Part shown: positions 1 to 64,000 of the stretch, in pieces
How the letters are laid out: every line of letters starts with the position of its first letter
Position numbering within the stretch: position 1 is the first letter of the stretch
DNA from: an uncultured Verrucomicrobiota bacterium
Lineage (GTDB): Bacteria; Verrucomicrobiota; Kiritimatiellia; CAIQIC01; Lenti-01
Direction of reading: 5' to 3'
DNA length: 64,000 bases
Assembly: GCA_937872095.1 (NCBI GenBank)
Contig: CALMNW010000101.1
Location: 1-64,000 of the forward strand
The notes under the pieces: model-generated
Told to the model about the DNA's origin: nothing
Seen by the model: the letters and a program-made list of their open reading frames with translations, nothing else
The model's database searches: none
Translations under genes and position numbers: made by a program

Positions 1-65
1 GGCGCCGCAAGGCGGCCCGCGCCCGCATCAATGCCCGCCGCGCCACGCGCGAAGCAGCGCTGTAA
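1..65 (+). CDS. C-terminal end of a basic protein (partial)
   Basis: The window opens inside a reading frame (codons from base 3) that ends with TAA at 63-65. The visible 20 residues are very rich in Arg and Ala (RRKAARARINARRATREAAL). A strongly basic Ala/Arg tail would fit a small ribosomal or other nucleic-acid-binding protein, but too little is visible to name it. That it is a real gene end is supported by the intrinsic terminator about 25 bases after the stop. Confidence 0.5.
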   Translation, partial: RRKAARARINARRATREAAL

Positions 66-89
66 GCCCCGGTCCCTAAAAGACCCTCC

Positions 90-125
90 GAGCCGGACGT
101 GGAAACGCCGGCTCTTTTATTTTGC
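90..125 (+). terminator. Intrinsic terminator of the upstream gene
   Basis: GAGCCGG and CCGGCTC pair, and the stem extends by CGT/ACG past one bulged A to about 10 bp. It closes on a GGAA tetraloop and is followed directly by TTTTATTTT. This is a textbook factor-independent terminator on the plus strand. It separates the truncated upstream gene from ackA. Confidence 0.85.
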
Positions 126-152
126 CTGAATCCATGCTATGAATGCGCCATC

Positions 153-1370
153 ATGAAAATTCTCGTCATCAACGCCGGCAGTTCCTCCATCAAGTACCAG
201 CTCATGGACCTCGAAGACGTCCATCATTGCACCCTTCTCGCCTCGGGCCTCGTCGAAAAAATCGGCGAACCCGTCGGCCGCGTAAACCACAAAATCTACG
301 TCGACGGCCAGGAACGGAAGTTCGTGGAGGAAGAACCCCTCCCCACCCACCACGAAGGCATGTCCCGCGTCGTCGCCCTGCTTACCGATCCCGACAAAGG
401 CGTCATCCGCGACGCCGCCGAAGTCCAGGGCGTCGGCCACCGCGTCCTGAGCTGCGGCGAAGTCTATACCGACACCGTCCGCGTCGATGCCAAGGTCAAG
501 GCCACCATCCGCGAATTCTTCCCGCTCGGGCCTCTGCACAACCCGCCCAACCTGATGGGCATCGACGTCGCCGAAGAATTCTTCCCCAACGCCCCGCAGG
601 TCGCCGTCTTCGACACCGCCTTCCACCAGACCATGCCCCCCAAAGCCTTCCTCTACGCCGTCCCCTACGAGTGGTACACGAAATACCGCCTGCGCAAGTA
701 CGGCTTCCACGGCACTTCCCACAAGTTCATCGCCCAGGAAACCGCCGAATTCCTCGGCAAGCCCCTCGCCCAGACCAATCTCATCAGCATCCACCTCGGC
801 AACGGCTGCTCCATGGCCGCCATCCGCGGCGGCAAGTGCGTCGACACCACCATGGGCGTCACCCCCCTCGAAGGCCTCATGATGGGCACCCGCTCGGGCG
901 ACATCGATCCCGCCGCGCTCGAGTACGTCATGGACCAGACCGGCATGGACATCCACCAGATGGTCAACGCCCTCAACAAGAAGTCCGGCCTCAAGGGCGT
1001 CTGCGGCGTCAACGACATGCGCGAAGTCGTCGAAGCCGCCGCCGCCGGCAACGCGCAGGCCGAAACCGCCCTGCAGATGTTCTGCTACCGCATCCAGAAG
1101 TATATCGGCGCCTACCTGGCCGTCGTCCCGGCCCTCGACGCCATCGTCTTCACCGCCGGCATCGGCCAGAATTCCGCCCCCGTGCGCGAGCGCATCTGCG
1201 CCGGCCTCGAACACCTCGGCCTCCGCCTCGACCTCGCCAAGAACGCCGCGCGGTCCGACGACCCCCGCGCCATCCAGCAGGCCGGCGCCCCGATCCAGAT
1301 CCTCGTGCTGCCCACCAACGAAGAACTGCAGATCGCCCTCGAGACCAAGCAGATCATCGACGGCCCATAA
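153..1370 (+). CDS. ackA: Acetate kinase
   Basis: This cytoplasmic enzyme interconverts acetate plus ATP and acetyl phosphate plus ADP. The 405 residues match the usual family length of about 400. The N-terminal NAGSSSIK motif (7-14) is the ASKHA phosphate-binding signature. VFDTAFHQ (about 152-159) carries the catalytic Asp, and YGFHGTSH (183-190) is the second acetate-kinase signature. R97 sits in GHRVLSCGE, where most family members read GHRVVHGGE. The MKILVIN start is preferred over an in-frame ATG at 99, because the extra 18 residues have no family counterpart and overlap the terminator region. No strong Shine-Dalgarno is seen. No phosphotransacetylase gene is nearby. A propionate-kinase role cannot be excluded from sequence alone. 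Confidence 0.95.
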   Translation: MKILVINAGSSSIKYQLMDLEDVHHCTLLASGLVEKIGEPVGRVNHKIYVDGQERKFVEEEPLPTHHEGMSRVVALLTDPDKGVIRDAAEVQGVGHRVLSCGEVYTDTVRVDAKVKATIREFFPLGPLHNPPNLMGIDVAEEFFPNAPQVAVFDTAFHQTMPPKAFLYAVPYEWYTKYRLRKYGFHGTSHKFIAQETAEFLGKPLAQTNLISIHLGNGCSMAAIRGGKCVDTTMGVTPLEGLMMGTRSGDIDPAALEYVMDQTGMDIHQMVNALNKKSGLKGVCGVNDMREVVEAAAAGNAQAETALQMFCYRIQKYIGAYLAVVPALDAIVFTAGIGQNSAPVRERICAGLEHLGLRLDLAKNAARSDDPRAIQQAGAPIQILVLPTNEELQIALETKQIIDGP

Positions 1371-1415
1371 GCCCGCCACCTCCGCGGCAAATCGCGGTTC
1401 GCAAGTTTTACGTAG

Positions 1416-1446
1416 CGTGGAAAAAAGTTTTCCACGGTGTGGAAAA
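1416..1446. repeat. Two overlapping GTGGAAAA palindromes
   Basis: CGTGGAAAA and TTTTCCACG (1416-1436, 3-base centre) form one inverted repeat. Its right arm is also the left arm of TTTTCCAC-GGT-GTGGAAAA (1428-1446). The same unit occurs four times inside the YfhO-like gene near 43 kb. It lies between the convergent ackA and lepB genes and may double as a bidirectional hairpin. Confidence 0.8.
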
Positions 1447-1465
1447 ATCCAGCAAAGTTTTTGCC

Positions 1466-1510
1466 GCTCCGCTCGCGGAGCCTCGCTCGCTCGCCGCGCC
1501 AAGGCGCGGC
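1466..1510. repeat. Two compact GC-rich palindromes
   Basis: GCTCCGC-TC-GCGGAGC (1466-1481) and GCCGCGCC-AA-GGCGCGGC (1493-1510) lie in the convergent gap between ackA and lepB. Neither is followed by a clear T-tract, so I call them structural repeats rather than terminators. The gap 1371-1587 holds no gene that I can support. Confidence 0.5.
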
Positions 1511-1564
1511 GCTATAGACCTCGCGTTCGCCCTGCGCCTGCGGCTTGGGCTCGGCACTCGGCTA

Positions 1565-1581
1565 TTTCCATAGCGTGGAAA
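1565..1581. repeat. Degenerate copy of the GTGGAAA palindrome
   Basis: TTTCCA-TAGCG-TGGAAA is a weaker member of the palindrome family seen at 1416-1446 and 42902-43015. It ends seven bases before the lepB stop codon. Confidence 0.6.
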
Positions 1582-1587
1582 CCCGGG

Positions 1588-2706
1588 TCAGCGCGACGGG
1601 CCCCAGTGGGCGCCGAAGGGCCAGTAGACGAAGAACGACGGGCCCACGAGGGCCTGCTCGGTGACGGGGCCGAAGTAGCGGCCGTCGAGGCTCGACGTCG
1701 TGTTGTCGCCGAACGGCAGGAACTGCTTGTCGCCCAGCCGGATTTCGGCCGAGGCGCGGTCCAGCTTCGAGTTCGGCCGCGGGACGTAGCCGCGGTAGGC
1801 CGGATCTTCCAGCAGGCGCCGGAACGGGAACGGCTCCTCGATGGGCGTGCCGTCCACCACCAGATGGCGGTCGCGGATGGCGATGGTCTCGCCGGGCAGA
1901 CCGACCAGCCGCTTGATGTAGAAGGTGTCGGCGCGGATACCGAGCCGCTCCTTCTCGGGAATGTAATTGGTGTCGAACACGATGATCTGCCCGCGCTTCG
2001 GCCGGACGAAGTTATAGGCCACCTTGTTGACGAAGATGTGGTCGCCCTGCCGCACGCGGCCGGACGCGATGATCTGCCCGGCCTCCACCCAGTCGCCGGG
2101 CTGGGCGTAGAGTTTCATGCTGCGCTCGGGGTCGAGGAAGGGGCTGTCGGGCTTCATGGCGATCCAGACCGGATAGATTTCCGCGCCGATGCGGTAGGCG
2201 TACTGGTCGTTCTGCATGCCGGCGAATTCGAGGCGGCCGGAATTCCGGGCCTTGACTTCGACGAAGCGCTCGCCGAACAGCGCGAGATTCACGGCGTCCA
2301 TCGGGAAGCGGTCGAACCACTGCGGCTGCTCCTGCGGCCGGGCGGTCACGCCGTTGAGCGTGGGCTGCATGGAACCGGTCGGAATCTTGAAGGGCTGGAT
2401 GAAATAGGTGCGGCAGGCCATCGCCAGCGAGATCGCCACCACCAGGACTTCGACGTTTTCCCGCCATTTGGGGAACGGGCGCGGCGGCATCAGCCGCTCG
2501 GCGGCCTCGATGGCGCCGTCGCAGGCGGCTTCCAGCCGGTCCCAGTCGCGCGCAACCCAGGTTTCGCGCAGGGCGCGTTCCGCGGCGCGCGCGGGATCGA
2601 CGGCATCCGCGGACGCGACGTCTTCGCGCATGTTCAGGGCGTGGCGGACCAGGTGGCCGGCCAAGTGGACCGTCTTCTTCAGGCGTCTTTTCTCGAAAAA
2701 AGTCAT
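1588..2706 (-). CDS. lepB: Signal peptidase I
   Basis: Membrane-bound Ser/Lys protease that removes signal peptides from exported proteins. The catalytic Ser is S112 in PTGSMQPTL, directly after one hydrophobic segment (about 86-104). The catalytic Lys is K265 in YIKRLVGLPGE, and FGDNTTSSLDGRYFG (332-346) is the conserved C-terminal box. At 372 residues it is longer than typical, with a charged 80-residue N-terminal cytoplasmic region and an insert between the Ser and Lys boxes, as in large SPases of some phyla. The start lies two bases after the lepA stop, so the two genes are probably translationally coupled; lepA-lepB is a classic pair. The C-terminus ends close to a repeat-filled gap convergent with ackA. 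Confidence 0.93.
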   Translation of the reverse strand: MTFFEKRRLKKTVHLAGHLVRHALNMREDVASADAVDPARAAERALRETWVARDWDRLEAACDGAIEAAERLMPPRPFPKWRENVEVLVVAISLAMACRTYFIQPFKIPTGSMQPTLNGVTARPQEQPQWFDRFPMDAVNLALFGERFVEVKARNSGRLEFAGMQNDQYAYRIGAEIYPVWIAMKPDSPFLDPERSMKLYAQPGDWVEAGQIIASGRVRQGDHIFVNKVAYNFVRPKRGQIIVFDTNYIPEKERLGIRADTFYIKRLVGLPGETIAIRDRHLVVDGTPIEEPFPFRRLLEDPAYRGYVPRPNSKLDRASAEIRLGDKQFLPFGDNTTSSLDGRYFGPVTEQALVGPSFFVYWPFGAHWGPSR

Positions 2707-2708
2707 GG

Positions 2709-4586
2709 TCAGTTCTTCGCTTTCAGGACGGCGATGAACGCTTCCTGCGGAATGCCCACCTTGCCGAATTGTTTCATCCGCTTCTTGCCTTCCTTCTGCT
2801 TCTCCAGCAGCTTGCGTTTGCGGGTGATGTCCCCGCCGTAGCATTTGGCCGTGACGTCCTTGCGGTACGCCCGCACCGTCGTGCGCGCGATGATCTTCGC
2901 GCCGATCGCGGCCTGGATCGCGATGGCGAACTGCTGCGGGGGGATCAGATCCACCAGCACCTCGCAGATTTGCCGGCCGCGCGCCTCGGCCTTGTCCCGG
3001 TGCACGATGCACGAAAAGGCCTCGACGGCGTCGCCGTGCACGAGGATGTCCAGCTTGACGAGGTCGTCCTCGCGGTAGCCCGCCTCTTCGTAGTCCATCG
3101 AGGCGTAGCCGCGCGACAGGCTCTTGAGGCGGTCGTGGAAGTCGATCAGGATTTCGTTGAGCGGCATGGTGCAGGTCAGCATCACCCGCTTGGCGTCGAG
3201 GGTTTCCGTGCGGTCGATGACGCCGCGCTTGTCCATCACCAGCTTCATCATGTCGCCGATCTGCTCGCCCATGCAGATCAGGAACATCTTCACGATCGGC
3301 TCTTCGATGGCCTCGAATTCGGTCGGTTCCGGCAGGAAGACGGGGTTGTCCACTTCCTTGACGGAGCCGTCGTGCATCCGCACGCGGTAGACGACGCCCG
3401 GATAGGTCGCGATGATGTCGCAATCGTACTCGCGGCGCAGGCGCTCCTGCACGATTTCCATGTGCAGCAGGCCCAGGAAGCCGCAGCGGAAGCCGAAGCC
3501 CAGCGCCACGCTGCTCTCGGTCTGGTACTGGAACGAGCTGTCGTTCAGCGCCAGCTTCTCGAGCGCGTACTTCAGCTTTTCGTAGTCGTCCGCGTCGATG
3601 GGATACAGCCCCGTGAACACCATCGGATGCATGGCCTTGAAGCCCGCCATCGGGTGTTCCGTCGGCTTGCGCGCGGACGTCACCGTGTCGCCGATCTGGA
3701 TCTCCGAGGTGTTCTTGATGTTGGCCAGGAAATAGCCCACCTGGCCCGCCTGGAGCGCCTCCGTCGGCTGCGGCCGGGGATTGAACAGGCCGACTTCCTG
3801 GACCTCGAAATCCTTGGCCGACCCCATCAGGCGGATGCGGTCGCCGCGCCGGATCGCGCCGTCGAACATCCGCACATAGATGATGCCGCCGCGGAAGGTG
3901 TCGTATTCCGAATCGAACACCAGCGCGCGCAGTTCGTCCGGGCGTTCCGACGTCGGCGGCGGGATGCGTTCCACCAGCGCTTCGAGGACTTCGGCCACCC
4001 CGGCGCCGGTCTTGGCGCTGACGTGGAAGCATTCCTCGCGCGAAATCGCGAAAATGTCCTCGATCTGGCGTTCCACCGTCGCCGGATCGGCCGCGGCCAT
4101 GTCGGTCTTGTTCAGGACGGGGATGATCTTGACGTGGTTCGCCGCCGCCAGGAAGGCGTGCGCGACCGTCTGCGCTTCCACGCCCTGCGTGGCGTCCACC
4201 ACCAGCAGCGCGCCCTCGCACGCCGCCAGGCTCCGGCTCACTTCGTAGGAGAAATCCACGTGGCCGGGCGTGTCGATGAAGTTGAACTCGTAGATCTGCC
4301 CGTCCCGCGCCTTGTACTTCATCGTGACGGGATGGGCCTTGATCGTGATGCCGCGCTCGCGCTCCAGATCCATGTCGTCCAGCAGCTGGTCGCGCTGGTC
4401 GCGCTTCGCCACCGCCCCCGTCAGCTCCAGCAAACGGTCGGACAGCGTCGTCTTGCCGTGGTCGATGTGCGCGATGATGCTGAAATTGCGGATGCGCGCC
4501 AAGTCGTGCGCCGGGCCTTCCGGCGCCGGCGGCGCGGGTCGCGGCTGCGGTCCGCCCTCGTTTTCCTTGTAGAATTTCGTTGCCAT
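2709..4586 (-). CDS. lepA: Elongation factor 4 (LepA), ribosome back-translocating GTPase
   Basis: Translational GTPase that acts on the ribosome. AHIDHGKTTL (39-48) is the P-loop, DTPGHVDF the G3 box and NKTD the G4 box. The rest has the EF4 domain order, including the C-terminal region near GGDITRKRKLLEKQKEGKK. It is 625 residues against about 600 for the family; the excess is a Pro-rich N-terminal tail of about 27 residues before the G domain. It sits 43 bases after rpe and 2 bases before lepB in an apparent rhomboid-rpe-lepA-lepB operon. The MATKFYKENE start has no in-frame rival close to the G domain. Confidence 0.96.
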   Translation of the reverse strand: MATKFYKENEGGPQPRPAPPAPEGPAHDLARIRNFSIIAHIDHGKTTLSDRLLELTGAVAKRDQRDQLLDDMDLERERGITIKAHPVTMKYKARDGQIYEFNFIDTPGHVDFSYEVSRSLAACEGALLVVDATQGVEAQTVAHAFLAAANHVKIIPVLNKTDMAAADPATVERQIEDIFAISREECFHVSAKTGAGVAEVLEALVERIPPPTSERPDELRALVFDSEYDTFRGGIIYVRMFDGAIRRGDRIRLMGSAKDFEVQEVGLFNPRPQPTEALQAGQVGYFLANIKNTSEIQIGDTVTSARKPTEHPMAGFKAMHPMVFTGLYPIDADDYEKLKYALEKLALNDSSFQYQTESSVALGFGFRCGFLGLLHMEIVQERLRREYDCDIIATYPGVVYRVRMHDGSVKEVDNPVFLPEPTEFEAIEEPIVKMFLICMGEQIGDMMKLVMDKRGVIDRTETLDAKRVMLTCTMPLNEILIDFHDRLKSLSRGYASMDYEEAGYREDDLVKLDILVHGDAVEAFSCIVHRDKAEARGRQICEVLVDLIPPQQFAIAIQAAIGAKIIARTTVRAYRKDVTAKCYGGDITRKRKLLEKQKEGKKRMKQFGKVGIPQEAFIAVLKAKN

Positions 4587-4629
4587 GGTTCCTTCGTGAA
4601 AATGGGAATCGCCGGAAATCCCGCCGGGG

Positions 4630-5307
4630 CTAGGATCCGGCTTTCCGGGCCGATTCGATCGTCCAGCGCATGTCGGCGATGGCGTCGCGCATGTCGGCGG
4701 CTTGGAACAGGAACGAACCCGCCAGCAGCACGTTCGCCCCCGCCGCCGCGCAACGCGCGCCCGTCTCGGCGTTGATGCCCCCGTCCACGGAAATGTCCGC
4801 CGCGGGCAGCCGCTTCGCCGTCTCCGCGATCTTCGGCAGGCCGGACTCCAGGAACGCCTGCCCGCCGAAGCCCGGGTGCACGGTCATGATCAGCACTTCG
4901 TCCAGCAGGCCTTCGCAGCCCTTCAGGGCCGCAACCGGCGTCTCGGGGCAGAGGGTCAACCCCGCCCGCTTGCCCGCCGCGCGAATGCCCTCCAGCGTGG
5001 CTTTCAGGTCGCAGGGCGCTTCCGCGTGGATCAGCACCGTGTCGGCGCCGGCGGCGATGAATTTCGGCGCGTAGAGGTCGGGGCGCATCACCATGAGGTG
5101 CACGTGCAGATAGGCCTGCGGGACCGCCTCGCGCACCGCGCGCAGGACGTCCGGACCCATCGTCAGATTCGGCACGAAATGCCCGTCCATGACGTCCACG
5201 TGCAGGCCGTCCGCCCCGGCTTCCATCGCGCGGCGGCAGTCCTCCGCCAGATGTCCCATCCGGGCGGACAAAATGGAAGGCAGGATCTGGATTCCCTTGG
5301 TATTCAT
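4630..5307 (-). CDS. rpe: Ribulose-phosphate 3-epimerase
   Basis: Interconverts ribulose 5-phosphate and xylulose 5-phosphate in the pentose phosphate pathway. It is a TIM barrel of 225 residues, the normal size. LPSILSARMGHL (9-20), HVDVMDGHFVPN (36-47, metal ligands H36 and D38), HLMV (from 70), MTVHPGFGGQAF and SVDGGI are all family signatures. An in-frame ATG at 5349 would add 14 residues with no counterpart, so the start at MNTKGIQILPS is chosen. It lies between the rhomboid protease (57-base gap) and lepA (43-base gap) on the same strand. Confidence 0.95.
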   Translation of the reverse strand: MNTKGIQILPSILSARMGHLAEDCRRAMEAGADGLHVDVMDGHFVPNLTMGPDVLRAVREAVPQAYLHVHLMVMRPDLYAPKFIAAGADTVLIHAEAPCDLKATLEGIRAAGKRAGLTLCPETPVAALKGCEGLLDEVLIMTVHPGFGGQAFLESGLPKIAETAKRLPAADISVDGGINAETGARCAAAGANVLLAGSFLFQAADMRDAIADMRWTIESARKAGS

Positions 5308-5364
5308 CGATGTGCCGGCAACCGTATCCGAGACCGTTCCCCCGGTCAAGGAAAGCCCATGTTT

Positions 5365-6222
5365 TCAGGCCCGGCCGGCATTCCGCCTTGCGGCGAGCCA
5401 GCCCAGCGCCAGGCCGGCCAGCAATCCCGAAAAATGCGCGGCGTTCGCCGTGGGCCCCAGCAGCCCGAAGAGGCCCAGCGCCAGGAACACCAGCAGAAGC
5501 CCCGACGTCAGCGGCGAAATCATCAGACCGAAGCGGAAATCCCGCTTGCCGCGGATCCACAGATAGCCGAAGACCCCGTAGACCACGCCGCTCATGCCGC
5601 CGAAGCCCGCCCCCCCGGTTTCGTATTGCGCCAGATTCGAAACCAGCGCCACGGCCGCGACCACGGCCGCGAAACGGCCCGTGCCGATCCGGACCTCCAG
5701 CGCCGTGCCCAGATCCTGAAGCCACAGCAGGTTGAACAGCAGATGCCAGAGGGAAAAATGGAGGAAAATAGGCGTGAAGAGCCGCCACACCTGCCCTTCC
5801 TTGGCCTTGTCCAAGGACATCAGCAACCACCCCGTCCACGAGGCGTTCCGGCCCAGTTCGGTGGCCAACCCCGCGACCACGCAGGCGATCAGCAGCGCCA
5901 TCGTCAGGCCGCCGCCCCGCATTCGCCACGGAAAGGCGCCGGGGCGCTTCAGCTTTTTCGCCACCTCCTTGGCTTCTTTCATTTCCCCCCGGCGGCGTTC
6001 CGCCGCGGCGGCGGACGCCTGATAGAATTCCTCCGCATCCGGCATGCTGCGGAAGCGGGACAGCAGCGCGCGGCTTTCGTCGACCCGCTCTTCGTCGACC
6101 ACCCAGATCCCCCACCCGCCCGCTTTCGCCGGCTCGATCTGCGTCTCGACGTCGCGGAGGAACAGGTAGTCCGCGAACGTCCGCGCCTGTTCTTCCGTTT
6201 CCAGTTGTCCGATGGGTCTCAT
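5365..6222 (-). CDS. GlpG-type rhomboid intramembrane serine protease
   Basis: Integral membrane protease that cleaves substrates within the bilayer. The first 60 residues resemble the GlpG cytoplasmic domain (RTFADYLFLRDVETQIEP). A charged linker follows, then about six membrane segments from residue 107. The catalytic dyad is S211 in GGMSGVVYG and H263 in NAAHFSG. N164 with H155 and H160 in the HFSLWHLLFN stretch matches the oxyanion-stabilising loop. The N164-S211-H263 spacing closely follows that of E. coli GlpG. Length is 285 residues. No Shine-Dalgarno precedes the ATG and the best promoter lies so close that the mRNA may be almost leaderless. It heads the probable rhomboid-rpe-lepA-lepB operon. 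Confidence 0.92.
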   Translation of the reverse strand: MRPIGQLETEEQARTFADYLFLRDVETQIEPAKAGGWGIWVVDEERVDESRALLSRFRSMPDAEEFYQASAAAAERRRGEMKEAKEVAKKLKRPGAFPWRMRGGGLTMALLIACVVAGLATELGRNASWTGWLLMSLDKAKEGQVWRLFTPIFLHFSLWHLLFNLLWLQDLGTALEVRIGTGRFAAVVAAVALVSNLAQYETGGAGFGGMSGVVYGVFGYLWIRGKRDFRFGLMISPLTSGLLLVFLALGLFGLLGPTANAAHFSGLLAGLALGWLAARRNAGRA

Positions 6223-6234
6223 GGAATCTGGGCG

Positions 6235-6263
6235 ACTGTACCCCGCCCCCGCCCCCTGCGCAA
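6235..6263 (-). promoter_or_regulatory. Candidate sigma-70 promoter of the rhomboid-rpe-lepA-lepB operon
   Basis: TTGCGC (6263-6258), a 17-base spacer and TACAGT (6240-6235) on the minus strand. Transcription would begin near 6228, only about six bases before the rhomboid ATG at 6222. Confidence 0.45.
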
Positions 6264-6317
6264 CGATTTTGAACCTCTGGAGAAGCGCGTTCCGCGACGG
6301 CAGCCGAACCGCTGGAA

Positions 6318-7007
6318 TCAGCGCTGGGCAAGCAGCAGATATTGGGCGCCCAGCGGAACGCTCCGCAACCAGCGCTCCAGCGGCCGCAAGACCCTCAGGA
6401 AGCGCGGGAAGAAAAAGCTGAATTCGCGGGCAACGACGCGAAAGCCCGCTTGCCGCAGCATGTGGCGGGCATGCGCCGGCGACAGGAGCACCGCGTCCCG
6501 GTCGAACGGCACGCGACTCATGACCAGGCGGGTGCCCGGATTCCAACTGTTGTTCTCCCACAGCCCGAAAAATCCGCCGGGGGCCAAATGGGCGCCGATC
6601 CAAGCCAAGGCGGCGGCCCGTTCCGCGGGGGGGATATGATGGAACACGCCGTTGCAATAGACCAAATCGAACGTCCGGTCCGCCGGCAAATCGGCCAGGA
6701 GTTGGAACGAGCAACGATCCTCGCGAATGTTGCCGCGGGCCTCATCGATCAGGGATGGGGAGGTGTCCACTCCGACGATCCGGGCCGCCGGCCAGCGCTC
6801 CGCCAGCATCCGGGTGGTTTCTCCCGCCGCGCAGCCGTAATCCAAAACCCGGCGCGGCGCCCCCCCGCCCCGCGCGGCGAGATGGCGCGCCAGCACCGCC
6901 AACCGGCCTTGCGCGAAAAAATCCTTGTTCTCCCCGGTAAGGCTAAGTCCCCGGTTCAAGTCCGCATCGTACGACGAAACGTCGGCGCCGGCAAAGGCAT
7001 CGTTCAT
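6318..7007 (-). CDS. Class I SAM-dependent methyltransferase
   Basis: Small soluble methyltransferase of 229 residues. VLDYGCAAGETT is motif I (SAM glycine loop), GVDTSP follows as the acidic ribose-binding strand, and FDLVYCNGVFHHI is the post-II/IV region. LAPGGFFGLWENN matches motif V. The substrate is not predictable. The start at MNDAFAG is preferred: GGGGGAAC lies just upstream, and the longer in-frame options add low-similarity sequence. It is divergent from the GT2 gene at 7194, at the left edge of the polysaccharide locus. It may methylate a glycan precursor (inference from position). Confidence 0.85.
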   Translation of the reverse strand: MNDAFAGADVSSYDADLNRGLSLTGENKDFFAQGRLAVLARHLAARGGGAPRRVLDYGCAAGETTRMLAERWPAARIVGVDTSPSLIDEARGNIREDRCSFQLLADLPADRTFDLVYCNGVFHHIPPAERAAALAWIGAHLAPGGFFGLWENNSWNPGTRLVMSRVPFDRDAVLLSPAHARHMLRQAGFRVVAREFSFFFPRFLRVLRPLERWLRSVPLGAQYLLLAQR

Positions 7008-7193
7008 GGCGTTCCCCCGGGCTGGTTCCATTCCGTTCATCGGATCCAACAAGTGACAGAATCGCCCCGTTCCGTCAATCTTCGGCCCTTGACGATGCGC
7101 GCCGGCTCCGGCCGGCACGTTTGACGTTGACAGGGTCGACCGATTCCAGAACTCTTCCCGGTGCAAACAACTCCCTTTTCATGAAGGTGCCCG

Positions 7194-8372
7194 ATGTCCG
7201 ACATTGAACTTTCCGTGGTGATGCCGTGCTTGAACGAAGCCGACACGCTGGAGACCTGCATCCGGAAGGCGCAAGCGGCGCTCCGCGAACAGGCCATATC
7301 CGGCGAAATCATCGTGGCCGACAACGGGAGCACCGATGCCTCCACGCAAATCGCGGAACGTTGCGGCGCCCGGCTGATCCGAGTGCCCCAGCATGAAAAC
7401 CCCCAGCGCAACGGCTACGGGAACGGACTGATGACGGGCTTTGCCGCCGCCCAAGGGCGCTACGTCCTCATGGGCGATTCCGACGCCAGCTACGATTTCG
7501 GCGAAATCCCCCGTTTCTTGGAAAAACTCCGGGAGGGTTTCGATCTGGTGATGGGCTGCCGCCTGCCCTCCGGAGGCGGCCGCATTTTGCCGGGCGCCAT
7601 GCCCTGGTCCCACCGCTGGATCGGCAATCCCCTCTTCTCCCTGTTGGTTCGCCGGTGGTTCCGCGTCGGCATCACCGACGTCAATTGCGGGATGCGGGCG
7701 TTCCGGAAAGAGTGGCAGCGCTCGATCGGCCAGCGCTGCACGGGCATGGAATTCGCCGCCGAAATGATCATCAAGGCGGGCTTGTTCCGCGCCCGCATCG
7801 CGGAAGTTCCGATCACGCTGGCGCCCGACGGGCGCCGGTCCCGCGCGCCGCACCTCAAGACGTTCCGGGACGGCTGGCGCATCCTGCGGCATTTGTTCAT
7901 CTACAGCCCGAGCTGGCTGTATCTGTTCCCGGGCCTGGGCCTGATGCTGGCCGGCGCCGCGGGAAGCGGACTCGCGCTCGCCGGCGCGAAAATCGGCCGC
8001 GCCACGTTCGACGCGCACACCCTCCTGTTTTCCGCGGCGTTCATCCTGTGCGGCTACCAAGCCGTTCTCTACTCGATCCTGGCCAAAACCTTCGCCATCA
8101 ACGAAGGCTTGCTGCCCCCCGCGCCCTGGTTTCCCAAATTCTACCGGATCTTCACGCTTGAACGCGGGCTGATTCTGGGCGCGCTGGGCGTGCTTGCCGG
8201 ACTCCTCTGCGCAGGCTGGGCCCTCTGGACCTGGTCGCAAGCGGATTTCGGGCCCTTGAGCTATGCCCGGATGATGCGCGTGGCCATTCCCGGCGCCTTG
8301 TTCATGGTGCTGGGATTCCAGACCATCTTTTCCAGCTTCTTCGGCAGCGTGCTGGGCATGGGCAAACGATAG
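7194..8372 (+). CDS. Polyprenol-phosphate-type glycosyltransferase, family 2
   Basis: A GT-A catalytic domain comes first: LSVVMPCLNEADTLETCI at the N-terminus, DNGSTDAS, and DSDASYDF as the DXD-type metal site. DVNCGMRAFRK is typical of dolichyl/undecaprenyl-phosphate glucosyl- or mannosyltransferases. From about residue 240 the protein has four hydrophobic segments. This DPM/GtrB-like layout suggests that it loads a sugar from a nucleotide donor onto a lipid carrier, which would then feed the GT-C enzyme encoded next to it. The gene is 392 codons long and converges on the GT39-like gene with a 25-base gap. The start at MSDIELSVV is the only sensible one. Confidence 0.88.
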   Translation: MSDIELSVVMPCLNEADTLETCIRKAQAALREQAISGEIIVADNGSTDASTQIAERCGARLIRVPQHENPQRNGYGNGLMTGFAAAQGRYVLMGDSDASYDFGEIPRFLEKLREGFDLVMGCRLPSGGGRILPGAMPWSHRWIGNPLFSLLVRRWFRVGITDVNCGMRAFRKEWQRSIGQRCTGMEFAAEMIIKAGLFRARIAEVPITLAPDGRRSRAPHLKTFRDGWRILRHLFIYSPSWLYLFPGLGLMLAGAAGSGLALAGAKIGRATFDAHTLLFSAAFILCGYQAVLYSILAKTFAINEGLLPPAPWFPKFYRIFTLERGLILGALGVLAGLLCAGWALWTWSQADFGPLSYARMMRVAIPGALFMVLGFQTIFSSFFGSVLGMGKR

Positions 8373-8397
8373 TTGCCCCGCTGCTCCCCGCCGCCGG

Positions 8398-10158
8398 TCA
8401 GTGCAGGCGCGCGAGGGCGCTCCCCGCCGGTTTCGTTTGGTCGAACACGTAGAACGCCCGGCCGGAATAGACCTTGCGCAGACAATCGGCGGCGCCGGCG
8501 ACGTTCCGGGCGTAGATCACGTTGCCCGCCAGCAGCGGATCGTTCTGGATGAATCCCGACGAATAGAAAAACGACGCGCCGTCGTCGGGGGCGATCAGCA
8601 CCACCGCCTGGGCCAAACCCGCTTGCCGAACCTCCCGTTCAACCCGGGGCGAACTTTCCTCGTAGTCGTGGCCGTATTTGGGAATCAGGTAGCGGGGCCA
8701 GTAGTAGAGCGCCGCATAGAGAAAAAACGCGGCCACCAGCAGGAAAATCCCTTGGCCGGCGAATTCCTTCCAGGCGGCCGTCGGCCGGAGTCCGATCACG
8801 TTCCGCATCCCCCGCAGCGTCAGATAAACGACGAAGGGCAGGATGAGGAAATAGTACCGCGCCTCCAGTTCCGCGTGATAGTCGTAGAAAAAGTAGAAGC
8901 CCATCCCGACGGCCGCGCCGAGCACCGACAAGTACAGCAGCCGGCCACCCCGGCGAATAAAGGCGAACGGGACGAACAAGAGCGAGCACGGCCAGCCGAA
9001 GAACGAACCGTTGACCCGGTCCAAATTCCAGACCAGCAAGGCGAACGCCTCCCGCCATCCGTAGGCCGGGGAAAAGCCCCAATGCCCTTGGAAGGCCGGC
9101 CGCAACGCATCGCCCTGGGTAAAGCCATAGCCGATGGCGAAAGGATTTCCATACAGCGTCGCGTTCCAATACGCCCAAAAGCTCAGAATGGGCAAGCTCC
9201 CCAGGAAAAGCCATGGCAGGCTCCGGAAAAGCCCCCGCCAGTGCGCGGCGCCGAAGGAAATGGAAAACAACGCGCCGATCAAACCGATCAGAACGAACTC
9301 ATGGGGGCGCGTGAAGGCGGATGCCGCCAGCAGAAATCCGCCCGCACCGGTCCACAAACGGAATTTTCCTCCGTTGTCGCGCTCCAGCCCGCGGAGCCAG
9401 CAAAAGACGCCGCCGACCACGAACGCCATGGCGCTGACGTGCGACATGTACGAACCGGCGAGGAGCAGGGCCAACGGAGAAATCGCCAGCAACAGCATCC
9501 CCAGCCCCGCCTGCGCGCGGCCTTCGTAGCGATCGAGAAAAGACCCCAGCGCGACCAAAGTCGCCAGCCAACACAGCGGCAGCGTCCATTTCGACAGGCC
9601 CAGCGCCATGCCCCCCGCCAACAGGAGCGAATGTCCCGGCGTGTATTTGGTGAACCACTTGCCCGAGCGGGTCATCACGACGTGGGGTTGCCAGAAGGCA
9701 TCCGGACATTCCGGCGCCGGCGCATACATCCGGCCCGAGGCGAAAATCTTGGCCTGGAACAGATGGCTCGTGGCGTCCGTCACGTGGGGAATGCCGTCGA
9801 AAACCCGTTCCTGCACGGCATATCCCAACAGCAAAGCCAACAAACCGGTCGGCACGGCGATCTTCCAAAACGCAAGCGCGCGCAACCGTTTCGCCGCCTT
9901 GGGTGCATCGATCCAAGACAGCAGACTGCCGGCCAACAGGAACGCCACCGCCAGCTTGAGTTGGGAATCCTGGATCAACCGCACGTAAACGTCCGACAGG
10001 ATCCCGTCGCTGGAAAACCAAACGGCCAGTGCGCGCATCGGGTACCGGCCGGCCGCGGAAAGGCCCCCGAGCAGCGCGCCGGCAGCCAGCATCAAGGCTG
10101 CCGCCATCAGCCGGGGATGGCCGTTCCCCGTCAAATCTCTAAAATGCCGTCGTTGCAC
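8398..10158 (-). CDS. GT-C (GT39/ArnT-like) integral membrane glycosyltransferase
   Basis: About 580 residues with roughly 12 hydrophobic segments. VTDATSHLFQAKIFASGRMY in the first large outer loop resembles the Asp-containing motif of GT39/GT83 enzymes, which use polyprenyl-phosphate sugars. The annotated start is a GTG at 10158. An ATG at 10107 would begin the protein almost directly in the first membrane helix and is equally possible. Members transfer sugars to lipid or protein acceptors on the outer face of the inner membrane. It is the last gene of a five-gene minus-strand run that begins with the O-antigen ligase at 15312, and its lipid-linked donor could come from the convergent GT2. 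Confidence 0.8.
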   Translation of the reverse strand: MQRRHFRDLTGNGHPRLMAAALMLAAGALLGGLSAAGRYPMRALAVWFSSDGILSDVYVRLIQDSQLKLAVAFLLAGSLLSWIDAPKAAKRLRALAFWKIAVPTGLLALLLGYAVQERVFDGIPHVTDATSHLFQAKIFASGRMYAPAPECPDAFWQPHVVMTRSGKWFTKYTPGHSLLLAGGMALGLSKWTLPLCWLATLVALGSFLDRYEGRAQAGLGMLLLAISPLALLLAGSYMSHVSAMAFVVGGVFCWLRGLERDNGGKFRLWTGAGGFLLAASAFTRPHEFVLIGLIGALFSISFGAAHWRGLFRSLPWLFLGSLPILSFWAYWNATLYGNPFAIGYGFTQGDALRPAFQGHWGFSPAYGWREAFALLVWNLDRVNGSFFGWPCSLLFVPFAFIRRGGRLLYLSVLGAAVGMGFYFFYDYHAELEARYYFLILPFVVYLTLRGMRNVIGLRPTAAWKEFAGQGIFLLVAAFFLYAALYYWPRYLIPKYGHDYEESSPRVEREVRQAGLAQAVVLIAPDDGASFFYSSGFIQNDPLLAGNVIYARNVAGAADCLRKVYSGRAFYVFDQTKPAGSALARLH

Positions 10159-10278
10159 GATGATCCAAGGGTCGGACGAATGGACGCGAAGATGGACTCG
10201 AAGGAAGCCATGGTAGACGCCCCGCGGGAATAGTGCAAGCCGCGGCCGTTTGTCCGCGCCACGCCGGCGGAACCGGCG

Positions 10279-11394
10279 CTAGTCCGCGGCAAGCTTGTCA
10301 TAGAAGCGGCGAAACGCCTCCAAGGCCGGCGCGAGCGCATGGCGCCGCGCGATGGCCTCCCGCGCCTGCCGGCCCATTTCCTCCGCCTCCGCGCGATTCC
10401 GCAACAACGAAATCCAAGCCGCGGCCACGTCGTCGGCCGAGGCGTTCCGCGGCACGAGCCGGCCGGTTTCGCCGTCGCGCACCAGTTCGCGGTTTCCGCC
10501 GCAATCCGTCGCCAGCACGGGCAAGCGGGCAGCCATGAATTCCAAGAGCGTATTCGAAAGCCCTTCGTTGCGGCTGGACGCCAAGGCCCCCGCCTCGCAC
10601 AGGCGCAACAAGGCCGGCACGGCCGTCACTTCGCCCAAGAAGCAGACGGCATCCGCCACGCCCGTTGCCGCCGCTTGGGCGCGCAGCGCCGGCATTTCGG
10701 GCCCGGCGCCCGCGACCACCAGCACGGCGTCGGGAATTTCCTTCCGCACCTGCGGCAACGCCGCGATCAGCAAGCCAGTGTTCTTTTCCGGATCCAGCCG
10801 ATTCACCGCCACCAGGCGGCGGCCGGCCGGCAGCCGATCCGCGCCGGGAAACGGCTCGTTTTCCAGACGATCCCGTTCCTCCAGATCGATCACGTTGGGC
10901 AGCACGTCGATCTTGTCCGCCGGGAGCCCCTGCGCAACGAAATGCGCCCGGATGGCGTCGGCGTTCGCCACCACGCGCACCGCCGCGCGATCGGCCCGGC
11001 GCAGCAACGCGAGTTTCCAACCGGGATAGATTTGGCCGAGATCGCGGCGGCTGGCGACCAGCGCCACCCCGGCCCAACGAGCGGCAAATTGCCCGAAAAT
11101 CGCCGCATCGGCATCCCAGGCGTGCAAAACGTCGATCCGCTCCCGCTTCAGCCACGCCGCGAACCGCCGTACTTCGCGAATCGTGGCCGGTCTCGCCGCA
11201 TGGCGGATGGGCAGTTCGCGCACCGGGCCGCAGGCGGATTCCACGGCTTCCAGAAAGAATCCGCGCCGGCGGAAAACCGCGACGCGATGCGGCCAGCCCT
11301 GCTGCGCCAATCCCATGGCCACCCGGGCGCACTGGCCTTCCGTGCCGCCGCGGATGAGATCGTAGACGAGATGGGCGACGCGCAGCTGGTTCAT
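10279..11394 (-). CDS. Glycosyltransferase family 4
   Basis: GT-B retaining glycosyltransferase of 371 residues. The N-terminal domain starts LRVAHLVYDLIRGGTEG with the glycine-rich acceptor loop. The C-terminal domain has VAVNRLDPEKNTGLLIAA, then SSRNEGLSNTLLEFMAARLP, the E-x7-E-like nucleotide-sugar motif, and DCGGNRELV. Its start ATG overlaps the stop of the AlgJ-like gene in an ATGA, so translation is coupled. A much longer frame running upstream to 12528 is antisense-frame noise over the AlgJ-like gene. Donor and acceptor are unknown. Confidence 0.9.
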   Translation of the reverse strand: MNQLRVAHLVYDLIRGGTEGQCARVAMGLAQQGWPHRVAVFRRRGFFLEAVESACGPVRELPIRHAARPATIREVRRFAAWLKRERIDVLHAWDADAAIFGQFAARWAGVALVASRRDLGQIYPGWKLALLRRADRAAVRVVANADAIRAHFVAQGLPADKIDVLPNVIDLEERDRLENEPFPGADRLPAGRRLVAVNRLDPEKNTGLLIAALPQVRKEIPDAVLVVAGAGPEMPALRAQAAATGVADAVCFLGEVTAVPALLRLCEAGALASSRNEGLSNTLLEFMAARLPVLATDCGGNRELVRDGETGRLVPRNASADDVAAAWISLLRNRAEAEEMGRQAREAIARRHALAPALEAFRRFYDKLAAD

Positions 11395-12623
11395 TTCAGC
11401 AACGGCTCCACCACGTCCCAGAGTTTTTCCGCCGCCAAATGGATTCCGGCATCGTTCCAATGCGTGTCGTCGCGCCAATACAGGCGCTGGCCCCGGGCCG
11501 TCGCTTCCCGGAACGTCGGCAGCAGATTGACCACCGGCGTCCCGGCCGCCTCCAGTCCCTGTTCGATGTCGGCTAGCAACCGTTCTCCGCCGGCCAACGC
11601 CCGCTGATCCGCCGGGGACAACGCCCGCCAGTGGATTTGTTCCTTCTCCGGCACCAGAAGCACCACCAGCGAAACGCCCTGTTCGCGGAAGCCCGCCGCG
11701 ATCTTCGAAACGACTTGCACGATTCCCGGCGCATTTTCTTCCGGGACCAGCAAGGGCAGCACGCGCAGGTTCTCGCGATAGAACAGCATGGGACCGAATT
11801 GCGGATCCTCCGCGCCCAGCACGTCCCGGGGCCAGGCATGGAAGAGGCCCAGCGTGATCTGCCCCCATGCCTGCCGGGCCAAATAGGCCGTCAACGAGGT
11901 GTTGGGCCAGGCCTTTCGCAACGCGGAAGGCGCCAGCAAGTTCCAGCGGAGACGGGACCGGGACTCCGCGTTCGCATGCGCAGCCCACACGTTGACGTGC
12001 CGGAACCAAGCCGCGACGGGCTGGCGCAGGAACAGGGGCGCCCCCAGTTCCCGGGCGGTCAGATTCCAAACCACCACCTGCGGAGGAGGATCCAACTGGC
12101 CGGAAATGATGAACCGCGACAGTTCCAGGAAGGGACCGCTGCCGGGCTTCGCGTGGTTGTACACGTCGATGCCCCCGATGTCGCCCAACGCCTGCGCCAC
12201 GTTCTGGGTGCCCAGATCCAGCATGAAACTGTCGCCCACCATGACGACGGAATAGCGATGCCCTTCCGGCAGGGGCGCGTTGTAATAGCCTTGGGCATCC
12301 CGATATTCCACGTATTCCGGATGGGTTTCCGCATAGCGATCCGCGATCCGCGCCACCGGCAGCATCTGGGTCAAGCCCGCGCCGGTTTGGGCCGGAACGA
12401 CGCGACGGTGGACCGCAGGCGCAGGCGCGGGCCCCGAAGCGGGGGCATGCCGAACCGGCAGCCATTGGTCCTGCCACCGGAAAACGCCGAAGCGGGCCGC
12501 CCAATCGCCCGTTCCCAGCGCAAGCCACCAGACCAGCCCCCAGCCCACCCAGCGGCGCACATGCCGCGGCAAGGCCGCTTCGAAGCCGCCGAGCATTTCA
12601 GGATGGTCCAATTTCGTTTCCAT
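11391..12623 (-). CDS. AlgJ/AlgX-like SGNH-fold protein of polysaccharide O-acetylation
   Basis: 410 residues with one N-terminal hydrophobic anchor (about 25-38) and an extracytoplasmic SGNH-hydrolase-like domain. VVMVGDSFMLDLG places the nucleophile at S132. The C-terminal DDTHWNDAGI gives the Asp and His (D386, H388). In alginate-type systems such proteins take acetyl groups supplied by an MBOAT partner and place them on the exported glycan. That partner is the neighbouring gene, six bases upstream. The family fit is good, though the protein is not alginate-specific on this evidence. Confidence 0.85.
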   Translation of the reverse strand: METKLDHPEMLGGFEAALPRHVRRWVGWGLVWWLALGTGDWAARFGVFRWQDQWLPVRHAPASGPAPAPAVHRRVVPAQTGAGLTQMLPVARIADRYAETHPEYVEYRDAQGYYNAPLPEGHRYSVVMVGDSFMLDLGTQNVAQALGDIGGIDVYNHAKPGSGPFLELSRFIISGQLDPPPQVVVWNLTARELGAPLFLRQPVAAWFRHVNVWAAHANAESRSRLRWNLLAPSALRKAWPNTSLTAYLARQAWGQITLGLFHAWPRDVLGAEDPQFGPMLFYRENLRVLPLLVPEENAPGIVQVVSKIAAGFREQGVSLVVLLVPEKEQIHWRALSPADQRALAGGERLLADIEQGLEAAGTPVVNLLPTFREATARGQRLYWRDDTHWNDAGIHLAAEKLWDVVEPLLK

Positions 12624-12629
12624 GGGCGC

Positions 12630-14030
12630 TTAAAATTGAAAATACAGGAAGGGAGAGCTTGTATTGACCAGGAACGTGGCCACGCAAACCAAGAAGAGGA
12701 CCGCCAGACCCAACGCCAGGCGCACGCTGGGCCGCCAGCGGATTTCCCACGTGTTCCTGGCGAAAAAGACCAGCGCCAAGCCCAGCAGCCACAAGGCCCA
12801 ATTCAGCGAACCGGCATCGGCCAAGGGGTACGCCGTCCCCCAGCCGTTCCGTCCCGCGAGCCCTTGGAGCATCCGCGCGACCTCGCTCAGCGTCGGCGCG
12901 CGGAACAACAGCCAGCCCAGCATGACCAAAACGAAGGTCCCGCCCACTTGGCAGACGCGCGGCAACCGCCAGCCGAAACCGCGCTTGCCGTTCATCCGCT
13001 CCAGCGCCAACAGCGCGCCGTGATAAGCGCCCCACAGGACGAAGGTCCAGTTCGCCCCATGCCACAAGCCGCCCAGCAGCATGGTCAGAAACAGGTTCAC
13101 GAAGGTGCGGACAGGCCCCCGCCGGTTTCCGCCCAGCGGCACGTACAGATAATCCCGCAGCCACGACGACAGCGAGATGTGCCAGCGCCGCCAAAATTCG
13201 GTGATGGACGCGGACTTGTAGGGCGAATGGAAATTCTGGGGGAATTGGAAGCCCAACAGCAGGCCCAAGCCCACCGCCATGTCCGAGTAGCCGCTGAAGT
13301 CGAAATAGATCTGGAGCGTATAGGCCACCAGACTGCTCCAGGCGCCGGCGAACCCGATGGTTTCCTGGGCAAACCCCCAATCCGCCATCGGCGCGACGGC
13401 ATCCGCCAGCAGCACTTTCTTGGACAGCCCCAGCACGAACAGGACGATGCCCGCGCCGGCTTTCGCCCAACTGTGGGTCCGCACGCGCAGCTGGTTGTCG
13501 ATCTCGTGGTAGCGCACGATCGGACCGGCCACCAGTTGGGGAAACAGCGACACGTAGCAGGCGAAATCGACGAAACTCCTCGCCGGGCGGGCATGGCCGC
13601 GATAGATGTCGATGGAATAGCTCATCGACTGGAACGTGTAGAAGGAAATGCCCACCGGCAGCACCAGATGCAGCAACGGCAACAGTCCGTGGCCGGCCCC
13701 GGCCCATTGCGCCAACGCGTTCGCCGTCCCCGCGCCGAGATCATAATACTTGAAGAAGCCCAGCATGCCCAGATCGCTGCAGATCGACAGGAGCAGCCAG
13801 CGTTTCTTTTTCGCCGGGTCCGGCGTGGCGGCGATCCGCCCCCCGGAGAAATAGTCGACGCAGATCGCCAGCAACAGCAGCGCGCAGTAGCGGTAGTCCC
13901 ACCAGCCGTAGAACACGAAACTGCAGAGCGCCAGCCATCCGTGCCGCCATTTTTGGGGCACCAGCAGGAAATAGCCGACCAAGATGATCGGTAACAGGCC
14001 GAAAATGAATTCGTAGGAATTGAACAGCAC
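12630..14030 (-). CDS. MBOAT-family O-acyltransferase (AlgI-like)
   Basis: 466 residues with about 10-12 membrane segments. The start MLFNSYEFIFGLLPI is typical of AlgI/DltB-type MBOAT proteins; the first codon is GTG. FWRRWHISLSSWLRDYLYVP (279-298) and GGLWHGANWTFVLWGAYHG (from 320) contain the two conserved histidines, H284 and the catalytic H324. It moves acyl groups from cytoplasmic acyl-CoA across the inner membrane to the AlgJ-like partner encoded just downstream. Only four bases separate it from the upstream O-antigen ligase gene, so the genes are one operon. Confidence 0.93.
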   Translation of the reverse strand: MLFNSYEFIFGLLPIILVGYFLLVPQKWRHGWLALCSFVFYGWWDYRYCALLLLAICVDYFSGGRIAATPDPAKKKRWLLLSICSDLGMLGFFKYYDLGAGTANALAQWAGAGHGLLPLLHLVLPVGISFYTFQSMSYSIDIYRGHARPARSFVDFACYVSLFPQLVAGPIVRYHEIDNQLRVRTHSWAKAGAGIVLFVLGLSKKVLLADAVAPMADWGFAQETIGFAGAWSSLVAYTLQIYFDFSGYSDMAVGLGLLLGFQFPQNFHSPYKSASITEFWRRWHISLSSWLRDYLYVPLGGNRRGPVRTFVNLFLTMLLGGLWHGANWTFVLWGAYHGALLALERMNGKRGFGWRLPRVCQVGGTFVLVMLGWLLFRAPTLSEVARMLQGLAGRNGWGTAYPLADAGSLNWALWLLGLALVFFARNTWEIRWRPSVRLALGLAVLFLVCVATFLVNTSSPFLYFQF

Positions 14031-14034
14031 GGCG

Positions 14035-15312
14035 CTAGATTCCCGCCCAACGTTCCAGTTTCGCCGCCTGCTCTTCCTTCAGGGCGCGGATCAGCCCCGA
14101 GACGGATCCCGCGAAAATCATCATCACCGAATTCCAGGGCCCCGGACTGAACGAGCCAGCTACCGCAAATGCCACCGCTTGCATTTGGAAGGTCCAGCCC
14201 ATGTCCCGCACGGCCGGCCAATGCGCCGCGTTGCGGCGCACCCACCCCCCCCCGATGAAAATGAGTGAAATGAAGCTGACATGCAACCCCATGCCGATCA
14301 AGCCCATTTGCCGACCCGCCGCCAGGATTTCGCAATGGACCTGCCCGCCCGCGTGTTCGAATTCTTCGGGAATCTGGCTTTCATCCGGATTCACCCCGAT
14401 GCCGAAAATCAGGTTTTCCTTGATCAGTCCCCACGTGTCTTTGTTCTTCAGGCTGCGATCGGCCGCGCTTTGTTCGTCTTGGTTCAGACCTTTGTCTTCT
14501 TCTTCGTCCTCGTCCGCCATGCCCAAAAACGAGGCAATGGACTGCGGGATGGTGCGGAAACGCTCGATGTTTTTTTTGCCGGTCAGCGGAAAGATGAAAA
14601 ACAAGGCCACCGCAATGACCGCCAGGGCGCGGAAATGGTTCTTGCCGTAATACGGCACCAGAAAAACCCCCATGATGATCAGCGTCAGCAGGCCGGTGCG
14701 GCTGCCCGTCTGGAAAATGATGTAGACGTTGGCCAACGCGCAGGCCAGAAAGAACCATTTGATCCATTTCCTCGTGGCCCGCTGATAGGCATAAAGATAA
14801 AGGGGCAGGAATACGCACATCATATAGGCGAACCCGTTCGGGTTCTCGATCATGGAGACCGCCGCGCCCATCAGTCGGTCCCCGCTGTAGGTAGCCCCCA
14901 TCGCGGAAAGGCGCAGGCCGCCCTTCACCCACCACAACGTACAGATCAGCATCGTCATCTGCACCGCCCAGACCCGTTCCACCGAAAACGCCAGCGCTTC
15001 CACCATGATCAGCAACAGCGAATTCTTCATGATGATGTCGATCCAGATGTTCCAGGCCGAAGAGGTCTGGTAGGCGCCGAGATGCAGCGACAGAAAGGCG
15101 AAGAACATCAGCAGAAAAGCCAGGATGGTTCCCGGCCCCAGCCGGACCAGGGGCCGGCGGCCTTCCAAACAGGAAAAGAAGTGCAAGCCGGTTCCGATGA
15201 TGAACGAAAGATTCGCGATTCGCAGCGGCCACAAGAAGGTGAACCGGTTCTGCGGCTGAACCAGCAAGACGCAGATGTACCATAGAATGAAGCGAAAGGC
15301 CCAGCGGTTCAT
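14035..15312 (-). CDS. O-antigen ligase / polymerase (Wzy_C family)
   Basis: 425 residues with 10 or more membrane segments. TGSRTGLLTL (202-211) is the conserved Wzy_C-family motif at the end of a helix. A large outer loop of about 85 residues follows, with an acidic stretch (DEDEEEDK) and ending in QVHCEILAAGRQMGLIG, which resembles the His-containing loop of WaaL ligases. It would join finished glycan chains to a lipid acceptor, or polymerise repeat units, at the outer face of the inner membrane. Sequence does not separate ligase from polymerase. It is the first gene of the 15312-to-8398 operon, behind a good promoter. Confidence 0.85.
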   Translation of the reverse strand: MNRWAFRFILWYICVLLVQPQNRFTFLWPLRIANLSFIIGTGLHFFSCLEGRRPLVRLGPGTILAFLLMFFAFLSLHLGAYQTSSAWNIWIDIIMKNSLLLIMVEALAFSVERVWAVQMTMLICTLWWVKGGLRLSAMGATYSGDRLMGAAVSMIENPNGFAYMMCVFLPLYLYAYQRATRKWIKWFFLACALANVYIIFQTGSRTGLLTLIIMGVFLVPYYGKNHFRALAVIAVALFFIFPLTGKKNIERFRTIPQSIASFLGMADEDEEEDKGLNQDEQSAADRSLKNKDTWGLIKENLIFGIGVNPDESQIPEEFEHAGGQVHCEILAAGRQMGLIGMGLHVSFISLIFIGGGWVRRNAAHWPAVRDMGWTFQMQAVAFAVAGSFSPGPWNSVMMIFAGSVSGLIRALKEEQAAKLERWAGI

Positions 15313-15384
15313 GCCTGCCGGCTCCGATCTTGCCCCGGATCATTCATTTGGCTCGGACATGCGATCATTTCACGAAAAAAGGCC

Positions 15385-15413
15385 ACTATATGGGGTCCCG
15401 AAGGATCCGGCAA
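15385..15413 (-). promoter_or_regulatory. Sigma-70-like promoter of the O-antigen ligase/MBOAT operon
   Basis: TTGCCG (15413-15408), a 17-base spacer and TATAGT (15390-15385) on the minus strand, 5 of 6 matches in the -10. Predicted start is near 15378, giving a leader of about 66 bases to the ligase ATG, which is preceded by GGAG. Confidence 0.6.
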
Positions 15414-15441
15414 CGGATTTCGGATTCGGGCAACTCCGCGC

Positions 15442-15470
15442 TTGGCGGCCCCCCAGGGGCGTGGTAGGGT
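15442..15470 (+). promoter_or_regulatory. Weak candidate promoter for the divergent methyltransferase gene
   Basis: TTGGCG, a 17-base spacer and TAGGGT on the plus strand, 118 bases before the start at 15588. Only three matches in each box. The rest of the 15313-15587 gap holds no gene that I can support. Confidence 0.3.
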
Positions 15471-15587
15471 GCGGACGTTTTCAGTAGGCGAAACCATGGG
15501 CCGAGCGCGGCGCAGATCGACGCGGACAAGACGACCATTCCGTTGGGCATTTCCGGCGTTTTCGCCGACTGGGGCCAGGAGCATTGG

Positions 15588-16391
15588 ATGAGCATGTCAG
15601 AGGCGATCAAAGCGCTGTTGAGAAAGAGCCTTCCCGAGTCGCAAAAACGGATGGCCAAGCAATTTCTGTACCGCCTGCTGTACGGAGGCGATCTTCCCAA
15701 CTTGGCCGTCGCGTTCGGAACCGACAAGGAAGACGGCCACCACTACGCGCGGCACTACCAGCGCCATTTCGAGGCCTTGCGCCACCGCAAGCTCAACGTC
15801 CTGGAAATCGGGATCGGGGGATACCAGAATCCGCGCTCCGGGGGGCAATCCCTGAAGATGTGGAAGGCGTATTTCCCCAGAAGCCGCATATTCGGGATCG
15901 ACATCTACGACAAGTCCTTCCACGACGAACCCCGCATCAAGACGTTCAAGGGCAGCCAGGTGGACGAAGCGTTCCTGTCGAAGGTCGTGGAGGAAATCGG
16001 TCCGCTGGACATCATCATCGACGACGGCAGCCACCTGAACGAACACGTCATCGCCACCTTCAAGATCCTGTTCCCGCGGTTGAACCCGGAGGGGATCTAC
16101 GTCGTGGAAGACCTGCAAACGTCGTATTGGGACAACGTCGAGGGCCAACGGTGGGGCGGCGCCAAAGAACTGACCGCCCCGCATACCAGCATGAACTTCT
16201 TCAAAAGCCTGGTCGATGGACTGAACTACGCGGAATTCACGCTGGACGATTATGCGCCGAGCTATTTCGACCGGCATATCGTCTCCATGCATTTCTACCA
16301 CAGTCTCGCATTTATCCACAAAGGGCTGAACGACGAAGCCGGCTACGTGCGCGGCCATCCGTCTCGCAGGACGAATGCACGCAACCCCTGA
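15588..16391 (+). CDS. MycE/TylE-like sugar O-methyltransferase
   Basis: 267 residues, SAM-dependent. GTDKEDGHHYARHYQRHF (44-61) followed by VLEIGIGGYQNP, GGQSLKMWKAYFP and GIDIYDKS is the arrangement of macrolide-sugar 2-O-methyltransferases such as MycE. DIIIDDGSH carries the catalytic or metal-binding acidic residues and YVVEDLQTSYW follows. Those enzymes methylate hydroxyls of deoxysugars, so a role in capping or decorating the glycan is likely (inference). The start at 15588 is chosen because AGGAG lies 8 bases upstream; an in-frame ATG at 15543 lacks one. It pairs with the GT2 gene downstream on the same strand. Confidence 0.85.
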   Translation: MSMSEAIKALLRKSLPESQKRMAKQFLYRLLYGGDLPNLAVAFGTDKEDGHHYARHYQRHFEALRHRKLNVLEIGIGGYQNPRSGGQSLKMWKAYFPRSRIFGIDIYDKSFHDEPRIKTFKGSQVDEAFLSKVVEEIGPLDIIIDDGSHLNEHVIATFKILFPRLNPEGIYVVEDLQTSYWDNVEGQRWGGAKELTAPHTSMNFFKSLVDGLNYAEFTLDDYAPSYFDRHIVSMHFYHSLAFIHKGLNDEAGYVRGHPSRRTNARNP

Positions 16392-16502
16392 GTCGAAAAC
16401 GGCGCGGGCGCCGCGCTTCGCGAACCGGCGGAACGGAGCTTGTTCCAGGCAGACGGGGCTGCCGGGCGATCGGCCTTGAATCCGCCGCCAAAGGATTTCC
16501 GC

Positions 16503-17399
16503 ATGGACGTTTCCATCGTCATCGTCAATTACAACACCCGCCAAAAGACGGCCGACTGCATCGCCAGCATCTTCGCCCAAACGACGGGCCTCGATTTCGA
16601 AGTGATCGTGGTGGACAACGCGTCGACCGACGACAGCGTGAAATGCCTGCGTCAAGACTCCCGCATCACCTTGGTGGCCCATCCGACCAATCCGGGATTC
16701 GGAACGGCGAACAACATCGGCGCCCAACAGGCGGCGGGCAAGTACCTGTTTTTCCTGAATTCCGACACCCTGCTGCTGAACAACGCCGTCAAATGCTTCT
16801 TCGACTACGCGGAAGCCCATCCCGACCGCGAAATGGTTTGCGGCGGCGTCCTGCAAAACGCGGATGGCAGCGAAGGCGGAACCGTCGGATTTCCCACGCT
16901 GGCCGGCACGCTGAAATGGGCCTCGTCTTGCCATATCCGCTGGCTGTTCCGGCGGACCTTGGGCCTGTCCGCGCCGGCCTATGATTACGGGCGCGTGAAA
17001 TCGGCGACGGATGCCGTGCCTGTCGACGTGGTTTCCGGAGCGGCTTTGTTCATGCCGAAACGGCTATTCGACGCATGCCGGGGGTTCGATCCCCGCTTCT
17101 TCATGTATTTCGAAGAAACGGATCTGCAAAAACGGCTGGCCGACCAAGGGGTGGAACGCCTTTTGCTTCCGGACCCCAAAATCTTCCATGCCATCGGCGC
17201 CAGCGCAGGCAAGGTGAAACCGTTTTTGCTGGAGAAGATTTCTACGGAAAGCCTGTTGTTGTATTTGCGGAAACACAATCGAATCGAGCCCTATGTCTTT
17301 TTCCGAATCTTGTATTTCGCCGTCCGGCTCCCGATCTTTTTGCTGAAACCGTTCAGTTGGCGAGACAAAGCCGCTCTGGTGCGCACCTTGGTCCGGTGA
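16503..17399 (+). CDS. Glycosyltransferase family 2, rhamnosyltransferase-like
   Basis: 298 residues with a GT-A fold. VSIVIVNYNTRQKTADCIASI at the N-terminus, VVDNASTDDS, FLNSDT as the DXD-type site, and DVVSGAALFMPKR with FDPRFFMYFEETDL are the pattern of bacterial rhamnosyl- and related transferases (RfbF/WbbL group). The C-terminus has one amphipathic or membrane-associated stretch near residues 260-280. An AAAGGA Shine-Dalgarno precedes the chosen ATG, and the upstream in-frame ATG at 16440 is unsupported. It converges on the GT4 gene with a 25-base gap. Confidence 0.9.
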   Translation: MDVSIVIVNYNTRQKTADCIASIFAQTTGLDFEVIVVDNASTDDSVKCLRQDSRITLVAHPTNPGFGTANNIGAQQAAGKYLFFLNSDTLLLNNAVKCFFDYAEAHPDREMVCGGVLQNADGSEGGTVGFPTLAGTLKWASSCHIRWLFRRTLGLSAPAYDYGRVKSATDAVPVDVVSGAALFMPKRLFDACRGFDPRFFMYFEETDLQKRLADQGVERLLLPDPKIFHAIGASAGKVKPFLLEKISTESLLLYLRKHNRIEPYVFFRILYFAVRLPIFLLKPFSWRDKAALVRTLVR

Positions 17400-17424
17400 C
17401 GCTGAGGCGCAGGCGCCGCCAAAA

Positions 17425-18543
17425 TCACAAATGCGGCCGCATGGCCGCCACCACGTGGTCCCATGTATAGCGCGTCAACACCCGCTGCTGCGCGGCGAGC
17501 CCCATGCGCCGGCGATTACTGGGATCCCGATAAAACCGGAGGATTGCATGGGCCAACGCCCCGGGATCCCGCAATGGCACAATATAGCCGGTTTGTCCGT
17601 CCTGTATGATCTCCGGCATGGCATTCAGATCCGTCCCGATGCAGGGTACACCCTGCGTCATTGCCTCTAAGAAGACAAAACCGAACGAATCACGTAAAGA
17701 GGGCATGACAAACAGGTCGCTGGACCGGTAGAGCAAGAGCAACTCCTCTTTCGAACGAACCGGACCTTTCCACACAACACCCTCCTGTTCAATTTTCTGG
17801 GAGGAATCCGGGCCGACAATCGTCAGGGTGGTTTCGGGCCTCTTGAGGCGAACGAAAGAGAAGGCATGGAGGAGGTCGCGCCCCCCTTTCATTCCAAAAT
17901 CCCATCCCACAAAGATCAGGTTGTTCTGGAAGTGATCCGGCACCGCCTCCAGAATATTGCTGGCAAAAAATGGAGCCACCCCGCCACCGACTACGACCAC
18001 TTGGTCGGGCCGAACTCCGTATTCATCGATCAAATGATTTTTTAGATAATCCCCTCCAACAAAGATAGTACCCGCCCCGCGGTAAAACGCCTGCTCCAAC
18101 CGCAAAAAAGCCGCTCGATCGCGAACAGGAGGAAGCCAAGGAGTAACGCCATCCGCCAATGAAAGCCGCATGGTATAGTGAATGAAGACATCATACTCCG
18201 ATTCAGACCCAACCGAATGCGGGAAATACTGCTTGGAAACGACCATAACCCGGGTGTCGGGTTTGCGGATACGCGCCAGCAGAGCGGCATTTCGGCGGGA
18301 ATTGCGCTTCCAGGCCCAAGAGGAAAACAACATGTGTTCCCACCGCGCTTTCCACATGGCGTCGGGATTCAACCGAACCGACTTCAGCACCGGCCACAGC
18401 TTGTACCATTTTGACGCCAGGCAATCGACCATATCCACTTCCGCTCCGGCCTGTTGAAGCGCCGCCGCCAGATACTGTCCCAGGCCAGAAGAGGCCTTGG
18501 GCTGGGTAACGAGCGCGAGATGGAACCGGTCTGAAATGGGCAT
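17425..18543 (-). CDS. Glycosyltransferase family 4
   Basis: 372 residues, GT-B fold. FHLALVTQPKASSGLGQYLAAALQQ is the N-terminal acceptor loop. LIFVGWDFGMKGGRDLLHAF and MPSLRDSFGFVFLEAMTQGVP (with the E-x7-E region) form the donor domain, followed by IGTDLNAMPEII. An AAAGGAC Shine-Dalgarno precedes the ATG. The DNA is visibly less GC-biased than most of the window, with more A/T in third positions, which suggests a different origin for this end of the locus. It is the last gene of the run that starts at 28273. Confidence 0.9.
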   Translation of the reverse strand: MPISDRFHLALVTQPKASSGLGQYLAAALQQAGAEVDMVDCLASKWYKLWPVLKSVRLNPDAMWKARWEHMLFSSWAWKRNSRRNAALLARIRKPDTRVMVVSKQYFPHSVGSESEYDVFIHYTMRLSLADGVTPWLPPVRDRAAFLRLEQAFYRGAGTIFVGGDYLKNHLIDEYGVRPDQVVVVGGGVAPFFASNILEAVPDHFQNNLIFVGWDFGMKGGRDLLHAFSFVRLKRPETTLTIVGPDSSQKIEQEGVVWKGPVRSKEELLLLYRSSDLFVMPSLRDSFGFVFLEAMTQGVPCIGTDLNAMPEIIQDGQTGYIVPLRDPGALAHAILRFYRDPSNRRRMGLAAQQRVLTRYTWDHVVAAMRPHL

Positions 18544-18634
18544 TGTCCTTTCGAATCATCCATGGCCGGAGCGATGATTCCGGCCCGAGCATCGGCTTTT
18601 GCCGGCCCCATCGCGGTCGGCCACAGCAATCCTG

Positions 18635-20275
18635 CTACAGCCCCGTTGCCGCATCAATCATTTTTTCGCCCAACCCCGCATCGCCGGAATACGCATAGAC
18701 CCGGTAGGACGGATTGGCATACGCCAGTTCGAGCGGGATCCGATCATAGGGCAAACTGGGCCGGGTGGCCCGCAGAAATTCCGGCGAAAAGGTCACGACG
18801 TAGTCCACCCCCAGCGACCGCCACATCTCCCAGTCGGGCTTGGGCCAGGGATAATCCTGGAATCTGTTTTCGATCAATCCGATCAATTGAACCCCATCTG
18901 TCGTGATGTCCGCATACCGATGCGGCAACCGGAAAGCAACCGGTGCCAGCACATGCATGGCGGGAATGCCCAGCAACGTGGAACCCGCGGGCAGTTTCCG
19001 CAACGCGTCCACCAGTTCATCGCGATCCCGAGTTTCCGTGCGGGATGCGCGGGCATTGATCGCCCAGGCGTGCCCCACGACGCCCACTGCGCTCAGCGCA
19101 TAGAGCAGCAACACGACCGCCCTTGCCGCAGACGGCGGCGCAATGGCCAGCCCGACGCCGACCAAGATGGCCGCCGGCAAAATGCCATACTCGGCATATC
19201 GCTCCGCTTCTCCCAGAAAGCGATAGTGCCTCATCGAGGTCAGCACAAACGGAAAAACCCAGATGAACGCCCAAGCCAACAGACAAAGGGACGGAAACGC
19301 TCCCAGGTCCATGCCTGTGCAACGAGGGTCTGTCCACGTGCAGATGAATAACAACACCAGAAACAGCCCCCCGCGCGACAAAGCCAGCAGATAGGTGTTC
19401 GTCGTATACGCGCGGCCCAAGGATCGAACAACTTCCCGGCTAAACAGGCCGTGTTCGCAAATGGCCGAACCGATTTGCTGGATTTCCCGCCAGCGGTTTC
19501 TCCCCGAAATCATTTCGGTGGCATATTGCTGTTTCCGCCGATACCAGCGCAAATGGACGATCTGTCCGCGCAAGACATGAAAATACCGTCCCCGGGACAA
19601 AAGCATCGCCGTCACAAAAGAAGCGGGCAGCATCCATGCAACCGCATGGAAGCCCGGAACCAGCGCCAGCAGGGGCACGAAAAACGCCAGCACTTGCGCG
19701 GCGAACTTGCTCGACAACAGCAGCGCCCCGCCGGCCAACGCGGATACGACCCAGCCCGCGACGCCGCCTCCCTGCGCAGCCCAGATCGCCGCCAGCATCA
19801 GCATCGAGAAAAACAACTCCCCCAGCGGTCGCGGCGTCATTTCGTAGGCGCGGGGCCCCAGGCCATGGGCCAGCAGCGCCGGATTGATTCCGAACAAAAT
19901 GGCGCTCCAGAATCCCGCCTGGGGCGCGGCGCCTGGATGGCCCAGCGAAGTCGCCAGCCAAGCCCCGCCCAGATAGGCCAAGGCCGCATGGCATCCGTCG
20001 ATGACGGCGCTGGGCAGCGCCGGGACCCGGCGCAACCAGGTTTCGGGCAGAAAGGCGATCCATTGGTGATAAAGCCAAGGATAGGTCACCTGCTCGTCGA
20101 ATACGCAGGGGGTCAGTTTGCGAGGAATTCGAAAACCGTTGTTCCGGATTTCCCGCCGCATCAGCAGGTGATAACCGGCGTCGGACGTGAACGTGGGCCA
20201 GAACCAGGCTGGAAGCAAGCGAACGAGCATGACGAGCCCGACCGGCAGGAAAATGGATGCCCAATCGGCGCTCAT
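18635..20275 (-). CDS. GT-C-like integral membrane protein, putative glycosyltransferase
   Basis: 546 residues with about 11-12 hydrophobic segments. FTSDAGYHLLMRREI in the first outer loop carries the acidic and His residues expected in the GT-C catalytic loop. PWLYHQWIAFLP follows, as in GT39-type proteins. The C-terminal 100 residues are a soluble, probably periplasmic, domain. The similarity is general, so the exact family is uncertain; it could also be a glycan-associated membrane protein of unknown function. It lies 108 bases after the C-methyltransferase and 91 before the GT4 gene. Confidence 0.7.
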   Translation of the reverse strand: MSADWASIFLPVGLVMLVRLLPAWFWPTFTSDAGYHLLMRREIRNNGFRIPRKLTPCVFDEQVTYPWLYHQWIAFLPETWLRRVPALPSAVIDGCHAALAYLGGAWLATSLGHPGAAPQAGFWSAILFGINPALLAHGLGPRAYEMTPRPLGELFFSMLMLAAIWAAQGGGVAGWVVSALAGGALLLSSKFAAQVLAFFVPLLALVPGFHAVAWMLPASFVTAMLLSRGRYFHVLRGQIVHLRWYRRKQQYATEMISGRNRWREIQQIGSAICEHGLFSREVVRSLGRAYTTNTYLLALSRGGLFLVLLFICTWTDPRCTGMDLGAFPSLCLLAWAFIWVFPFVLTSMRHYRFLGEAERYAEYGILPAAILVGVGLAIAPPSAARAVVLLLYALSAVGVVGHAWAINARASRTETRDRDELVDALRKLPAGSTLLGIPAMHVLAPVAFRLPHRYADITTDGVQLIGLIENRFQDYPWPKPDWEMWRSLGVDYVVTFSPEFLRATRPSLPYDRIPLELAYANPSYRVYAYSGDAGLGEKMIDAATGL

Positions 20276-20383
20276 GCTAGCGCACCCATTCCGGCAACGG
20301 AATGGCGAGGCCTCCGGAGCCGACCACCTGTTCCATCTGTTCCATTACGCATTCCCGAAACCGTTCAAACCGCGGATTCGCCC

Positions 20384-21562
20384 TCAGACCGAATACAAAT
20401 CGTTCCAACCCAAAATCCGTCCCCCCGCATGCATCTCAGATAGGCTCCTGATGATCTGATTCCCAAAGGAACGGGAGGCAACAACGGTAAGATCTGGTGG
20501 CCGCCGTTCATAATCTGCCCGGTTCTCAATGGGCGTCGGCCAACCCGGATAGTACTGGCCATGCAGGAGATCGTTGTCGTCGAAGAGCCGGATCCTCTTC
20601 ATGTCCGCGCTCGGTAAACCCAGAAGAGCCAATGCGTTCACCATGCGGCCGGCGGCATAGATGCCCACTTCTTGGCCGCGCGCCAACGCTTCGGCCATGA
20701 CGCCCTTGAACCGTTGAAGCATGTCGACCGAAAGTCGGCGATATGCGGCCAGGGTCCCGGTTCCGTCGGAGGGGGGCGGAACGATCCCTGCGCCATCCAA
20801 ACGGGCAACGCAGTAGAGGCTGCCGCCAAATCCAGCGGGAACCACGTCCGCCGACAACCCCGCCCCTTCGACCACCCTGCGAAGCGACCCCGCGGTAAAA
20901 TAACTCCAATGTTCATGGATCAAACAAGACAGGTCGCCAGACAAAAGATACGGTTCGCAATCGGGCACGGCCAAGACGGCAACTCCGCGCGGAGCCAGTT
21001 GGTTGCGGACGTCCCGAAGAAACGCCCACGGGTCCGGCAGATGCTCCAAGACCGCATAAGCGATGACAATGTCGAATAGATCTTGGACTTTTTCGGACGG
21101 GAAAAAGTCTTGGATGACCCGCACGCCGAACCGCTCGAAGGCCGCCGCCCCCTGAGGACCGGGCTCGATCCCAACGACCGCGCCGCCTCGTTCTCGCAAC
21201 AAAGACAGGAGATACCCCGAACCGCATCCGATTTCGAGAATTCGGCGGCCCTGAATATCTGGAACCGCGGTCTGGATATGGCGAACGAAATCCATTGCAT
21301 ATTGACGGCCCAATCCCTGCTCTTCCATGGCCCCCGACAACACCGAGCCTTGCCGATATGCTTCGTCGAGCGCGGCCGCCACCCGCGAGTTGAACGCCTG
21401 GCGCACCAAACCGGTTGCGCCATCTTCCTCTAAAGCGAAGGACAGCCGGTCGGGCAGTCCATACGACGCGTTGGACGGGACGGAAAGATGCCGAAAGCAA
21501 AAGGGCAATTCCCCTACGGTCCACCGGGAACGGCCCGTCGGAACTTCCGCATTATTCCGCAT
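20384..21562 (-). CDS. SAM-dependent sugar C-methyltransferase-like protein
   Basis: 392 residues in two domains. A Rossmann methyltransferase core contains ILEIGCGSGYLLSLL (motif I), GIEPGPQGA, and FDIVIAYAVLEHLPDP. A C-terminal domain of about 130 residues has GIYAAGRMVNALALLG, IRLFDDNDLLHGQYYPGWP and VVASRSFGNQI. This order is that of NDP-sugar C-methyltransferases of the TylCIII/NovU type. Those usually begin with a Cys-rich zinc domain, which is absent here: only one Cys occurs in the first 60 residues. Its 5' end overlaps the ATP-grasp gene by 11 bases. Confidence 0.8.
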   Translation of the reverse strand: MRNNAEVPTGRSRWTVGELPFCFRHLSVPSNASYGLPDRLSFALEEDGATGLVRQAFNSRVAAALDEAYRQGSVLSGAMEEQGLGRQYAMDFVRHIQTAVPDIQGRRILEIGCGSGYLLSLLRERGGAVVGIEPGPQGAAAFERFGVRVIQDFFPSEKVQDLFDIVIAYAVLEHLPDPWAFLRDVRNQLAPRGVAVLAVPDCEPYLLSGDLSCLIHEHWSYFTAGSLRRVVEGAGLSADVVPAGFGGSLYCVARLDGAGIVPPPSDGTGTLAAYRRLSVDMLQRFKGVMAEALARGQEVGIYAAGRMVNALALLGLPSADMKRIRLFDDNDLLHGQYYPGWPTPIENRADYERRPPDLTVVASRSFGNQIIRSLSEMHAGGRILGWNDLYSV

Positions 21563-22625
21563 GCGCGATTTCCCCGCCGGAGATGACGATCTCGCTCAAT
21601 CCTCGCACGATCCTCCCGCATCGATAGGGGAAACGGACGACGGGTTCTTCGCCCAACACGTGCTTTCGGATCAAACAATCCGGTTCGTTGTATCCCATCA
21701 TCGCCCGCAAAGACGTGGTTCCGGAGAAGCGGGGATTGATTTCGAACACGTAAACCCGGCCGTTCACAAAGCGGCACTGGACGTTGATCGCTCCGGTCGC
21801 CTCCAGCGCTTGCGAGATGGCTTCGCACGGTCCCGTCACTTCGGGAAAACGGCCGACATCGCCTTGAGAAACCCCGCTGCTGATGGCCAAAAACGCCCCC
21901 AATTCGGCCTTCCCGGTGCGATTCCGGACTTTGATCCGGTTGCTTAAGCCGGACATGATCATCCGACGGACGGCGATCGAATTGATCAAACGGCCATCCA
22001 TATCGCTCATCACGCCAACCGTATATTCGGATTCCACGGTCCCCATGTATTCTTGTGCGATGTAGGGGCCGATGTTGCCGAGCAAAGACCGTCCCAAAAA
22101 AAGCAACTCCTGTTCGTCTTGAGCCAGAAGCACGTTGGCGGAACCGCCGCCCCCGAGCGTGGGCTTCAAGACGGCGGGGCAAAAATCCACTTTCCCTAGA
22201 TCCGCCTCGGTCTCCACGTAAACGGTCTTGGGCACGTCAAAACCCCTTGCGCCCAGCCAATTGATCAACTTCAGCTTGTCCATGCACAAATCGATCACGG
22301 GCCGGGGATTGATCGGCAGGAAGATCCCCGCGGCGGCGATCCTGTCCCGGGCCGCGCTCATGGCTTTAAGCTCGGGTTCGCTGCCGTGAAACAGCGCGCG
22401 CACGCCGTGGCGCCGGCAAACGCTCAATATCGCGTCGATATAGGTCGGCGCATTGGCCGGAGGAAGAATATAGGGAACATCCACATGGGCGAGGCCCATG
22501 CTGTATTCGTTCATGTCGCCGCCCACGATAAAGTAGGGCGTTTCCGCCATGCGCAGGGCTTTGAGTATTTGCTCTCCATGCCCTCCGCCGCCGACGCCGG
22601 TGACCATTACGGGAATTTTATCCAC
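21552..22625 (-). CDS. ATP-grasp ligase, carbamoyl-phosphate-synthase-like
   Basis: Probably makes an amide, peptide or acyl-phosphate-derived bond using ATP. VMVTGVGGGGHGEQILKAL is the N-terminal Gly-rich preATP-grasp region. AVLKPTLGGGGSANVLLA is the ATP-binding loop, AQEYM the hinge, and VFEINPRFSGTTSLRA the metal-binding signature of the CarB/PylC-like group. The start is uncertain. A GTG at 22625 has AAGGAAAA seven bases upstream and overlaps the phosphatase gene by eight bases. ATGs at 22652 and 22607 are alternatives. Such ligases are frequent in capsule and O-antigen loci; the substrate here is unknown. Confidence 0.83.
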   Translation of the reverse strand: MDKIPVMVTGVGGGGHGEQILKALRMAETPYFIVGGDMNEYSMGLAHVDVPYILPPANAPTYIDAILSVCRRHGVRALFHGSEPELKAMSAARDRIAAAGIFLPINPRPVIDLCMDKLKLINWLGARGFDVPKTVYVETEADLGKVDFCPAVLKPTLGGGGSANVLLAQDEQELLFLGRSLLGNIGPYIAQEYMGTVESEYTVGVMSDMDGRLINSIAVRRMIMSGLSNRIKVRNRTGKAELGAFLAISSGVSQGDVGRFPEVTGPCEAISQALEATGAINVQCRFVNGRVYVFEINPRFSGTTSLRAMMGYNEPDCLIRKHVLGEEPVVRFPYRCGRIVRGLSEIVISGGEIAHAE

Positions 22626-23325
22626 GCCCAGATTTTCCTTTCCGTTCTGCATTTCCGCGTTGCCGGGCAAAACAAGCCAGCACCGACGGGTGTACGTCGG
22701 CATATTTTGCGCGAATGGCCGCAAGATCCAATGGAACCCGAACGAGTTCGGCGCAGTCGGTTTCGCTGTCATATACGGCAAAACTGGCCTGGCCGCCGAT
22801 GTCGCGCGGCAATCCGCACGAGCCCACGTTCACCAGGCACGGGCCGCGCCGCTTTTTGATGAAAGCGTGATGGGTATGGCCCATGATGATATAAGCATAA
22901 GCCAACTCTCGCCACCTGGACCAATCCCCGTCGGGATAGACATAGCCCCGGAGCGGATCCCAAGGAGAGCCGTGAACGAGCAACATCCGGCGCCCCCCCG
23001 GCAAATCAAGCTCCCGCCAGGGCAAGCATCGGCCCAGTATCCTTCGGGTGGCTGCGGACAGCGACTTCCGGCCGGGCAGCCGGTACACTTCTCCCCGCTC
23101 CGCAACCACGGGGAGAATGCCAAGCAGCATCGCCTCATGATTGCCAAGCAATAATTCGGCTTGGCAACGGCGCAAGGCCTCGAGACATTGTTCGCCGTCC
23201 GGCATGTATCCAAATACGTCGCCAAGGCAATAGATGCGGTCGCAACCGGACGTCGCGATGCGCTGCAGGACCGCCTGCAAAGCCAGCCAGTTGCCGTGGA
23301 CGTCGGATAGAAAGGCCATTTTCAT
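22618..23325 (-). CDS. Metallophosphoesterase (calcineurin-like, YfcE/ApaH-type)
   Basis: 235 residues. The dinuclear metal site is complete: FLSDVHGN (D8, H10), CLGDVFGY (D36), GNHE (N62, H63), LVHGSP (H118) and GHTHH (from 149). It is a soluble cytoplasmic phosphatase. In this operon it could remove a phosphate from a sugar intermediate (inference). Its ATG overlaps the stop of the upstream epimerase in an ATGA. The start MKMAFLSDVHGN places the first motif at the N-terminus, as usual. Confidence 0.88.
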   Translation of the reverse strand: MKMAFLSDVHGNWLALQAVLQRIATSGCDRIYCLGDVFGYMPDGEQCLEALRRCQAELLLGNHEAMLLGILPVVAERGEVYRLPGRKSLSAATRRILGRCLPWRELDLPGGRRMLLVHGSPWDPLRGYVYPDGDWSRWRELAYAYIIMGHTHHAFIKKRRGPCLVNVGSCGLPRDIGGQASFAVYDSETDCAELVRVPLDLAAIRAKYADVHPSVLACFARQRGNAERKGKSGRG

Positions 23326-24227
23326 CGTTCGGAACCCGCAAGTTGGGCGGCCCATTCCCGGATGCCCTGCTCGAGCTTGATGGTTGGCTTCCAGCCCAGC
23401 ACTTCCTCGGCGCGCCGGATGCTGAACCGCGCCCGATAGTCTTCCTGGCTATCCGGGCGACCCGATGCGCAAACCTTGGCACGCGGATTCCCCACCGTCC
23501 GCGCAACCAGATGGGCCAAATCCTTCATGGAAATGGGCGCCCCTCCCGCGATGTTGAATATGCCGTTCACGGAGACGCGCTGAACCGCCTGCACGATCGC
23601 GGAACCCACGTCCTTGACATGGGTGAAATCCTGCTCGCGCAAGCCGCTTCCATGATAGGAAAGCGGGACCCCTTCGATGGCGTTCTCGATGAAAATGCGC
23701 ATCACCGTGCGTCCCTTTTGTGCCGGCCCGTACGGAGCGCAGATCCGTAAGACCGCGAAGGACGACAAATTGCCGCAGATGCGTTCTTCGGCCTGAATTT
23801 TTCCCGCGGCATAGGGAGATCGTTCCGCATCCAGGCGATGGCTTTCATCAACCCACTCACCTGAAATCTCCCCATAGACGGAAGAACTCGAGCAATAGAT
23901 CAGACGCAGCCCGCGGTCCCGGCAAAACTCGATGATCTGCTCATCTATGCTGGCATTGGCTTGCCGAGCCTGCTCGGCGGCCGGGCCCGTGAACGAATTC
24001 GGGATCACGGCGGCACAATGAACGACCGCGTCGAACCGGGGCAGCGAATCGAGTTGAGTCCGCGCCTGTTCGGCGGTCAAGTCCAAGTCAATCCACGAAG
24101 CATCTGCAGCCAGCCCGGCCGGCTTTTGGCGGTCCAGTCCAAACACTTCGTATCCATATTCGGCCAGAAGACGGGCAACCGCACCTCCGATGAATCCATT
24201 GGCTCCTGTCACTAATATCCTGTCCAT
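23322..24227 (-). CDS. NAD-dependent epimerase/dehydratase (extended SDR)
   Basis: 301 residues. VTGANGFIGG (6-15) is the dinucleotide-binding Gly motif. CSSSSVYGE carries the catalytic Ser (about S115), and SPYAAGKIQAEE gives Tyr139 and Lys143. The C-terminal GRPDSQEDYRARFSIRRAEEVLGW is typical of nucleotide-sugar reductases and epimerases. Likely acts on an NDP-sugar or a related intermediate. It is 27 bases downstream of asnB and coupled by ATGA to the phosphatase. Confidence 0.87.
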   Translation of the reverse strand: MDRILVTGANGFIGGAVARLLAEYGYEVFGLDRQKPAGLAADASWIDLDLTAEQARTQLDSLPRFDAVVHCAAVIPNSFTGPAAEQARQANASIDEQIIEFCRDRGLRLIYCSSSSVYGEISGEWVDESHRLDAERSPYAAGKIQAEERICGNLSSFAVLRICAPYGPAQKGRTVMRIFIENAIEGVPLSYHGSGLREQDFTHVKDVGSAIVQAVQRVSVNGIFNIAGGAPISMKDLAHLVARTVGNPRAKVCASGRPDSQEDYRARFSIRRAEEVLGWKPTIKLEQGIREWAAQLAGSER

Positions 24228-24254
24228 ATCGGCAGCCTTTTCGAATCCGGCGGC

Positions 24255-26126
24255 TTATGCAAGGTAGGTCTTCAGCCACCACTCGAAATTGAGGAGCGAC
24301 CAGATGAGGAGGCGCCGGTTCTGGCGGCCGTCCAGATGGTCCTGGACCAAGCCGGTCACGGCGGCCCGATCCATGTACTCGAAGATGCGCGCCTGGGAAC
24401 CCAGCAGGGTGCGGCGGACGTAATCGATGCTCTCGCCCTTGAACCAGCTGGCATCGGGCGCGGAAAAGCCTTGTTTCTGCGCCGAGGCCACTTCCGGGGG
24501 GATATGGCGGGACATGACGTCGCGCAGCAACATCTTGCCGTCGTTCGCCTTCTGAAAATAGCGCGACGTCTTCAGGCCGGGCTCGTTCTCGTTGATGCGG
24601 ACCACCTCGCCCAGCTTGGCCAGCTTGAGGCGCACGGGCACGCGCATGGCGAAATCCACCAGATCGTTGTCCAAGAACGGCACGCGCGTTTCGAGCCCGT
24701 GGGCCATGCTGAGCTTGTCTTCGACCACCAGCAAGCCGTGCAGGAACGTCTTGGCCTCGAAATACAGCGAGTGGTTGATGTAGTCCTCCGGCCGCGCCAA
24801 TTCCGCCTGGGGCCGCCGAAACACGTCGTGGAAAATATCGCGCGTCCAGACGCGGTCGACGTCCGGCCAAATCGGCTTGAAGACTTGCTGGATGGCCTGG
24901 TTGGGAATCAGGCGCTGCCAATAGGCGTAGTATTTGTCGACGTAATGCTCGAAGTCGTCGTTGACGACGGCGCGATAGTAGCGCCAGGGATAGCCGCCGA
25001 ACAGCTCGTCGCCGCCGGTTCCGCAGAGCGCCACCTTCACGAATTTCCCGGCGAGGCGCGCCACGTAGTAGTTCGGATAGCTCTGCCCCACGCGCGGCTC
25101 TTCGAGATGGTAGGCCAAAGCGGGCATGGCGCGTTCCATGTCGCCGGCCTTGAGCACCATCTCGTAGTGCTCGGTGCCGAAGCGATAGGACATCAGTTCC
25201 GCGGCGTTGCGCTCGTCGAAGCCCAGTTCGATGCCGGACGCGGAATGGAGATCGAACCCGCAGGTGAACGAATGGAGATTCGGGATTTCGCGCGCCGCCA
25301 GCGCGGTCACCGTGCCGGAATCCATGCCGCCGCTCAGGTAGGCGCCGACCGGGACGTCGCTGACCAGCTGCCGGGTCACCGCCTGCTGCAACAGCCGGTC
25401 CAATTCCTCCCGGTAGATCTGGTCATCGGCGGCTTGCTCCGGTTCCCGGAAGTCGTAGTCCCAGTAGGAAACGGGCGCGCCGACCGTCTGGGCCGAAACG
25501 ACCATCCACGAACCGGCGGGCAGCAACCGCACGCCCTTGAACAGCGTGCGGTCCGTGAAAAAGTTCTGGAACGTGAAATATTCCAGCAGGGCCTCCCGAT
25601 CCACGTCGGTTCGGAACGCCGGGTGGACCGCCAGCGCCTTGATTTCGGAGGCGAAGAGGAACGTTTCCCCGCATTCGGCGACGTACAGCGGCTTGATGCC
25701 GTAGCGATCCCGGGCCAAGAACAGTTCGCGCGCTTGCCGATCCCAGACGGCAAAAGCGAACATGCCGTTCAGCCGCTCCAGGCATTGTTTTCCCCAGCGG
25801 ACATAGGCCTGCAGGAGCACCTCGGTGTCGCAGCGGGAATGGAACGCGCAGCCGAGGGCCTCCAACTCCTTGCGCAATTCGCGGAAGTTGTAGATCTCCC
25901 CGTTGTAGGTGACGACGTAGCGTCCGTCCGCCGTCTCCATCGGCTGGCGGCCAGCATCCGACAGATCGAGAATCGACAGCCGCCGATGGCCCAAGCCCAG
26001 CGCGCCGTCCAGATAGGTCCCCTCGCCGTCCGGCCCGCGGTGGGCCAGCTTGTCCGTCATGGCCGTCAGCACCGCAGATGCAGCGGGCGCCCCCGACCGA
26101 TTGAACATGCCTACGATGCCGCACAT
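24255..26126 (-). CDS. asnB: Asparagine synthase (glutamine-hydrolysing) family amidotransferase
   Basis: 623 residues. The N-terminal class II glutaminase domain starts MCGIVGMFN with Cys2 as nucleophile, and RGPDGEG, SILDLSDAG and YNGEIYN are intact. The C-terminal synthetase has the PP-loop SGGMDS (265-270). Classical AsnB makes asparagine from aspartate. Copies inside O-antigen and capsule loci are often thought to amidate sugar acids such as uronic acids. The position between an SDR and a DegT aminotransferase favours the second role here (inference). The spacing to DegT is nine bases. Confidence 0.9.
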   Translation of the reverse strand: MCGIVGMFNRSGAPAASAVLTAMTDKLAHRGPDGEGTYLDGALGLGHRRLSILDLSDAGRQPMETADGRYVVTYNGEIYNFRELRKELEALGCAFHSRCDTEVLLQAYVRWGKQCLERLNGMFAFAVWDRQARELFLARDRYGIKPLYVAECGETFLFASEIKALAVHPAFRTDVDREALLEYFTFQNFFTDRTLFKGVRLLPAGSWMVVSAQTVGAPVSYWDYDFREPEQAADDQIYREELDRLLQQAVTRQLVSDVPVGAYLSGGMDSGTVTALAAREIPNLHSFTCGFDLHSASGIELGFDERNAAELMSYRFGTEHYEMVLKAGDMERAMPALAYHLEEPRVGQSYPNYYVARLAGKFVKVALCGTGGDELFGGYPWRYYRAVVNDDFEHYVDKYYAYWQRLIPNQAIQQVFKPIWPDVDRVWTRDIFHDVFRRPQAELARPEDYINHSLYFEAKTFLHGLLVVEDKLSMAHGLETRVPFLDNDLVDFAMRVPVRLKLAKLGEVVRINENEPGLKTSRYFQKANDGKMLLRDVMSRHIPPEVASAQKQGFSAPDASWFKGESIDYVRRTLLGSQARIFEYMDRAAVTGLVQDHLDGRQNRRLLIWSLLNFEWWLKTYLA

Positions 26127-26135
26127 GGGATCAGT

Positions 26136-27272
26136 CTATTGGGCCGGCCGATCTCCATGCCGGCTCTCCTGCGACAGCACGGCCCGCAACTGGCGGACCA
26201 CTTCATCCTGCTCGGCTTGCGTCAAATCGTGGTAGAGCGGCAAAGCCAAGGCGTGGTCGTACACCCAGCGGCTGTTTTCCAGGCCGCCGGCATGGCGGCA
26301 GAGCGGGCCCGGCCGGAAGGCGGGATGCATCTGCAGCGCATAGCTGCCGACCTGCACTTCGATTCCGCCGGCGCGCATCTCGCGCATGACGCGATCCCGG
26401 TCGGGGACGAAAACGCAGAAAGCCTGATAGGAAGGTTCGCCGCCAGCCACCACCCGGGGGATTCCGATCCGGTCGTCGCCGGCCAGCAATTCGACGTAGT
26501 ACGCGGCCTGCGCCCGACGCCGGACCAGCAACTCGCCGATCACCCGCATCTGGGCGCAGCCGACCGCCGCCAGGATGTTGCTGAGCTTGTAGTTCGTGCC
26601 CACCATCCCGAACACCGTGTCTTCGCGCGTCGTCTGGGTCTGCATGCCGAAATGCTTGTAGGATTCCATCCATTCCGCCCAGTCCGGACGGTTCGTGGTC
26701 ACCAGCCCGCCTTCCCCGGTCGCGATGAATTTGCGCGGGTAGAAACTGAACGCCGAAACGTCCGCCCAATTGCCGGTTTTCCGGCCCCGGAATCCGGTTC
26801 CGATGGCACAGGCCGCGTCTTCGATCACGAACAAGCCGTGTTTGTTCTTGAGCGCATCCAGGCGGTCGTAGGCCAGCGGCAGGCCGAACAGGGAAACCGG
26901 CATGATCGCCTTGGTCCGGGGCGTGATGGCGGCCTCCAGCGCATCCAGATCCAGCAGCATCGTGTCCCGTTCCACGTCCGCCAGCACCGCGGTCGCGCCC
27001 ACGATGTTCACCGCGCCCGCCGTCACCGGATAGGTGTAGTCGGGAACGATCACCTCGTCGCCGGGGCCGATGCCCAAGGCCCGCAGCGCCAGTTCCAGTC
27101 CGACCGAACAATTGCACACGGCCAAGGCATGTCCGCAGCCGATATGCTCCCGGCAGAGCCCCTCGAATTCACGGGTCACGGGCCCTTCGGTCCAATACCC
27201 GCTGTCCAGCACCGCGAGCACGCCGCGCTTGAGGTCTTCGTTGAGATACGGTCTCGACAAGGGAATGCGCAT
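26136..27272 (-). CDS. DegT/DnrJ/EryC1-type PLP sugar aminotransferase
   Basis: 378 residues. SFYPRKFIATGEGGL places the PLP Lys at K181. EDAACAIGT has the pyridine-nitrogen Asp (D152), and PDYTYPVTAGAVNIVGA is the conserved N-terminal stretch. Members transaminate keto-sugars of NDP-linked intermediates, with glutamate as the usual donor. The start is MRIPLSRPYLNE; its ATG shares one base with the TGA of the upstream epimerase (TGATG), so the pair is coupled. Together with the epimerase it would form an amino-sugar nucleotide. Confidence 0.92.
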   Translation of the reverse strand: MRIPLSRPYLNEDLKRGVLAVLDSGYWTEGPVTREFEGLCREHIGCGHALAVCNCSVGLELALRALGIGPGDEVIVPDYTYPVTAGAVNIVGATAVLADVERDTMLLDLDALEAAITPRTKAIMPVSLFGLPLAYDRLDALKNKHGLFVIEDAACAIGTGFRGRKTGNWADVSAFSFYPRKFIATGEGGLVTTNRPDWAEWMESYKHFGMQTQTTREDTVFGMVGTNYKLSNILAAVGCAQMRVIGELLVRRRAQAAYYVELLAGDDRIGIPRVVAGGEPSYQAFCVFVPDRDRVMREMRAGGIEVQVGSYALQMHPAFRPGPLCRHAGGLENSRWVYDHALALPLYHDLTQAEQDEVVRQLRAVLSQESRHGDRPAQ

Positions 27273-28273
27273 CACGATTCGATCCCCGCGCTTTTCTGCC
27301 GGATGGCCACTTCTTCCTGATGGCGCTTGCGCCATTCGATCAGCGAGCGCATGCCCTCTTCCAGATCGATCGTCCAGCGGAAACCCAGCTTTTCGGCGGC
27401 CGCCTTGGGGCACCCCACCCGGTTGGTCACGAAGTATTCCCCCGCCGGCCGGAAATCGATGCCCAGATCCTCCCGTCCCGTCAGTTTCAGCAGGAGTTCG
27501 ACCAATTCCTTGACCGTCGTCTTGACCCCCCGCCCGACGTTGAAGAACCCGATCGGGCACTCCGAGGTCATGGCGCAGACGTTGGCGCGGGCGATGTCCG
27601 TCACGTGGATGAAATCATAGGCTTGCGAGCCGTCCCCGAAAACGACGGGGGGCTGGTTGCGGTCGATGGCGTCCAAGGCTTTCATCATGACCGCGATGTA
27701 GGCGCCGCGATAGTCCTGCCGCGGGCCATAGACGTTCATGTAGCGCAGGCCCACGCCCGCGAGCCCGTAGCGCTTGTGGTAGGCTTTCAGCATCGCTTCG
27801 CCGGCAATTTTCGTCGCGCCGTAGAAGGTCCAGCAATTGAAGGGATGGCTTTCCGTCATGGGTTCCTCGACGGCGTCGCCGTAGACGCTGGCGCTGGAAG
27901 AATAGACCAGGCGCTCGATCCGGTTCCGGCGGCAGGCTTCCAGCACGTTGAAGGTGCCCCGGACGTTCACGTCGAACGCCGATTGCGGATACTCGTGGCA
28001 ATGCAACAACCACAGCGCCGCCAGATGGAAAACCGCGTCGACCTGCTTCACGGCGACGTCCAGGATGTCGGCGTGGAGGATGTCGCCTCCGAGCGGGAAA
28101 ATCTCCACGCGCTCGTCGCGCAGGGCAACCTGCAGGTTTTCGCGCAGGCCCCGGCAGAAATTGTCGTAAACCACCACTTTGGCCACGCCCGTCTTCAGCA
28201 ACTCCTCGACGACGTGGGAGCCGATCAGCCCCGCGCCGCCTATGACCAATACCCGCTTGCCTTTCAAATCCAT
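27272..28273 (-). CDS. NDP-sugar epimerase/dehydratase (extended SDR)
   Basis: 333 residues. VIGGAGLIGSH (10-20) is the NAD-binding motif, YSSSASVYG has the catalytic Ser, and FYGATKIAGE gives Tyr151 and Lys155. The order DILHADILD, VFHLAALW, and DFIHVTDIARA is typical of UDP-glucuronate/UDP-glucose-4-epimerase-like enzymes. A TAGGAG Shine-Dalgarno lies six bases before the ATG, just behind a good promoter. It is therefore the first gene of the sugar-nucleotide operon that runs to 17425. Confidence 0.9.
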   Translation of the reverse strand: MDLKGKRVLVIGGAGLIGSHVVEELLKTGVAKVVVYDNFCRGLRENLQVALRDERVEIFPLGGDILHADILDVAVKQVDAVFHLAALWLLHCHEYPQSAFDVNVRGTFNVLEACRRNRIERLVYSSSASVYGDAVEEPMTESHPFNCWTFYGATKIAGEAMLKAYHKRYGLAGVGLRYMNVYGPRQDYRGAYIAVMMKALDAIDRNQPPVVFGDGSQAYDFIHVTDIARANVCAMTSECPIGFFNVGRGVKTTVKELVELLLKLTGREDLGIDFRPAGEYFVTNRVGCPKAAAEKLGFRWTIDLEEGMRSLIEWRKRHQEEVAIRQKSAGIES

Positions 28274-28298
28274 GGAAATCTCCTATAATCGCTGGAAA

Positions 28299-28327
28299 AT
28301 CATAGCGCATGGGGGGGGACGATACAA
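28299..28327 (-). promoter_or_regulatory. Sigma-70-like promoter of the sugar-nucleotide operon
   Basis: TTGTAT (28327-28322), a 17-base spacer and TATGAT (28304-28299) on the minus strand. The predicted start near 28292 leaves a leader of about 19 bases that contains the TAGGAG ribosome-binding site of the epimerase gene. Confidence 0.55.
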
Positions 28328-28384
28328 TGATTTATCCGGCGCGCGCAGTCGCGCTCTCCGGGCGCAACGGGTTCCGGAGACGGG

Positions 28385-29593
28385 TCAGGGGGAAATGCCC
28401 AGGCGGGCGGCCCACGTGCGCAGCGATTTTTTGGCCCCTTCCGGAATCCAACGGCGCCACGTGGGTTTCAGCCGGGGATCCAGCGCGTATTCAGCCAACG
28501 CTTTCGGGGCCGGCCGACCATCCGGCTCTCCCACGACGGACCGAAACAGGTGAGCATAGGCTTCCCCCATCCGCTCCAGGGAAAAGCGTGCGACAACCCG
28601 GTCCCGCGCGGCAGCCCGGACCCGGGTCCAGTCCGCTTCCGACTGCGCCAGCCGCCCCCACTCGTCGCCCATCCCCCGCCAATCGCCCGGCGCAAACAGA
28701 AAACCGGATTGGCCCTGAACCACCATCTCGTCCGATATTCCCGGCAACCGGGAGACGAGCGGAACGCAGCCGCAGGCCATGGCTTCCAAGGTGGAATTGG
28801 AGCACCCCTCGAAACGGGACGGCAAGAGAAAGACCCCGTGCCGCCGCAAGAGAGGCGGAATCTCCGCGGGATCCACCCGTCCCAGCAGATCGACCCGGCC
28901 TTCCAAACCGGCGGCCACGAATCGCGCGCGCAGCCGTTCGGAATCCGGCCCGCTGCCCGCCACGGTCAGGCGCACGTCGGGGCAGCGTTTCAGGGCCCGG
29001 GCCAGAATGCGGGGAAGCAGAAACACGTTTTTCTGGATGTCCTCGATGCGCCCCACGTACACGGCGCGCCGCGCCGAGGCGTCGGGCCCGGCTTCCAGAT
29101 GCGCCGCATCCACCCCGTTGGCGACGATCTCCACCTTGGCTTCCGGAACCCCGTATCGGGAAACCAAATCGCGCTTCAACCGCGGGCCGACCGCGACGAT
29201 GCGATTGAAATGGTCGGCCATGACGGCGGTGGGCCAATAGACGCCGCGGGCATTGTGCGGCATGCGGGCCAGGCAACGGATTTCGCGCGGCAGATACGGG
29301 GGGAGGCTGGATACGAAAGGATAGCAACCGGGCAGGACCACCACCGCCGCATACCGCTGCTCCCGCAAGTGGCCGGCCAACCGCCGGGCCATTCCCGCGG
29401 GGTCGCTCTCCGGATAATCGATGAAGTCCACCCCCTCGTCGTTGGCGAACCGGGAAGCCGCGAATACCTGCCGATCCAGCGGCGGAACGCAGCGATAATC
29501 GATTCCCCGGGGAAGGAGCTGTTCCCGCACCTGGCGAAAGCTCGTGTACGTCCCGCCGATTTGCGGCTCGCAGACGTAGGCGATTTTCAACAT
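28385..29593 (-). CDS. Glycosyltransferase family 4
   Basis: 402 residues, GT-B fold. MLKIAYVCEPQIGGTYTSFRQV begins the acceptor domain. AVYVGRIEDIQKNVFLLPRIL, LLGRVDPAEIPPLLR and PSRFEGCSNSTLEAMACGCVP (with the E-x7-E motif) form the donor domain. The C-terminal 40 residues are basic and may contact the membrane. A longer frame to 30322 is spurious because it runs antisense-phase through the methyltransferase gene. It is the last of a three-gene run (30382, 29617, 28385), 112 bases before the promoter of the next operon. Confidence 0.9.
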   Translation of the reverse strand: MLKIAYVCEPQIGGTYTSFRQVREQLLPRGIDYRCVPPLDRQVFAASRFANDEGVDFIDYPESDPAGMARRLAGHLREQRYAAVVVLPGCYPFVSSLPPYLPREIRCLARMPHNARGVYWPTAVMADHFNRIVAVGPRLKRDLVSRYGVPEAKVEIVANGVDAAHLEAGPDASARRAVYVGRIEDIQKNVFLLPRILARALKRCPDVRLTVAGSGPDSERLRARFVAAGLEGRVDLLGRVDPAEIPPLLRRHGVFLLPSRFEGCSNSTLEAMACGCVPLVSRLPGISDEMVVQGQSGFLFAPGDWRGMGDEWGRLAQSEADWTRVRAAARDRVVARFSLERMGEAYAHLFRSVVGEPDGRPAPKALAEYALDPRLKPTWRRWIPEGAKKSLRTWAARLGISP

Positions 29594-29616
29594 GCCGAGA
29601 ACGCCCCTTCTTCGGC

Positions 29617-30363
29617 TCAGCGCTTGCCGGAAAAGAGCCGCTCCAGGAGCCAGCGCTTGGCGATCGTTTTCGTCAGCTGCGTGACCGTCGGGCCGGGTTG
29701 GACCTGGGCATCGGGTTTCTTGCGCGCCCACACCCAATTGTCGCGGATCACCACGGATTCCATGTCGGGGTGCTGGGAAACGATCAGCGTGACCAGCCGT
29801 TCCACCTGCGATTCTTTCCGATAATCGTCCGGCTTGTCCTTCATGTCGGGCGAGCGACTCCACCAGTCGGATTTCTCGATGGAAAACATGTAGTCGTCGA
29901 ACAGGAACCAGCCGCCCGGTTTCAGCAGTTTCAGCGCCAGGAAGAACGCGCACACGTCGGGCTCCCACAGGTGGGCCCCGTCCAAAAAGACGAAATCCAG
30001 GAAGGGCTGGCAGCGGTTCTCTTTCGTTTGCTTCTCGATGAGTTTCTTCAACTCCCACGTGTAGGAAATCCGGGAAAAGACGGGCGTCGCCACGTCTTGC
30101 AGCCCCAATTGCTCCAGATTCTGCAGGATATTGGGCACATTGGGCATGTTGCGCACGCCTTCCATGTCGATCGACGTCAGATGCCCGGCGCCGAGCTCGT
30201 GCAAGGCGGCCGCGATGATGCACGAGGTTTTGCCGTGCAAAAACCCGAGTTCCAGGGATTCCGCGGGGCGCGCTTCGAGGACCCAGTCGTACAGCACCCG
30301 GCATTGGCTTTCTTCCGTGCAAGGCAGGTGCCCCACGACGTCATAGGCTTGCTTGAATTTCAT
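29617..30363 (-). CDS. Class I methyltransferase-like protein (Methyltransf_24 type)
   Basis: 248 residues. SLELGFLHGKTSCIIAAAL resembles motif I with a modified Gly loop, HLTSIDMEG is the acidic strand, and LDFVFLDGAHLWEPDV matches the DGxH motif of this subgroup. PGGWFLFDDYMF completes the core. Such proteins are common in polysaccharide and natural-product loci and methylate sugars or related hydroxyls; the substrate cannot be read. A strong AGGAGA Shine-Dalgarno precedes the ATG. It lies between two GT4 genes with short gaps of 18 and 23 bases. Confidence 0.82.
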   Translation of the reverse strand: MKFKQAYDVVGHLPCTEESQCRVLYDWVLEARPAESLELGFLHGKTSCIIAAALHELGAGHLTSIDMEGVRNMPNVPNILQNLEQLGLQDVATPVFSRISYTWELKKLIEKQTKENRCQPFLDFVFLDGAHLWEPDVCAFFLALKLLKPGGWFLFDDYMFSIEKSDWWSRSPDMKDKPDDYRKESQVERLVTLIVSQHPDMESVVIRDNWVWARKKPDAQVQPGPTVTQLTKTIAKRWLLERLFSGKR

Positions 30364-30381
30364 GCTTTCTCCTGTGGGTTA

Positions 30382-31521
30382 TCAAGGTCGCAGCCGGCGG
30401 TACAAGGCCAGCAATTTCTCCGCGCTGGCCGGCCACGTGTGTCGTTCGAGCACCAGTTGGCGGCCGGCGGCGCCCATGCGCTGGCGCAACGCGGGATTGT
30501 CGGCCAGTTTCCTGAGCCCGGCGGCAAACGCTTCGGCGTCGCCGACGGGGACCACGAGGCCGGCGCCGTCGGCAACCAGCCGGGGCACCCAGGCGCAATC
30601 GGTCGTCAGCACGGGCAGCCCGGTGGACATGGCTTCGATCGCGGCGAAACAGAACGACTCGTAATCGCTCGAAATGACCTTCACGTCGGCGGCCGCATAA
30701 ACGGCGGGCAATTCCGGGAAGGGCACTTCGCCCAGAAACAGCACGTTGTCCGCGAGGCCCAGTTCCTGCGCCTGCAGTTCCGTTCGTTCCCGCAGCGGCC
30801 CGCTGCCCGCCAGAACCAACCGCGCGGTCGGATGATGTTTCGCGAAGCGCGCAAAAGCGTCCAGCAGCATCTGGTGGTTCTTGAACGCCTGGAACCGCGC
30901 CACGTACAGCGCCACGAACTCGCCGGCGGCGATGCCGTGCGTCTTCCGGAAATCCGACGGCTGGGGACGAAACAGGTCCGCATCCACCGCGTTGGGGATG
31001 TCGACCACCTGCCCCATCCCGCGGTCTTTCAGGCGCTCGATGCTGGTTCCGCTGGCCATCAGGGCGTCGGCCCATTCCATGCCGCCGCGGGGATCGTAGT
31101 AATTGGGCGCGGTCAGCCGCATCACGACGGGCGAGCGGACGCCGCGCTTTTTCAGCCAATAGACGAAATTCGGCAGCTCGCAGACCTGGACGACGTCGAA
31201 TTCGTCTTGGTGCTTGGCCAGCCAACGGGCCGCGCGCCATTCGAAACACTCGAATTCCAGTTGGCGGACCCGCCACCCGCCTTTGAGCTTGTCCCACGGA
31301 AACCGCCGCAGCCAAGGCGTATGCAGCATCCGCGCCCCGGCCACCGGCAACGGCGCCGGGCGCAACAACGGCGCCCCGCATAAAAACGAAACGCGCGCGC
31401 CGGCTTTGGCCAAATGGCGGGAAATTTCCAAATCGAACGTCTCTCCCCCCCCTCGTTCAAGCGAAGCCATGCGGTTGACGAACAACACGCGCAGGGAATT
31501 GGATGGGTCATGGCCACTCAC
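30382..31521 (-). CDS. Glycosyltransferase family 4
   Basis: About 379 residues. LRVLFVNRMASLERGGGETFD opens the acceptor domain. ALYVARFQAFKNHQMLLDAF, VLFLGEVPFPELPAVYAAAD, SSDYESFCFAAIEAMSTGLPVL and TTDCAWVPRLV form the donor domain. The start is uncertain. A GTG at 31521 gives a normal N-terminus, while an ATG at 31590 or frames up to 31722 add residues that look non-coding. It heads the left-going run at the right end of the polysaccharide locus, divergent from the OB-repeat gene. Confidence 0.85.
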   Translation of the reverse strand: MSGHDPSNSLRVLFVNRMASLERGGGETFDLEISRHLAKAGARVSFLCGAPLLRPAPLPVAGARMLHTPWLRRFPWDKLKGGWRVRQLEFECFEWRAARWLAKHQDEFDVVQVCELPNFVYWLKKRGVRSPVVMRLTAPNYYDPRGGMEWADALMASGTSIERLKDRGMGQVVDIPNAVDADLFRPQPSDFRKTHGIAAGEFVALYVARFQAFKNHQMLLDAFARFAKHHPTARLVLAGSGPLRERTELQAQELGLADNVLFLGEVPFPELPAVYAAADVKVISSDYESFCFAAIEAMSTGLPVLTTDCAWVPRLVADGAGLVVPVGDAEAFAAGLRKLADNPALRQRMGAAGRQLVLERHTWPASAEKLLALYRRLRP

Positions 31522-31679
31522 TGGCCGGACACCGTAGCAAAAGCCCGGGGCCGATTGAAATCCCTTTTCTTCTACCGCGCCTCGGGCCATTTCCCGAGCC
31601 AATCGCGACCGCTCGATGTCGGCGGACCGCGAACGGAGAAACGCTCCACCCGATTTTGATCCCGAATCGGTTTTGTGCT

Positions 31680-31708
31680 TTGTCCCCGACCGGGCTACGG
31701 AGTATATT
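31680..31708 (+). promoter_or_regulatory. Sigma-70-like promoter of the OB-repeat/permease/hydrolase operon
   Basis: TTGTCC, a 17-base spacer and TATATT on the plus strand (4 of 6 and 5 of 6 matches). Predicted start is near 31715. The -10 overlaps a good minus-strand -10 (TATACT, 31706-31701), so the element may fire in both directions and also serve the GT4 gene. Confidence 0.6.
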
Positions 31709-31711
31709 CGC

Positions 31712-31745
31712 CCCTGCCGCACACCATGAAACCCCTGCGGCAGGG
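31712..31745 (+). promoter_or_regulatory. Leader hairpin upstream of the OB-repeat gene
   Basis: CCCTGCCGC (31712-31720) pairs with GCGGCAGGG (31737-31745) to give nine GC-rich pairs around a 16-base loop. It sits at the predicted transcript 5' end, six bases before the GAGGAG ribosome-binding site. It could stabilise the mRNA or regulate initiation. An eight-codon mini-frame (MKPLRQGS) begins in the loop and its TGA overlaps the ribosome-binding site. Confidence 0.45.
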
Positions 31746-31764
31746 TTCTTGAGGAGAAACGATC

Positions 31765-33309
31765 ATGACGGAAAAACCGCAGGCGCTACCCGGTCACGAA
31801 ACCCAGTCGGATGAAATGAATTGCCCGAATTGCGGGCGGTTCGTCGGCGCCGTCACCAAATGTCCCTATTGCGGCTCCAAAGTCGAAAAGCGCATGAGCC
31901 TCGTGGCGATCCGCTGGGCCGCCGTCCTGCTGGCCACCGTCGGTCTCTTCCTGCTCTTCCTCATGGCGAAGCACCGCGAGATCCCCGTCGTCAAGCTCGG
32001 CGAAGTCAAGGCGACTATGAATTTCGCGCAAATCCGCGTGGACGGCGTCGCCGAGAGCGATGCGCGGACTTTCCGCTCGGGTGGCGGCATGGGCTTCAAC
32101 TTCTCCGACGGCACCGGCACCATCATGGTGTTCATCAGCCAAAAGCAAGCCCAGGAGATGCAAGAGAAGAATCTCGTGCCCAAGGCCGGCGACAAAGTCA
32201 ATTTCGCGGGCGGCCTCAACATCTCCGACGACAAGTCTTCGATGCGGCTGCTGAGCGTGGACGAATTCCACTTGACCCGCGCGCCCGCCGCCACCATGCG
32301 GCTGGCGGACATCACGACGGATATGAAAGGCTCCTCCGTCACGATCGAAGGCAAGGTGATGGACCTGTTCCCGCCCCCGGCGGATTCCAAACGCCCTTAT
32401 GCGTTGAAACTTCAGGACGCTTCCGGCGAACAGACGATCAATTTCTGGCAGACGGAATACGACCAGATCGCCAACAAGGACGTGCTGGTCGGCGCCTATG
32501 TCCGCGCGCGCGTCTCGGTGGCCTCCTATCAGGACAAGTTGCAGCTCAAATTGGCTTCCGGCCTGGATTTGGAAATCCTCGACGGCCCGCCCGCCGCGGA
32601 CGCCTACGCCACGCCCGCCCAAAAGGCCGCCGCGACCTACCGGAAGCAGGCCGCGCCGGCGCCGCGCGATTTCTCCCGCGGCCGGTCGGTTGCTTCCACC
32701 AGCCTGTCCGTTTCCGCCGTCACGCCCGCGCTGAAAGGCCAGACCGTGCGGGTGCGCGGCCGCGTGGATTCGGTCCGCCCGCCGCGGGAGGGTACCAAAC
32801 AGCCCTTCGCAGTCGTCTTGCGGGACGGCGACGCCACCCTGCGCGCGACCTATTGGTCCAACGCCGATGCCGTCATCCCCGTCAAGCCCACCCCCGGCGC
32901 GCTCTTCGAGATGGAAGGCGTGGTCGAAGTCTACAAAGACCAACCGCAGCTCCAGGTCGAAAGCGGCTACAAGGTGAAACTGGTAGACGATACGCCGGCC
33001 TCGGCCCCCGCGGTGGACATGTCCAAAGCCGTCCCCGTTGCCTCCATCACGGCCGCCGAAATCGGCCAGACCCGCGTGGTGAAAGGCGTCCTCGGCGCCC
33101 CCCGCGCCCTGCGCGGCGGCGTCGCCTATGCGCTGACCGACGACACCGGCACGATCGATCTGATTCTCTGGGAGTCCATCGTTCCCGCCGAGGTGCTCAA
33201 CGCCCTCGGCGAGGGCGCGAGCGTCGCCGCGACCGGAGACGTCGGCGAATACGAAGGCAAACTGCAGATCAAGGCGGCGGCCGGCTATTCCGCCATGGTG
33301 ATTCCGTAA
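31765..33309 (+). CDS. Membrane-anchored zinc-ribbon protein with four OB-like repeats
   Basis: 514 residues. A zinc ribbon (CPNC 20-23, CPYC 33-36) is followed by one transmembrane helix (about 45-68). Then come four repeats of about 90 residues, near 77-172, 180-273, 312-405 and 420-514. Each has the OB-fold pattern: a beta strand with VxGxV, a FxxxDxTG-like strand, a hydrophobic 'isxFW' strand, then VxxxGxVxxYxxxLQL. Examples are TVRVRGRVDSV and QLQVESGYKV. Such OB domains usually bind nucleic acid or act as protein modules; which applies here is not shown. An ideal GAGGAG Shine-Dalgarno precedes the ATG. It leads a tight operon with a permease and a membrane hydrolase (19-base gaps). Function is unknown. 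Confidence 0.8.
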   Translation: MTEKPQALPGHETQSDEMNCPNCGRFVGAVTKCPYCGSKVEKRMSLVAIRWAAVLLATVGLFLLFLMAKHREIPVVKLGEVKATMNFAQIRVDGVAESDARTFRSGGGMGFNFSDGTGTIMVFISQKQAQEMQEKNLVPKAGDKVNFAGGLNISDDKSSMRLLSVDEFHLTRAPAATMRLADITTDMKGSSVTIEGKVMDLFPPPADSKRPYALKLQDASGEQTINFWQTEYDQIANKDVLVGAYVRARVSVASYQDKLQLKLASGLDLEILDGPPAADAYATPAQKAAATYRKQAAPAPRDFSRGRSVASTSLSVSAVTPALKGQTVRVRGRVDSVRPPREGTKQPFAVVLRDGDATLRATYWSNADAVIPVKPTPGALFEMEGVVEVYKDQPQLQVESGYKVKLVDDTPASAPAVDMSKAVPVASITAAEIGQTRVVKGVLGAPRALRGGVAYALTDDTGTIDLILWESIVPAEVLNALGEGASVAATGDVGEYEGKLQIKAAAGYSAMVIP

Positions 33310-33328
33310 CCTGGAGGGAGGCGCCCCC

Positions 33329-34663
33329 ATGTCCGCATTTTGGCTCGTTCTGATATCGGTAACCGCCGGCACGCTGATCTCGAGCGTACTGGCCTGCCTG
33401 CCCGGCCTGCACATCTACAACGTGATGGGCGCGCTGGTGCTGGGCATCCTCGCGCTCGAGGGCACGGCCCATCCCATTCCGCCGGACGTCTATCTGCCCG
33501 CTTTCACCGGCATGATCGTCGGCTGGTCGATGCTCAACACGATTCCAGCCGTGTTGCTCGGCACGCCGGACGAATCGGCCATGTTCACGGTGCTGCCCGG
33601 CCAGAAATACCTGATGGCCGGCCGCGGCTTCGAAGGCACGATGATCACGGCCGTCGGCGGCCTCGCCGGCGCGTTCTTCCTCGTGTGCGTGATGGCGCCG
33701 CTGGCGCCGCGCTACTTGCCCGTTTCGCAGCAGGTGCTCAAAGGGCACATGCACTGGGTCCTATGGGTCATCATCACCTTCATGCTCATGTCCGAATGGC
33801 CCAAGGGCGGCAACCGCGGTCCCGCCGGCTGGGCCAAGTTCTACGACGCGTGGAAGACGCTGCTCGCCGGCCTCGCCACCTTCGTCCTCGCCGGTTTGCT
33901 CGGTTTCATCCTCCTCACCCGCTCGCCGGTGAACCACGAGGTCGCCTTCCAGAACATCATGCCCGCCTTCGTGGGGCTGTTCGCGATCCCCTGGTGCCTG
34001 CTGAACATGATTTCGGCGGCCGACGTCCCGCCGCAGCGCAGCGCCAAGAGCCTCGCCATCAACGGCGACGTCATCTTGCGTTCGGTCTGGTCCGGCGGCC
34101 TCGGCGGCGGCATCGCGGCCTACTTCCCGGTCGTCACCGGCGGCGTCGGCGGCATGCTGGCCGGCCACGCCACGGCCCAGCGCGACGAGCGCATCTTCAT
34201 CATGGGCCAGGGCGTCTCGAAATTCATCTACTACGTCGGCGCCTTCATGCTGATGTTCGTGCCCGGGCTGAACCTGACCCGCGGCGGCGGCGCCTGGATG
34301 GTCAAGGCCCTCTACACGCCCATGGGCGCGGCCGACTACTACCTCGTCCTCGGCAGCATCGCCGTGGCCGCCGGCCTCTCCTACCTGATGATGGAACCCC
34401 TCACCAAGTTGACGCTCCGGTTCATCGACCGTTTCAACTACCGCCACGTCTCGACGGTCGCCCTGGGCATCATTCTCGCGATGGTCTACGCCGTCACCGG
34501 CTGGGTGGGCCTGTTCATCGCGGCCGTGGCCACCGGCATCGGCCTGCTGCCCGTCCTGTTTGGCTCGCGGCGCCTGAACTGCCTCGGCATCCTCTTGCTG
34601 CCCATCGCCTGCAACATGTCCGGTTTCGGCGAAACCATCACCGGCTGGCTCGGTCTCACCTGA
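33329..34663 (+). CDS. TctA/DUF112-type integral membrane permease
   Basis: 444 residues with about 10-12 membrane segments in two similar halves. The early ISSVLACLPGLHIYNVMGAL and NTIPAVLLGTPDESAMFTVLPGQ are the conserved Gly/Pro motifs of the tripartite-tricarboxylate-transporter TctA superfamily (DUF112 branch, known in archaea and some bacteria). No TctB or TctC binding protein is encoded nearby, so this is not a standard citrate-type importer. The substrate is unknown. The gene starts 19 bases after the OB-repeat gene and ends 19 bases before the hydrolase gene. Confidence 0.8.
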   Translation: MSAFWLVLISVTAGTLISSVLACLPGLHIYNVMGALVLGILALEGTAHPIPPDVYLPAFTGMIVGWSMLNTIPAVLLGTPDESAMFTVLPGQKYLMAGRGFEGTMITAVGGLAGAFFLVCVMAPLAPRYLPVSQQVLKGHMHWVLWVIITFMLMSEWPKGGNRGPAGWAKFYDAWKTLLAGLATFVLAGLLGFILLTRSPVNHEVAFQNIMPAFVGLFAIPWCLLNMISAADVPPQRSAKSLAINGDVILRSVWSGGLGGGIAAYFPVVTGGVGGMLAGHATAQRDERIFIMGQGVSKFIYYVGAFMLMFVPGLNLTRGGGAWMVKALYTPMGAADYYLVLGSIAVAAGLSYLMMEPLTKLTLRFIDRFNYRHVSTVALGIILAMVYAVTGWVGLFIAAVATGIGLLPVLFGSRRLNCLGILLLPIACNMSGFGETITGWLGLT

Positions 34664-34682
34664 TCCCGAAAGGAACGCGAAA

Positions 34683-35714
34683 ATGAAAGGTTTTTCCCAT
34701 TTCATGTCCGGCGTGGCGGTCGCCTCCTTCGGCCCCTGGGCCATCGAGGCCGCGCAAAACGGCAATCCCCTGTTCTTCGTCCTCGGCGGCGCCTGCGGCA
34801 TCCTGCCCGATACCCTCGACTTCAAGTTCTACCGCTTCTTCTACGAGCACGACGTCTACATCACGCCCGACCCGAAGAATCCCGATCCGCAGTACGTCGC
34901 CGACGAATACGCCCGCGCCGTCGCCATGGCCGTCGACGAGAAGCGCTATATCCGCGTCAAGCTCGTCTCCATCCGGCTCGGTGCCGATTTCTGGCAGCAG
35001 TACGTCGTCAAGATCGACAACGACAAGCTGGAAGTTCAGGTCCAGTTCGGCCCCGTGGTCAACACCGGCCAAGTGCCCGTGGAAGGCACGGAAAAGCGCT
35101 ATCCGACGGTCGCCCGCGCCAAGCTCAAGGCCAAGGTCATCCAGACCTACGATGCCGGCATGAAAGTCGACATCTTCGACGGCCCCACCATCGGGCTCAA
35201 GCCCATGGAAAACGGCGACCTCGACCTCGAATTCCTGCCGTGGCACCGCGAATGGTCCCACTCCCTCACCGTCGGCGCCATGCTCGGCGTGCTCGTCGGC
35301 GCGGGCGTCTGGCTGGCGTCCGGCTGGACTCCCGCTTGGCAGAGCTTCGTCACCATCGCCGCCTGCTACGGCGTGCACGTCGTCGAAGACCAGCTGGGCC
35401 ACATGGGCTCCAACATCTTCTACCCGATCACCAAGCTGCGCACCCCCGGCCTGCACTGGATGCATTCCGGCGACGGCCTGCCCAACTTCCTGACCGTGTG
35501 GATCTGCTGCCTGCTGATCTTCTGGAATCTCTACCGCGGCCAGCCCGCCATGACCTACCACTTCGGCTTCATCCATCTGATGATGGTCGGGCTCGTGGTC
35601 CCTGGCCTGGTTTTCGGAGCGCTCCGCTGGCTTCTCAATCGCGGCCAAAAGATCCAAATGGCCAAGGGCGACGACGCCGACGACGAGTGGAACGACTCCA
35701 AAGCCGCCGGATAA
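34683..35714 (+). CDS. YdjM/DUF457-type membrane-bound metal-dependent hydrolase with a soluble insert
   Basis: 343 residues. N-terminal GFSHFMSGVAVASFGPW and GGACGILPDTLDFKFYRF match the His/Asp-containing helices of the DUF457 family. HREWSHSLTVGAMLG, HVVEDQLGHMGSNIFYP and LHWMHSGD continue the metal-binding pattern. Between the first helices and HREWSH lies about 130 residues of hydrophilic sequence (about 58-190) that the compact family members of about 200 residues do not need. It has three or four further membrane helices. An AAAGGAAC Shine-Dalgarno precedes the ATG. The catalytic role is unproven even for the family. It is the last gene of the OB/permease operon. Confidence 0.75.
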   Translation: MKGFSHFMSGVAVASFGPWAIEAAQNGNPLFFVLGGACGILPDTLDFKFYRFFYEHDVYITPDPKNPDPQYVADEYARAVAMAVDEKRYIRVKLVSIRLGADFWQQYVVKIDNDKLEVQVQFGPVVNTGQVPVEGTEKRYPTVARAKLKAKVIQTYDAGMKVDIFDGPTIGLKPMENGDLDLEFLPWHREWSHSLTVGAMLGVLVGAGVWLASGWTPAWQSFVTIAACYGVHVVEDQLGHMGSNIFYPITKLRTPGLHWMHSGDGLPNFLTVWICCLLIFWNLYRGQPAMTYHFGFIHLMMVGLVVPGLVFGALRWLLNRGQKIQMAKGDDADDEWNDSKAAG

Positions 35715-35724
35715 TCTGCGGCGC

Positions 35725-36054
35725 TCAGGCGTTCCGCCTGCGCTCCTCCGGCCCGCAGGAGAGCCCCGGACAACCGTCTACCCGCCAGCCCTGCGGGAAA
35801 TCGCGGCATTGTTTCGGGCGCGCGGCATAGATGCGGCAACGACCGTCTTCTTGGAGGAATTCGCACGATCCGTCGGACCGTTCCTTCAGCGTCAGTTGCG
35901 CGCGGTTGCGCGCCAGCGTCGCATGCTTTTCGATGAACGCCTCCTCGGCCAAGCCCAGCGCCGCCGCCGCCACCGCGACGTCCGCGGCCTCCAGCAACAC
36001 GGATCCGGGCCAGCGGCAACAGGCTCCGCAACGTTGGCAGCCGAAAGTAGACAT
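35725..36054 (-). CDS. YkgJ-family cysteine-cluster protein
   Basis: 109 residues with the conserved pattern CxxCxxCC (C6, C9, C12, C13), then C64, C73 in GRCRIYAARPKQCRDFP, C83 and C95. This is the zinc- or iron-chelating YkgJ/CxxCxxCC family of unknown exact function; members may bind a metal cluster. The last residues (CGPEERRRNA) are read through a small hairpin shared with the 3' end of the convergent operon, only ten bases away. A GGAAACC-rich leader precedes the start. Confidence 0.85.
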   Translation of the reverse strand: MSTFGCQRCGACCRWPGSVLLEAADVAVAAAALGLAEEAFIEKHATLARNRAQLTLKERSDGSCEFLQEDGRCRIYAARPKQCRDFPQGWRVDGCPGLSCGPEERRRNA

Positions 36055-36090
36055 GGTTTCCGGAAAGAGAGGGAACGGGAACCGGCCGGC

Positions 36091-36717
36091 TTATTGCATG
36101 TACATGCGCTCGCCGCCGGGGCCGATCATGATGGGATTCCGCTCGTCCTGCAGCTCGCAGGCGACGTTGATGTTCCGGATCCACGCCATGTTGCGAGCGC
36201 GCTGGAAGACCCGGTAGCTGTCGGGACGAACGAGGAAGCAGATAAACTGGGTGTCCGGATCGATGTTCGCCAGCCGGGATCCAAACCACATGTCCGCGGT
36301 TTCCTTCAGTTGGCTTTCGAGGGTGTAGCCCTCGGCGTCGGGAATCGGCAACAGGACGTATTTGCCCATCAGCGCGTAGGTGTAATCCAGCTTTTGCCCG
36401 TTCAGTTCCAGCATGGTCTGGGACGCTTGCTTCAGGAACTCGGACTCGTCGCCGTTGACCTTGTCCTTCAGTTCTTCGGTTTTGGCGTCGCAGACCTTTT
36501 TAAGCTCGTCGATCGAGATGTGGAAAAGCTGGTTGTGCCGGCATTCGAAAAACACGGGGCTCTTGTCGTCGCCCTGCATCTCCTTGGGCGTCGCCACCAG
36601 CACGGTGATCTGCGACGCGTCGATGCCTGTCAGCAAAATGATCAAGACCAACACGCCCAAGATGCAGGTCATGAGGTCGGTGAAGGAGCTCAAATCCATT
36701 GCGGGGCCGGATGCCAT
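36091..36717 (-). CDS. ExbD/TolR-like protein, aspartate-containing
   Basis: 208 residues with a short cytoplasmic N-terminus, one helix (about 15-31) and a periplasmic domain. SSFTDLMTCILGVLVLIILL aligns with the ExbD/TolR helix TPLIDVMLVLLIIF, putting D14 at the proton-carrying Asp. The periplasmic part is longer than in ExbD, about 175 residues with coiled-coil character around EELKDKVNGDESEFLKQA. It lacks a recognisable TolR C-terminal domain. It is four bases downstream of a second ExbD-like gene in the channel module, and an in-frame ATG at 36699 is an alternative start. With the MotA/TolQ protein it would form an energised membrane complex. Confidence 0.7.
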   Translation of the reverse strand: MASGPAMDLSSFTDLMTCILGVLVLIILLTGIDASQITVLVATPKEMQGDDKSPVFFECRHNQLFHISIDELKKVCDAKTEELKDKVNGDESEFLKQASQTMLELNGQKLDYTYALMGKYVLLPIPDAEGYTLESQLKETADMWFGSRLANIDPDTQFICFLVRPDSYRVFQRARNMAWIRNINVACELQDERNPIMIGPGGERMYMQ

Positions 36718-36720
36718 GGC

Positions 36721-37302
36721 TCAGTTCCCTTCTCCGGAGACGGGTTCGGCGGCTTCCGCCGTTTCGGCGGCTTCCGCGGGAGGGGCGCCGGCGGGTTCCG
36801 CCGCCGGCGGCGTTTCGGGCGCGCCGAGCACCTTGATTTCCCGGCCGAGGTCCCAAGGTTCGAACCCCACGTCGATGCCGCGATCCCGGATCACCTGGCG
36901 CAGCTTGCGCTGGAAGGTAGCGCTGCCGGGCCGCAGCAGCAGGACGATGTAGCGCACGGACTTCACTCGCTCCACGTCGTCCAGGAACTGCTCGAAGTCG
37001 TTTCCTTCGAACACCAGATCCCGCGCTTCGATCACCTTCTTCTCCGGATGGATGATCAGGCGGGTCGGTTCCACGTCCACGTAGATGGGATCCTGCTTCA
37101 TGTTCTGGAATTTGGGCGGAATGAACGCGTCTTCTTCCTCGTCCTCGCCGTAGACGGAACCCGTCACCAGCGCGCCGATCTTGATGTTTTCCGGATTGCT
37201 GATGATGGTCAGCACGTTGCTGACCAGCATCATCATCAACACGCCGATCAGCATCAGCACGATGTTCTGGAACCCGGACGAATCGAATTCGGCCATTTTC
37301 AC
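36721..37302 (-). CDS. ExbD/TolR-like protein with Asn replacing the key Asp
   Basis: 193 residues with one N-terminal helix (about 12-33) and a periplasmic domain ending in an Ala/Glu/Pro-rich tail. GFQNIVLMLIGVLMMMLV aligns with the ExbD helix, but the expected Asp is N13. The folded region includes YVDVEPTRLIIHPEKKVIEA and SVRYIVLLLRPGSATFQRKLRQVIRDRGIDVGFEP. The last is the strand-helix pattern of ExbD C-terminal domains (VxxxAxP...), here as LLLRPGS. The start is GTG at 37302, giving a GTGA overlap with the propeller gene; an ATG at 37296 is possible. It is probably a subunit of the same complex as the Asp-containing paralogue. Confidence 0.68.
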   Translation of the reverse strand: MKMAEFDSSGFQNIVLMLIGVLMMMLVSNVLTIISNPENIKIGALVTGSVYGEDEEEDAFIPPKFQNMKQDPIYVDVEPTRLIIHPEKKVIEARDLVFEGNDFEQFLDDVERVKSVRYIVLLLRPGSATFQRKLRQVIRDRGIDVGFEPWDLGREIKVLGAPETPPAAEPAGAPPAEAAETAEAAEPVSGEGN

Positions 37303-39284
37303 GGCGTCGATCCTTCCGCTGCCGCCGGCGCTTCGGCGGCCGGCGCTTCAGGCGTCGGCTCCCCGTCCGCGGGCGCGCCGGCCGGGGCGAAGCCTTCGAT
37401 GTCCTTGGACGCATCCAAGCTCATCTCCACGCGCTTCTTCTCGACGATTTCCTTCAGGCCGGTCTGGCCGGCGGACAGCTTCGAGGCCGTCGCGTCATCG
37501 CCGAAAGCGATCGTCATGCTCGCCGGGAACTGGCCCAGCTTGAGCCAGCCGACGGAGCGGTTGGCGCCGCCCCCGGCGCCGCCAAAACCGGAAATCAGCA
37601 GGTTGCTGAATTGCTCCTTCGTGATCTTCTCGCCATCCATGCCTTCGATGGTGGCATCTTCCATGAAAGACGCGTCGTAGGTGACGCTGCCGCTTTCCGT
37701 CCCCGTCGACTTGACCACCAGCTTGGCCTTCTGTTCGCGCGGTCCCTGGAACAAAGTGAGATAATAGTCGCCGTAGATGCCCGCCCCGAGGAAGGACAGG
37801 TTCACGTAGACGCCCCCGTCGGACTGCTCGATCCCGCAGACCACCACCGGGACGTGCAGGCCGCCGGGCGCGGAAGCGACTTTCGAGATGTTGGTGCCGG
37901 ACACGCGATACACGCCTACGTCGCCTTCGAAAATCGGCTTGGTCTGCTCGATCTTGCCGCTCTTGCGCTTGGCGGAGAAGAAACTCAGGCTGGGGCTCAC
38001 CGCCGTCTCGGTCATCACCACCTTGCTGGGGAACAACAGGAAGAATTCCACTTCTTCGATGGGATCGGCCTCCGCGCCTTCCACTTCCACGGCGGCCCGC
38101 ACCCGGCCGGCCACGATGGGCATTTTGCCGGCGATGTCGCTCAAGTTGAATTCCACCGAATGCGTCGCATCGTCCGGCAGGATTTCCTTGGCGGCATCCT
38201 GCAAGCGATCGAAGAAATTGTTCAGGAAGGCCGGCGCTTCCGACGGCATGCCCATCATGCCTTCGGCGGACCGGACGATCTGCCGCATGACCATCTCGTT
38301 GAATTTCATCGTCGGATTGGGCGTGCATTCCAGCAGGCGGCCCGCCACGGGATCCGTCACGAGATAGCGGGAATTGACCCGGTCCATGGCGATGTCGCCG
38401 ATGGATTTCAGCTCTTCCGTCAGCGTCTTCTGCTGGCCGGTAAAAGGTTCCATCCGCGTCAGGCTCGCCTTCCCGGGGGCGTTCTGCAACCCGAGGATGA
38501 AGGTGCCGTCCGGATACAGGGCCAAACTCGACAGCTCCGCGCGGCCCGCGGCTTCCGGCGCGCCCCCCAGCATCATGTGGCGGTCCACCTCCCACCACGC
38601 CAACGACCCTTTGTTGCGATCGCCCAGCAGCATCACGTCTTGCCGTTCCGAAATCGCGAACGTCCCGAAGTTGGCGAAGGGGCCGAAGTCGATCACCCAC
38701 CAGTTCCCGTCCGGTTCCCGCATCAGGGCCGAACCGAATTTCATGAAGGCCGAGCCCACTTCGTCGGCGCCGACGATGTAGAGGCGCCCGCCGGGATCGA
38801 CGAACAGGTCCCGCCACTGGAACTCCTGGTCCAGCCACGGCACCGGCACGCACTTGGCCACGGCGAACTGCCCTTGTTCGTTCGGCAGGAATTCCAGGAT
38901 GCGGCCGTTGGGTTTTTGTTCCGAAACGAAGAGGTGGCCGTTCGTGGAGATCGAAATCGGTCCGGGCTCGTGGAGCACGGCCTCCATCCAGGTTTCCATC
39001 GGCATCTGCTGGGAAATGGCCCAGCGGGGCAGAACGTCCGAAACCGTCCAATCCGGGGCCAGCGCCGATTCCGGCTTCCCGTTTTTCAGCACCAGGATCC
39101 GGCCGCTGCCCTGCTCCGACACGTAGATGTCGCCCGTGGCGGGATGAATGGCCGTGCCGAAAGGCTCCTGCAATCCGTCGGCCAGCGAACAGACCGACAA
39201 GGTCTGCCCCCGCGCCCCGGCGGCCCAGCAGAGCGTCGCCGCGCAAAGCACCGGAAACAGCCGAAATCGGAAACCGTTCCGCAT
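37299..39284 (-). CDS. Secreted beta-propeller protein of the channel module
   Basis: 661 residues. A cleavable signal peptide (about 1-26, ending AAGARGQ) leads into NHL/SMP-30-like repeats. Examples are PFGTAIHPATGDIYVSEQGSGRILVL, GPISISTNGHLFVSEQKPNGRILEF and LFVDPGGRLYIVGADE. The pattern runs to about residue 330. The second half (about 340-600) has no clear family: a mostly beta region with VEVEGAEADPIEEVEFFLLFPSK and STGTESGSVTYD. The C-terminus is an Ala/Pro/Glu-rich tail like that of the next protein. It lies between the MotA/TolQ gene (24 bases) and the two ExbD-like genes, so it is probably a periplasmic part of the same machine. Confidence 0.72.
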   Translation of the reverse strand: MRNGFRFRLFPVLCAATLCWAAGARGQTLSVCSLADGLQEPFGTAIHPATGDIYVSEQGSGRILVLKNGKPESALAPDWTVSDVLPRWAISQQMPMETWMEAVLHEPGPISISTNGHLFVSEQKPNGRILEFLPNEQGQFAVAKCVPVPWLDQEFQWRDLFVDPGGRLYIVGADEVGSAFMKFGSALMREPDGNWWVIDFGPFANFGTFAISERQDVMLLGDRNKGSLAWWEVDRHMMLGGAPEAAGRAELSSLALYPDGTFILGLQNAPGKASLTRMEPFTGQQKTLTEELKSIGDIAMDRVNSRYLVTDPVAGRLLECTPNPTMKFNEMVMRQIVRSAEGMMGMPSEAPAFLNNFFDRLQDAAKEILPDDATHSVEFNLSDIAGKMPIVAGRVRAAVEVEGAEADPIEEVEFFLLFPSKVVMTETAVSPSLSFFSAKRKSGKIEQTKPIFEGDVGVYRVSGTNISKVASAPGGLHVPVVVCGIEQSDGGVYVNLSFLGAGIYGDYYLTLFQGPREQKAKLVVKSTGTESGSVTYDASFMEDATIEGMDGEKITKEQFSNLLISGFGGAGGGANRSVGWLKLGQFPASMTIAFGDDATASKLSAGQTGLKEIVEKKRVEMSLDASKDIEGFAPAGAPADGEPTPEAPAAEAPAAAEGSTP

Positions 39285-39308
39285 GGCCGAGGTCCCCGCT
39301 CGCCTCCG

Positions 39309-40742
39309 CTAGGAAACGACTTCCTCGTGCAGGGTAATCACCCGCGGCTTGCTCAAGCGGCGGCAGAATTCGTCGGTGGTCGCGAGATGTTCGCGCAGCT
39401 GCGCGAACGATTTCTGGAATTCCTCGGAGCCGGCGATGCCCGCCATGGCGCGTTCCAAGGCCTGTTCCACCTTCAGCAGTTCCTGGATCTTCGCGCCCAG
39501 GTCCATGATGGTGGCGATCTGGCTTTCCACGACGCCGGCGGCGTTGGCCGCCTTCTGCAGGCTTTCGCCCAGCGTCGCCTGGATGCTGTCGGCGCTGCGC
39601 GCGTAGCGGTCGGCCATGTCCGCCGCCCGCGCGTGCGCATGCTCCATCGCCGCGGCGAGGGCCTTGACTTCGTCGTCCGTGGCCAGTTTGCGCACGTCCA
39701 CGTACCGCTTGGTCAACTCTTCGAACTGCGTCTTCAGTTCGTCGCCGGCTTTTTCGATCGACACCGTGAACACTTCCTCGTAGCGGTCCGGATCGGGAAT
39801 GTAGCGCCGGAATGCGGCCTCGATCGAATCTTCCAAGTTTTCGATCATGATCGTCTGCTGCTCGGCCGACGGCAGGCGGCGGACGAAGTGTTCATCGAGG
39901 TAGATGTCGACTTCGGCCATGAACGCCCCTTCGCGGCGCATGACCGACGTCAGCGGGAACTGCACCATGGTCACCAGCATCAGCGCCAGGAACGTCGTGT
40001 CGAACGCGACGCCCAGGCTGATCGTCACCTGCGCGATGGCGCCTTTGATGGCCGACAGTTCCGCCGAGCCCGACAGGAAGTCGGCGAACCCGCCTACGGC
40101 CGCGCCCAGACCTTGCACCGTTCCGATGAACCCCAGAATCGGAATCACCCACAACATCAGGCGCGCGATCGTGAAGGTCATGTCCGACATGGCGCCGTCG
40201 CGCGTGGCTTCTTGGGTAATCCAGCCGCCCACGCGGCCGAGATCCTTCGTGACGACCCACAGCCCCAGGGCCCGATCCAGACGGCTCAGCAGGATGCTCT
40301 TCTTGTTGCCGCCGGTTTCCTGGATGCGCCGGCGGAGGCCTTGAAGGTCCTCTTCGCTTTCCATGTTGACGCCGGAAAGCTGCGCCGTGTCGTCCTCGAT
40401 GTGCTGGATTTGGCGCTTGAGGATCTTGTTCTTCTGGAAAATGAAGAACACGATGACGAAAAAGCTGAGCAGCTCGAGCCATTGAATGGGCCCGCGTTGG
40501 TTGACCAGGCCGTTGACGTACTTCAGGATCGCGATATCTTGGGTTTTGTTCAGGAAATGGAGGGCCGAACACACGATGATGGTGCAAATCGCCGACCCGA
40601 TGACCTGAACCCAGACGTTCGCATCGGTGGTCGGGCGCGAACTCGTCCAGCCTTCCCCTTCGTCGATGATATCCACCACAGGGGCGGCGCCGGGCGCGGG
40701 GTCGGGTTGCTTGTTCTGTTCTTCCACTTTTTCCTTGGCCAT
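39309..40742 (-). CDS. MotA/TolQ/ExbB-type proton channel subunit with a long coiled-coil tail
   Basis: 477 residues with four membrane segments near 43-63, 88-104, 192-212 and 240-263. PILGFIGTVQGLGAAVGGF and ISLGVAFDTTFLALMLV are the conserved MotA/TolQ/ExbB signatures. Two features differ from ExbB: an N-terminal Pro/Glu-rich cytoplasmic extension, and a cytoplasmic tail of about 200 residues (270-477) that is strongly heptad-like. The start is MAKEKVEEQNKQ; an ATG 39 bases upstream lacks support. It leads the module with the propeller and two ExbD-like proteins and presumably couples ion flow to periplasmic work. Zorya ZorA also has a long tail, but no ZorB-like peptidoglycan-binding partner is present. 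Confidence 0.85.
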   Translation of the reverse strand: MAKEKVEEQNKQPDPAPGAAPVVDIIDEGEGWTSSRPTTDANVWVQVIGSAICTIIVCSALHFLNKTQDIAILKYVNGLVNQRGPIQWLELLSFFVIVFFIFQKNKILKRQIQHIEDDTAQLSGVNMESEEDLQGLRRRIQETGGNKKSILLSRLDRALGLWVVTKDLGRVGGWITQEATRDGAMSDMTFTIARLMLWVIPILGFIGTVQGLGAAVGGFADFLSGSAELSAIKGAIAQVTISLGVAFDTTFLALMLVTMVQFPLTSVMRREGAFMAEVDIYLDEHFVRRLPSAEQQTIMIENLEDSIEAAFRRYIPDPDRYEEVFTVSIEKAGDELKTQFEELTKRYVDVRKLATDDEVKALAAAMEHAHARAADMADRYARSADSIQATLGESLQKAANAAGVVESQIATIMDLGAKIQELLKVEQALERAMAGIAGSEEFQKSFAQLREHLATTDEFCRRLSKPRVITLHEEVVS

Positions 40743-40827
40743 ATCCTGCACCTGTCCTTGATGTTGAATCCAAAGCCGCATCTACGAACTGCAACTTGGT
40801 TTACTCTCTCAAAACCGCCGGAAGCCG

Positions 40828-40856
40828 TCGATAGAAAATTGACCGGATGCAAACAA
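40828..40856 (-). promoter_or_regulatory. Weak candidate promoter of the channel module
   Basis: TTGTTT (40856-40851), a 17-base spacer and TATCGA (40833-40828) on the minus strand, three matches per box. It sits in the AT-richer part of the gap upstream of the MotA/TolQ-like gene, with a leader of about 80 bases. Confidence 0.3.
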
Positions 40857-40885
40857 TCTTCCGGTCCCGAAATCCGGGGGATATT

Positions 40886-41932
40886 TCACCCTTGTTGCCG
40901 CCCGCTTTTCTCGCTGAAATCCGCGCCCGGCCGGATTATTTCGGTCCATTCGGCCAATCCATAGGCCAGATGCATCCACGGGATCATGGCCCCGAGCCAC
41001 CAATCGCCCCCCCGCCGCGTCCGCGCGACCGTTTCCGCCGCCACCCCGAGCGCTCCCAGCGCATACACCCCCAGATCGACCGCCAACAATCCGAGCGCCC
41101 ACGGGAAAAACGGCGCCAGCAGGGCCAAAACCGCCGTCCCCCCGACCCACAAGCCCGGCACCAGCGGCAGCGGGTTGAACGACACCCCCCCCCGCAGCAA
41201 CCGGATGCGGGTCGCCCCGTAGGTCCACATCTGCCGCCAAAACCGCGCCAGCGATTGGCGCGGATAGTGCTTCACCCAGGCCGCCGGGGCAAACATCAGC
41301 TTCCAGCCCGCCTGCTCCGTCCGGTACGCCGCGATCATTTCCTCGCCCGGATAGAAATCCGCCGGAAATCCGCCCATTTGCGCGAACGCCTCCCGCCGAT
41401 AGGCCGCGTTGCAACCGATGACCCGGTCCCAGTCGATGGCATAGGCCGCGTCCCGGTTCCGCTGGTAGCGCTCCGCCACGTAGCCCGCCGCGCGCGACGA
41501 CAGCGCCAAACCGGCCAGCCGGCCGATCCGGTTGATGTCGTCGGGCACCAGGCTCGGTCCGCTCGCCAACCCGACTTTCGCATCCGCGAACGGCTCCGCG
41601 ATGCGCTCCGGCCAATCCGGCGCCACCACCACGTCGTCGTCCAGAAATGCGATCAACGGCGCGCGCGCTTCCGCCGCCCCCGCGTTTTTCTTGCGGCTCG
41701 AATCGCCCGTTTCAAACTGGATGTCCAGATGGCGAACGTTCGCGTGTCGCGCGCAGAATGCCGCCAGCCGCGCCACCACGTCCGCATCCGGCACCCGGCC
41801 GGCCACGATCGTTTCGAGCCGGTCGAATCCGGCCGCCGCCGCCAGCGATTCCAGCGTGCGGATCAGGATGTCCCGCCCCATCGTGGGAATCACGACGGAC
41901 AGCACCGGGACCGCTTCCGTTCCGCCGTTCAC
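40886..41932 (-). CDS. Glycosyltransferase family 2 with C-terminal membrane helices
   Basis: 348 residues. VLSVVIPTMGRDILIRTLESL, SSRKKNAGAAEARAPLIAFLDDDV (the DDD metal site) and GCNAAYRREAFAQMGGFPADFYPGEE are GT2 signatures. Two or three hydrophobic segments lie near 255-310. The start is a GTG at 41932 that overlaps the YfhO-like stop codon as GTGA; a longer frame to 42007 would run deep into that gene. Translation coupling suggests that the two proteins act together on a surface or lipid-linked glycan (inference). Confidence 0.85.
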   Translation of the reverse strand: MNGGTEAVPVLSVVIPTMGRDILIRTLESLAAAAGFDRLETIVAGRVPDADVVARLAAFCARHANVRHLDIQFETGDSSRKKNAGAAEARAPLIAFLDDDVVVAPDWPERIAEPFADAKVGLASGPSLVPDDINRIGRLAGLALSSRAAGYVAERYQRNRDAAYAIDWDRVIGCNAAYRREAFAQMGGFPADFYPGEEMIAAYRTEQAGWKLMFAPAAWVKHYPRQSLARFWRQMWTYGATRIRLLRGGVSFNPLPLVPGLWVGGTAVLALLAPFFPWALGLLAVDLGVYALGALGVAAETVARTRRGGDWWLGAMIPWMHLAYGLAEWTEIIRPGADFSEKSGRQQG

Positions 41933-44493
41933 GCCGTCAGCTCTTTCCGGCGCCGAGGACACGCCAAAACGCCGGCAGCCCCCAGGCCAATCAGGATTCC
42001 AACCCATTGCAGCAGAATGGGGAAAGAAGATGGACGATACGCCATTTCCACCCGGTGCGTCCCCGCTTTCTCCAGCGCGATTCCCTGGAACATGTAGTCG
42101 ACCCGCAGCACCGGAACGGACGCTCCGTCCACCGTGGCTTTCCAGTTCGGATCGAATTTTTCCGCCACGCGCACGATCGTGGGCCCCTGGTTTTTCACCG
42201 TGAATTCATAGCGCCCTGGAATTGCCCGCTCGATGGCGACTTCCGCCGGCGGTCCCTGATCGCCTACCGGCGGCGCAGGTGCGTCGCTGCCGGGCGCCAG
42301 CAGAACCGTCGCATACGGAACGAAGGTCGGATCCGCCAAGGTCCGCAGCGCCTCCGCATCCTCCGCCGTGCGCCACGCCGGCACCGCCGCCACCCGGGGC
42401 GGAATCGACTTCATCTTCAACACCGTTTCCGGCGCGTTCGCGTTCGCGGGAACGCTGCGCACGGCGATGCCGCCCCGGCCGTCGTCCATCGGCTGATAGG
42501 CCCACGCCAATTCCAGTTGCGCCGCCCATTCCGGATTCGCCAGCAGTTGCGCCGCCACCGGCCCGTGCGCCAGCACGTGGCTCACGGCCGCCAGCCGCCA
42601 CATCCGCACCGGATCCTGAACCGCGTTCCAGAACGCCACGTAGTCCGCCGGCGGACGCGGGAGCTGCGTGACTTCGATCGTCGGTATTCCTTGGTACGGA
42701 AACAGATAAGTCAGCCAGAAATTGTAGAATCCGTCCTTCGTGGCCATCGCCGTCCGTTGGTAGCCGACTTCGCGCTTGAGGTAGCGCACCAGTTCGTTCT
42801 CCGCCACGTAGCCGGTCGGCATCGTCTGGATGTAATGCGGCGCCAAGATCACCGCCGCGTCGAACAGCACCACGATCGCCGGCAGCCACGCGCCCCACGA
42901 ATTTTTCCACGCCGTGGAAAATACCTGTCCCGCCGCGACGGGATTTTTTCCACGCTGTGGAAAAGTTTCGCCGTTTTTTCCACGCTGTGGAAAAGGTTTT
43001 CCCACGCCGTGGAAAACGCTCCGCGCCAACCACCACAGGATGCCCGCGCCGATCGCGAGCGCGACGCCCGCATAGGTCACGCTGAACGCCTTGTTCCACT
43101 GGATGGCCCGGCCCGCCTTGCCCCCCCAGCCCGCCGCCGCCAGCCGTTCCGCGCCCTCGCCCAGATCCGCCCACAGCGCCAAGCCCGCTAACAGGAAGAT
43201 GCCGGCCGCGATTCCCGCGCCCCACTGCCATTTCCGCGACGCGCGGGGTTCCAGTTTTATCGCGGCATCCAGCCCGAACGCCGCCAGCACCCCCCAGGCC
43301 ATCTGGAAAAAGTGGATGAACTTGTTCGGATTGCGGATGCTGCCGAACCCCGGCAGCCACGTCAGCGGCCGGTACAGCGGAAAGAACTTCCCGAACGCCA
43401 GCAGCAGGGCCGCGAGGCAAAGCCCGCCCCAGACGAAAATCGCGGCCGACGGCGAATCGTCTTCGCGCCGCCGCCCGAACGCCGTCGCCAGCCCCAGCAC
43501 CGCGAACAGCAGCGGCACCGCTCCCACGTAGACGTTTTCCAGCTTGAAATTCATGAAGCCCTGGCGCGTCTGTTCGTAGCCGTCGCTCCGGCCCATCTGG
43601 CCCCAGTACGGCCCTTGTTCGTCGCCGCTGCGCCAACCTGTCCAGCCCGGCGCGATGAAATCCAGGCTTTCGCCGGGCGGTTGGCTCCACTGCGTGAGAT
43701 ACGACCATTTCGCCGCCGCGTCCTCGCCGCCCGGGATATCCTCCACGCCCGATCCCTTCGCCGCCAGCGAAGCTCCGCCCGCCAGCAGGGCCGCCACCAG
43801 CAGCGCGCCCCACGATTTCTTCGCCAGCGCCGCGACGTTCCAGCCGCCCGCCGCGCGCGAGGCCTCGAACGCGCCCAGCGGAACCAGCAGCAGCGCGCAG
43901 AACAACGCGACGTCCGCCTGTTCCAAGAACATCGCGCCCGCCGCCGCGCCCGCCGCCACGCTCCAGGCCATTCGGCCGGTTTTTCCCCACCGCCCCAGCG
44001 CGAAAACCGCCAGCGCCAGGAACACCATGGTCCCGTACTTGCCCACGTGCCCCGCATAAGTCAGCGTCAGGTTCGTCCCCACCCAGAACGCCACCAGCCC
44101 GCCGAACGCGCACGCCGCAGCCCGCAGCCCCTTGTCCCGCAGATACAGCGCCAGCAGCCAGGCCGCGAGGGCCAGGCACAGGCCGTGGTACGTGTTCATG
44201 AACAGCGTCGCCGGCACGGCCTTCAGCAGGAAATAGCCGGGCCGCACCATGCTCATCGTGGGCATCCCCCACAGCGCCGCCCCCATCCACGGATGCACCG
44301 CGGACGCCTCCAGCATCCGCTGGTTCATGCGCAGCAGGCCCACGTTGTCGTCGCTGCTCATCAGCACCGTCCCCGGCGCCCACAGCACGTGGAAAACCAG
44401 CGCCGCCGCCACCGCGAACAACGCCAAGAGAAGAAAGCCCGGCGCCCGCCCCCTGCGCCCCGTCGACACCGCTTGCGGCTGAATGGATTTCAT
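41929..44493 (-). CDS. YfhO-family integral membrane protein, interrupted by an in-frame palindromic-repeat insert
   Basis: 854 residues. About 12 membrane helices span residues 18-560, followed by a periplasmic C-terminal domain and a final helix (about 825-845). VLMSSDDNVGLLRMNQRMLEAS, NLTLTYAGHVGKYGTMV and RNPNKFIHFFQMAWGVL match YfhO-like GT-C proteins, which are thought to decorate teichoic acids or lipids with sugars. Residues 493-531 lie in a loop between two helices and are encoded by four copies of a palindromic repeat. They read FHGVGK, FPQRGK, FPQRGK and FSTAWK, and look unrelated to the family. The frame stays open, so the gene probably remains functional. Confidence 0.82.
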   Translation of the reverse strand: MKSIQPQAVSTGRRGRAPGFLLLALFAVAAALVFHVLWAPGTVLMSSDDNVGLLRMNQRMLEASAVHPWMGAALWGMPTMSMVRPGYFLLKAVPATLFMNTYHGLCLALAAWLLALYLRDKGLRAAACAFGGLVAFWVGTNLTLTYAGHVGKYGTMVFLALAVFALGRWGKTGRMAWSVAAGAAAGAMFLEQADVALFCALLLVPLGAFEASRAAGGWNVAALAKKSWGALLVAALLAGGASLAAKGSGVEDIPGGEDAAAKWSYLTQWSQPPGESLDFIAPGWTGWRSGDEQGPYWGQMGRSDGYEQTRQGFMNFKLENVYVGAVPLLFAVLGLATAFGRRREDDSPSAAIFVWGGLCLAALLLAFGKFFPLYRPLTWLPGFGSIRNPNKFIHFFQMAWGVLAAFGLDAAIKLEPRASRKWQWGAGIAAGIFLLAGLALWADLGEGAERLAAAGWGGKAGRAIQWNKAFSVTYAGVALAIGAGILWWLARSVFHGVGKPFPQRGKNGETFPQRGKNPVAAGQVFSTAWKNSWGAWLPAIVVLFDAAVILAPHYIQTMPTGYVAENELVRYLKREVGYQRTAMATKDGFYNFWLTYLFPYQGIPTIEVTQLPRPPADYVAFWNAVQDPVRMWRLAAVSHVLAHGPVAAQLLANPEWAAQLELAWAYQPMDDGRGGIAVRSVPANANAPETVLKMKSIPPRVAAVPAWRTAEDAEALRTLADPTFVPYATVLLAPGSDAPAPPVGDQGPPAEVAIERAIPGRYEFTVKNQGPTIVRVAEKFDPNWKATVDGASVPVLRVDYMFQGIALEKAGTHRVEMAYRPSSFPILLQWVGILIGLGAAGVLACPRRRKELTA
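42902..43015. repeat. Cluster of four GTGGAAAA palindromes inside a coding sequence
   Basis: Four palindromic units lie near 42902-42921, 42944-42964, 42974-42994 and 42998-43015. The first is TTTTCCACGCCGTGGAAAA (nine-base arms, one-base centre). The next two have eight-base arms around GCT. The last has an extra C in its left arm. The copies are separated by short spacers and preserve the reading frame of the YfhO-like gene. Confidence 0.85.
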
Positions 44494-44545
44494 CCCGCCA
44501 TCAAAAGGATTTCCGTCTCCGCTGGCAATCCCAAAACGGAACCAG

Positions 44546-46312
44546 TCAGGATTCCAATTCGGCCCAGCGGGCATAGAGCCGGTCGAGTTCCGGCGGGATT
44601 TCCGCCGTACGCGCCGTGGCGGCCTGGATGTCCGCCGGCGCGCCCTTGTAGAAGTCCGGCGCGGCCATCCGCGCATGCAGCGCATCCAACTCGGACTCCA
44701 GCGCGGTGATCCGCCCCGGGAGTTCCTGCAGCTCCTTGCGTTCCTTGTTGGACAGCTTGCGCGGGGTTCCCGCCGCTACCTTCTCCGGCGCGGGTTGTTC
44801 CGGCGATTTTTCCGGTTCGGAAACCTTGCGCTGCTTCAACCAATCGTCGTAGCCGCCCGGGTATTCCCGCACCGCGCCGGCCCCTTCGAAAACCAGCGTG
44901 CTGGTGACCACCTCGTTCAGGAACTGGCGGTCGTGGCTGACCAGCAGCACCGTGCCGGCATATTCCACCAGCAGATCCTCGATCAGCTCGAGCGTCTCCA
45001 GATCGAGATCGTTCGTCGGTTCGTCGAGCACCAGCACGTTCGATGGCCGCGCGAACAACTTCGCCAGCAGCAGGCGGCTGCGCTCCCCGCCCGACAGCGC
45101 CCGCACCGGGCTGCGCGCGCGATCCGGCGCGAACAGGAATTCCTCCAGATAGCCGATCACGTGCTTCCGCCGGCCGTTCACGGTCACGGTTTCGTTGCCG
45201 TCGGCGACGTTGTCGAACACCGTCTTGTCCTCGTCCAGCACCGCGCGCATCTGGTCGAAATAGGAAATTTCCAGCTTCGTGCCGTGTTCCACCGCGCCTT
45301 CGTCCGGCGCCTCCTGCCCGAGCAGGACGCGGATCAGGGTGGATTTGCCGCACCCGTTCGGCCCCAGGATGCCGATCTTGTCCCCGCGGCAGATTTCGAC
45401 GTCCAGCCCGCGGAAGAGGAAGCGTCCCTCGTAAGCCAGCCCCAGGTTTTTAGCCATGACGACCTTGTAGCCCGAGCGGCCCGATTCCTGCAAGGTGGCC
45501 TTGACGATTCCGCCCTGCTCGCGGCGGGCGGCGCGTTCGGACCGCAGTTTCAGCAGCTCGCGCACGCGTCCTTCGTTGCGCGTGCGCCGCGCCTTCACGC
45601 CGCGCCGCAGCCACGCCTCTTCCTGCGCCAGCTTCTTGTCGAAAACCGCGTTTTGCCGCTCCTCGTCTTCCAGCGCGGCGGCCTTGCGCTCCAGAAACTG
45701 GTCGTAGCCGCAGGCCCACGAGCGCAACCGCCCGCGGTCCAGTTCGACGATCCGCGTCGCCAGCTTGCGCAGGAACGCCCGGTCGTGCGTCACGAACAGG
45801 ATCGCCCCCGGAAACCGCACCAAGAAAGTTTCCAGCCACTCGATGGACTCCACGTCGAGATGGTTCGTGGGCTCGTCCAGCAGCAGCACGTCCGGATCCG
45901 CGGCCAGCGCCTGCGCCAGCAGCACCCGCCGCTTCATTCCGCCCGACAATGTCGCGCAATCCGCCGCCGGATCGAGATCCATCAGCGACACGACTTTGTT
46001 CGCCTGCACGTCGCGGCGGGCGGCATCCAGGCCGGGCCGCACCCCCTTCCGCACCGTTTCCAGCACGGTTCCCGGAAAGTGTTCCGGCACCAGCTGCGGC
46101 ATCATCGCAACCGTCAGATTCCGCGTCCGCACCACCTCGCCCGCATCCGGCTCCAGCTCCCCCGCCGCGACCTTCAGGAAGGTGGACTTGCCCTCGCCGT
46201 TCCGGCCGAGCAGGCAGACCCGCTCGCCGCGCTCGACGTTCAGCGTCGCGCCCTCCAGCAGCCACGGGCCGCCGAAACGCACGGAAATATCCTGAAGGCT
46301 CAACAAGGCCAT
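44546..46312 (-). CDS. uup: ABC-F ATPase, Uup-like
   Basis: 588 residues, two ABC domains and no membrane segments. Walker A motifs are GRNGEGKST and GPNGCGKST, signatures LSGGMKRR and LSGGERSR, and Walker B LLLDEPTNHLD and LVLDEPTNDLD. The linker between domains contains the charged Arg-rich helix pair of ABC-F proteins. After the second domain, a Pro/Glu linker leads to a coiled-coil C-terminal domain (KLSNKERKELQELPGRI...), as in Uup, which binds DNA or ribosomes. It may be a translation factor or act on branched DNA. It sits 52 bases before the YfhO-like gene. Confidence 0.9.
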   Translation of the reverse strand: MALLSLQDISVRFGGPWLLEGATLNVERGERVCLLGRNGEGKSTFLKVAAGELEPDAGEVVRTRNLTVAMMPQLVPEHFPGTVLETVRKGVRPGLDAARRDVQANKVVSLMDLDPAADCATLSGGMKRRVLLAQALAADPDVLLLDEPTNHLDVESIEWLETFLVRFPGAILFVTHDRAFLRKLATRIVELDRGRLRSWACGYDQFLERKAAALEDEERQNAVFDKKLAQEEAWLRRGVKARRTRNEGRVRELLKLRSERAARREQGGIVKATLQESGRSGYKVVMAKNLGLAYEGRFLFRGLDVEICRGDKIGILGPNGCGKSTLIRVLLGQEAPDEGAVEHGTKLEISYFDQMRAVLDEDKTVFDNVADGNETVTVNGRRKHVIGYLEEFLFAPDRARSPVRALSGGERSRLLLAKLFARPSNVLVLDEPTNDLDLETLELIEDLLVEYAGTVLLVSHDRQFLNEVVTSTLVFEGAGAVREYPGGYDDWLKQRKVSEPEKSPEQPAPEKVAAGTPRKLSNKERKELQELPGRITALESELDALHARMAAPDFYKGAPADIQAATARTAEIPPELDRLYARWAELES

Positions 46313-46326
46313 TCAGACCATCCATT

Positions 46327-46385
46327 GGCCACAAAGAACACAAAGAATCCGATGTCCAATTCGTGCTCTTTGCGTTCTTTGAGGC
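46327..46385. repeat. Imperfect inverted repeat at the 3' side of the GxxExxY gene
   Basis: GGCCACAAAGAACACAAAGA (46327-46346) pairs with TCTTTGCGTTCTTTGAGGC (46367-46385) to form an imperfect stem of about 18 bp around a 20-base loop. The right arm ends at the last base of the stop codon of the GxxExxY gene. A third arm lies beyond the gene at 46796. Confidence 0.75.
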
Positions 46386-46777
46386 TATTGTCGATTCTCG
46401 GCTTTCCCAACATACTTGCGAATCTCGAATTTGTAGGCTCCGAAGTTGATCAACAGTCCATGTCGTCTGCGCGCCGACTTCAAATATCCCAGAATCTGCG
46501 CCTCGTGTTCCAATGCAATCGTCTTTGCGGCTTTCAATTCCACGATGATTTCGTCTTCGACCAGCAAATCCGCGAAATAATCGCCCAACGGCGTCCCATC
46601 TTCGTCGAACACCGGAAGTGGATGTTGTTGCTCAACTCGGATTCCGGCCTCTTTCAGTCGATGCGCCAAGGCGTTTTCATACACTTTTTCCAGATGTCCA
46701 TGCCCATGATACACGTGGATGTCGAACGCGATCTGTCGGATCCGATCACATAGCGACTTGATCTCTTCTTCTTTCAT
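46385..46777 (-). CDS. GxxExxY-family protein
   Basis: 130 residues. GHLEKVYENALAHRLKEAGI carries the GxxExxY signature. ADLLVEDEIIVELKAAKTIALEHEAQILGYLK matches the second half, with D and ExK residues that resemble a PD-(D/E)XK nuclease core. INFGAYKFEIRKYV is the typical ending. A GGGGGAGAG ribosome-binding site precedes the ATG; upstream in-frame residues are translated repeat sequence. Its DNA is less GC-rich than its neighbours. The function of the family is unknown. Inverted repeats on both sides suggest that gene plus repeats moved as a unit. Confidence 0.85.
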   Translation of the reverse strand: MKEEEIKSLCDRIRQIAFDIHVYHGHGHLEKVYENALAHRLKEAGIRVEQQHPLPVFDEDGTPLGDYFADLLVEDEIIVELKAAKTIALEHEAQILGYLKSARRRHGLLINFGAYKFEIRKYVGKAENRQ

Positions 46778-46795
46778 CTCTCCCCCGCTATGCGA

Positions 46796-46815
46796 TCTTT
46801 GCGTTCTTTGTGGCC
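46796..46815. repeat. Repeat arm at the 5' side of the GxxExxY gene
   Basis: TCTTTGCGTTCTTTGTGGCC is the reverse complement, with one mismatch, of the arm at 46327-46346, and a direct copy of the arm at 46367-46385. The GxxExxY gene is therefore framed by inverted copies. Confidence 0.75.
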
Positions 46816-46829
46816 ATTCTCCGGCTCCG

Positions 46830-46867
46830 AAAAGCCAGCCGCCCCCTCCTTGCGGAAAGGGCGGCTG
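46830..46867 (-). terminator. Terminator of the V-type ATPase operon
   Basis: On the minus strand CAGCCGCCC (46867-46859) pairs with GGGCGGCTG (46844-46836), nine GC-rich pairs with a 14-base loop. GCTTTTC follows. It lies 26 bases after the subunit K stop codon. Confidence 0.65.
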
Positions 46868-46892
46868 TCGCAAGGGCCGTTGGCCTGCGGAT

Positions 46893-47360
46893 TTATCCGG
46901 CGAAGCTCGAGCGGATGAACACCAGCACGAACAAGGCGACGGTCTCGATGACGCCCAGCGTCATCAGGTAGTTGCCGAAGCCCTGGCCGGTTTCGGCGAG
47001 GGCATCCGCGCCCGCCGCGCCGGCCTTGCCCTGGAACCAGGCCGACACGCCCATGCCCATGCCGCCGCAAATGCCGCCGATCAGCATCGTCGCCCAGCTC
47101 TTGGCCGCGATGGCCGGATCGTTCGCCGCGGTCACCATCCAGCCCATCAGGATCATGCCGTAGATGGTCTGCGACAGCGGAGCGCCGATGAACGTGATCA
47201 GGATGAACGGAGCCGCCTTGCTCTGCGCATAGCACTTCTTCCACGCGCCGATGGCCGACGAACCCGCCAACCCCGCGCCGATGGAGGAACCCACCGCCGC
47301 CAAGCCCAGCGCCGCCGCGCCGCCCGCCTTGCTCAATGCCACAATCGTATCTGCATCCAT
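46893..47360 (-). CDS. ntpK: V-type ATP synthase subunit K (rotor ring)
   Basis: 155 residues with four hydrophobic helices in two homologous hairpins, the usual form of the V-type proteolipid. The ion-carrying Glu is in the last helix (GVIETVALFVLVF). The first hairpin has SQ (GAPLSQTIYG) in the equivalent place and no carboxylate, so each protomer has one ion site. The polar pattern (S/Q plus E) is compatible with sodium as well as proton binding. It is the last gene of the operon, before a terminator. The start MDADTIVALSKAGG is clear. Confidence 0.93.
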   Translation of the reverse strand: MDADTIVALSKAGGAAALGLAAVGSSIGAGLAGSSAIGAWKKCYAQSKAAPFILITFIGAPLSQTIYGMILMGWMVTAANDPAIAAKSWATMLIGGICGGMGMGVSAWFQGKAGAAGADALAETGQGFGNYLMTLGVIETVALFVLVFIRSSFAG

Positions 47361-47420
47361 GTTTGCTCTCCTCGATTCCGGGCGTCGCCGCCCTCCTTTT
47401 TTAAACTCGTCCTCGTCCTG

Positions 47421-49241
47421 TTATGCCGCCACCTCGGGCTTCGCGAACGGCCGATAGGCCGAGCCGCTCCACGTGATGCCCTTGTGGTTCGAAAATTCCA
47501 ACGTGTTCAGCCGGATGCCGTGCACCAGCACGCCCATCACGCACAACAGGACGTTCAGCGTGTGCGCCAGGAACACGAACACCGCGCCGACCAGCAGGCC
47601 GACGAACGAAACATCGCCCCCGGGAAAGATCATGGTGTTGAACGCGTTGGCCACCGCGAAACCGGCCGTGCCCACCGCGTAGAGACGCACGTAGGAGACG
47701 ACGTCGGTGAAGTTGCCCACCAGGTTCAGCGGCAGCAGCGCCAGGTTGAACCAGCCGTCCTTGATTTCCTTCGGCGGCATCATGAACAGCAGGATCAGGC
47801 CCGAGCCGACGGCCATCGCGATCCCCAGCGCCTTCCACAACAGCGCGTCTTGGGCTTCCGTCAGGTGCAGGTACGACGTCATGTTGCCGTTGAGCACCAT
47901 GCTGTCCGCCAGGAAGAACATGAACCACGTCGTCAGGATCCAGCCGAACTGCTCGAGCGCCTTCAGCTTCTTTTCCTTCAGCAGATCCACCACGTTCCAG
48001 AAGTGGCCGACGGTGATCTGGACGGCCCCGATCAGGAAGCACAGGCCCATCACGTTCTGGGCGGACCGCTCGGGATCGGTCAGGAACGGGATCTGGATCT
48101 TGTCGAAACCGGCCCGCGCCAGGATTTCGGGCGAAATGCCGAAGACGGTGCCCGTGACGAGGCCCCAGACGATGGTGGCTCCGCTCGTCACCAGCAACAG
48201 GCGGAACGCGTCCGTCGGCAGCTTCTTGCGGGCCCACAGGGTCAGGCCGACGAAAATCGCGCCGTAACCGGCGTCGCCGATGATCATCGCGAAGAACAGC
48301 GAGAAGAAGAGCATGAAGACCACGCTGACGTCCGCTTCGCGGTACGCCGGCAGGATGTCGATGCCCTGGAACACCGCCTTGATCGGCGAGGCCCAGCGCG
48401 GCGGCTTCAGCTTGACGGGCACGTCGTCCTGCGGCCCGGGCTCCTCGACCAGCAGGCCCCAGCCGCGGAAAGACGCGGCGTTCTGAATTTTCTCGACGTC
48501 GCCGGCCGGGACGAAGCCCTGCACGTACGCGATGGTTTCCGCCGTGCCCATGCCCGCGCGGACTTCCTGGAGATGGACTTCGCCCTCGGCTTCAGCCAGC
48601 AATCCTTCCAGCAGCGCGCGGTCGCCGGCGGCGGCCTTCAATTCCTCGGCGCTCTTCTCCAAGGCGCCCCGCAGGCGTTCCATTTCCTTGCGCAATTCGT
48701 CGGGAGAAATGTCTTCCGGCATCCGCTGTTCTTCGGCTCCGGCCCAGTCGAAAGGCTGGCGGCCGAACAGCGCCCAGAACGCATCCTTCTTTTGCGTGCC
48801 CATTTTCTCCGCGACCACGCCTTCGGGCAGCGGCGGCGCGGCCTTGGCGGAGGCCCGGTACAGCTTGAGAATCACGCCCTTGTCCGCCAGCTTCTTGACG
48901 GCCAGGGGATCGAACGCGCCGAACGGCGCCAGCCGGTCGACTTCGGCCAGGAGAAAGTCCAGGCGTTCCTTCCAATCCTTGCGCTCGTCCAGCAGGTCGC
49001 CGGTGTCGGACACCACCGTCCACGCATCGCGGCCCGTGGGTTTCGCATCCGGCGCCGCGGGAATGGCCTCGAGCAAGCGGCGCAGGCCCGCCGCCTTTTC
49101 GCGGGCGACGTCCAGGCCGGCGCCGGCGGGCGACACCACCGGCTTGACGTGCAGCACGCCCAGGCCCCGCAGGGTTTCCAGCGTCGCGGCGCGGTCGTGG
49201 GCCAGGCACAGCAGCGTCAATTTCTTCATCGGAACGATCAT
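47421..49241 (-). CDS. ntpI: V-type ATP synthase subunit I (membrane stator)
   Basis: 606 residues. The N-terminal half is soluble with coiled-coil hairpins (KKLTLLCLAHDRAATLETLRGLGVLHV onward). The C-terminal half has about seven or eight membrane helices beginning with VVFMLFFSLFFAMIIGDAGYGAIFVG, a hallmark of the family. RLYAVGTAGFAVANAFN holds the conserved Arg helix that faces the rotor Glu. The start MIVPMKKLTLL at 49241 overlaps the subunit D stop by ATGA; an internal ATG at 49229 is less well supported. It forms the ion path together with subunit K. Confidence 0.93.
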   Translation of the reverse strand: MIVPMKKLTLLCLAHDRAATLETLRGLGVLHVKPVVSPAGAGLDVAREKAAGLRRLLEAIPAAPDAKPTGRDAWTVVSDTGDLLDERKDWKERLDFLLAEVDRLAPFGAFDPLAVKKLADKGVILKLYRASAKAAPPLPEGVVAEKMGTQKKDAFWALFGRQPFDWAGAEEQRMPEDISPDELRKEMERLRGALEKSAEELKAAAGDRALLEGLLAEAEGEVHLQEVRAGMGTAETIAYVQGFVPAGDVEKIQNAASFRGWGLLVEEPGPQDDVPVKLKPPRWASPIKAVFQGIDILPAYREADVSVVFMLFFSLFFAMIIGDAGYGAIFVGLTLWARKKLPTDAFRLLLVTSGATIVWGLVTGTVFGISPEILARAGFDKIQIPFLTDPERSAQNVMGLCFLIGAVQITVGHFWNVVDLLKEKKLKALEQFGWILTTWFMFFLADSMVLNGNMTSYLHLTEAQDALLWKALGIAMAVGSGLILLFMMPPKEIKDGWFNLALLPLNLVGNFTDVVSYVRLYAVGTAGFAVANAFNTMIFPGGDVSFVGLLVGAVFVFLAHTLNVLLCVMGVLVHGIRLNTLEFSNHKGITWSGSAYRPFAKPEVAA

Positions 49242-49873
49242 GCCGCCGTCCCCTCTTGCGCCGCCGCCTCGGCGGCCGCGGCCTTCTTCACGCTCTTGCC
49301 CTTGGCGATCTTCGAACGCACCACGGCGCCCGTGTTTTCGTCGCCCAGGAAGATGCGGATGCGCCGGATGTTCTCCGCGCATTCCGGAATCTTCACCTTC
49401 TCGAACAGATTGACGCGCTGGCTGGTGGTGCGCAGTTCTTCGGCCAGCAGGCGGTGCTGTTCCTCGAGCAGGCGGCGTTCGATCCGCAGGCGGAAGAGCA
49501 GTTCCAGCGTCGAGAGGCCTTCGTCCAGCCACGCGGGCGTCGCCCACAGGTCCGGCGCCGTCCGCTGGAAGCGGATTTCCTTCAGCGACCGCACCGCGAC
49601 GCCGGCGATGTTTCCCGGCTCCACGTCGATCGCCTCGACCTTGAGCCACGACAGATAATCCAGCGGATCGGAGTACAGCTTGACCCAGTCGGCCAGATCT
49701 CCGCGCGCGGCTTCTTCCTCGGCCTTCTTTTCGGCGACGCGCTGGTCCACCTGCCGGATTTCCATCTGCAGCTGCTGTTTCTTCAGCTGCAGGGTCGGCA
49801 GATAGCGGCGGTAGCGCTTCAGCGAATCCCGCTGCGCCTTCAGTTCGGTCTTGGTGTTCTTGACCTTGCCCAT
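49238..49873 (-). CDS. ntpD: V-type ATP synthase subunit D (central stalk)
   Basis: 211 residues, long alpha-helical coiled coil. KVKNTKTELKAQRDSLKRYRRYLPTLQLKKQQLQ is the N-terminal helix and RTTSQRVNLFEKVKIPECAENIRRIRIFLGDEN the conserved C-terminal helix of D subunits. A short Lys/Ala-rich tail follows. It rotates inside the A3B3 head. It starts ten bases after the subunit B stop and is coupled to subunit I by ATGA. No separate subunit F gene is seen in the operon. Confidence 0.92.
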   Translation of the reverse strand: MGKVKNTKTELKAQRDSLKRYRRYLPTLQLKKQQLQMEIRQVDQRVAEKKAEEEAARGDLADWVKLYSDPLDYLSWLKVEAIDVEPGNIAGVAVRSLKEIRFQRTAPDLWATPAWLDEGLSTLELLFRLRIERRLLEEQHRLLAEELRTTSQRVNLFEKVKIPECAENIRRIRIFLGDENTGAVVRSKIAKGKSVKKAAAAEAAAQEGTAA

Positions 49874-49883
49874 CGCCCAATTC

Positions 49884-51185
49884 CTATGCGGTCGCCTGCG
49901 GCCAGAATTTCTCGGTCAATTTCGACGAAATGCCCGTTTCCGCGGGCTCGAAGCAATCCGCCATGATTTGCCAGCCCAGATCCAGGGCGGCTTCCAGCGG
50001 GATGTTGACGGACAGATCCATCATTTCCTTCTCGAAGCGCTCGCCGTACTTGAGCAGCTTGTTGTCCCACGCGCTCATGCGGAAGCCCATGGACTGCTTC
50101 TCCAGCGTCTCCTTGTAGGACGCGTAGAGCTGGATCATGGTGTTCATCACGACGCGGTGGTCTTCGCGGGTCTTGCCGTTCACCTGCTGTTTCAGGCGGG
50201 ACAGCGAACCGAACGGCTCGATGCGCCCGTTGCGGAGGTAGAACTGGCCTTCGGTGATGTAGCCCGTGTTGTCGGGCACCGGGTGCGTCACGTCGTCGCC
50301 CGGCATCGTCGTCACCGCCAAAATCGTGATCGAACCGGCGCCCTCGAAATCCACGGCCTTTTCGTAGCGCGCGGCGAGCTGCGAATAGAGATCGCCCGGA
50401 TAACCGCGGTTGGCGGGAATCTGTTCCATCGTGATGGCGATTTCCTTCAGCGCGTCCGCGAAGCTCGTCATGTCCGTCAGCAGCACGAGCACGCGCTTGT
50501 TCTGCAGCGCGAACTGCTCGGCCACGGCCAGCGAGATGTCCGGCACCATCTGGCATTCCACCGTCGGATCCGCCGCCGTGTGGATGAAGAGGATCGAGCG
50601 CGAGAGCGCGCCGTTGGCCTCCAGCGTGTCGCGGAACTGCAAATAGTCGTCGTGCTTCAGCCCCATGCCGCCCAGGATGATGATGTCCACTTCGGCCTGC
50701 AGCGCGATGCGCGCCAGCAGCTCGTTGTAGGGCTCGCCCGCCGCCGCGAAAATCGGCAGCTTCTGCGATTCGACCAGCGAGTTGAAGACGTCGATCATCG
50801 GGATGCCCGTGCGGACCATCTTGCGCGGGATGATGCGCTTGGCGGGATTCACCGACGGCCCGCCGATCGCGATGCGGTTCTCGTCCAGTTCCGGCCCGTT
50901 GTCGCGCGGCTGGCCCGACCCGTTGAACACGCGGCCCAGCAGGGCCTCCGTGAACGAGACGTCCATCTTGTGGCCCAGGAAGCGCACCTGGCCGTCCGTC
51001 GAGATGCCGCGGCTGCCCGCGAACACCTGCAGGAACACCTTGTCGCGCTCCAGGCGGATGACCTGCGCCAGCGAGGTGCCCAGCGTGCCGACCACCTGGG
51101 CCAGCTCGCCGTTCGCCACGCCCTCGGCGCGGACCGTGATCACGTTGCCCGCGATCTGCTCGATGCGATGATAGACCTTATGCAT
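49884..51185 (-). CDS. ntpB: V-type ATP synthase subunit B (non-catalytic)
   Basis: 433 residues, usual length. [62 protein letters not shown] and [23 protein letters not shown] are V-type B signatures. The P-loop Lys/Thr is absent, as expected for the non-catalytic subunit. The last residues of subunit A are encoded in an eight-base overlap with the start of this gene, so the two subunits are coupled in translation. Confidence 0.96.
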
Positions 51186-52911
51186 GTTCCGAAACCTCCG
51201 CCAGCATCGCGTCGATGCGCTGCTCCAGTTGCTTGAATTCCGCCGCGTCCATCGGGACCAGGTTCCAGTCCTTCGTCACCGAGGTGAGCTGCAGGAACCA
51301 TTTGCGCGCCGCGTCCTTGTCCGGGAAAAACACCTTCGCCGTGAGAATCCCGTGGATCTTGGCGAACACGTACTTCTGCCGGTCGGCGCCGGTCGCGGCG
51401 TCCACGTCGTGGAAGCTGTTCTGCTGCAGATAGGTCGCGTCCAGGAATTCGCTCTTCAGATAGACCACGAAATCCTCGATGCTCGTGCCTTCCTCGCCGA
51501 CCACCTTCATCATCTGGCTGACTTCGTTGCCCTGCCGCAGCGTCTTGCGCGCCTGCGCGACCTGCTGGCCGTCGACTACGCCCGGATACTTGCTCCAGCT
51601 GTCCAGCGGATGGATGGCCGGGTAGCGCCGCGCGTCCGAGCGCTCGCGGTTCAGGCCGTGGAACGCGCCCACCACCTTCAGCGTCGCCTGCGTCACCGGT
51701 TCGTCGAAGTTGCCGCCCGCGGGCGACACCGTCCCGCCGATCGTCACCGATCCGGTGGTGCCGTCCTTGAGCTTCACCACGCCGCCGCGCTCGTAGAACG
51801 CCGCGATCACGGATTCGAGGTAGGCCGGGAAGGCTTCTTCGCCGGGGATTTCCTCGAGGCGGCCGCTCATTTCGCGCAGCGCCTGCGCCCAGCGGCTGGT
51901 CGAGTCCGCCAGCAACATCACGTTCAGGCCCATCTGCCGGTAGTATTCGCAGATCGTCACCGCCGTGTAGACCGACGCTTCGCGCGCGGCCACCGGCATG
52001 GACGACGTGTTGCAGATGATCAGCGTGCGCTCCATCAGGCTCTTGCCGGTGCGCGGATCGGTCAGCTCAGGGAATTCGCGGAGGGTTTCCACCACTTCGC
52101 CGGCGCGCTCGCCGCACGCCGCCACCAGCACGATGTCCACGTCCGCGTGCTTGCTGGTGATCTGCTGCAGCACGGTCTTGCCCGCGCCGAACGGCCCGGG
52201 AATGCAATACACCCCGCCGCGCGCCACCGGGAAGAACGTGTCGATGATGCGCACCTTCGTCACCAGCGGCTCCACCGGGCGCAACCGTTCGGCGTAGGCC
52301 TTGATGGGCACCTTCACCGGCCATTCCTGCACCATCGCGACGGCGATCTCGTCGCCCCGCTCGCCGCGCAGCTTGGCGACGACCTGGTCCACGTTGTAGG
52401 AACCGGCCGCGAGCGTCTCCTCGACCTTGTATTTTCCGCGCAGGCGAAACGGCACCATGATGCGGTGCTCGAAAATGCCTTCGGGAACGGTCCCGAGCGT
52501 GTCGCCGGCCGTCACTTCGTCGCCCTTGCGCGCCTTCGGCGTGTAGGCCCACTTCTTTTCGCGGTCGAGCGCCTTGAGGTAGGTGCCGCGCTGCAGGAAG
52601 AAGCCGCACTGCTCCGCCAGCTTCGGCAGCGGATTCTGCAGGCCGTCGTAGACCTGCGCCAGCAGGCCGGGGCCCAATTCCACCGCCAGCAGGTTGCCGC
52701 TGAATTCCACCGGATCGCCCACCTTCAGGCCGGACGTGTCCTCGAACACCTGCAGCTCCGCGTTGTCGCCGCGGATGCGGATGACTTCCGACTTCAGCGC
52801 GACGTCGCCCGTGCGCGCGTAGCCCACTTCGCTCTGCGTCACCGGGTTGTCAAAGCGCACCGTGATCAGGTTGCCGTTGATCCCCACGATTCTTCCGACG
52901 TTTTCGCTCAT
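51178..52911 (-). CDS. ntpA: V-type ATP synthase subunit A (catalytic)
   Basis: 577 residues. [12 protein letters not shown] is the catalytic P-loop (GPFGSGKT in many relatives). The V/A-type non-homologous insert lies near residues 110-200, with the bulge region [34 protein letters not shown] and [36 protein letters not shown] are canonical. The start [16 protein letters not shown] matches the beta-barrel domain of the family. It lies 15 bases after the DUF2764 gene. Confidence 0.97.
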
Positions 52912-52926
52912 CTTCGACCGCCTTCG

Positions 52927-53487
52927 TTATTTGAAACTCGCCGCGCCGCTTTGGGCCGCGTTTTCTTCCAGCTGGGAAACCAATTGCTCGAGCCGCTCGC
53001 GGCCCGCCTCTTCCTGCATCGCCGACCAGCGCGCGGCCAGCATCAGCTTGACCGCGAACGCCAGCACCGCCGGCAGCCCGGACGCATCCGCCAGCGCCAG
53101 CTCCTCGACGAATTTCCAGCGCGTCCGGTCCAAGCCCATTTCGCGGGCCAGGGGGCTCGCCTTGGCCAGCGCGTCGCCCACTTCCTTGTCCAGCCACACC
53201 GCGTAGCCCGGATGGCTCTTCAGGAACGGCTTGGCCTCCACGCCCAGCTTGGCCCCGCGCGCTTTCGCCGCCGTGTTGCGGATCTGCGCGTCGCCGCCCG
53301 CCCACGCCCGGGAAAACGCCGCGTGGCCTTCCGCCGCGCGGCCCGCCAGCACCAAGTCCAGTTCCGCCAGATCCGCGCCGCTCAGCACGCCTTGGCACTT
53401 GAACCGGAATTCTTCCGGCGAAAACGGCGGCGGCGCCTCCAGCGACAGCGCCGGCAGCGACGACACCAGATAATGGTAGCCGGCCAT
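52927..53487 (-). CDS. DUF2764 protein of the V-type ATPase operon
   Basis: 186 residues. The start MAGYHYLVSSLPALSLEAPPPFS (Y-x-L-V-S-S-L-P) and the helical remainder match the DUF2764 family, which is found beside V-type ATPase genes in chlamydiae, spirochaetes and Bacteroidetes. In those operons it occupies the place of subunit C and may do its work, but that is inference. DADGLDRTRWKF-like positions (LDRTRWKFVEELA) are the recognisable core. It lies between subunits E and A with gaps of 9 and 15 bases. Confidence 0.82.
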   Translation of the reverse strand: MAGYHYLVSSLPALSLEAPPPFSPEEFRFKCQGVLSGADLAELDLVLAGRAAEGHAAFSRAWAGGDAQIRNTAAKARGAKLGVEAKPFLKSHPGYAVWLDKEVGDALAKASPLAREMGLDRTRWKFVEELALADASGLPAVLAFAVKLMLAARWSAMQEEAGRERLEQLVSQLEENAAQSGAASFK

Positions 53488-53496
53488 CGCCCGCCC

Positions 53497-54108
53497 TTAT
53501 TCCGCCGCTTTCTTCACGATCTGCGCCAGTTCCGGCCGCAGGAAGTTCGCCAGCGAATCCGCGATCGCTTCCTTCGTGAAGTCGTGGAACACCTGCCCGC
53601 CCTTGGCGCCCACGCGGAAGCCCTTGAAAATTTCCTTGTCGCTCTCGATCTGGATCCCCGCCGCCAGCTTGCCTTGGTATTCCTTCGCGAACGCCGCTTT
53701 CACGGCCGCCGCGTCGGCCTCGCCCAGCATCGCGACGATCCCGCCTTCGCCGCCGTCCTGGGCATAGGCTTCCGCCAGTTTCACCAGCATCTGCGCCATC
53801 AGTTCCGGCGTCAGCGCCGCGCCCACCTTGGCGTCCACGATGCCCGCCACCACGTCGCCCACGGAACCGCCGATGCTGATCAACAGGTCGCGCGCCGACT
53901 GCTGGAGCGTCGCCTTGCCGCGTTCCGCGAACGCCGCGGCATCCGCCTCGGCCTTGGCGACCAGATCCTTGGCTTGTTTCTGCGCGTCGGCCACGATCGC
54001 CGCGGCCTTCTTCTTCGCCTCCGCCACCAGCGACTCCGCGGCTTTCTCCCCGGACTCGACCCCTTCCTTGCGGATCCGCTCGATCAGATGTTGCAGTTCT
54101 TCAGCCAT
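53497..54108 (-). CDS. ntpE: V-type ATP synthase subunit E (peripheral stalk)
   Basis: 203 residues. The N-terminal half is a long Ala/Lys/Glu coiled coil (ESGEKAAESLVAEAKKKAAAIVADAQKQ), and the C-terminal half is a compact domain as in subunit E. An AAAGGAAAAG ribosome-binding site precedes the ATG at 54108, so the longer frame to 54219 is rejected. It is the first gene of the operon E-DUF2764-A-B-D-I-K and follows a clear promoter. Confidence 0.9.
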   Translation of the reverse strand: MAEELQHLIERIRKEGVESGEKAAESLVAEAKKKAAAIVADAQKQAKDLVAKAEADAAAFAERGKATLQQSARDLLISIGGSVGDVVAGIVDAKVGAALTPELMAQMLVKLAEAYAQDGGEGGIVAMLGEADAAAVKAAFAKEYQGKLAAGIQIESDKEIFKGFRVGAKGGQVFHDFTKEAIADSLANFLRPELAQIVKKAAE

Positions 54109-54150
54109 GGCTTTTCCTTTGCTCCATAGAAAATATGAAAACGCCTCGCC

Positions 54151-54179
54151 ACGATACACCCCGCCCCCCCGGCCTTCAA
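54151..54179 (-). promoter_or_regulatory. Sigma-70-like promoter of the V-type ATPase operon
   Basis: TTGAAG (54179-54174), a 17-base G-rich spacer and TATCGT (54156-54151) on the minus strand, four matches in each box. Predicted start is near 54144, with a leader of about 36 bases holding the AAAGGAAAAG site. Confidence 0.55.
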
Positions 54180-54215
54180 CCCCAAAAACCCGGCCTCGGC
54201 GGCGATCCGAGGCCG
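54180..54215 (-). terminator. Terminator of the upstream hydrolase gene
   Basis: On the minus strand CGGCCTCGG (54215-54207) pairs with CCGAGGCCG (54199-54191) around a seven-base loop, then GGGTTTTTGGGG follows. It lies about 85 bases after the stop of the hydrolase-like gene and directly before the ATPase promoter. Confidence 0.6.
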
Positions 54216-54300
54216 GCACGGGGTCGACCCCGTCCCCCGATTCGCTTCTGCGGGGTCCGGATGGCCTTACGGGCTCGTCATGGCCGGCAGCGGAGCCGGC

Positions 54301-55914
54301 TCAAGGGCCTCGAAAGGCGTTGCTGACCGCGGCGCCATACCCGCTGTCCAAAACCTGCCGGTGATCGTAGAAGTCGGCGCCGCACCAAAGATTCGACAGG
54401 GCGAGCCGAAGGCCTTGCTCGAACTGCGCCGCCGTCGGCGCCACGCTTCCGAAGGGAGTGGCTTCGACGTGGACCACCGGCAACGCGCGGCGGTCGACCT
54501 GCGCGACGAAATCCGTGGCCGCGGAAAACGTCCACGCGGGAACGAACGTCGCCGGATCCCCGTAGGCGTCCGCCCACTGTTGCCAGATCAGTTCAGCCTG
54601 CACGATCTGCGGCCGGGAAGTCGCCGCCAGATTCAGCACGCCTTCGAAACTGAAGCCCGTGTGGTCGGCGATGTCGGCATCCGCAAACAGGGCGCCGGCG
54701 GCCGAAACCGTCCATGTATACGTGACGCCAAACTCTTTGCCCTTCGCGCGGGTCCACCCGCCGATGGATCCGTACACGCGCTCCGTCAAGGCGGCGGCGC
54801 GGAATTGCCGCCAATCGGCGTCGCCCAGGGTGCCCGTCGGGTACTGCTGGAAATACGCGGCGTTGGCCGCGGCGTCGTAGGTCGCATTCGTGCCCCAGGC
54901 GCCGTAGTCGGTTTCGGCCACGTCCAGCCCATCCACGCCGAGATCGAGGATTTCGTTGATCGTGTGGCCTACCCAGCGCACCGCGTCGGCGTTGAACGGG
55001 GAGAGCAAACGCCGGTCCGGATCGAAATCGCTGCCGTCGCGCGATTTCATGCGCCAGTCCGGTTGGGCTTGCCATGCCCCGACGAAGGCGATGGCCGGCT
55101 GCACCCACGCCACGACCCGAATGCCGCTCTCGTGCGCCCGCAGGATGAACGTCCGAAGGATGTCGTTCGCCCCATGTCCGCCTTCGTGGAACAAATAGGC
55201 GTTGGTCGGATCTTTCCAATACGTGCCGTATTCGCAGCTGAACGCCTTGGCGTAGATCGTATCCACGCCCCAGGCCGCGGCGTTGCTCACGATCAATCCC
55301 ACGACTCCTTCCGTGCTGCCGCCATAGGATTCGGCAGGATAATAGAGGCCGAAATCCACCCGCATGCTCTTGGGCTTGCGCGGCGAGGCGGAATCGGCCG
55401 GATCCGCGCCTTCTTGGACTTTCGTTCCGTCGCCATAGCCGTCCCCGTCCGTGTCGCCGACCTGCCAGTCGGTATGGTGCAGGAAAAATTCCGCGCCGGA
55501 CGCCAGTCCGTCGCCGTCGTCGTCGAAAGAGCTTCCCAGCGCGTAATACCGGGCCATGGGGGCCGAGGGAATCGCCCGTTCGTCCTGCCAGTCGATCGGG
55601 GTATTCGTCGGCAAGGTCAGGTTCGATGACACGACGCTCCAAACCAGCGCGGTAACGTCTCCGTCTGCGGAATATACCTGCCACTCCGTCGCGTTGGTTT
55701 GATCGGAGCGAAGCGTCAAAGCGACCGCACCCGTCGGCTGGCTCAGGCTGGAAAACTGGACGGTGCCGGTCTGGGCCCGCGAACCGCCGGCCAACCCCAG
55801 CCACGCCGACAGGAAAACCGCCGCGAAAATCGAAAGGCTTCCGGAAAAAATCGGGCATGTAGAGGAAGCATCGGTCGCGCAACCGCGGGAACCGGCTGGA
55901 AGAAGCGCTGCCAT
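54301..55914 (-). CDS. Secreted glycoside-hydrolase-like TIM-barrel protein with calcium-binding repeats
   Basis: About 537 residues. An N-terminal export signal has its hydrophobic core at SIFAAVFLSAWLGLAGG. A beta-rich region follows, then two Asp-rich thrombospondin-3/EF-hand-like repeats (DDDGDGLASGAEFF and DTDGDGYGDGTKVQEG). From about residue 190 the sequence reads like a TIM-barrel hydrolase of the family-10-like/GHL group: DTIYAKAFSCEYGTYW, GIRVVAWVQPAIAF, LGVDGLDVAETDYGAW. The substrate is unknown. The ATG at 55914 is chosen; a TTG at 55950 extends the frame by 12 residues. It is transcribed alone, ahead of the ATPase operon. Confidence 0.72.
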   Translation of the reverse strand: MAALLPAGSRGCATDASSTCPIFSGSLSIFAAVFLSAWLGLAGGSRAQTGTVQFSSLSQPTGAVALTLRSDQTNATEWQVYSADGDVTALVWSVVSSNLTLPTNTPIDWQDERAIPSAPMARYYALGSSFDDDGDGLASGAEFFLHHTDWQVGDTDGDGYGDGTKVQEGADPADSASPRKPKSMRVDFGLYYPAESYGGSTEGVVGLIVSNAAAWGVDTIYAKAFSCEYGTYWKDPTNAYLFHEGGHGANDILRTFILRAHESGIRVVAWVQPAIAFVGAWQAQPDWRMKSRDGSDFDPDRRLLSPFNADAVRWVGHTINEILDLGVDGLDVAETDYGAWGTNATYDAAANAAYFQQYPTGTLGDADWRQFRAAALTERVYGSIGGWTRAKGKEFGVTYTWTVSAAGALFADADIADHTGFSFEGVLNLAATSRPQIVQAELIWQQWADAYGDPATFVPAWTFSAATDFVAQVDRRALPVVHVEATPFGSVAPTAAQFEQGLRLALSNLWCGADFYDHRQVLDSGYGAAVSNAFRGP

Positions 55915-56117
55915 GGCGAAAACGGTCTTGAAACGGGGCCGAGAAGTCAAGTCCGACCGGAATCACAACGGGCCCGACAGCGCCGCTCGGGCCGCCGCGT
56001 CGGCGAAATATGCGCCCGGCCGGCGAGATTTGGATTCCCACGCCCCTTGACGAATGTCATATATTGAGGATTCCCAAGGTGGCGAGCCCATGCGCAGCGC
56101 CGCCGAACCCGGAAAGA

Positions 56118-56675
56118 ATGGAAACCATGATTCGAGCGTCGATCTTTTGCGCGGCTTCCGTTTTTCTCGCCTTCGTTTCGAGAAAATCGCTGGTCCGGCC
56201 CCGTTCCCACGGCTTTCCCCGGTTTTTCGCCTGGGAGTCCCTCGCGGCGCTCTTTCTGCTCGTCGTGCCGCGCTGGATCGACGATTGGGCCTCTCCCCGG
56301 CAATGGGCCTCGTGGGCGTTGATCACCGCTTCCGCCTACTTCGCGCTTCGAGGCGCCTATCTGCTTCGGACCCTGGGTCGGCCCGATCCCGCCCGGACCG
56401 GCGACGAACTGTTCCCGTTCGAGCGGACGTCCCGCATCGTCGCTGCCGGCCTTTACCGCTACGTCCGCCATCCCCTCTACGCCTCCCTGATTTTCCTCGC
56501 CTGGGGATTCTTCCTCAAACACCCCATGCGTCCCGAACTGCTGCTGGCTTCCGCCGCATCGGTCTTCCTGATCCTGGCGGCGATAATCGACGAGGCCGAG
56601 TGCGCGGCCCACTTCGGCGATGCCTACCGCGCCTACATGAAAACCACCCGCCGGTTCATCCCTTTCCTCGTTTGA
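56118..56675 (+). CDS. Isoprenylcysteine carboxyl methyltransferase-like membrane protein
   Basis: 185 residues with about four or five membrane helices. RTSRIVAAGLYRYVRHPLYASLIFLAWGFFL is the conserved catalytic stretch (RHPxY), and DEAECAAHFGDAYRAYMKTTRRFIPFL the conserved C-terminal cofactor region of the ICMT/PEMT superfamily. It may methylate a lipid or small hydrophobic substrate; bacterial roles are mostly unknown. The ATG at 56118 follows GGAAAG; the frame to 56010 adds unlikely residues. It is 25 bases upstream of the ACP phosphodiesterase gene. Confidence 0.83.
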   Translation: METMIRASIFCAASVFLAFVSRKSLVRPRSHGFPRFFAWESLAALFLLVVPRWIDDWASPRQWASWALITASAYFALRGAYLLRTLGRPDPARTGDELFPFERTSRIVAAGLYRYVRHPLYASLIFLAWGFFLKHPMRPELLLASAASVFLILAAIIDEAECAAHFGDAYRAYMKTTRRFIPFLV

Positions 56676-56700
56676 GCGGTCCGGCGCAGCCCGTTTTCCC

Positions 56701-57327
56701 GTGAACCTGCTGGCCCATCTGCATCTCTCCGACGGGCGCCCCGCCGCCGTCGCCGCCGGCAACCTCCTGGCCGACTACTTGCGTCGCCTCGGCGCCGATG
56801 CCCCCGACGGCGATTTCGCCGCCGGCGTGCGCCTGCATCGCGCCATCGATGCTTTTGCCGATGCCCATCCCGTCCTGCGCGCCGCGCGCGCCGGCTTCGC
56901 GCCGCCTTGGCGGCGCTGGGGCGGAATCCTCGTCGACGTCGCCTGCGATTTTTTCCTCACCCGCGCCTGGCCGCGCTATTCGTCCGTCCCGCTGCGCGAC
57001 TACGTCGCCGCGCGCCTGGCCGAGATCCAACGTTATCTGCAGGACCGTCCCACGCCCCTCGCGCCCCTCGTCGACCGGCTTCTCGCCGAGGAATGGCTGC
57101 TTTCCTACGGCTCGCCGGAGGGCCTGCGCCTCGCCTTCGACCGCGTCGCCCGCCGTTCGCCCGCCGCCGCCGCCCTGCGCGGCGCCGAACGGGAAATCGA
57201 CCGCCACCGGAAGGCCCTCCAGGCCGCCTTCGACGAATTCTACCCCCAGATCCTCGTCCGCTTCGAACGGACGCTCCCGCCGGCCGCCCCGCCGGAAACT
57301 CAATCTCCTTCGGCGATCTCGCCGTAG
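56701..57327 (+). CDS. Acyl carrier protein phosphodiesterase (AcpH-like)
   Basis: 208 residues. MNLLAHLHLSDGRPAAVAAGNLLADYLR at the N-terminus and VRLHRAIDAFADAHPVLRAAR are the His/Asp motifs of the AcpH (PF04336) family, which removes the 4-phosphopantetheine group from ACP. The first codon is GTG. The last 28 bases overlap the 3' end of the convergent HAMP-domain gene. An unusually Pro/Ser-rich C-terminal tail (PPAAPPETQSPSAISP) is encoded in that overlap. Confidence 0.85.
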   Translation: MNLLAHLHLSDGRPAAVAAGNLLADYLRRLGADAPDGDFAAGVRLHRAIDAFADAHPVLRAARAGFAPPWRRWGGILVDVACDFFLTRAWPRYSSVPLRDYVAARLAEIQRYLQDRPTPLAPLVDRLLAEEWLLSYGSPEGLRLAFDRVARRSPAAAALRGAEREIDRHRKALQAAFDEFYPQILVRFERTLPPAAPPETQSPSAISP

Positions 57328-58376
57328 AGCTTGAGCTGGCATTCGGGGCAGATGCCATGCGTGAAACGCGCGCCCGTGTGTTCGGCGACGAACAGCTCGA
57401 CCTGCTTCCAATAGCCCTGGTCGTCGCGGATTTTCTTGCACGAACAGCAAATCGGCAGGAGGCCGCGCAGCACGTCCATTTTTTCGACGGTTTCCCGCAA
57501 TTGCCGGGTCCGCTCCTCCACCCGTTCCTCCAACCCCTGCTGCGTCGCCTTCAATTCGGCGATCGCCTTTTCCAGATCGGCGCGCGTGCCGCCCAGCGCC
57601 TCGCCCATGGTGTTGAAGGATTCCGCCAGATCGTCGAACTCGTCGAACGTCCGCCCCTCGATGCGGACGTTCAGCCGCCCCAGCGCGAGATCCCGGCAAT
57701 GCGCGGCGATCCGCGCGATGCGCCCGGCCAGCCCGCGCGAGAGATACAGCGCAAACAGCAGCGCCAGCAAAACGGAAGCGAACAGCGAAGCCAGCCCCGT
57801 CAGCCGCAGTTCGCGCAGGTTGTTGCGCACTTCGTTCGCCCGCATGTCGATGCCCACCAGATACCGGCCTTCGCCGTGCCGCAGGGGCGCGTAGCCGGAC
57901 AGGAACACGCCCCACTCGTCCTCGTAGAGCCCGTCGTCCACGACCGGCTGGTGGAAGCCTTCCAGCATCTCGGGCACCACGTCTTCGTAGGCCGTGCCCG
58001 GCAGGGCTTGCCCTTCCGTCTCGTCGGAATCCACCACGAAGGTCACCGTGCCGTCGGCGGCGCGCCGCATCACGTACAGGAACGCGATGTCCGGATTCGT
58101 CCGCCGCACGCGGCGCACTTTTTCCAGCGTTTCCCGGTAGGCCGGCTGGTCCACGTCCGCCGCCGACTGGATGCCGTCGAGCGTCTGCGCGTCGATGGTC
58201 TCGCTCAGCAGCGCGGCGCTGTTTTGCAGGCGCGACTGCAGGCTGCGCATCAGGTTGTCCATCGCCCGCACGTAGAAAAAGGTGCCCACGCTGCCCGAGA
58301 CCAGGAAAACCGCCACGAGGTGGCTTAAAAACAGCTTGGTGGAATATCGGAATCGGATCCGGGGTTTGCGTTTCAT
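57300..58376 (-). CDS. HAMP-domain membrane sensor with a C-terminal cysteine motif
   Basis: 358 residues. Helix 1 (about 14-36), an extracytoplasmic sensor region (40-190), helix 2 (about 193-213) and a HAMP segment (214-262) are followed by a coiled coil (265-303). The C-terminus is LLPICCSCKKIRDDQGYW (307-323) ... FTHGICPECQLKLYGE, a known C-terminal motif of PAS and response-regulator proteins in several phyla. There is no kinase, cyclase or methyl-accepting domain, so output may go through the Cys motif (possibly a metal or redox site) or a partner. The start at 58376 has GGAGAG six bases upstream; an ATG at 58400 is the alternative. Confidence 0.82.
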   Translation of the reverse strand: MKRKPRIRFRYSTKLFLSHLVAVFLVSGSVGTFFYVRAMDNLMRSLQSRLQNSAALLSETIDAQTLDGIQSAADVDQPAYRETLEKVRRVRRTNPDIAFLYVMRRAADGTVTFVVDSDETEGQALPGTAYEDVVPEMLEGFHQPVVDDGLYEDEWGVFLSGYAPLRHGEGRYLVGIDMRANEVRNNLRELRLTGLASLFASVLLALLFALYLSRGLAGRIARIAAHCRDLALGRLNVRIEGRTFDEFDDLAESFNTMGEALGGTRADLEKAIAELKATQQGLEERVEERTRQLRETVEKMDVLRGLLPICCSCKKIRDDQGYWKQVELFVAEHTGARFTHGICPECQLKLYGEIAEGD

Positions 58377-58423
58377 GTCGGCTCTCCCGCTCGGGTTCAT
58401 ATCCGCACGTTCGGATTTCGTTA

Positions 58424-58452
58424 AGACTACGCCCGTGCGTCCCACAATGCAA
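58424..58452 (-). promoter_or_regulatory. Weak candidate promoter of the HAMP-sensor gene
   Basis: TTGCAT (58452-58447), a 17-base spacer and TAGTCT (58429-58424) on the minus strand. Three matches per box; supported mainly by exact spacing and location. Confidence 0.3.
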
Positions 58453-58455
58453 GGG

Positions 58456-58493
58456 GCCGGTTCCCGTGTTTCGGGCCCCGGAGGCGAACCGGC
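58456..58493. other. Hairpin overlapping the hisD stop codon
   Basis: GCCGGTTC (58456-58463) pairs with GAACCGGC (58486-58493), with a further internal CCCG/CGGG pairing. It has no T-tract, so it could end hisD transcription only with help or act as an mRNA 3' stabiliser. Confidence 0.45.
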
Positions 58494-59797
58494 TAGGTTT
58501 CGAACCGGATGCCCGCGGCGCGGGCGTGGCCGTCGAGGCCTTCGACGCGGCCCATCTCCGCGATTAACGGCAGGGTCTCCACCAGGTCGGCGCGCGTGAA
58601 CGCGACCACGCTGGTGCGCTTGCGGAAGGAATCGACCGTCAGGCCCGAGAAGAACGCGGCGGTCCCGCCCGTCGGCAGCACGTGGCTGGGCCCGGCGACG
58701 AAATCGCCGGCGCTCTCCGGCGTCCAGGCGCCGACGAACACCGCGCCGGCGTTCTTGACCTTCGAGAGCCAGCGCCGCGGCTCTTTCGTCATGATCTCGA
58801 AGTGTTCCGGCGCGAACCGGTTCACGAGGTCCATGCCGGTGTCGAGGTGGTCGGTCACCACGAACATGGCGCCGGCGGCGGCCGCGCGCTCGATGGCCTC
58901 GCGGCGCGAGAGCGAAGCGATCTGCCGTTCCATTTCCGCCAGCACCTTCGTCGCCATGGCCATGTAGGGCGTGACCAGCAGCGCCTTCTCGTGGCCGGTG
59001 CCGTGCTCGAGCTGCGAAATCAGGTCGGCGGCCACGTGCGCCGGAACCGCGGTTTCGTCGGCCAGCACCGCGATTTCGCTGGGACCGGCGACCATGTCGA
59101 GATCCACCTCGCCGTAGACCAGCTTCTTGGCCGCGGTGACGTACGGCCCGCCGGGGCCGACGATTTTCTGCACCTTGCGGATCGTGGCCGTGCCGAAGGC
59201 CATCGCGCCGATGGCCTGGATGCCGCCGATGCGGTAGATTTCCGTCGCGCCCGCCACTTCGAGCGCGTGCAGCAGGAACGGATCGACCCGGCCCTTCTTG
59301 TCGCACGGCGTACAAGCCACGATCTCCGGCACGCCCGCGATCTTCGCCAGCGAAACCGTCATCAGCGCCGTCGAGGCCAGCGGGGCCGCGCCGCCGGGGA
59401 CGTAGGCGCCCACGCGGGCCAGCGGCGTGAACTTCTCGCCCAGCACGCCGCCCTTCGGCGTCGCCATGCTCCAGTCCTTGCGCATGCCCGCCTTGCCGAA
59501 ACGCACGATGCGCGCGAAAACGTCCGACGCGCTGCGCTTGAACACCAGGTCCACCTCGTCCGAGGCGGCCAGGCGCTCTTCCTTCGGCACCGCGAACTTG
59601 GCGGGCGTCAGGGCGATCCCGTCGAATTCCTTGACGTACTTCTGCACCGCCTTGTCGCCGACGGCCCGGATGTCCGCCAGCACGCGGCGCGCGGTTTCCT
59701 CCGCCGCCGGATCGATCGCCGGCCGCGCCAGGAAGCGCTCCAGCTCGGCCAGGGCCTTGTGGGGGGTGTATTTCAGGATCGGGATGGACAAGCTCAT
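58493..59797 (-). CDS. hisD: Histidinol dehydrogenase
   Basis: 434 residues, typical length. It catalyses the last two oxidation steps of histidine biosynthesis with NAD and zinc. VGAYVPGGAAPLASTALM is the NAD loop, GTATIRKVQKIVGPGGPYVTAAKKLVYGEVDLDMVAGPSE the family signature, LEHGTGHEKALL includes metal and substrate residues, and NRFAPEHFEIM holds the catalytic Glu-His pair. A TTG at 59803 extends the frame, but ATG 59797 has AGGTGA seven bases upstream. No other his genes are in the window. It lies downstream of the TonB-type module, separated by 63 bases with heptamer repeats. Confidence 0.95.
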   Translation of the reverse strand: MSLSIPILKYTPHKALAELERFLARPAIDPAAEETARRVLADIRAVGDKAVQKYVKEFDGIALTPAKFAVPKEERLAASDEVDLVFKRSASDVFARIVRFGKAGMRKDWSMATPKGGVLGEKFTPLARVGAYVPGGAAPLASTALMTVSLAKIAGVPEIVACTPCDKKGRVDPFLLHALEVAGATEIYRIGGIQAIGAMAFGTATIRKVQKIVGPGGPYVTAAKKLVYGEVDLDMVAGPSEIAVLADETAVPAHVAADLISQLEHGTGHEKALLVTPYMAMATKVLAEMERQIASLSRREAIERAAAAGAMFVVTDHLDTGMDLVNRFAPEHFEIMTKEPRRWLSKVKNAGAVFVGAWTPESAGDFVAGPSHVLPTGGTAAFFSGLTVDSFRKRTSVVAFTRADLVETLPLIAEMGRVEGLDGHARAAGIRFET

Positions 59798-59811
59798 GGG
59801 CAAATCACCTA

Positions 59812-59847
59812 GGTTCTGGGTTCAGGGTTCAGCGGTTCAACGGTTCA
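59812..59847. repeat. GGTTCA heptamer repeats upstream of hisD
   Basis: GGTTCTG, GGTTCAG, GGTTCAG, then GCGGTTCAACGGTTCA: five near-copies of a GGTTCA-based seven- to eight-base unit. The inverted counterpart lies at 62085-62107, on the other side of the TonB module. Confidence 0.7.
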
Positions 59848-59860
59848 CGTTTCGAAGTTC

Positions 59861-60100
59861 CTAAAAACTCTTGATGCTCTCGTTCATGGCGCCGCATTTT
59901 CCGCATTCGGACATCGGCACGTTCCGCCGGTCCACGTACACGTGGCCGCAGACCGAGCAGCGGAAAATGAACGGCGCGGCGCGATGCCGGGGCATCCGCC
60001 GATATCCGCGCACAGAGTAGTAGAGCGTGACGGCGAATACCACCGAAAGATTCACGACCAAAAACATCCGGAACCAATCCGGCAGCGACAGCGGAATCAT
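59861..60100 (-). CDS. Small membrane protein with a C-terminal zinc ribbon
   Basis: 79 residues. One helix (about 10-30, FRMFLVVNLSVVFAVTLYYSV) is followed by a basic segment and two Cys pairs, C48/C51 (FRCSVCGHVY) and C66/C69 (ECGKCGAMN). Together they form a rubredoxin-like or zinc-ribbon fold. The ATG overlaps the stop of the TonB-like gene by four bases. The family is not recognised. The conserved-looking linkage to a TonB module suggests an accessory role, but nothing proves it. Confidence 0.7.
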   Translation of the reverse strand: MIPLSLPDWFRMFLVVNLSVVFAVTLYYSVRGYRRMPRHRAAPFIFRCSVCGHVYVDRRNVPMSECGKCGAMNESIKSF

Positions 60101-60852
60101 GGCGCGCCTCTTTTCGCAAGGGCCGGCGAGCGCCACGAAACGACGCCCGTCCGCGGCGCGGCGGGTTCCAGCAGGCGCCAGCCGCTGACCGAGCGCGCCA
60201 GGCGCCGGTCCACCTCCGGCAGGCCGCTGCCCTGGGCCAGCAGGATCGACTCCGGCACGCCCTTGGCGTCGAACCGCATCTCCACCCGGGCTTCCCAGAC
60301 CACATTCGTCCAGGCGGAATAATCCAGATCGATGCCGGAGAAGAGCCGCGATTCCCAGCCGGCCGGAAAGCCCATGCGGGCGGTTTCCGGCTCCGGAGTC
60401 CGCGGAGGAAACACGCCTTCGCCCGGCGCCGGACCGCCGGACGCCGCGCGCGGTTCCGCGCCCGAGGGGACCGGATCTGCAACGGCCAGCGGTTCGAACG
60501 AGCGCGCGTCGTCCAGATAGGCCGCCGGCGGCGGCTCGATCTGGACGGGCGGCGCGAGCCCCGCGCGCTCGCCGCGCAGGGCGTGGCTGAAACCGGCCGG
60601 CGTAGACAGCGCGAACGCGGCCGGCGTCCAATGGGCGCGGACGTCCAGCGCGGCGCCGCCCGGCGCCGGCCACCACCACGACAGCTTCGCGGGCGCCTCG
60701 CGGAACGCGGGCGCCGGCACGGGCGCAATCCGGAACAGAAACGTCTGCCCGCCGAACCAGAGCGCGGCGAACAGCACGGCCCAGCGTCCGCCCGCGCGGC
60801 AGAAGTGCCGCCAGCGCCGGGCCGGATCTTCGGATGGACGGAGGCGGTGCAT
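60097..60852 (-). CDS. TonB-like energy-transducing protein
   Basis: 251 residues. A short basic N-terminus is followed by one helix (about 24-43, WAVLFAALWFGGQTFLFRIA), a long Pro/Ala/Gly-rich periplasmic spacer, and a C-terminal domain. In the latter, WEARVEMRFDAKGVPESILLAQGSGLPEVDRRLARSVSGWRL resembles the TonB C-terminal repeat (VxxxFxvxxxGxvxxxxixxSG...lDxxaxxaxxxWrf). TonB proteins carry energy from ExbB/ExbD to outer-membrane transporters. No TonB-dependent receptor gene is in the window. It follows exbD by 12 bases. Confidence 0.75.
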   Translation of the reverse strand: MHRLRPSEDPARRWRHFCRAGGRWAVLFAALWFGGQTFLFRIAPVPAPAFREAPAKLSWWWPAPGGAALDVRAHWTPAAFALSTPAGFSHALRGERAGLAPPVQIEPPPAAYLDDARSFEPLAVADPVPSGAEPRAASGGPAPGEGVFPPRTPEPETARMGFPAGWESRLFSGIDLDYSAWTNVVWEARVEMRFDAKGVPESILLAQGSGLPEVDRRLARSVSGWRLLEPAAPRTGVVSWRSPALAKRGAP

Positions 60853-60864
60853 GCCCGGCCGCCC

Positions 60865-61326
60865 CTATGGCGCCACCGGCGGCGGACGCGTCGCCAGCAC
60901 CACGTCCCGGATGCCCGCCTTCGCCGCCAGCGCATAGACGTCCATCAGCGTGCCGTAGGGCGTGCCTTCGTCCGCCTCGATCAGCAGCGGCAGCCCGCCG
61001 GGATCCGCTCCGGCCCGGACCAGCGCCTCCCCCAGCGCGGCCAGCGACACCCGTTCGTCGTTGAAAAACACCAGGCCGCCCTGCGACAACGTCAGCACGC
61101 GGGACCCGTAGGGCGCGCCATCCGCGAACGGCGCCTCCGGCAGGCGCAGGCGCACGCCCGGCTGCAGCACGAAGCGGGAAGACGCGAAATGGAACAACCC
61201 CACAAGCGCGATCACGTTGAGCAGCGCCGTCACCTCGATCGGTCCCACCGCGCGGCGGTAGCGCCCCTTGAAGCGCCGCCGCACGGTGCGGAACTGCATC
61301 TGGATGGGCTGGTCGGGAATCCTCAT
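60865..61326 (-). CDS. exbD: ExbD-like protein with Asn at the proton-Asp position
   Basis: 153 residues with one N-terminal helix (about 30-50) and a periplasmic domain. PIEVTALLNVIALVGLFHF aligns with the ExbD helix VTPLIDVMLVLLIIFM, but the essential Asp is replaced by N37. The C-terminal half has GGLVFFNDERVSLAALGEALVRAG and PLLIEADEGTPYGTLMDVYALAAKAGI, the standard ExbD folded domain with Glu-Ala-Asp. It is coupled to exbB by an ATGA overlap. Whether the substitution abolishes ion coupling is unknown. Confidence 0.82.
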   Translation of the reverse strand: MRIPDQPIQMQFRTVRRRFKGRYRRAVGPIEVTALLNVIALVGLFHFASSRFVLQPGVRLRLPEAPFADGAPYGSRVLTLSQGGLVFFNDERVSLAALGEALVRAGADPGGLPLLIEADEGTPYGTLMDVYALAAKAGIRDVVLATRPPPVAP

Positions 61327-61955
61327 GCCTTCGGCGCCTCCCGGTTGCGCTTCCACTGCCGCATGAAATTCATCAGCGCCGACGCCGAACGCTCCATGTC
61401 CAGCAGGATGGATTCCACGCGCGACACCAGCAGGTTGTAGCCCGCGTAGACCAGGATCGCGATGACCAGGCTCAGGGCCGTCGCGGACAGCGCGGCCCAG
61501 AGGCCGCCGGTCAGGTCGGCCGCGGCCACCAGCGGCGCGGCGCGGTGGGCCGCCAGCAGCACGTCCATCATCCCGAGCACGGTGCCGAGCAACCCGATCA
61601 GCGGCGTGATGCGCGCCAAGGTCGCCAGCCAGCCCAGGCCGCGTTCCATCCGGGGGATTTCCTCGAGGCCGGCGTCTTCGATCGCCCGCCCGATGTTTTC
61701 CAGCGCGTCGTCGTGGTGCAGCACGGCCGCCAGCGCCAGCCGCGCCACGGGTCCCGGCGCCTCCTCGCAGATCGTGGCGGCTTCCACGGTGTTGTCGCGG
61801 TTCAGGATGTTGTAGACGCCCTTCAGGAAGTCGTCCGCGGCGATCTGCGCGCGGTGCAGGTTGAACAGGCGCTCGAAAAACACCAGCGCCGCGAACAAGC
61901 CGCACGCCAGCAGCAGCCAAATCACCGGCCCGCCATTGCCCATCAGATTCAACAT
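61323..61955 (-). CDS. exbB: ExbB/TolQ-type proton channel subunit
   Basis: 210 residues, three membrane helices. LMGNGGPVIWLLLACGLFAALVFFERLFNLHR is the first helix and its cytoplasmic flank. LGWLATLARITPLIGLLGTVLGMMDVL and GLWAALSATALSLVIAILVYAGYNLL are the family signatures. The start MLNLMGNGG at 61955 has GGAGCG eight bases upstream; a longer frame to 62069 is mostly leader sequence. It precedes exbD and the TonB-like gene in one operon. Confidence 0.9.
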   Translation of the reverse strand: MLNLMGNGGPVIWLLLACGLFAALVFFERLFNLHRAQIAADDFLKGVYNILNRDNTVEAATICEEAPGPVARLALAAVLHHDDALENIGRAIEDAGLEEIPRMERGLGWLATLARITPLIGLLGTVLGMMDVLLAAHRAAPLVAAADLTGGLWAALSATALSLVIAILVYAGYNLLVSRVESILLDMERSASALMNFMRQWKRNREAPKA

Positions 61956-62002
61956 ATCGCTGCGCTCCGTTTTCCGGGTTCCCAAGGAGAAACTGGGGGG
62001 CC

Positions 62003-62032
62003 AGTCTATGCCGCGCCCCCGCTTCCGCTCAA
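62003..62032 (-). promoter_or_regulatory. Candidate promoter of the exbB-exbD-tonB-like operon
   Basis: TTGAGC (62032-62027), an 18-base spacer and TAGACT (62008-62003) on the minus strand, four matches in each box. The predicted start near 61996 leaves a leader of about 40 bases. Confidence 0.45.
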
Positions 62033-62084
62033 TCACAAAAACGGCCGGGCCCCGACGTTCGCGGTCCATGCGGCTTTCAACCCA

Positions 62085-62107
62085 TGAACCGCTGAACCGT
62101 TGAACCC
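62085..62107. repeat. TGAACC heptamer repeats, inverted relative to those at 59.8 kb
   Basis: TGAACCGCTGAACCGTTGAA followed by CCC is three units whose reverse complement matches the GGTTCA repeats at 59812-59847. It lies 13 bases from the stop codon of the TPR gene. Confidence 0.7.
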
Positions 62108-62120
62108 GAAACTCCGCTCG

Positions 62121-64000
62121 TCAGAACACCGCCCAGTGTTCCTGGCGGATGCGTTCCATGCGGCCGCGCGCCTCGGCGGCGGACGGCGTGCCGGAATCGG
62201 CCACGCGGCGGTAGATGCCGGCGGCTTCCTTCCAGTTGCCCGCGTTTTCCTGCAAGGCGGCGGCGGCGAACGCGGCGCGGGTGAACCACACGTTCGCTTC
62301 GGCCGGCGGCCGGGTTTCCTGCAAGAACGAATAGACGACTTCCATGTAGCGGTCGAGCGCGGCGGCGGCGCGGCCCATCTTCTCGAGGCAGCGGCCGACC
62401 TTGTAGCCCGCCTGCAAGCGCAGGTCGACCGGCGCCCCCGCGAAGTCCAGCAGCGTGCGGTACGACAGCAGCGCTTCTTCGTAGCGGGCGGGATTTTCCT
62501 GGCCCAGCGTGTATTGGCAATCGCCCTTGCGCCCCCAGGCCGCCGGCGCTTCCGGGGCCTGCGGGAATTTCACGATGATCTCGTTGAACGCCAGGATCGC
62601 CGCCGCGAATTGCCCCAGCTCGCTCAGGACGTCCCCCTGCGCCAGCAGGGTTTCGGCCATGCGGGGATTGTCCGGATAGCGCGCCATCAGCGCGTTGTAG
62701 TGCTCGTTCGCGTCCAGATAGTTGCGGCGCGCGGTCGCCGCGCGGCCGGCCCAATAGAGCGCGTCGCCGGCGCGCGGGCTGTCGGGATGGTCGGCCGCCA
62801 TCTGGAGGAAGCGCTTTTCGGCCGTTTCGTAGTCGCCGTGGTTGAAGGCGTGCTCGCCCAGCCAAAACCGGACGTCCGGCGCGAATTCGGACGCCGGATC
62901 GTCGGCCAGGAACCGTTCGCAGACCTGGAGGGCTTCGGCGTCCTTCCCCATCAGGTAGAAGCACCAGCCGCGCATGAACGTCGCCTGCGCCGCGGGTTTC
63001 GTCTGCGGCATCTGGTCGCGGATGCGCGTGAAGTCGTCCATCGCCGCCGGAAAGGCGCCCATCCGGTAGCGGATCAGCCCGCGGGCCAGCAGCGCCTTGG
63101 CGCAGGTCTCCGGATCGGCGCAGATCTCGATGATCCGGCCGTACTGTTCCATCGCGGTTTCCAGCGCGCCGCGGTCCTCGTAGAGCGCGCCGAGGCGCAT
63201 CGTGGCCGCGCGGCCCCATTCGGTGTCCGCCTGGACGCGGCTCAGGTCCAGCAGGCGGATTTCGCCGGCTTCGGTTTCGCCCAAAGCCAGTTCCGTCTCG
63301 GCCAGCTGCAGCTGCGCGAGGGCGGCGACCTTGCCGGCGGCCGGCGCGGCGGCCAGCACGGCCGCGTACGATTCCTTCGCCTTCGAGAACTGGCGGCTCG
63401 CGAATTGCGCGTCCCCCAGCTTCTGCAGCAGCGTCAGGCGCTTCGCGGGATCGGTTTCCGCGGCCGCCGCGCGTTCGAACGCCGGCGCCGCCTCTTCGGG
63501 ATGCCCGGCCGACCACAGCGCCCAACCGCGGCCCGCGTGCGCGTCCGCGGTTCCCGCCGTTCCGTCGAAAGCTTCCAGCCACGCCTGGTATTCGGCGGCG
63601 GCTTCGTCCCATCTTCCCATCCGCGACAGTTCGTCGGCCAGCCCCAGCTGGAGCTGGGCCGCGCGGGTCTCGTCCGGCACGTTCGCCGCCGCGGCGCGCA
63701 TCGCTTCGCGCCCTTTTTCGATCCGGCCCGAACGCAGCAGGAGTTGGGCTTTCACCACTTGGCTTTCGAGGCGCTGCAACGGATCCGCGGCGGCTTCGAT
63801 GCTGCGGTCGATCATGCCGAGCGCCACGGAAAAATTCGACTGCGAGCCCGCCGCCTGCGCCACGATCCGGTAGCCGTACGCCCGGGTTTCCGGCAGCAAG
63901 TTCGTGTTGGCGGCCAGCCCCTTCAGCCGCTCCATCGCCTGCGGGCGCTCGCCCTCCGCCAGCTGCAGCTCCACGGTTTTGAGCGTGGCGCGCTCGCTCC
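62121..64000 (-). CDS. Tetratricopeptide-repeat protein (5' end outside the window)
   Basis: At least 625 residues are visible; the frame stays open to the window edge, so the N-terminus is missing. The sequence is a long series of 34-37-residue helical repeats with the TPR pattern, for example ARFWLGEHAFNHGDYETAEKRFLQ, GDALYWAGRAATARRNYLDANEHYN and AETLLAQGDVLSELGQFAAAILAFN. Ala-rich helices dominate. Such proteins are scaffolds, often periplasmic and lipid- or peptidoglycan-associated (YbgF/BamD-like), and next to Tol/TonB genes they are common. It ends 166 bases before exbB and may belong to the same locus. Confidence 0.85.
   Translation of the reverse strand, partial: SERATLKTVELQLAEGERPQAMERLKGLAANTNLLPETRAYGYRIVAQAAGSQSNFSVALGMIDRSIEAAADPLQRLESQVVKAQLLLRSGRIEKGREAMRAAAANVPDETRAAQLQLGLADELSRMGRWDEAAAEYQAWLEAFDGTAGTADAHAGRGWALWSAGHPEEAAPAFERAAAAETDPAKRLTLLQKLGDAQFASRQFSKAKESYAAVLAAAPAAGKVAALAQLQLAETELALGETEAGEIRLLDLSRVQADTEWGRAATMRLGALYEDRGALETAMEQYGRIIEICADPETCAKALLARGLIRYRMGAFPAAMDDFTRIRDQMPQTKPAAQATFMRGWCFYLMGKDAEALQVCERFLADDPASEFAPDVRFWLGEHAFNHGDYETAEKRFLQMAADHPDSPRAGDALYWAGRAATARRNYLDANEHYNALMARYPDNPRMAETLLAQGDVLSELGQFAAAILAFNEIIVKFPQAPEAPAAWGRKGDCQYTLGQENPARYEEALLSYRTLLDFAGAPVDLRLQAGYKVGRCLEKMGRAAAALDRYMEVVYSFLQETRPPAEANVWFTRAAFAAAALQENAGNWKEAAGIYRRVADSGTPSAAEARGRMERIRQEHWAVF

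Follow-up and report, generated by a model that had tools for sequence, protein, structure and literature searches.

The closest described counterpart of the genes reported here is an archaeal pair. In Methanococcus maripaludis, the OB-fold, one-helix protein MMJJ_13020 and the TctA-like protein MMJJ_13030 are both essential for natural transformation, since deletion of either gene abolished transformation, as scored with plasmids, and each deletion was complemented (PMC10133366). A homologue of the permease is also needed in M. thermophilus, and archaea are without clear TctB or TctC components (PMC10133366). For DNA passage in archaea without ComEC, this OB/TctA-like pair is the one candidate found, from a single transposon screen, and no other pair of this kind with an established role came up in our literature search. 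ComEC combines a channel with an OB fold and a beta-lactamase-like nuclease (PMC12455585).

Our analysis concerns a locus at positions 31765-35714 of contig CALMNW010000101.1 (GCA_937872095.1), from a Kiritimatiellia bacterium; the window, meaning the whole stretch of DNA that was analysed, covers 64,000 nucleotides. Judged against the published description of the M. maripaludis pair, the locus is alike in that a one-helix OB protein adjoins an orphan TctA-like permease in the same gene order. It differs in being bacterial, in an OB array that usually carries a zinc ribbon, in a third gene that encodes a YdjM protein with an insert, and in a host that has ComEC.

Gene layout and the three encoded proteins

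The genes for the OB protein, the TctA-family permease and YdjM (DUF457) are consecutive on the plus strand across 31765-35714. As the preliminary description had reported, both gaps (OB to TctA and TctA to YdjM) measure exactly 19 bases in this genome. Purine-rich, ribosome-binding-like stretches precede the starts of the open reading frames. The "one good promoter" of that description corresponds to a single sigma-70-like match on the plus strand, TTGTCC-17-TATATT at 31680-31708, which is weak rather than good (9/12, with one match at this score against 0.5 expected in shuffles). Rfam gave no match in the 64,000-nucleotide window.

The first gene (31765-33309, plus strand) encodes a 514-residue protein made of a zinc ribbon, one transmembrane helix and four OB folds, the architecture originally proposed. 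The Cys4 ribbon (C20, C23, C33 and C36; 31822-31872) is seen in the sequence, with Pfam zinc-ribbon matches all below cut-off, and is common to most OB homologues. The helix spans residues 44-69 (31894-31971; hydropathy peak 2.28), and the OB folds occupy residues ~86-165, 188-272, 324-408 and 434-512 (32020-33300). PF01336 matches four stretches of the protein (84 bits, cut-off 27), and AlphaFold, the check proposed at the outset for these repeats, returns the single helix followed by four OB barrels (pLDDT 87.7). Both by structure and by profile, the OB repeats look like DNA-binding OB arrays, replication protein A among them: the best structural matches are the DNA-binding proteins p204 HIN, Teb1, RPA and POT1, and the OB profile matches archaeal RPA at 9e-6. 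In addition, 9 of the 31 OB homologues weakly match DUF4131, which we take to be the OB domain of ComEC (best E 3e-4; the one match seen in full is below cut-off). The net charge of the OB domains in this protein is near neutral to slightly acidic and gives no support to DNA binding; sugars, lipids and proteins are other ligands of OB folds.

The second gene (33329-34663, plus strand) encodes a 444-residue permease that shares its family with TctA of the TctABC transporters, as PF01970 matches over the full model (110.7 bits, cut-off 28.9). It differs from TctABC in its clade, its motif and its partners. TctC (PF03401) was found in 0 of 64 class genomes, where controls gave matches, and at the locus no TctB gene adjoins the permease gene. 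In the tree, 22 OB-linked permeases split from nine canonical TctA proteins with support of 100/100. Alignment of the two groups marks a PGLH motif at residues 25-28 (33401-33412, plus strand), whose histidine is present in 22/22 OB-linked permeases versus 0/9 canonical ones. The predicted helix count, 11-13 here versus 10-15 in canonical TctA by hydropathy, does not discriminate between them. Plasmids provide a further comparison: only two records match the locus permease at E<1e-5, whereas canonical TctA is found on 812. The absence of TctC from the class, the separate clade and the plasmid comparison mark this as an orphan permease rather than one of the standard tricarboxylate transporters, in line with the initial reading of the combination as a non-standard transporter with a TctC-less permease.

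The third gene (34683-35714, plus strand) encodes a 343-residue YdjM membrane protein, characterized by Pfam, alignment and AlphaFold. It matches PF04307 at 47.3 bits (cut-off 29), and all 23 YdjM homologues match the same family at E<=0.01. A strand-rich insert of ~130 residues (54-184; 34842-35234) is modelled by AlphaFold with a pLDDT of 84.9 and is found in most of the 23 homologues. In the alignment, H188, R189, H193, H232 and D236 (35244-35390), together with H6, D43 and D46 near the start, are invariant in the 23 sequences, and this conserved His/Asp set is a candidate metal site. The protein is thus like DUF457 members such as E. coli YdjM in its above-cut-off family match and conserved His/Asp set, and differs in its insert and its coupling to TctA. 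Solved structural relatives were found neither by Foldseek at E<=0.001 nor by profile, and because the same searches gave no match, a phospholipase C/P1 nuclease fold, considered for YdjM, is not used as evidence. The family and the insert given in the preliminary description hold, whereas its term "hydrolase" is not supported as a demonstrated activity, having only the conserved His/Asp set behind it and no solved structural relative.

Conservation in Kiritimatiellia and a related pair on cyanobacterial plasmids

TctA and YdjM occur in identical sets of genomes, 28 of 195 in the phylum and all within the class Kiritimatiellia, and this co-inheritance holds in several genomes even with the genes on different contigs. 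The OB gene adjoins TctA in 24 of 27 cases. Across the class, the gap between OB and TctA is -4 to 25 bases in 40 of 41 pairs, and that between TctA and YdjM is -19 to 46 bases in 36 pairs, counts in which some loci are the same genome entered twice. The trio is therefore a conserved, recurring module, more than chance. It had been thought that the combination might be an oddity of this genome; the adjacency check shows the genes side by side in many genomes across the class.

The two plasmid records that match the locus permease, NZ_CP060823 and NZ_CP112877, are both cyanobacterial, and in each an OB/one-helix gene lies just upstream of the permease gene. Both permeases group with the Kiritimatiellia permease in the tree. 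The pair consists of a one-helix, two-OB-fold protein upstream of a TctA-like permease with a PGIH motif, and its profile matches are at E 7e-25 and 1.9e-5, the latter for the OB protein against the Kiritimatiellia OB profile. It differs from the Kiritimatiellia module in having no zinc ribbon and no YdjM neighbour. The OB and TctA-like pair thus occurs in a second bacterial phylum. In Cylindrospermopsis, the gene after the pair carries a NERD nuclease-related domain. Neither the three module proteins nor the Cylindrospermopsis pair matched any PADLOC defence model, and membership in an anti-phage defence system was rejected. Viral contigs scanned with TctA, YdjM, cyanobacterial TctA and mixed alignments contained no relatives, nor did phage records.

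Nucleic-acid handling and competing explanations

The preliminary description had suggested handling of nucleic acid or nucleotides at the membrane. Nucleic-acid handling is now the idea with the strongest backing, since archaeal DNA uptake depends on the equivalent pair, and the likeness of the OB repeats to DNA-binding arrays points the same way. By analogy with the archaeal pair, we tentatively propose that the module is a bacterial counterpart of that pair, binding and moving nucleic acid at the cytoplasmic membrane with DNA as the likeliest substrate, a reading that we regard as quite possible and as falling just short of probable. The OB protein would be anchored by its one helix, with the zinc ribbon inside and the four OB folds probably outside the cytoplasm, a membrane side that we infer. 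The array would capture single-stranded DNA, and the TctA-like permease, to go by the archaeal genetics, would be the passage or part of it. More speculatively, YdjM, whose helices would surround its His/Asp set and keep the protein in the membrane, might process the substrate or a lipid/phosphate ester beside the passage. The same genome encodes type IV pilus/secretion ATPases as well as DprA; we found no competence experiments on Kiritimatiellia in the literature.

Of the module carriers, all but one also encode ComEC (PF03772), as do 190 of the 195 genomes in the phylum overall. Bacterial DNA import can thus do without the module, which counts against the DNA reading, and a role as a ComEC replacement was rejected because ComEC is nearly universal in the phylum. 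By analogy only, the module spreads over three proteins what ComEC combines, namely an OB domain, a channel and a putative metal-site enzyme. ComEC is encoded separately in the same genome, and Pfam shows neither PF03772 nor a beta-lactamase-like nuclease in any member of the trio.

An unlikely alternative is trafficking of envelope lipids or isoprenoid phosphates, in which the OB protein would work with Mla (MCE), the permease would move a lipid-linked substrate and YdjM would act as a membrane phosphoesterase. YdjM is indeed membrane-embedded, and in two families the OB gene directly follows MlaE-MlaF-MlaD on the same strand: in f5 (G029, G032, G081 and G130) and, there also with a LolC/E-like gene, in f9 (G160; G035/G087), where G035/G087 keep OB without TctA and YdjM. 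This linkage counts against the DNA reading too. However, the Mla linkage is missing in most lineages, including this locus; by Pfam, MlaE, MlaF and MlaD are not among the trio proteins and are neighbours only in f5 and f9. MlaE is present in 63 of 64 class genomes and, being nearly universal, does not track the module. The transformation phenotype of the Methanococcus pair (PMC10133366) and the resemblance of the OB arrays to DNA-binding proteins also argue against a lipid substrate.

It is quite unlikely that the permease still moves a carboxylate or other small solute without TctB and TctC, with OB and YdjM regulatory or accessory. Its full-model PF01970 match would suit such a role, and a comparison of membrane proteins across archaea remarks that TctA may function alone (PMC5898192). 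Against this stand a class without TctC, a clade far from canonical TctA and a different conserved motif, and such a role would leave unexplained why an OB/one-helix partner persists in two bacterial phyla and Methanococcus. It is very unlikely that, instead of handling transformation DNA, the module scavenges or exports nucleotides, oligonucleotides or signalling nucleotides, with YdjM trimming the substrate: OB folds, a small-molecule-sized permease and a His/Asp site would fit, as would the retention of ComEC by nearly all carriers, which leaves DNA import to ComEC, but plasmids were used to score the phenotype in the archaeon (PMC10133366), and among solved structures no nuclease is recognised as a relative of YdjM.

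Returning to the DNA-handling reading, its broadest form is that at least two bacterial phyla carry, in common with archaea, a second kind of DNA-translocating membrane apparatus that has no relation to ComEC. It would comprise an OB-array DNA receptor and a TctA-fold channel, joined in Kiritimatiellia by YdjM as a metal-site enzyme; we consider this conceivable and on the doubtful side. Pairs of the same anatomy as the archaeal one are now found in two bacterial phyla, and the OB-linked permeases are set apart from citrate-type TctA by their clade and an invariant histidine. To these, our analysis adds a co-inherited third component from the widespread YdjM family and supplies residues and partners that can be tested. 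The module may represent a little-noticed DNA-handling channel in bacteria. Our analysis also suggests that some proteins that lack TctC have been wrongly annotated as "tripartite tricarboxylate transporter permease".

Conservation of the three-gene module

The OB/TctA/YdjM trio at 31765-35714 on the forward strand is a conserved unit. Its three open reading frames are real and are separated by gaps of 19 bases, confirming what the preliminary description had observed. In a survey of 195 genomes from the phylum, the carriers of TctA and of YdjM form an identical set of 28, all in the class Kiritimatiellia; the hypergeometric chance of the same 28 among the 64 class genomes is 9e-19, a figure inflated by shared ancestry. 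TctA adjoins YdjM in 20 of the 28 carriers, and some non-adjacent cases are contig breaks. Several genomes retain both genes, each well inside a different contig, which points to a joint function beyond neighbourhood. The OB gene occurs in 31 genomes and adjoins TctA in 24 of the 27 having both. At 40 of 41 loci the OB-TctA gap measures -4 to 25 bases, and at 36 loci the TctA-YdjM gap measures -19 to 46 bases; some of these loci are duplicates of one genome. In one genome (G065), both the TctA and YdjM matches are fragments only. We found no report of a bacterial OB/TctA/YdjM module in the open-licence literature.

A diverged second cluster of OB/zinc-ribbon proteins, TctA2 and YdjM2, about 33% identical to the main cluster, is present in three genomes, at loci L150 (G163, contig C71), L154 (G056, C11) and L160 (G095, C2). 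Two OB/zinc-ribbon proteins are found in L150 and L160, the YdjM2 insert is longer, and one OB protein matches DUF4131 weakly. In the genus to which the window belongs, one genome with the second cluster elsewhere holds an open OB gene (L161:5964-7199) from which the zinc ribbon and the first OB fold have been lost; neither TctA nor YdjM adjoins it. At L152 (G178, C28), two modules point apart, YdjM-TctA-OB on one strand and OB fragment-TctA-YdjM on the other. Elsewhere in the window (36091-40781, reverse strand), four genes (208, 193, 661 and 490 aa) lack any Pfam match at 1e-3; judged by eye, two resemble ExbD-type proteins and another a MotA/ExbB-type protein, next to a secreted propeller-like protein.

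Anatomy of the three proteins

The first protein combines a Cys4 zinc ribbon with a single membrane helix at residues 44-69 and a set of four OB folds. The proposed OB-like repeats are borne out by a confident AlphaFold model (pLDDT 87.7) and by Pfam PF01336 at four stretches. The top Foldseek matches of the array are nucleic-acid-binding OB proteins, namely p204 HIN (with dsDNA), Teb1, RPA (with ssDNA), LEF-3 and POT1, and the family profile matches archaeal RPA (E 9e-6), with TiaS and YhaM weaker. DUF4131, which we take to be the OB domain of ComEC, is matched weakly by 9 of 31 family members. The charge of the window OB domains is not basic. This likeness, seen in profiles and a predicted fold, is a resemblance to nucleic-acid binders, not proof of binding.

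The second protein is a full-length TctA permease (PF01970), 67-95% identical to permeases in named Kiritimatiellia records, an identity by which the host is placed in this class of Verrucomicrobiota. The third is YdjM (PF04307), into which a strand-rich segment is inserted at about residues 54-184. Although H6, D43, D46, H188, R189, H193, H232 and D236 are invariant, its earlier designation as a hydrolase is an annotation rather than a result, because no solved structural relative of YdjM was found.

A permease distinct from citrate-type TctA

The window permease does not belong to the citrate type of TctA. TctC (PF03401) was matched in 0 of 64 class genomes, while controls gave matches. Among 72,556 plasmids, the window permease retrieved only two records, both from cyanobacteria, at E<1e-5, compared with 812 for a canonical TctA. 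In the permease tree, 20 Kiritimatiellia and two cyanobacterial sequences are split from nine TctABC permeases with 100/100 support; the tree tool cautioned about possible attraction between the long branches of the cyanobacterial and canonical sequences, an effect that would oppose the observed grouping. The His of a P-x-[LIVF]-H motif close to the N-terminus is present in 22/22 OB-linked permeases and absent from all nine canonical ones.

On both cyanobacterial plasmids, the permease gene is directly preceded by one for a short OB protein, built of a single N-terminal helix and two OB folds; on one of the two plasmids this protein had been annotated as hypothetical. Profile comparison of the Kiritimatiellia and cyanobacterial families gave E 7e-25 for the permeases and E 1.9e-5 (probability 78%) for the OB proteins. 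On the Cylindrospermopsis plasmid, a kinase-GUN4 fusion gene precedes the pair and the gene after it carries a NERD nuclease-related domain (L167:5610-7370).

Possible DNA uptake and envelope roles

Natural transformation of M. maripaludis fails without either MMJJ_13020 (OB fold, one helix) or the TctA-like MMJJ_13030, as a transposon screen together with clean deletions has shown, and a homologue of this permease is required in M. thermophilus (PMC10133366). The authors put MMJJ_13030 forward as the DNA transporter because archaea are without an identifiable ComEC (PMC10133366). In our control panels, M. jannaschii and Methanosarcina acetivorans matched PF01970 and not PF03401, indicating an orphan TctA in these methanogens. 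The archaeal pair agrees with the window pair in anatomy and gene order, and we infer that the two may be orthologous. Counting against a DNA-uptake reading, ComEC is near-universal across the phylum and present in 27 of 28 module carriers. The sole class genomes lacking a ComEC (PF03772) match are G118, which has the OB gene only, and G139, which keeps TctA-like gene fragments.

A lipid or general envelope role is kept alive by linkage to Mla genes. In two families (f5 and f9; L135, L136, L137, L139, L140, L155 and L156), OB is the last gene of a same-strand run of a repeat protein (c8, no Pfam), MlaE, MlaF and MlaD, joined in f9 by a LolC/E-like gene, with TctA/YdjM behind or not; two f9 genomes (G035 and G087) retain OB behind the Mla genes without TctA or YdjM. 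However, MlaE occurs in 63 of 64 class genomes irrespective of the module. Other lineages (L131, L133, L145, L162 and L165) have one or two membrane genes of the CNNM/CBS (CorC/HlyC) type immediately before OB or TctA.

The preliminary suggestion of nucleic acid or nucleotide handling at the membrane is supported in part, with its OB folds and orphan permease borne out and its hydrolase a matter of annotation, and is sharpened toward a possible role in DNA uptake. In bacterial ComEC, an OB fold passes DNA to a nuclease domain next to the channel (PMC12455585); by analogy, the Kiritimatiellia trio could be a split analogue of ComEC.

Follow-up and report, generated by a model that had tools for sequence, protein, structure and literature searches.

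A gene for a YfhO-like membrane protein in the window, by which we mean the whole stretch of 64,000 nucleotides that was analysed, carries a row of palindromes within its reading frame, and the question is what brought them there and what keeps them. The first-pass annotation had described four copies of one palindrome, adding about 39 residues to the protein, read in all three frames of one strand and open in every frame, and had suggested a mobile repeat, a protein-binding site or a structured RNA as candidates for its nature. The description of the palindromes held (Table 1). Four in-frame palindromes of the form TTTTCCAC-NNN-GTGGAAAA were found in the minus-strand ORF; their successive readings on the gene strand, FHGVGK, FPQRGK, FPQRGK and FSTAWK, use all three frames, and the 115-bp stretch that holds them has no stop codon in any of the six frames. 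The insert measures 38–39 residues, the residue numbering varying with the start codon chosen.

Table 1. Positions in the window of the YfhO-like gene, its palindromes and the palindromes near the start of the window
Feature	Position	Strand	Remarks
YfhO-like membrane protein gene	41929..44685	-	PF09586 match, E 1e-05, 24.6 bits (below the curated cut-off of 28.5)
In-frame array of the YfhO-like gene	42902..43016	-	Steps of 22, 30 and 43 bp in gene order; G001 orthologue without array
Palindrome 1 in gene order	42998..43016		FHGVGK frame; one mismatch
Palindrome 2 in gene order	42976..42994		FPQRGK frame
Palindrome 3 in gene order	42946..42964		FPQRGK frame
Palindrome 4 in gene order, TTTTCCACGCCGTGGAAAA	42903..42921		FSTAWK frame
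Hybrid palindrome, arm TTTTCCAC + arm TTTTACGT (half-site swap)	1406..1424		
Intergenic palindrome, 22 bp from the hybrid	1428..1446		
Intergenic palindrome TTTCCATAGCGTGGAAA	1565..1581		17-bp core exact; outermost T and A missing

Matches to the palindrome with up to 3 mismatches number 17 in the window, against 1.40 expected and a maximum of 6 in 100 shuffles. The three palindromes near the start of the window all lie between genes, and the last of them is 136 bp, or about 13 helical turns, from the one listed before it. With one mismatch allowed, TTTTCCACNNNGTGGAAAA has 185 sites in the genome from which the window derives and the reversed control has 0; this is far above chance, a point that the annotation had left to be checked.

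The invariant core of the repeat is TTTTCCA-N5-TGGAAAA, with 177 exact copies in the same genome. The genome search proposed in the annotation revealed a repeat that is dispersed across the class, which we infer to be Kiritimatiellia: at least one exact copy of the core is present in 105 of 345 class genomes and at least 20 copies in 58, with a maximum of 718, whereas the reversed control never exceeds one copy. Outside the class, each of 256 genomes from a phylum sample of 387 has at most seven copies. The palindrome is nearly restricted to this class within the samples searched. When all exact palindromes with 7-bp arms were ranked, the core or a form shifted by 1 bp came first in each of the six site-rich genomes sampled, and it was outside the top eight in two site-free relatives. 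Within a single genus (f24/g49), the number of sites ranges from 0 to 157. In a species-level genome collection, at least 107 stretches with paired palindromes were detected among the matches listed, labelled as Kiritimatiellae/Kiritimatiellales, Lentisphaerae, a verrucomicrobial group or 'uncultured bacterium'. A viral carrier was considered and rejected, one viral contig (L195) having paired palindromes among the matches listed. The passages returned by a full-text literature search contain no description of the motif.

We then examined the YfhO orthologues, which are present in 16 of the 17 family genomes (own genome counted). Allowing up to 2 mismatches, nine of the 16 have three or more palindromes in the corresponding loop; none was found in the loops of G001, G006, G007, G010 and G015, while the G005 orthologue is interrupted by the contig end and the G013 loop is degenerate. 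The G001 loop is short and the array-bearing orthologues are longer, so that the alignment of orthologues, as suggested in the annotation, points to a real gain of length relative to G001. G006 has a non-palindromic loop of a length similar to the arrays and only 14 exact copies in its genome; it may represent a lineage that lost whatever maintains the sites. The inner bases of the arms at this locus are CAC..GTG in six genomes, AAT..RTT in G011 and G014, and ATTCAAT in G008; the loops of G011 and G014 follow the local dialect, and that of G008 is yet another variant. Arm positions match the consensus at 349 of 364 positions in six YfhO arrays, a figure biased upward by the choice of sites with up to 2 mismatches, whereas outside the arrays the codon is shared, on average, at 60% of the conserved residues of the gene (0.53–0.70 in 15 pairs). 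Since the arms are read in three frames, protein constraint alone is insufficient to account for their conservation. The YfhO array of G002 contains K2, a GC-rich repeat of greater length, which sits within the reading frame between the first and second palindromes. K2 was also seen adjoining palindromes at other places.

A different picture emerged from conserved enzymes. Fumarase was matched in 85 genomes; of the 30 loci read, 10 have between one and three sites with no more than one mismatch each, and these loci belong to nine f25 genomes and to G077 of f24. The sites fall in the helix preceding GRTHLQD, which in the other 20 loci is a plain helix of equal length without a site; fumarase loci of site-rich f2, f3 and f4 genomes are among those that lack one. 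Fumarases of sister species differ slot by slot through few substitutions. In G106, gap-free alignments to the best solved homologue run through the sites of three enzymes, namely ClpX, a MurC-like ligase and CoaBC, while a second ClpX homologue (8e91_A) shows gaps of 1 and 3 residues beside the site and the alignment of CysS through its site has small gaps. The equal length of fumarase and the gapless enzyme alignments indicate that sites were written into native codons and not inserted; mobile insertion as the origin at fumarase in f25 is refuted by the unchanged length relative to site-free relatives. As judged from these alignments, the process in f25 appears to be substitution wherever it is traceable. 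Twenty-four of 63 sites in the f25 stretches are confidently intragenic (11, 7 and 6 in the three codon phases). On DNA of 57–69% GC, gene calling was crude and picked antisense frames at some loci, and the intragenic counts obtained there are soft. By a stricter criterion, G+C by codon position, clear intragenic arrays number 9 of 198 tested, of which one (L107) is maybe a chance match, the set of 198 including some duplicate loci. By eye, the site in NamZ (L116) also looks like a replacement without insertion.

The spacing of neighbouring sites was computed for 328 sites (up to one mismatch in a 12-base core) in 1.88 Mb of contiguous DNA, 14 duplicate sites being removed for the final computation. 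Steps up to 130 bp (n=125) are of 22 or 30–32 bp in 109 cases, with a resultant length R of 0.88 at the tested period of 10.5. Many of the stretches had been retrieved for known sites and contig loci had been chosen for pairs 21–33 bp apart, so that the step frequencies are unlike those of a random sample; steps of 23 and 25–28 bp were never found, even within that selection range. Taken by themselves, steps of 22 and 31 bp might reflect two repeat units of constant length, and the evidence for phasing comes from the less frequent long steps and from family f25. Steps longer than 33 bp (n=28, contiguous DNA plus deduplicated loci) gave R = 0.78, the maximum in 20000 uniform draws being 0.54. 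In f25, the 18 steps (30, 31 four times, 32 four times, 42 three times, 52, 53, 63, 73, 83 and 84 bp) are all close to whole turns and gave R = 0.947, against a maximum of 0.70 in 20000 draws. Steps of 24, 29, 33, 59 and 66 bp, each seen once, fit poorly. Weak sites (2–4 mismatches) around strong ones are phased too, most clearly in f25 and f1, and the 31-bp unit dominates in f2–4. The sites thus stand at whole helical turns, as in cooperative arrays. Phased neighbours also occur inside fumarase and CoaBC, genes without length gain, which is hard to reconcile with unit duplication and is as expected from a protein that occupies one face of the helix. Spacing at helical turns points to a DNA-binding protein rather than RNA; of the natures suggested in the annotation, the protein-binding site is the one favoured by the phasing and the structured RNA is the one it speaks against.

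The inner bases of the palindrome differ by lineage, being mainly CAC..GTG in G000, mixed CAC/CAT arms in G001, AAT..ATT in G011 and AAG..CTT in G017. There is also a second half-site, TTTTACGT, which is combined either with another copy of itself or with TTTTCCAC, the steps being the same; in 394.5 kb of the own genome, the half-site types are AA in 28 cases, AB or BA in 11 and BB in 3. Such swaps look like the half-sites of dimers with more than one specificity. The lineages also differ in how perfect their sites are. In f1, sites are sharply perfect (38 with no mismatch and 3 with one in G000; 26 and 4 in G001), while the spectrum for 0, 1 and 2 mismatches is graded in G106 (17, 40 and 46) and in G017 (22, 28 and 25). 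Given these sharply perfect sites, copying may have had a larger part in f1. From one array to another, the spacers separating the palindromes are mostly different, the exception being a [22,30,22] array with the identical central spacer AAACGGGCGAAA in the nucleotidyltransferase gene of G000 and the dihydroorotase gene of G004, which looks like a copied module. Because of the perfect sites, the AAACGGGCGAAA array in two unrelated genes and K2 beside palindromes, copying probably contributes in f1.

Taken together, we consider it reasonably probable that the repeat is a phased, dispersed site for a putative dimeric DNA-binding protein of Kiritimatiellia. The core would be recognized as double-stranded DNA by a putative dimeric or dimer-of-dimers protein, each 7-bp arm serving as one half-site. 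Adjacent sites would be bound together on one helix face, which would explain why they stand at whole helical turns, and binding would presumably be cooperative. Selection or drive at the DNA level would create and keep the sites, even forcing amino-acid changes; they behave like sites kept at the DNA level at the cost of protein sequence. The YfhO loop would have tolerated additional length, and the array, often of the [22,30,22] type, would therefore stand there as extra residues. The likeliest role would be chromosome-wide, either as a scaffold of the nucleoid or segregation type or as a self-DNA recognition signal. A bolder version, which we put forward tentatively and with less than even confidence, is a chromosome-wide DNA code in which palindromic half-sites at helical turns serve a lineage-drifting scaffold protein, genomes are rewritten as the dialect changes, and residues of essential enzymes give way to the need for sites. 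The range of 0 to 157 sites within one genus is odd for an essential scaffold. A search for an autoregulated DNA-binding gene through the recurrence of neighbouring genes gave no binding protein, the recurring neighbours being widespread families and a few cases of shared orthologous position.

An alternative is that the palindrome is a mobile insert, like the Rickettsia palindromic elements or REP/MITE repeats, and is tolerated because it is stop-free. The length gain of YfhO over G001, the six open frames of the array, K2 nested in frame in G002 and the AAACGGGCGAAA array in unrelated genes of G000 and G004 are what it would lead one to expect. As a general explanation, the Rickettsia-like logic seen in the annotation is not supported, in view of the unchanged length of fumarase, the gapless alignments of ClpX, the MurC-like ligase and CoaBC, and the phased sites inside fumarase and CoaBC; moreover, instead of one extended element sequence, only the palindrome is common to the arrays and the spacers are mostly unrelated. 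Passages of PMC3733652 describe intragenic REPs in O. terrae, assigned there to Verrucomicrobia, and name RPE-4/RPE-6 as repeats within genes of R. conorii; our repeat resembles them, as far as those passages go, in being palindromic and within protein genes, but differs in sequence, in its phased spacing, in the absence of insertion at fumarase and in not being linked to RAYT genes in family f1. There, PF01797 (REP/RAYT type) is present in 16 of 17 genomes whatever their palindrome count, G010 (86% complete) has 72 exact sites without it, and 11 of the 12 PF01797 loci around which the sequence was examined have no exact palindrome; the proximity to a transposase raised in the annotation was thus not borne out, and a RAYT/REP mobiliser was rejected. 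On the sequence comparisons, the repeat seems mainly not to be a mobile insert, and as a whole not a Rickettsia-type element; we regard this origin as improbable. Still less probable, to a degree that we give it little credence, is a structured RNA element or transcription terminator, in which the transcribed palindrome would fold into a hairpin. Any palindrome can fold, and by crude gene calls intergenic arrays are closer to 3′ ends than to 5′ ends (medians of 36.5 and 95.5 bp), but the spacing tracks the turns of double-stranded DNA, and the gaps that hold the 40 intergenic arrays (8 convergent, 6 divergent and 26 same-direction) depart little from the 17%, 24% and 59% of a background weighted by gap length. 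The arms are also of fixed sequence and not compensatory variants, an outcome that the search pattern favours. A known RNA family was rejected for two window stretches, in which no Rfam family reached its gathering score and the only matches, to miRNA models, were far below it.

The main rival, which we hold to be rather unlikely, is an uptake-signal-like motif, whose sites would spread through biased uptake of self-DNA and recombination (molecular drive), in the manner of the uptake sequences of Neisseriaceae and Pasteurellaceae. Its reader would be an uptake receptor, and a chromosomal role would be unnecessary. The in-place substitution at fumarase, the gapless enzyme alignments, the lineage dialects and the sites within genes of f25 are all in keeping with such a motif, as are the scarcity of sites in one region of G106 (1 cluster in 95–200 kb vs 25 in 0–95 kb) and the graded mismatch spectra of G106 and G017, which may be compared with passages of PMC1939737. 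On the other hand, the f1 genomes G000 and G001 lack such a spectrum, and the motif is a perfect gapped palindrome with 14 specified bases, helically phased, while uptake sequences are not palindromes in the passages of PMC1939737; nor do the literature passages retrieved hold an uptake-sequence counterpart of phased gapped palindromes. ComEC (PF03772) was tried as a discriminator and set aside: it occurs in 143 of the 149 genomes with a completeness of 90% or more, whether these carry sites or not, and being near universal across the class it is uninformative.

Among known systems, the nearest in kind appear to be HIP1 and the dialects of uptake sequences, as far as the passages cited here describe them, from which the long gapped palindrome and the helical phasing distinguish our repeat. 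According to passages of PMC4390886, HIP1 (GCGATCGC) is a palindrome found at high frequency across cyanobacterial genomes, with exceptional low-count members; our repeat is likewise a dispersed palindrome of one bacterial group with low-count members, and an over-represented palindrome spread by substitution, although the f1 arrays may differ in this respect. However, HIP1 is a contiguous 8-bp word linked to DNA methyltransferases, while the repeat has 14 specified bases in its core, a 5-bp gap, helically phased arrays and lineage dialects. With the DUS/USS uptake sequences it shares copies in the hundreds or more, also within genes, and evolution by point mutation (passages of PMC1939737), as well as dialects like those described for Neisseriaceae in passages of PMC3630211; unlike them, it is palindromic and recurs at whole helical turns.

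In tandem operator arrays such as ARG boxes and ComK AT-boxes, palindromic boxes recur on one helix face for a multimeric regulator; these arrays serve few promoters, while the present repeat has hundreds of sites in gaps and gene bodies. The finding is real and larger than first described. If a DNA signal can force tryptophan, proline or phenylalanine words into fumarase, ClpX or CoaBC, protein function alone cannot explain the sequence of proteins in these bacteria. Because of the helical phasing, a DNA-binding reader is a prediction that can be tested directly in a little-studied class, and the switches of dialect amount to a natural experiment on the co-evolution of a protein with hundreds of sites. 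As a minor observation, ten proteins sampled in the 95–200 kb region of G106 include sulfatases and glycoside hydrolases.

The same genes are adjoined by palindrome arrays in several genomes. Upstream of one gene, which from its sequence we take to be pheS-like, an array was found in three genomes (loci L135, L148 and L176), with inner bases that differ between them. The genes of a second such neighbourhood are presumably yggU-like and hypD-like. A GC-rich repeat of roughly 110 bp, referred to as K2, adjoins palindromes or separates them, and has hairpins such as GCTCCGCGAGCGGAGC and TATAGCGCCGCGCC.

Positions of K2 repeats, recurrent arrays and a hybrid palindrome
Feature	Location	Remark
K2	window 1447-1564	
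K2	L015	
K2	G000 (genome of the window) C14 near 55972 and near 87154	
K2	L056 (G002 YfhO gene)	nested in frame, one such case
Recurrent arrays, second gene neighbourhood	L125, L139, L151, L158, G001 C29 71118	
Hybrid palindrome with TTTTACGT arm	window 1406-1424	example from G000

In stretches of G000, palindromes with TTTTACGT arms, whether hybrid or of the second type, showed the same steps as the main palindrome.

Only 14 exact sites were detected in G006, against 89–253 in the six other genomes of the same genus, that of the window, and its YfhO loop is without palindromes; G006 is possibly a natural loss line. Within a single genome of family f25 (G106:C1:1-200000), 25 palindrome clusters lie in the first 95 kb vs 1 in the following 105 kb. 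Of ten proteins sampled from the latter part, two are sulfatases and another two match glycoside hydrolases. The MurC-like gene of this genome (L268:3071-4327) encodes several palindrome-typical FQ-type words (FQTLEK, FQCMEK and FQCLEK).

Among the scan matches listed, the sole viral contig with paired palindromes was IMGVR_UViG_3300035698_006241 (L195), which may be host sequence. A palindrome unlike the main one, CGCACCC-N3-GGGTGCG, was present in 11 copies, either dispersed or tandem, within 200 kb (G037:C1:100001-300000).
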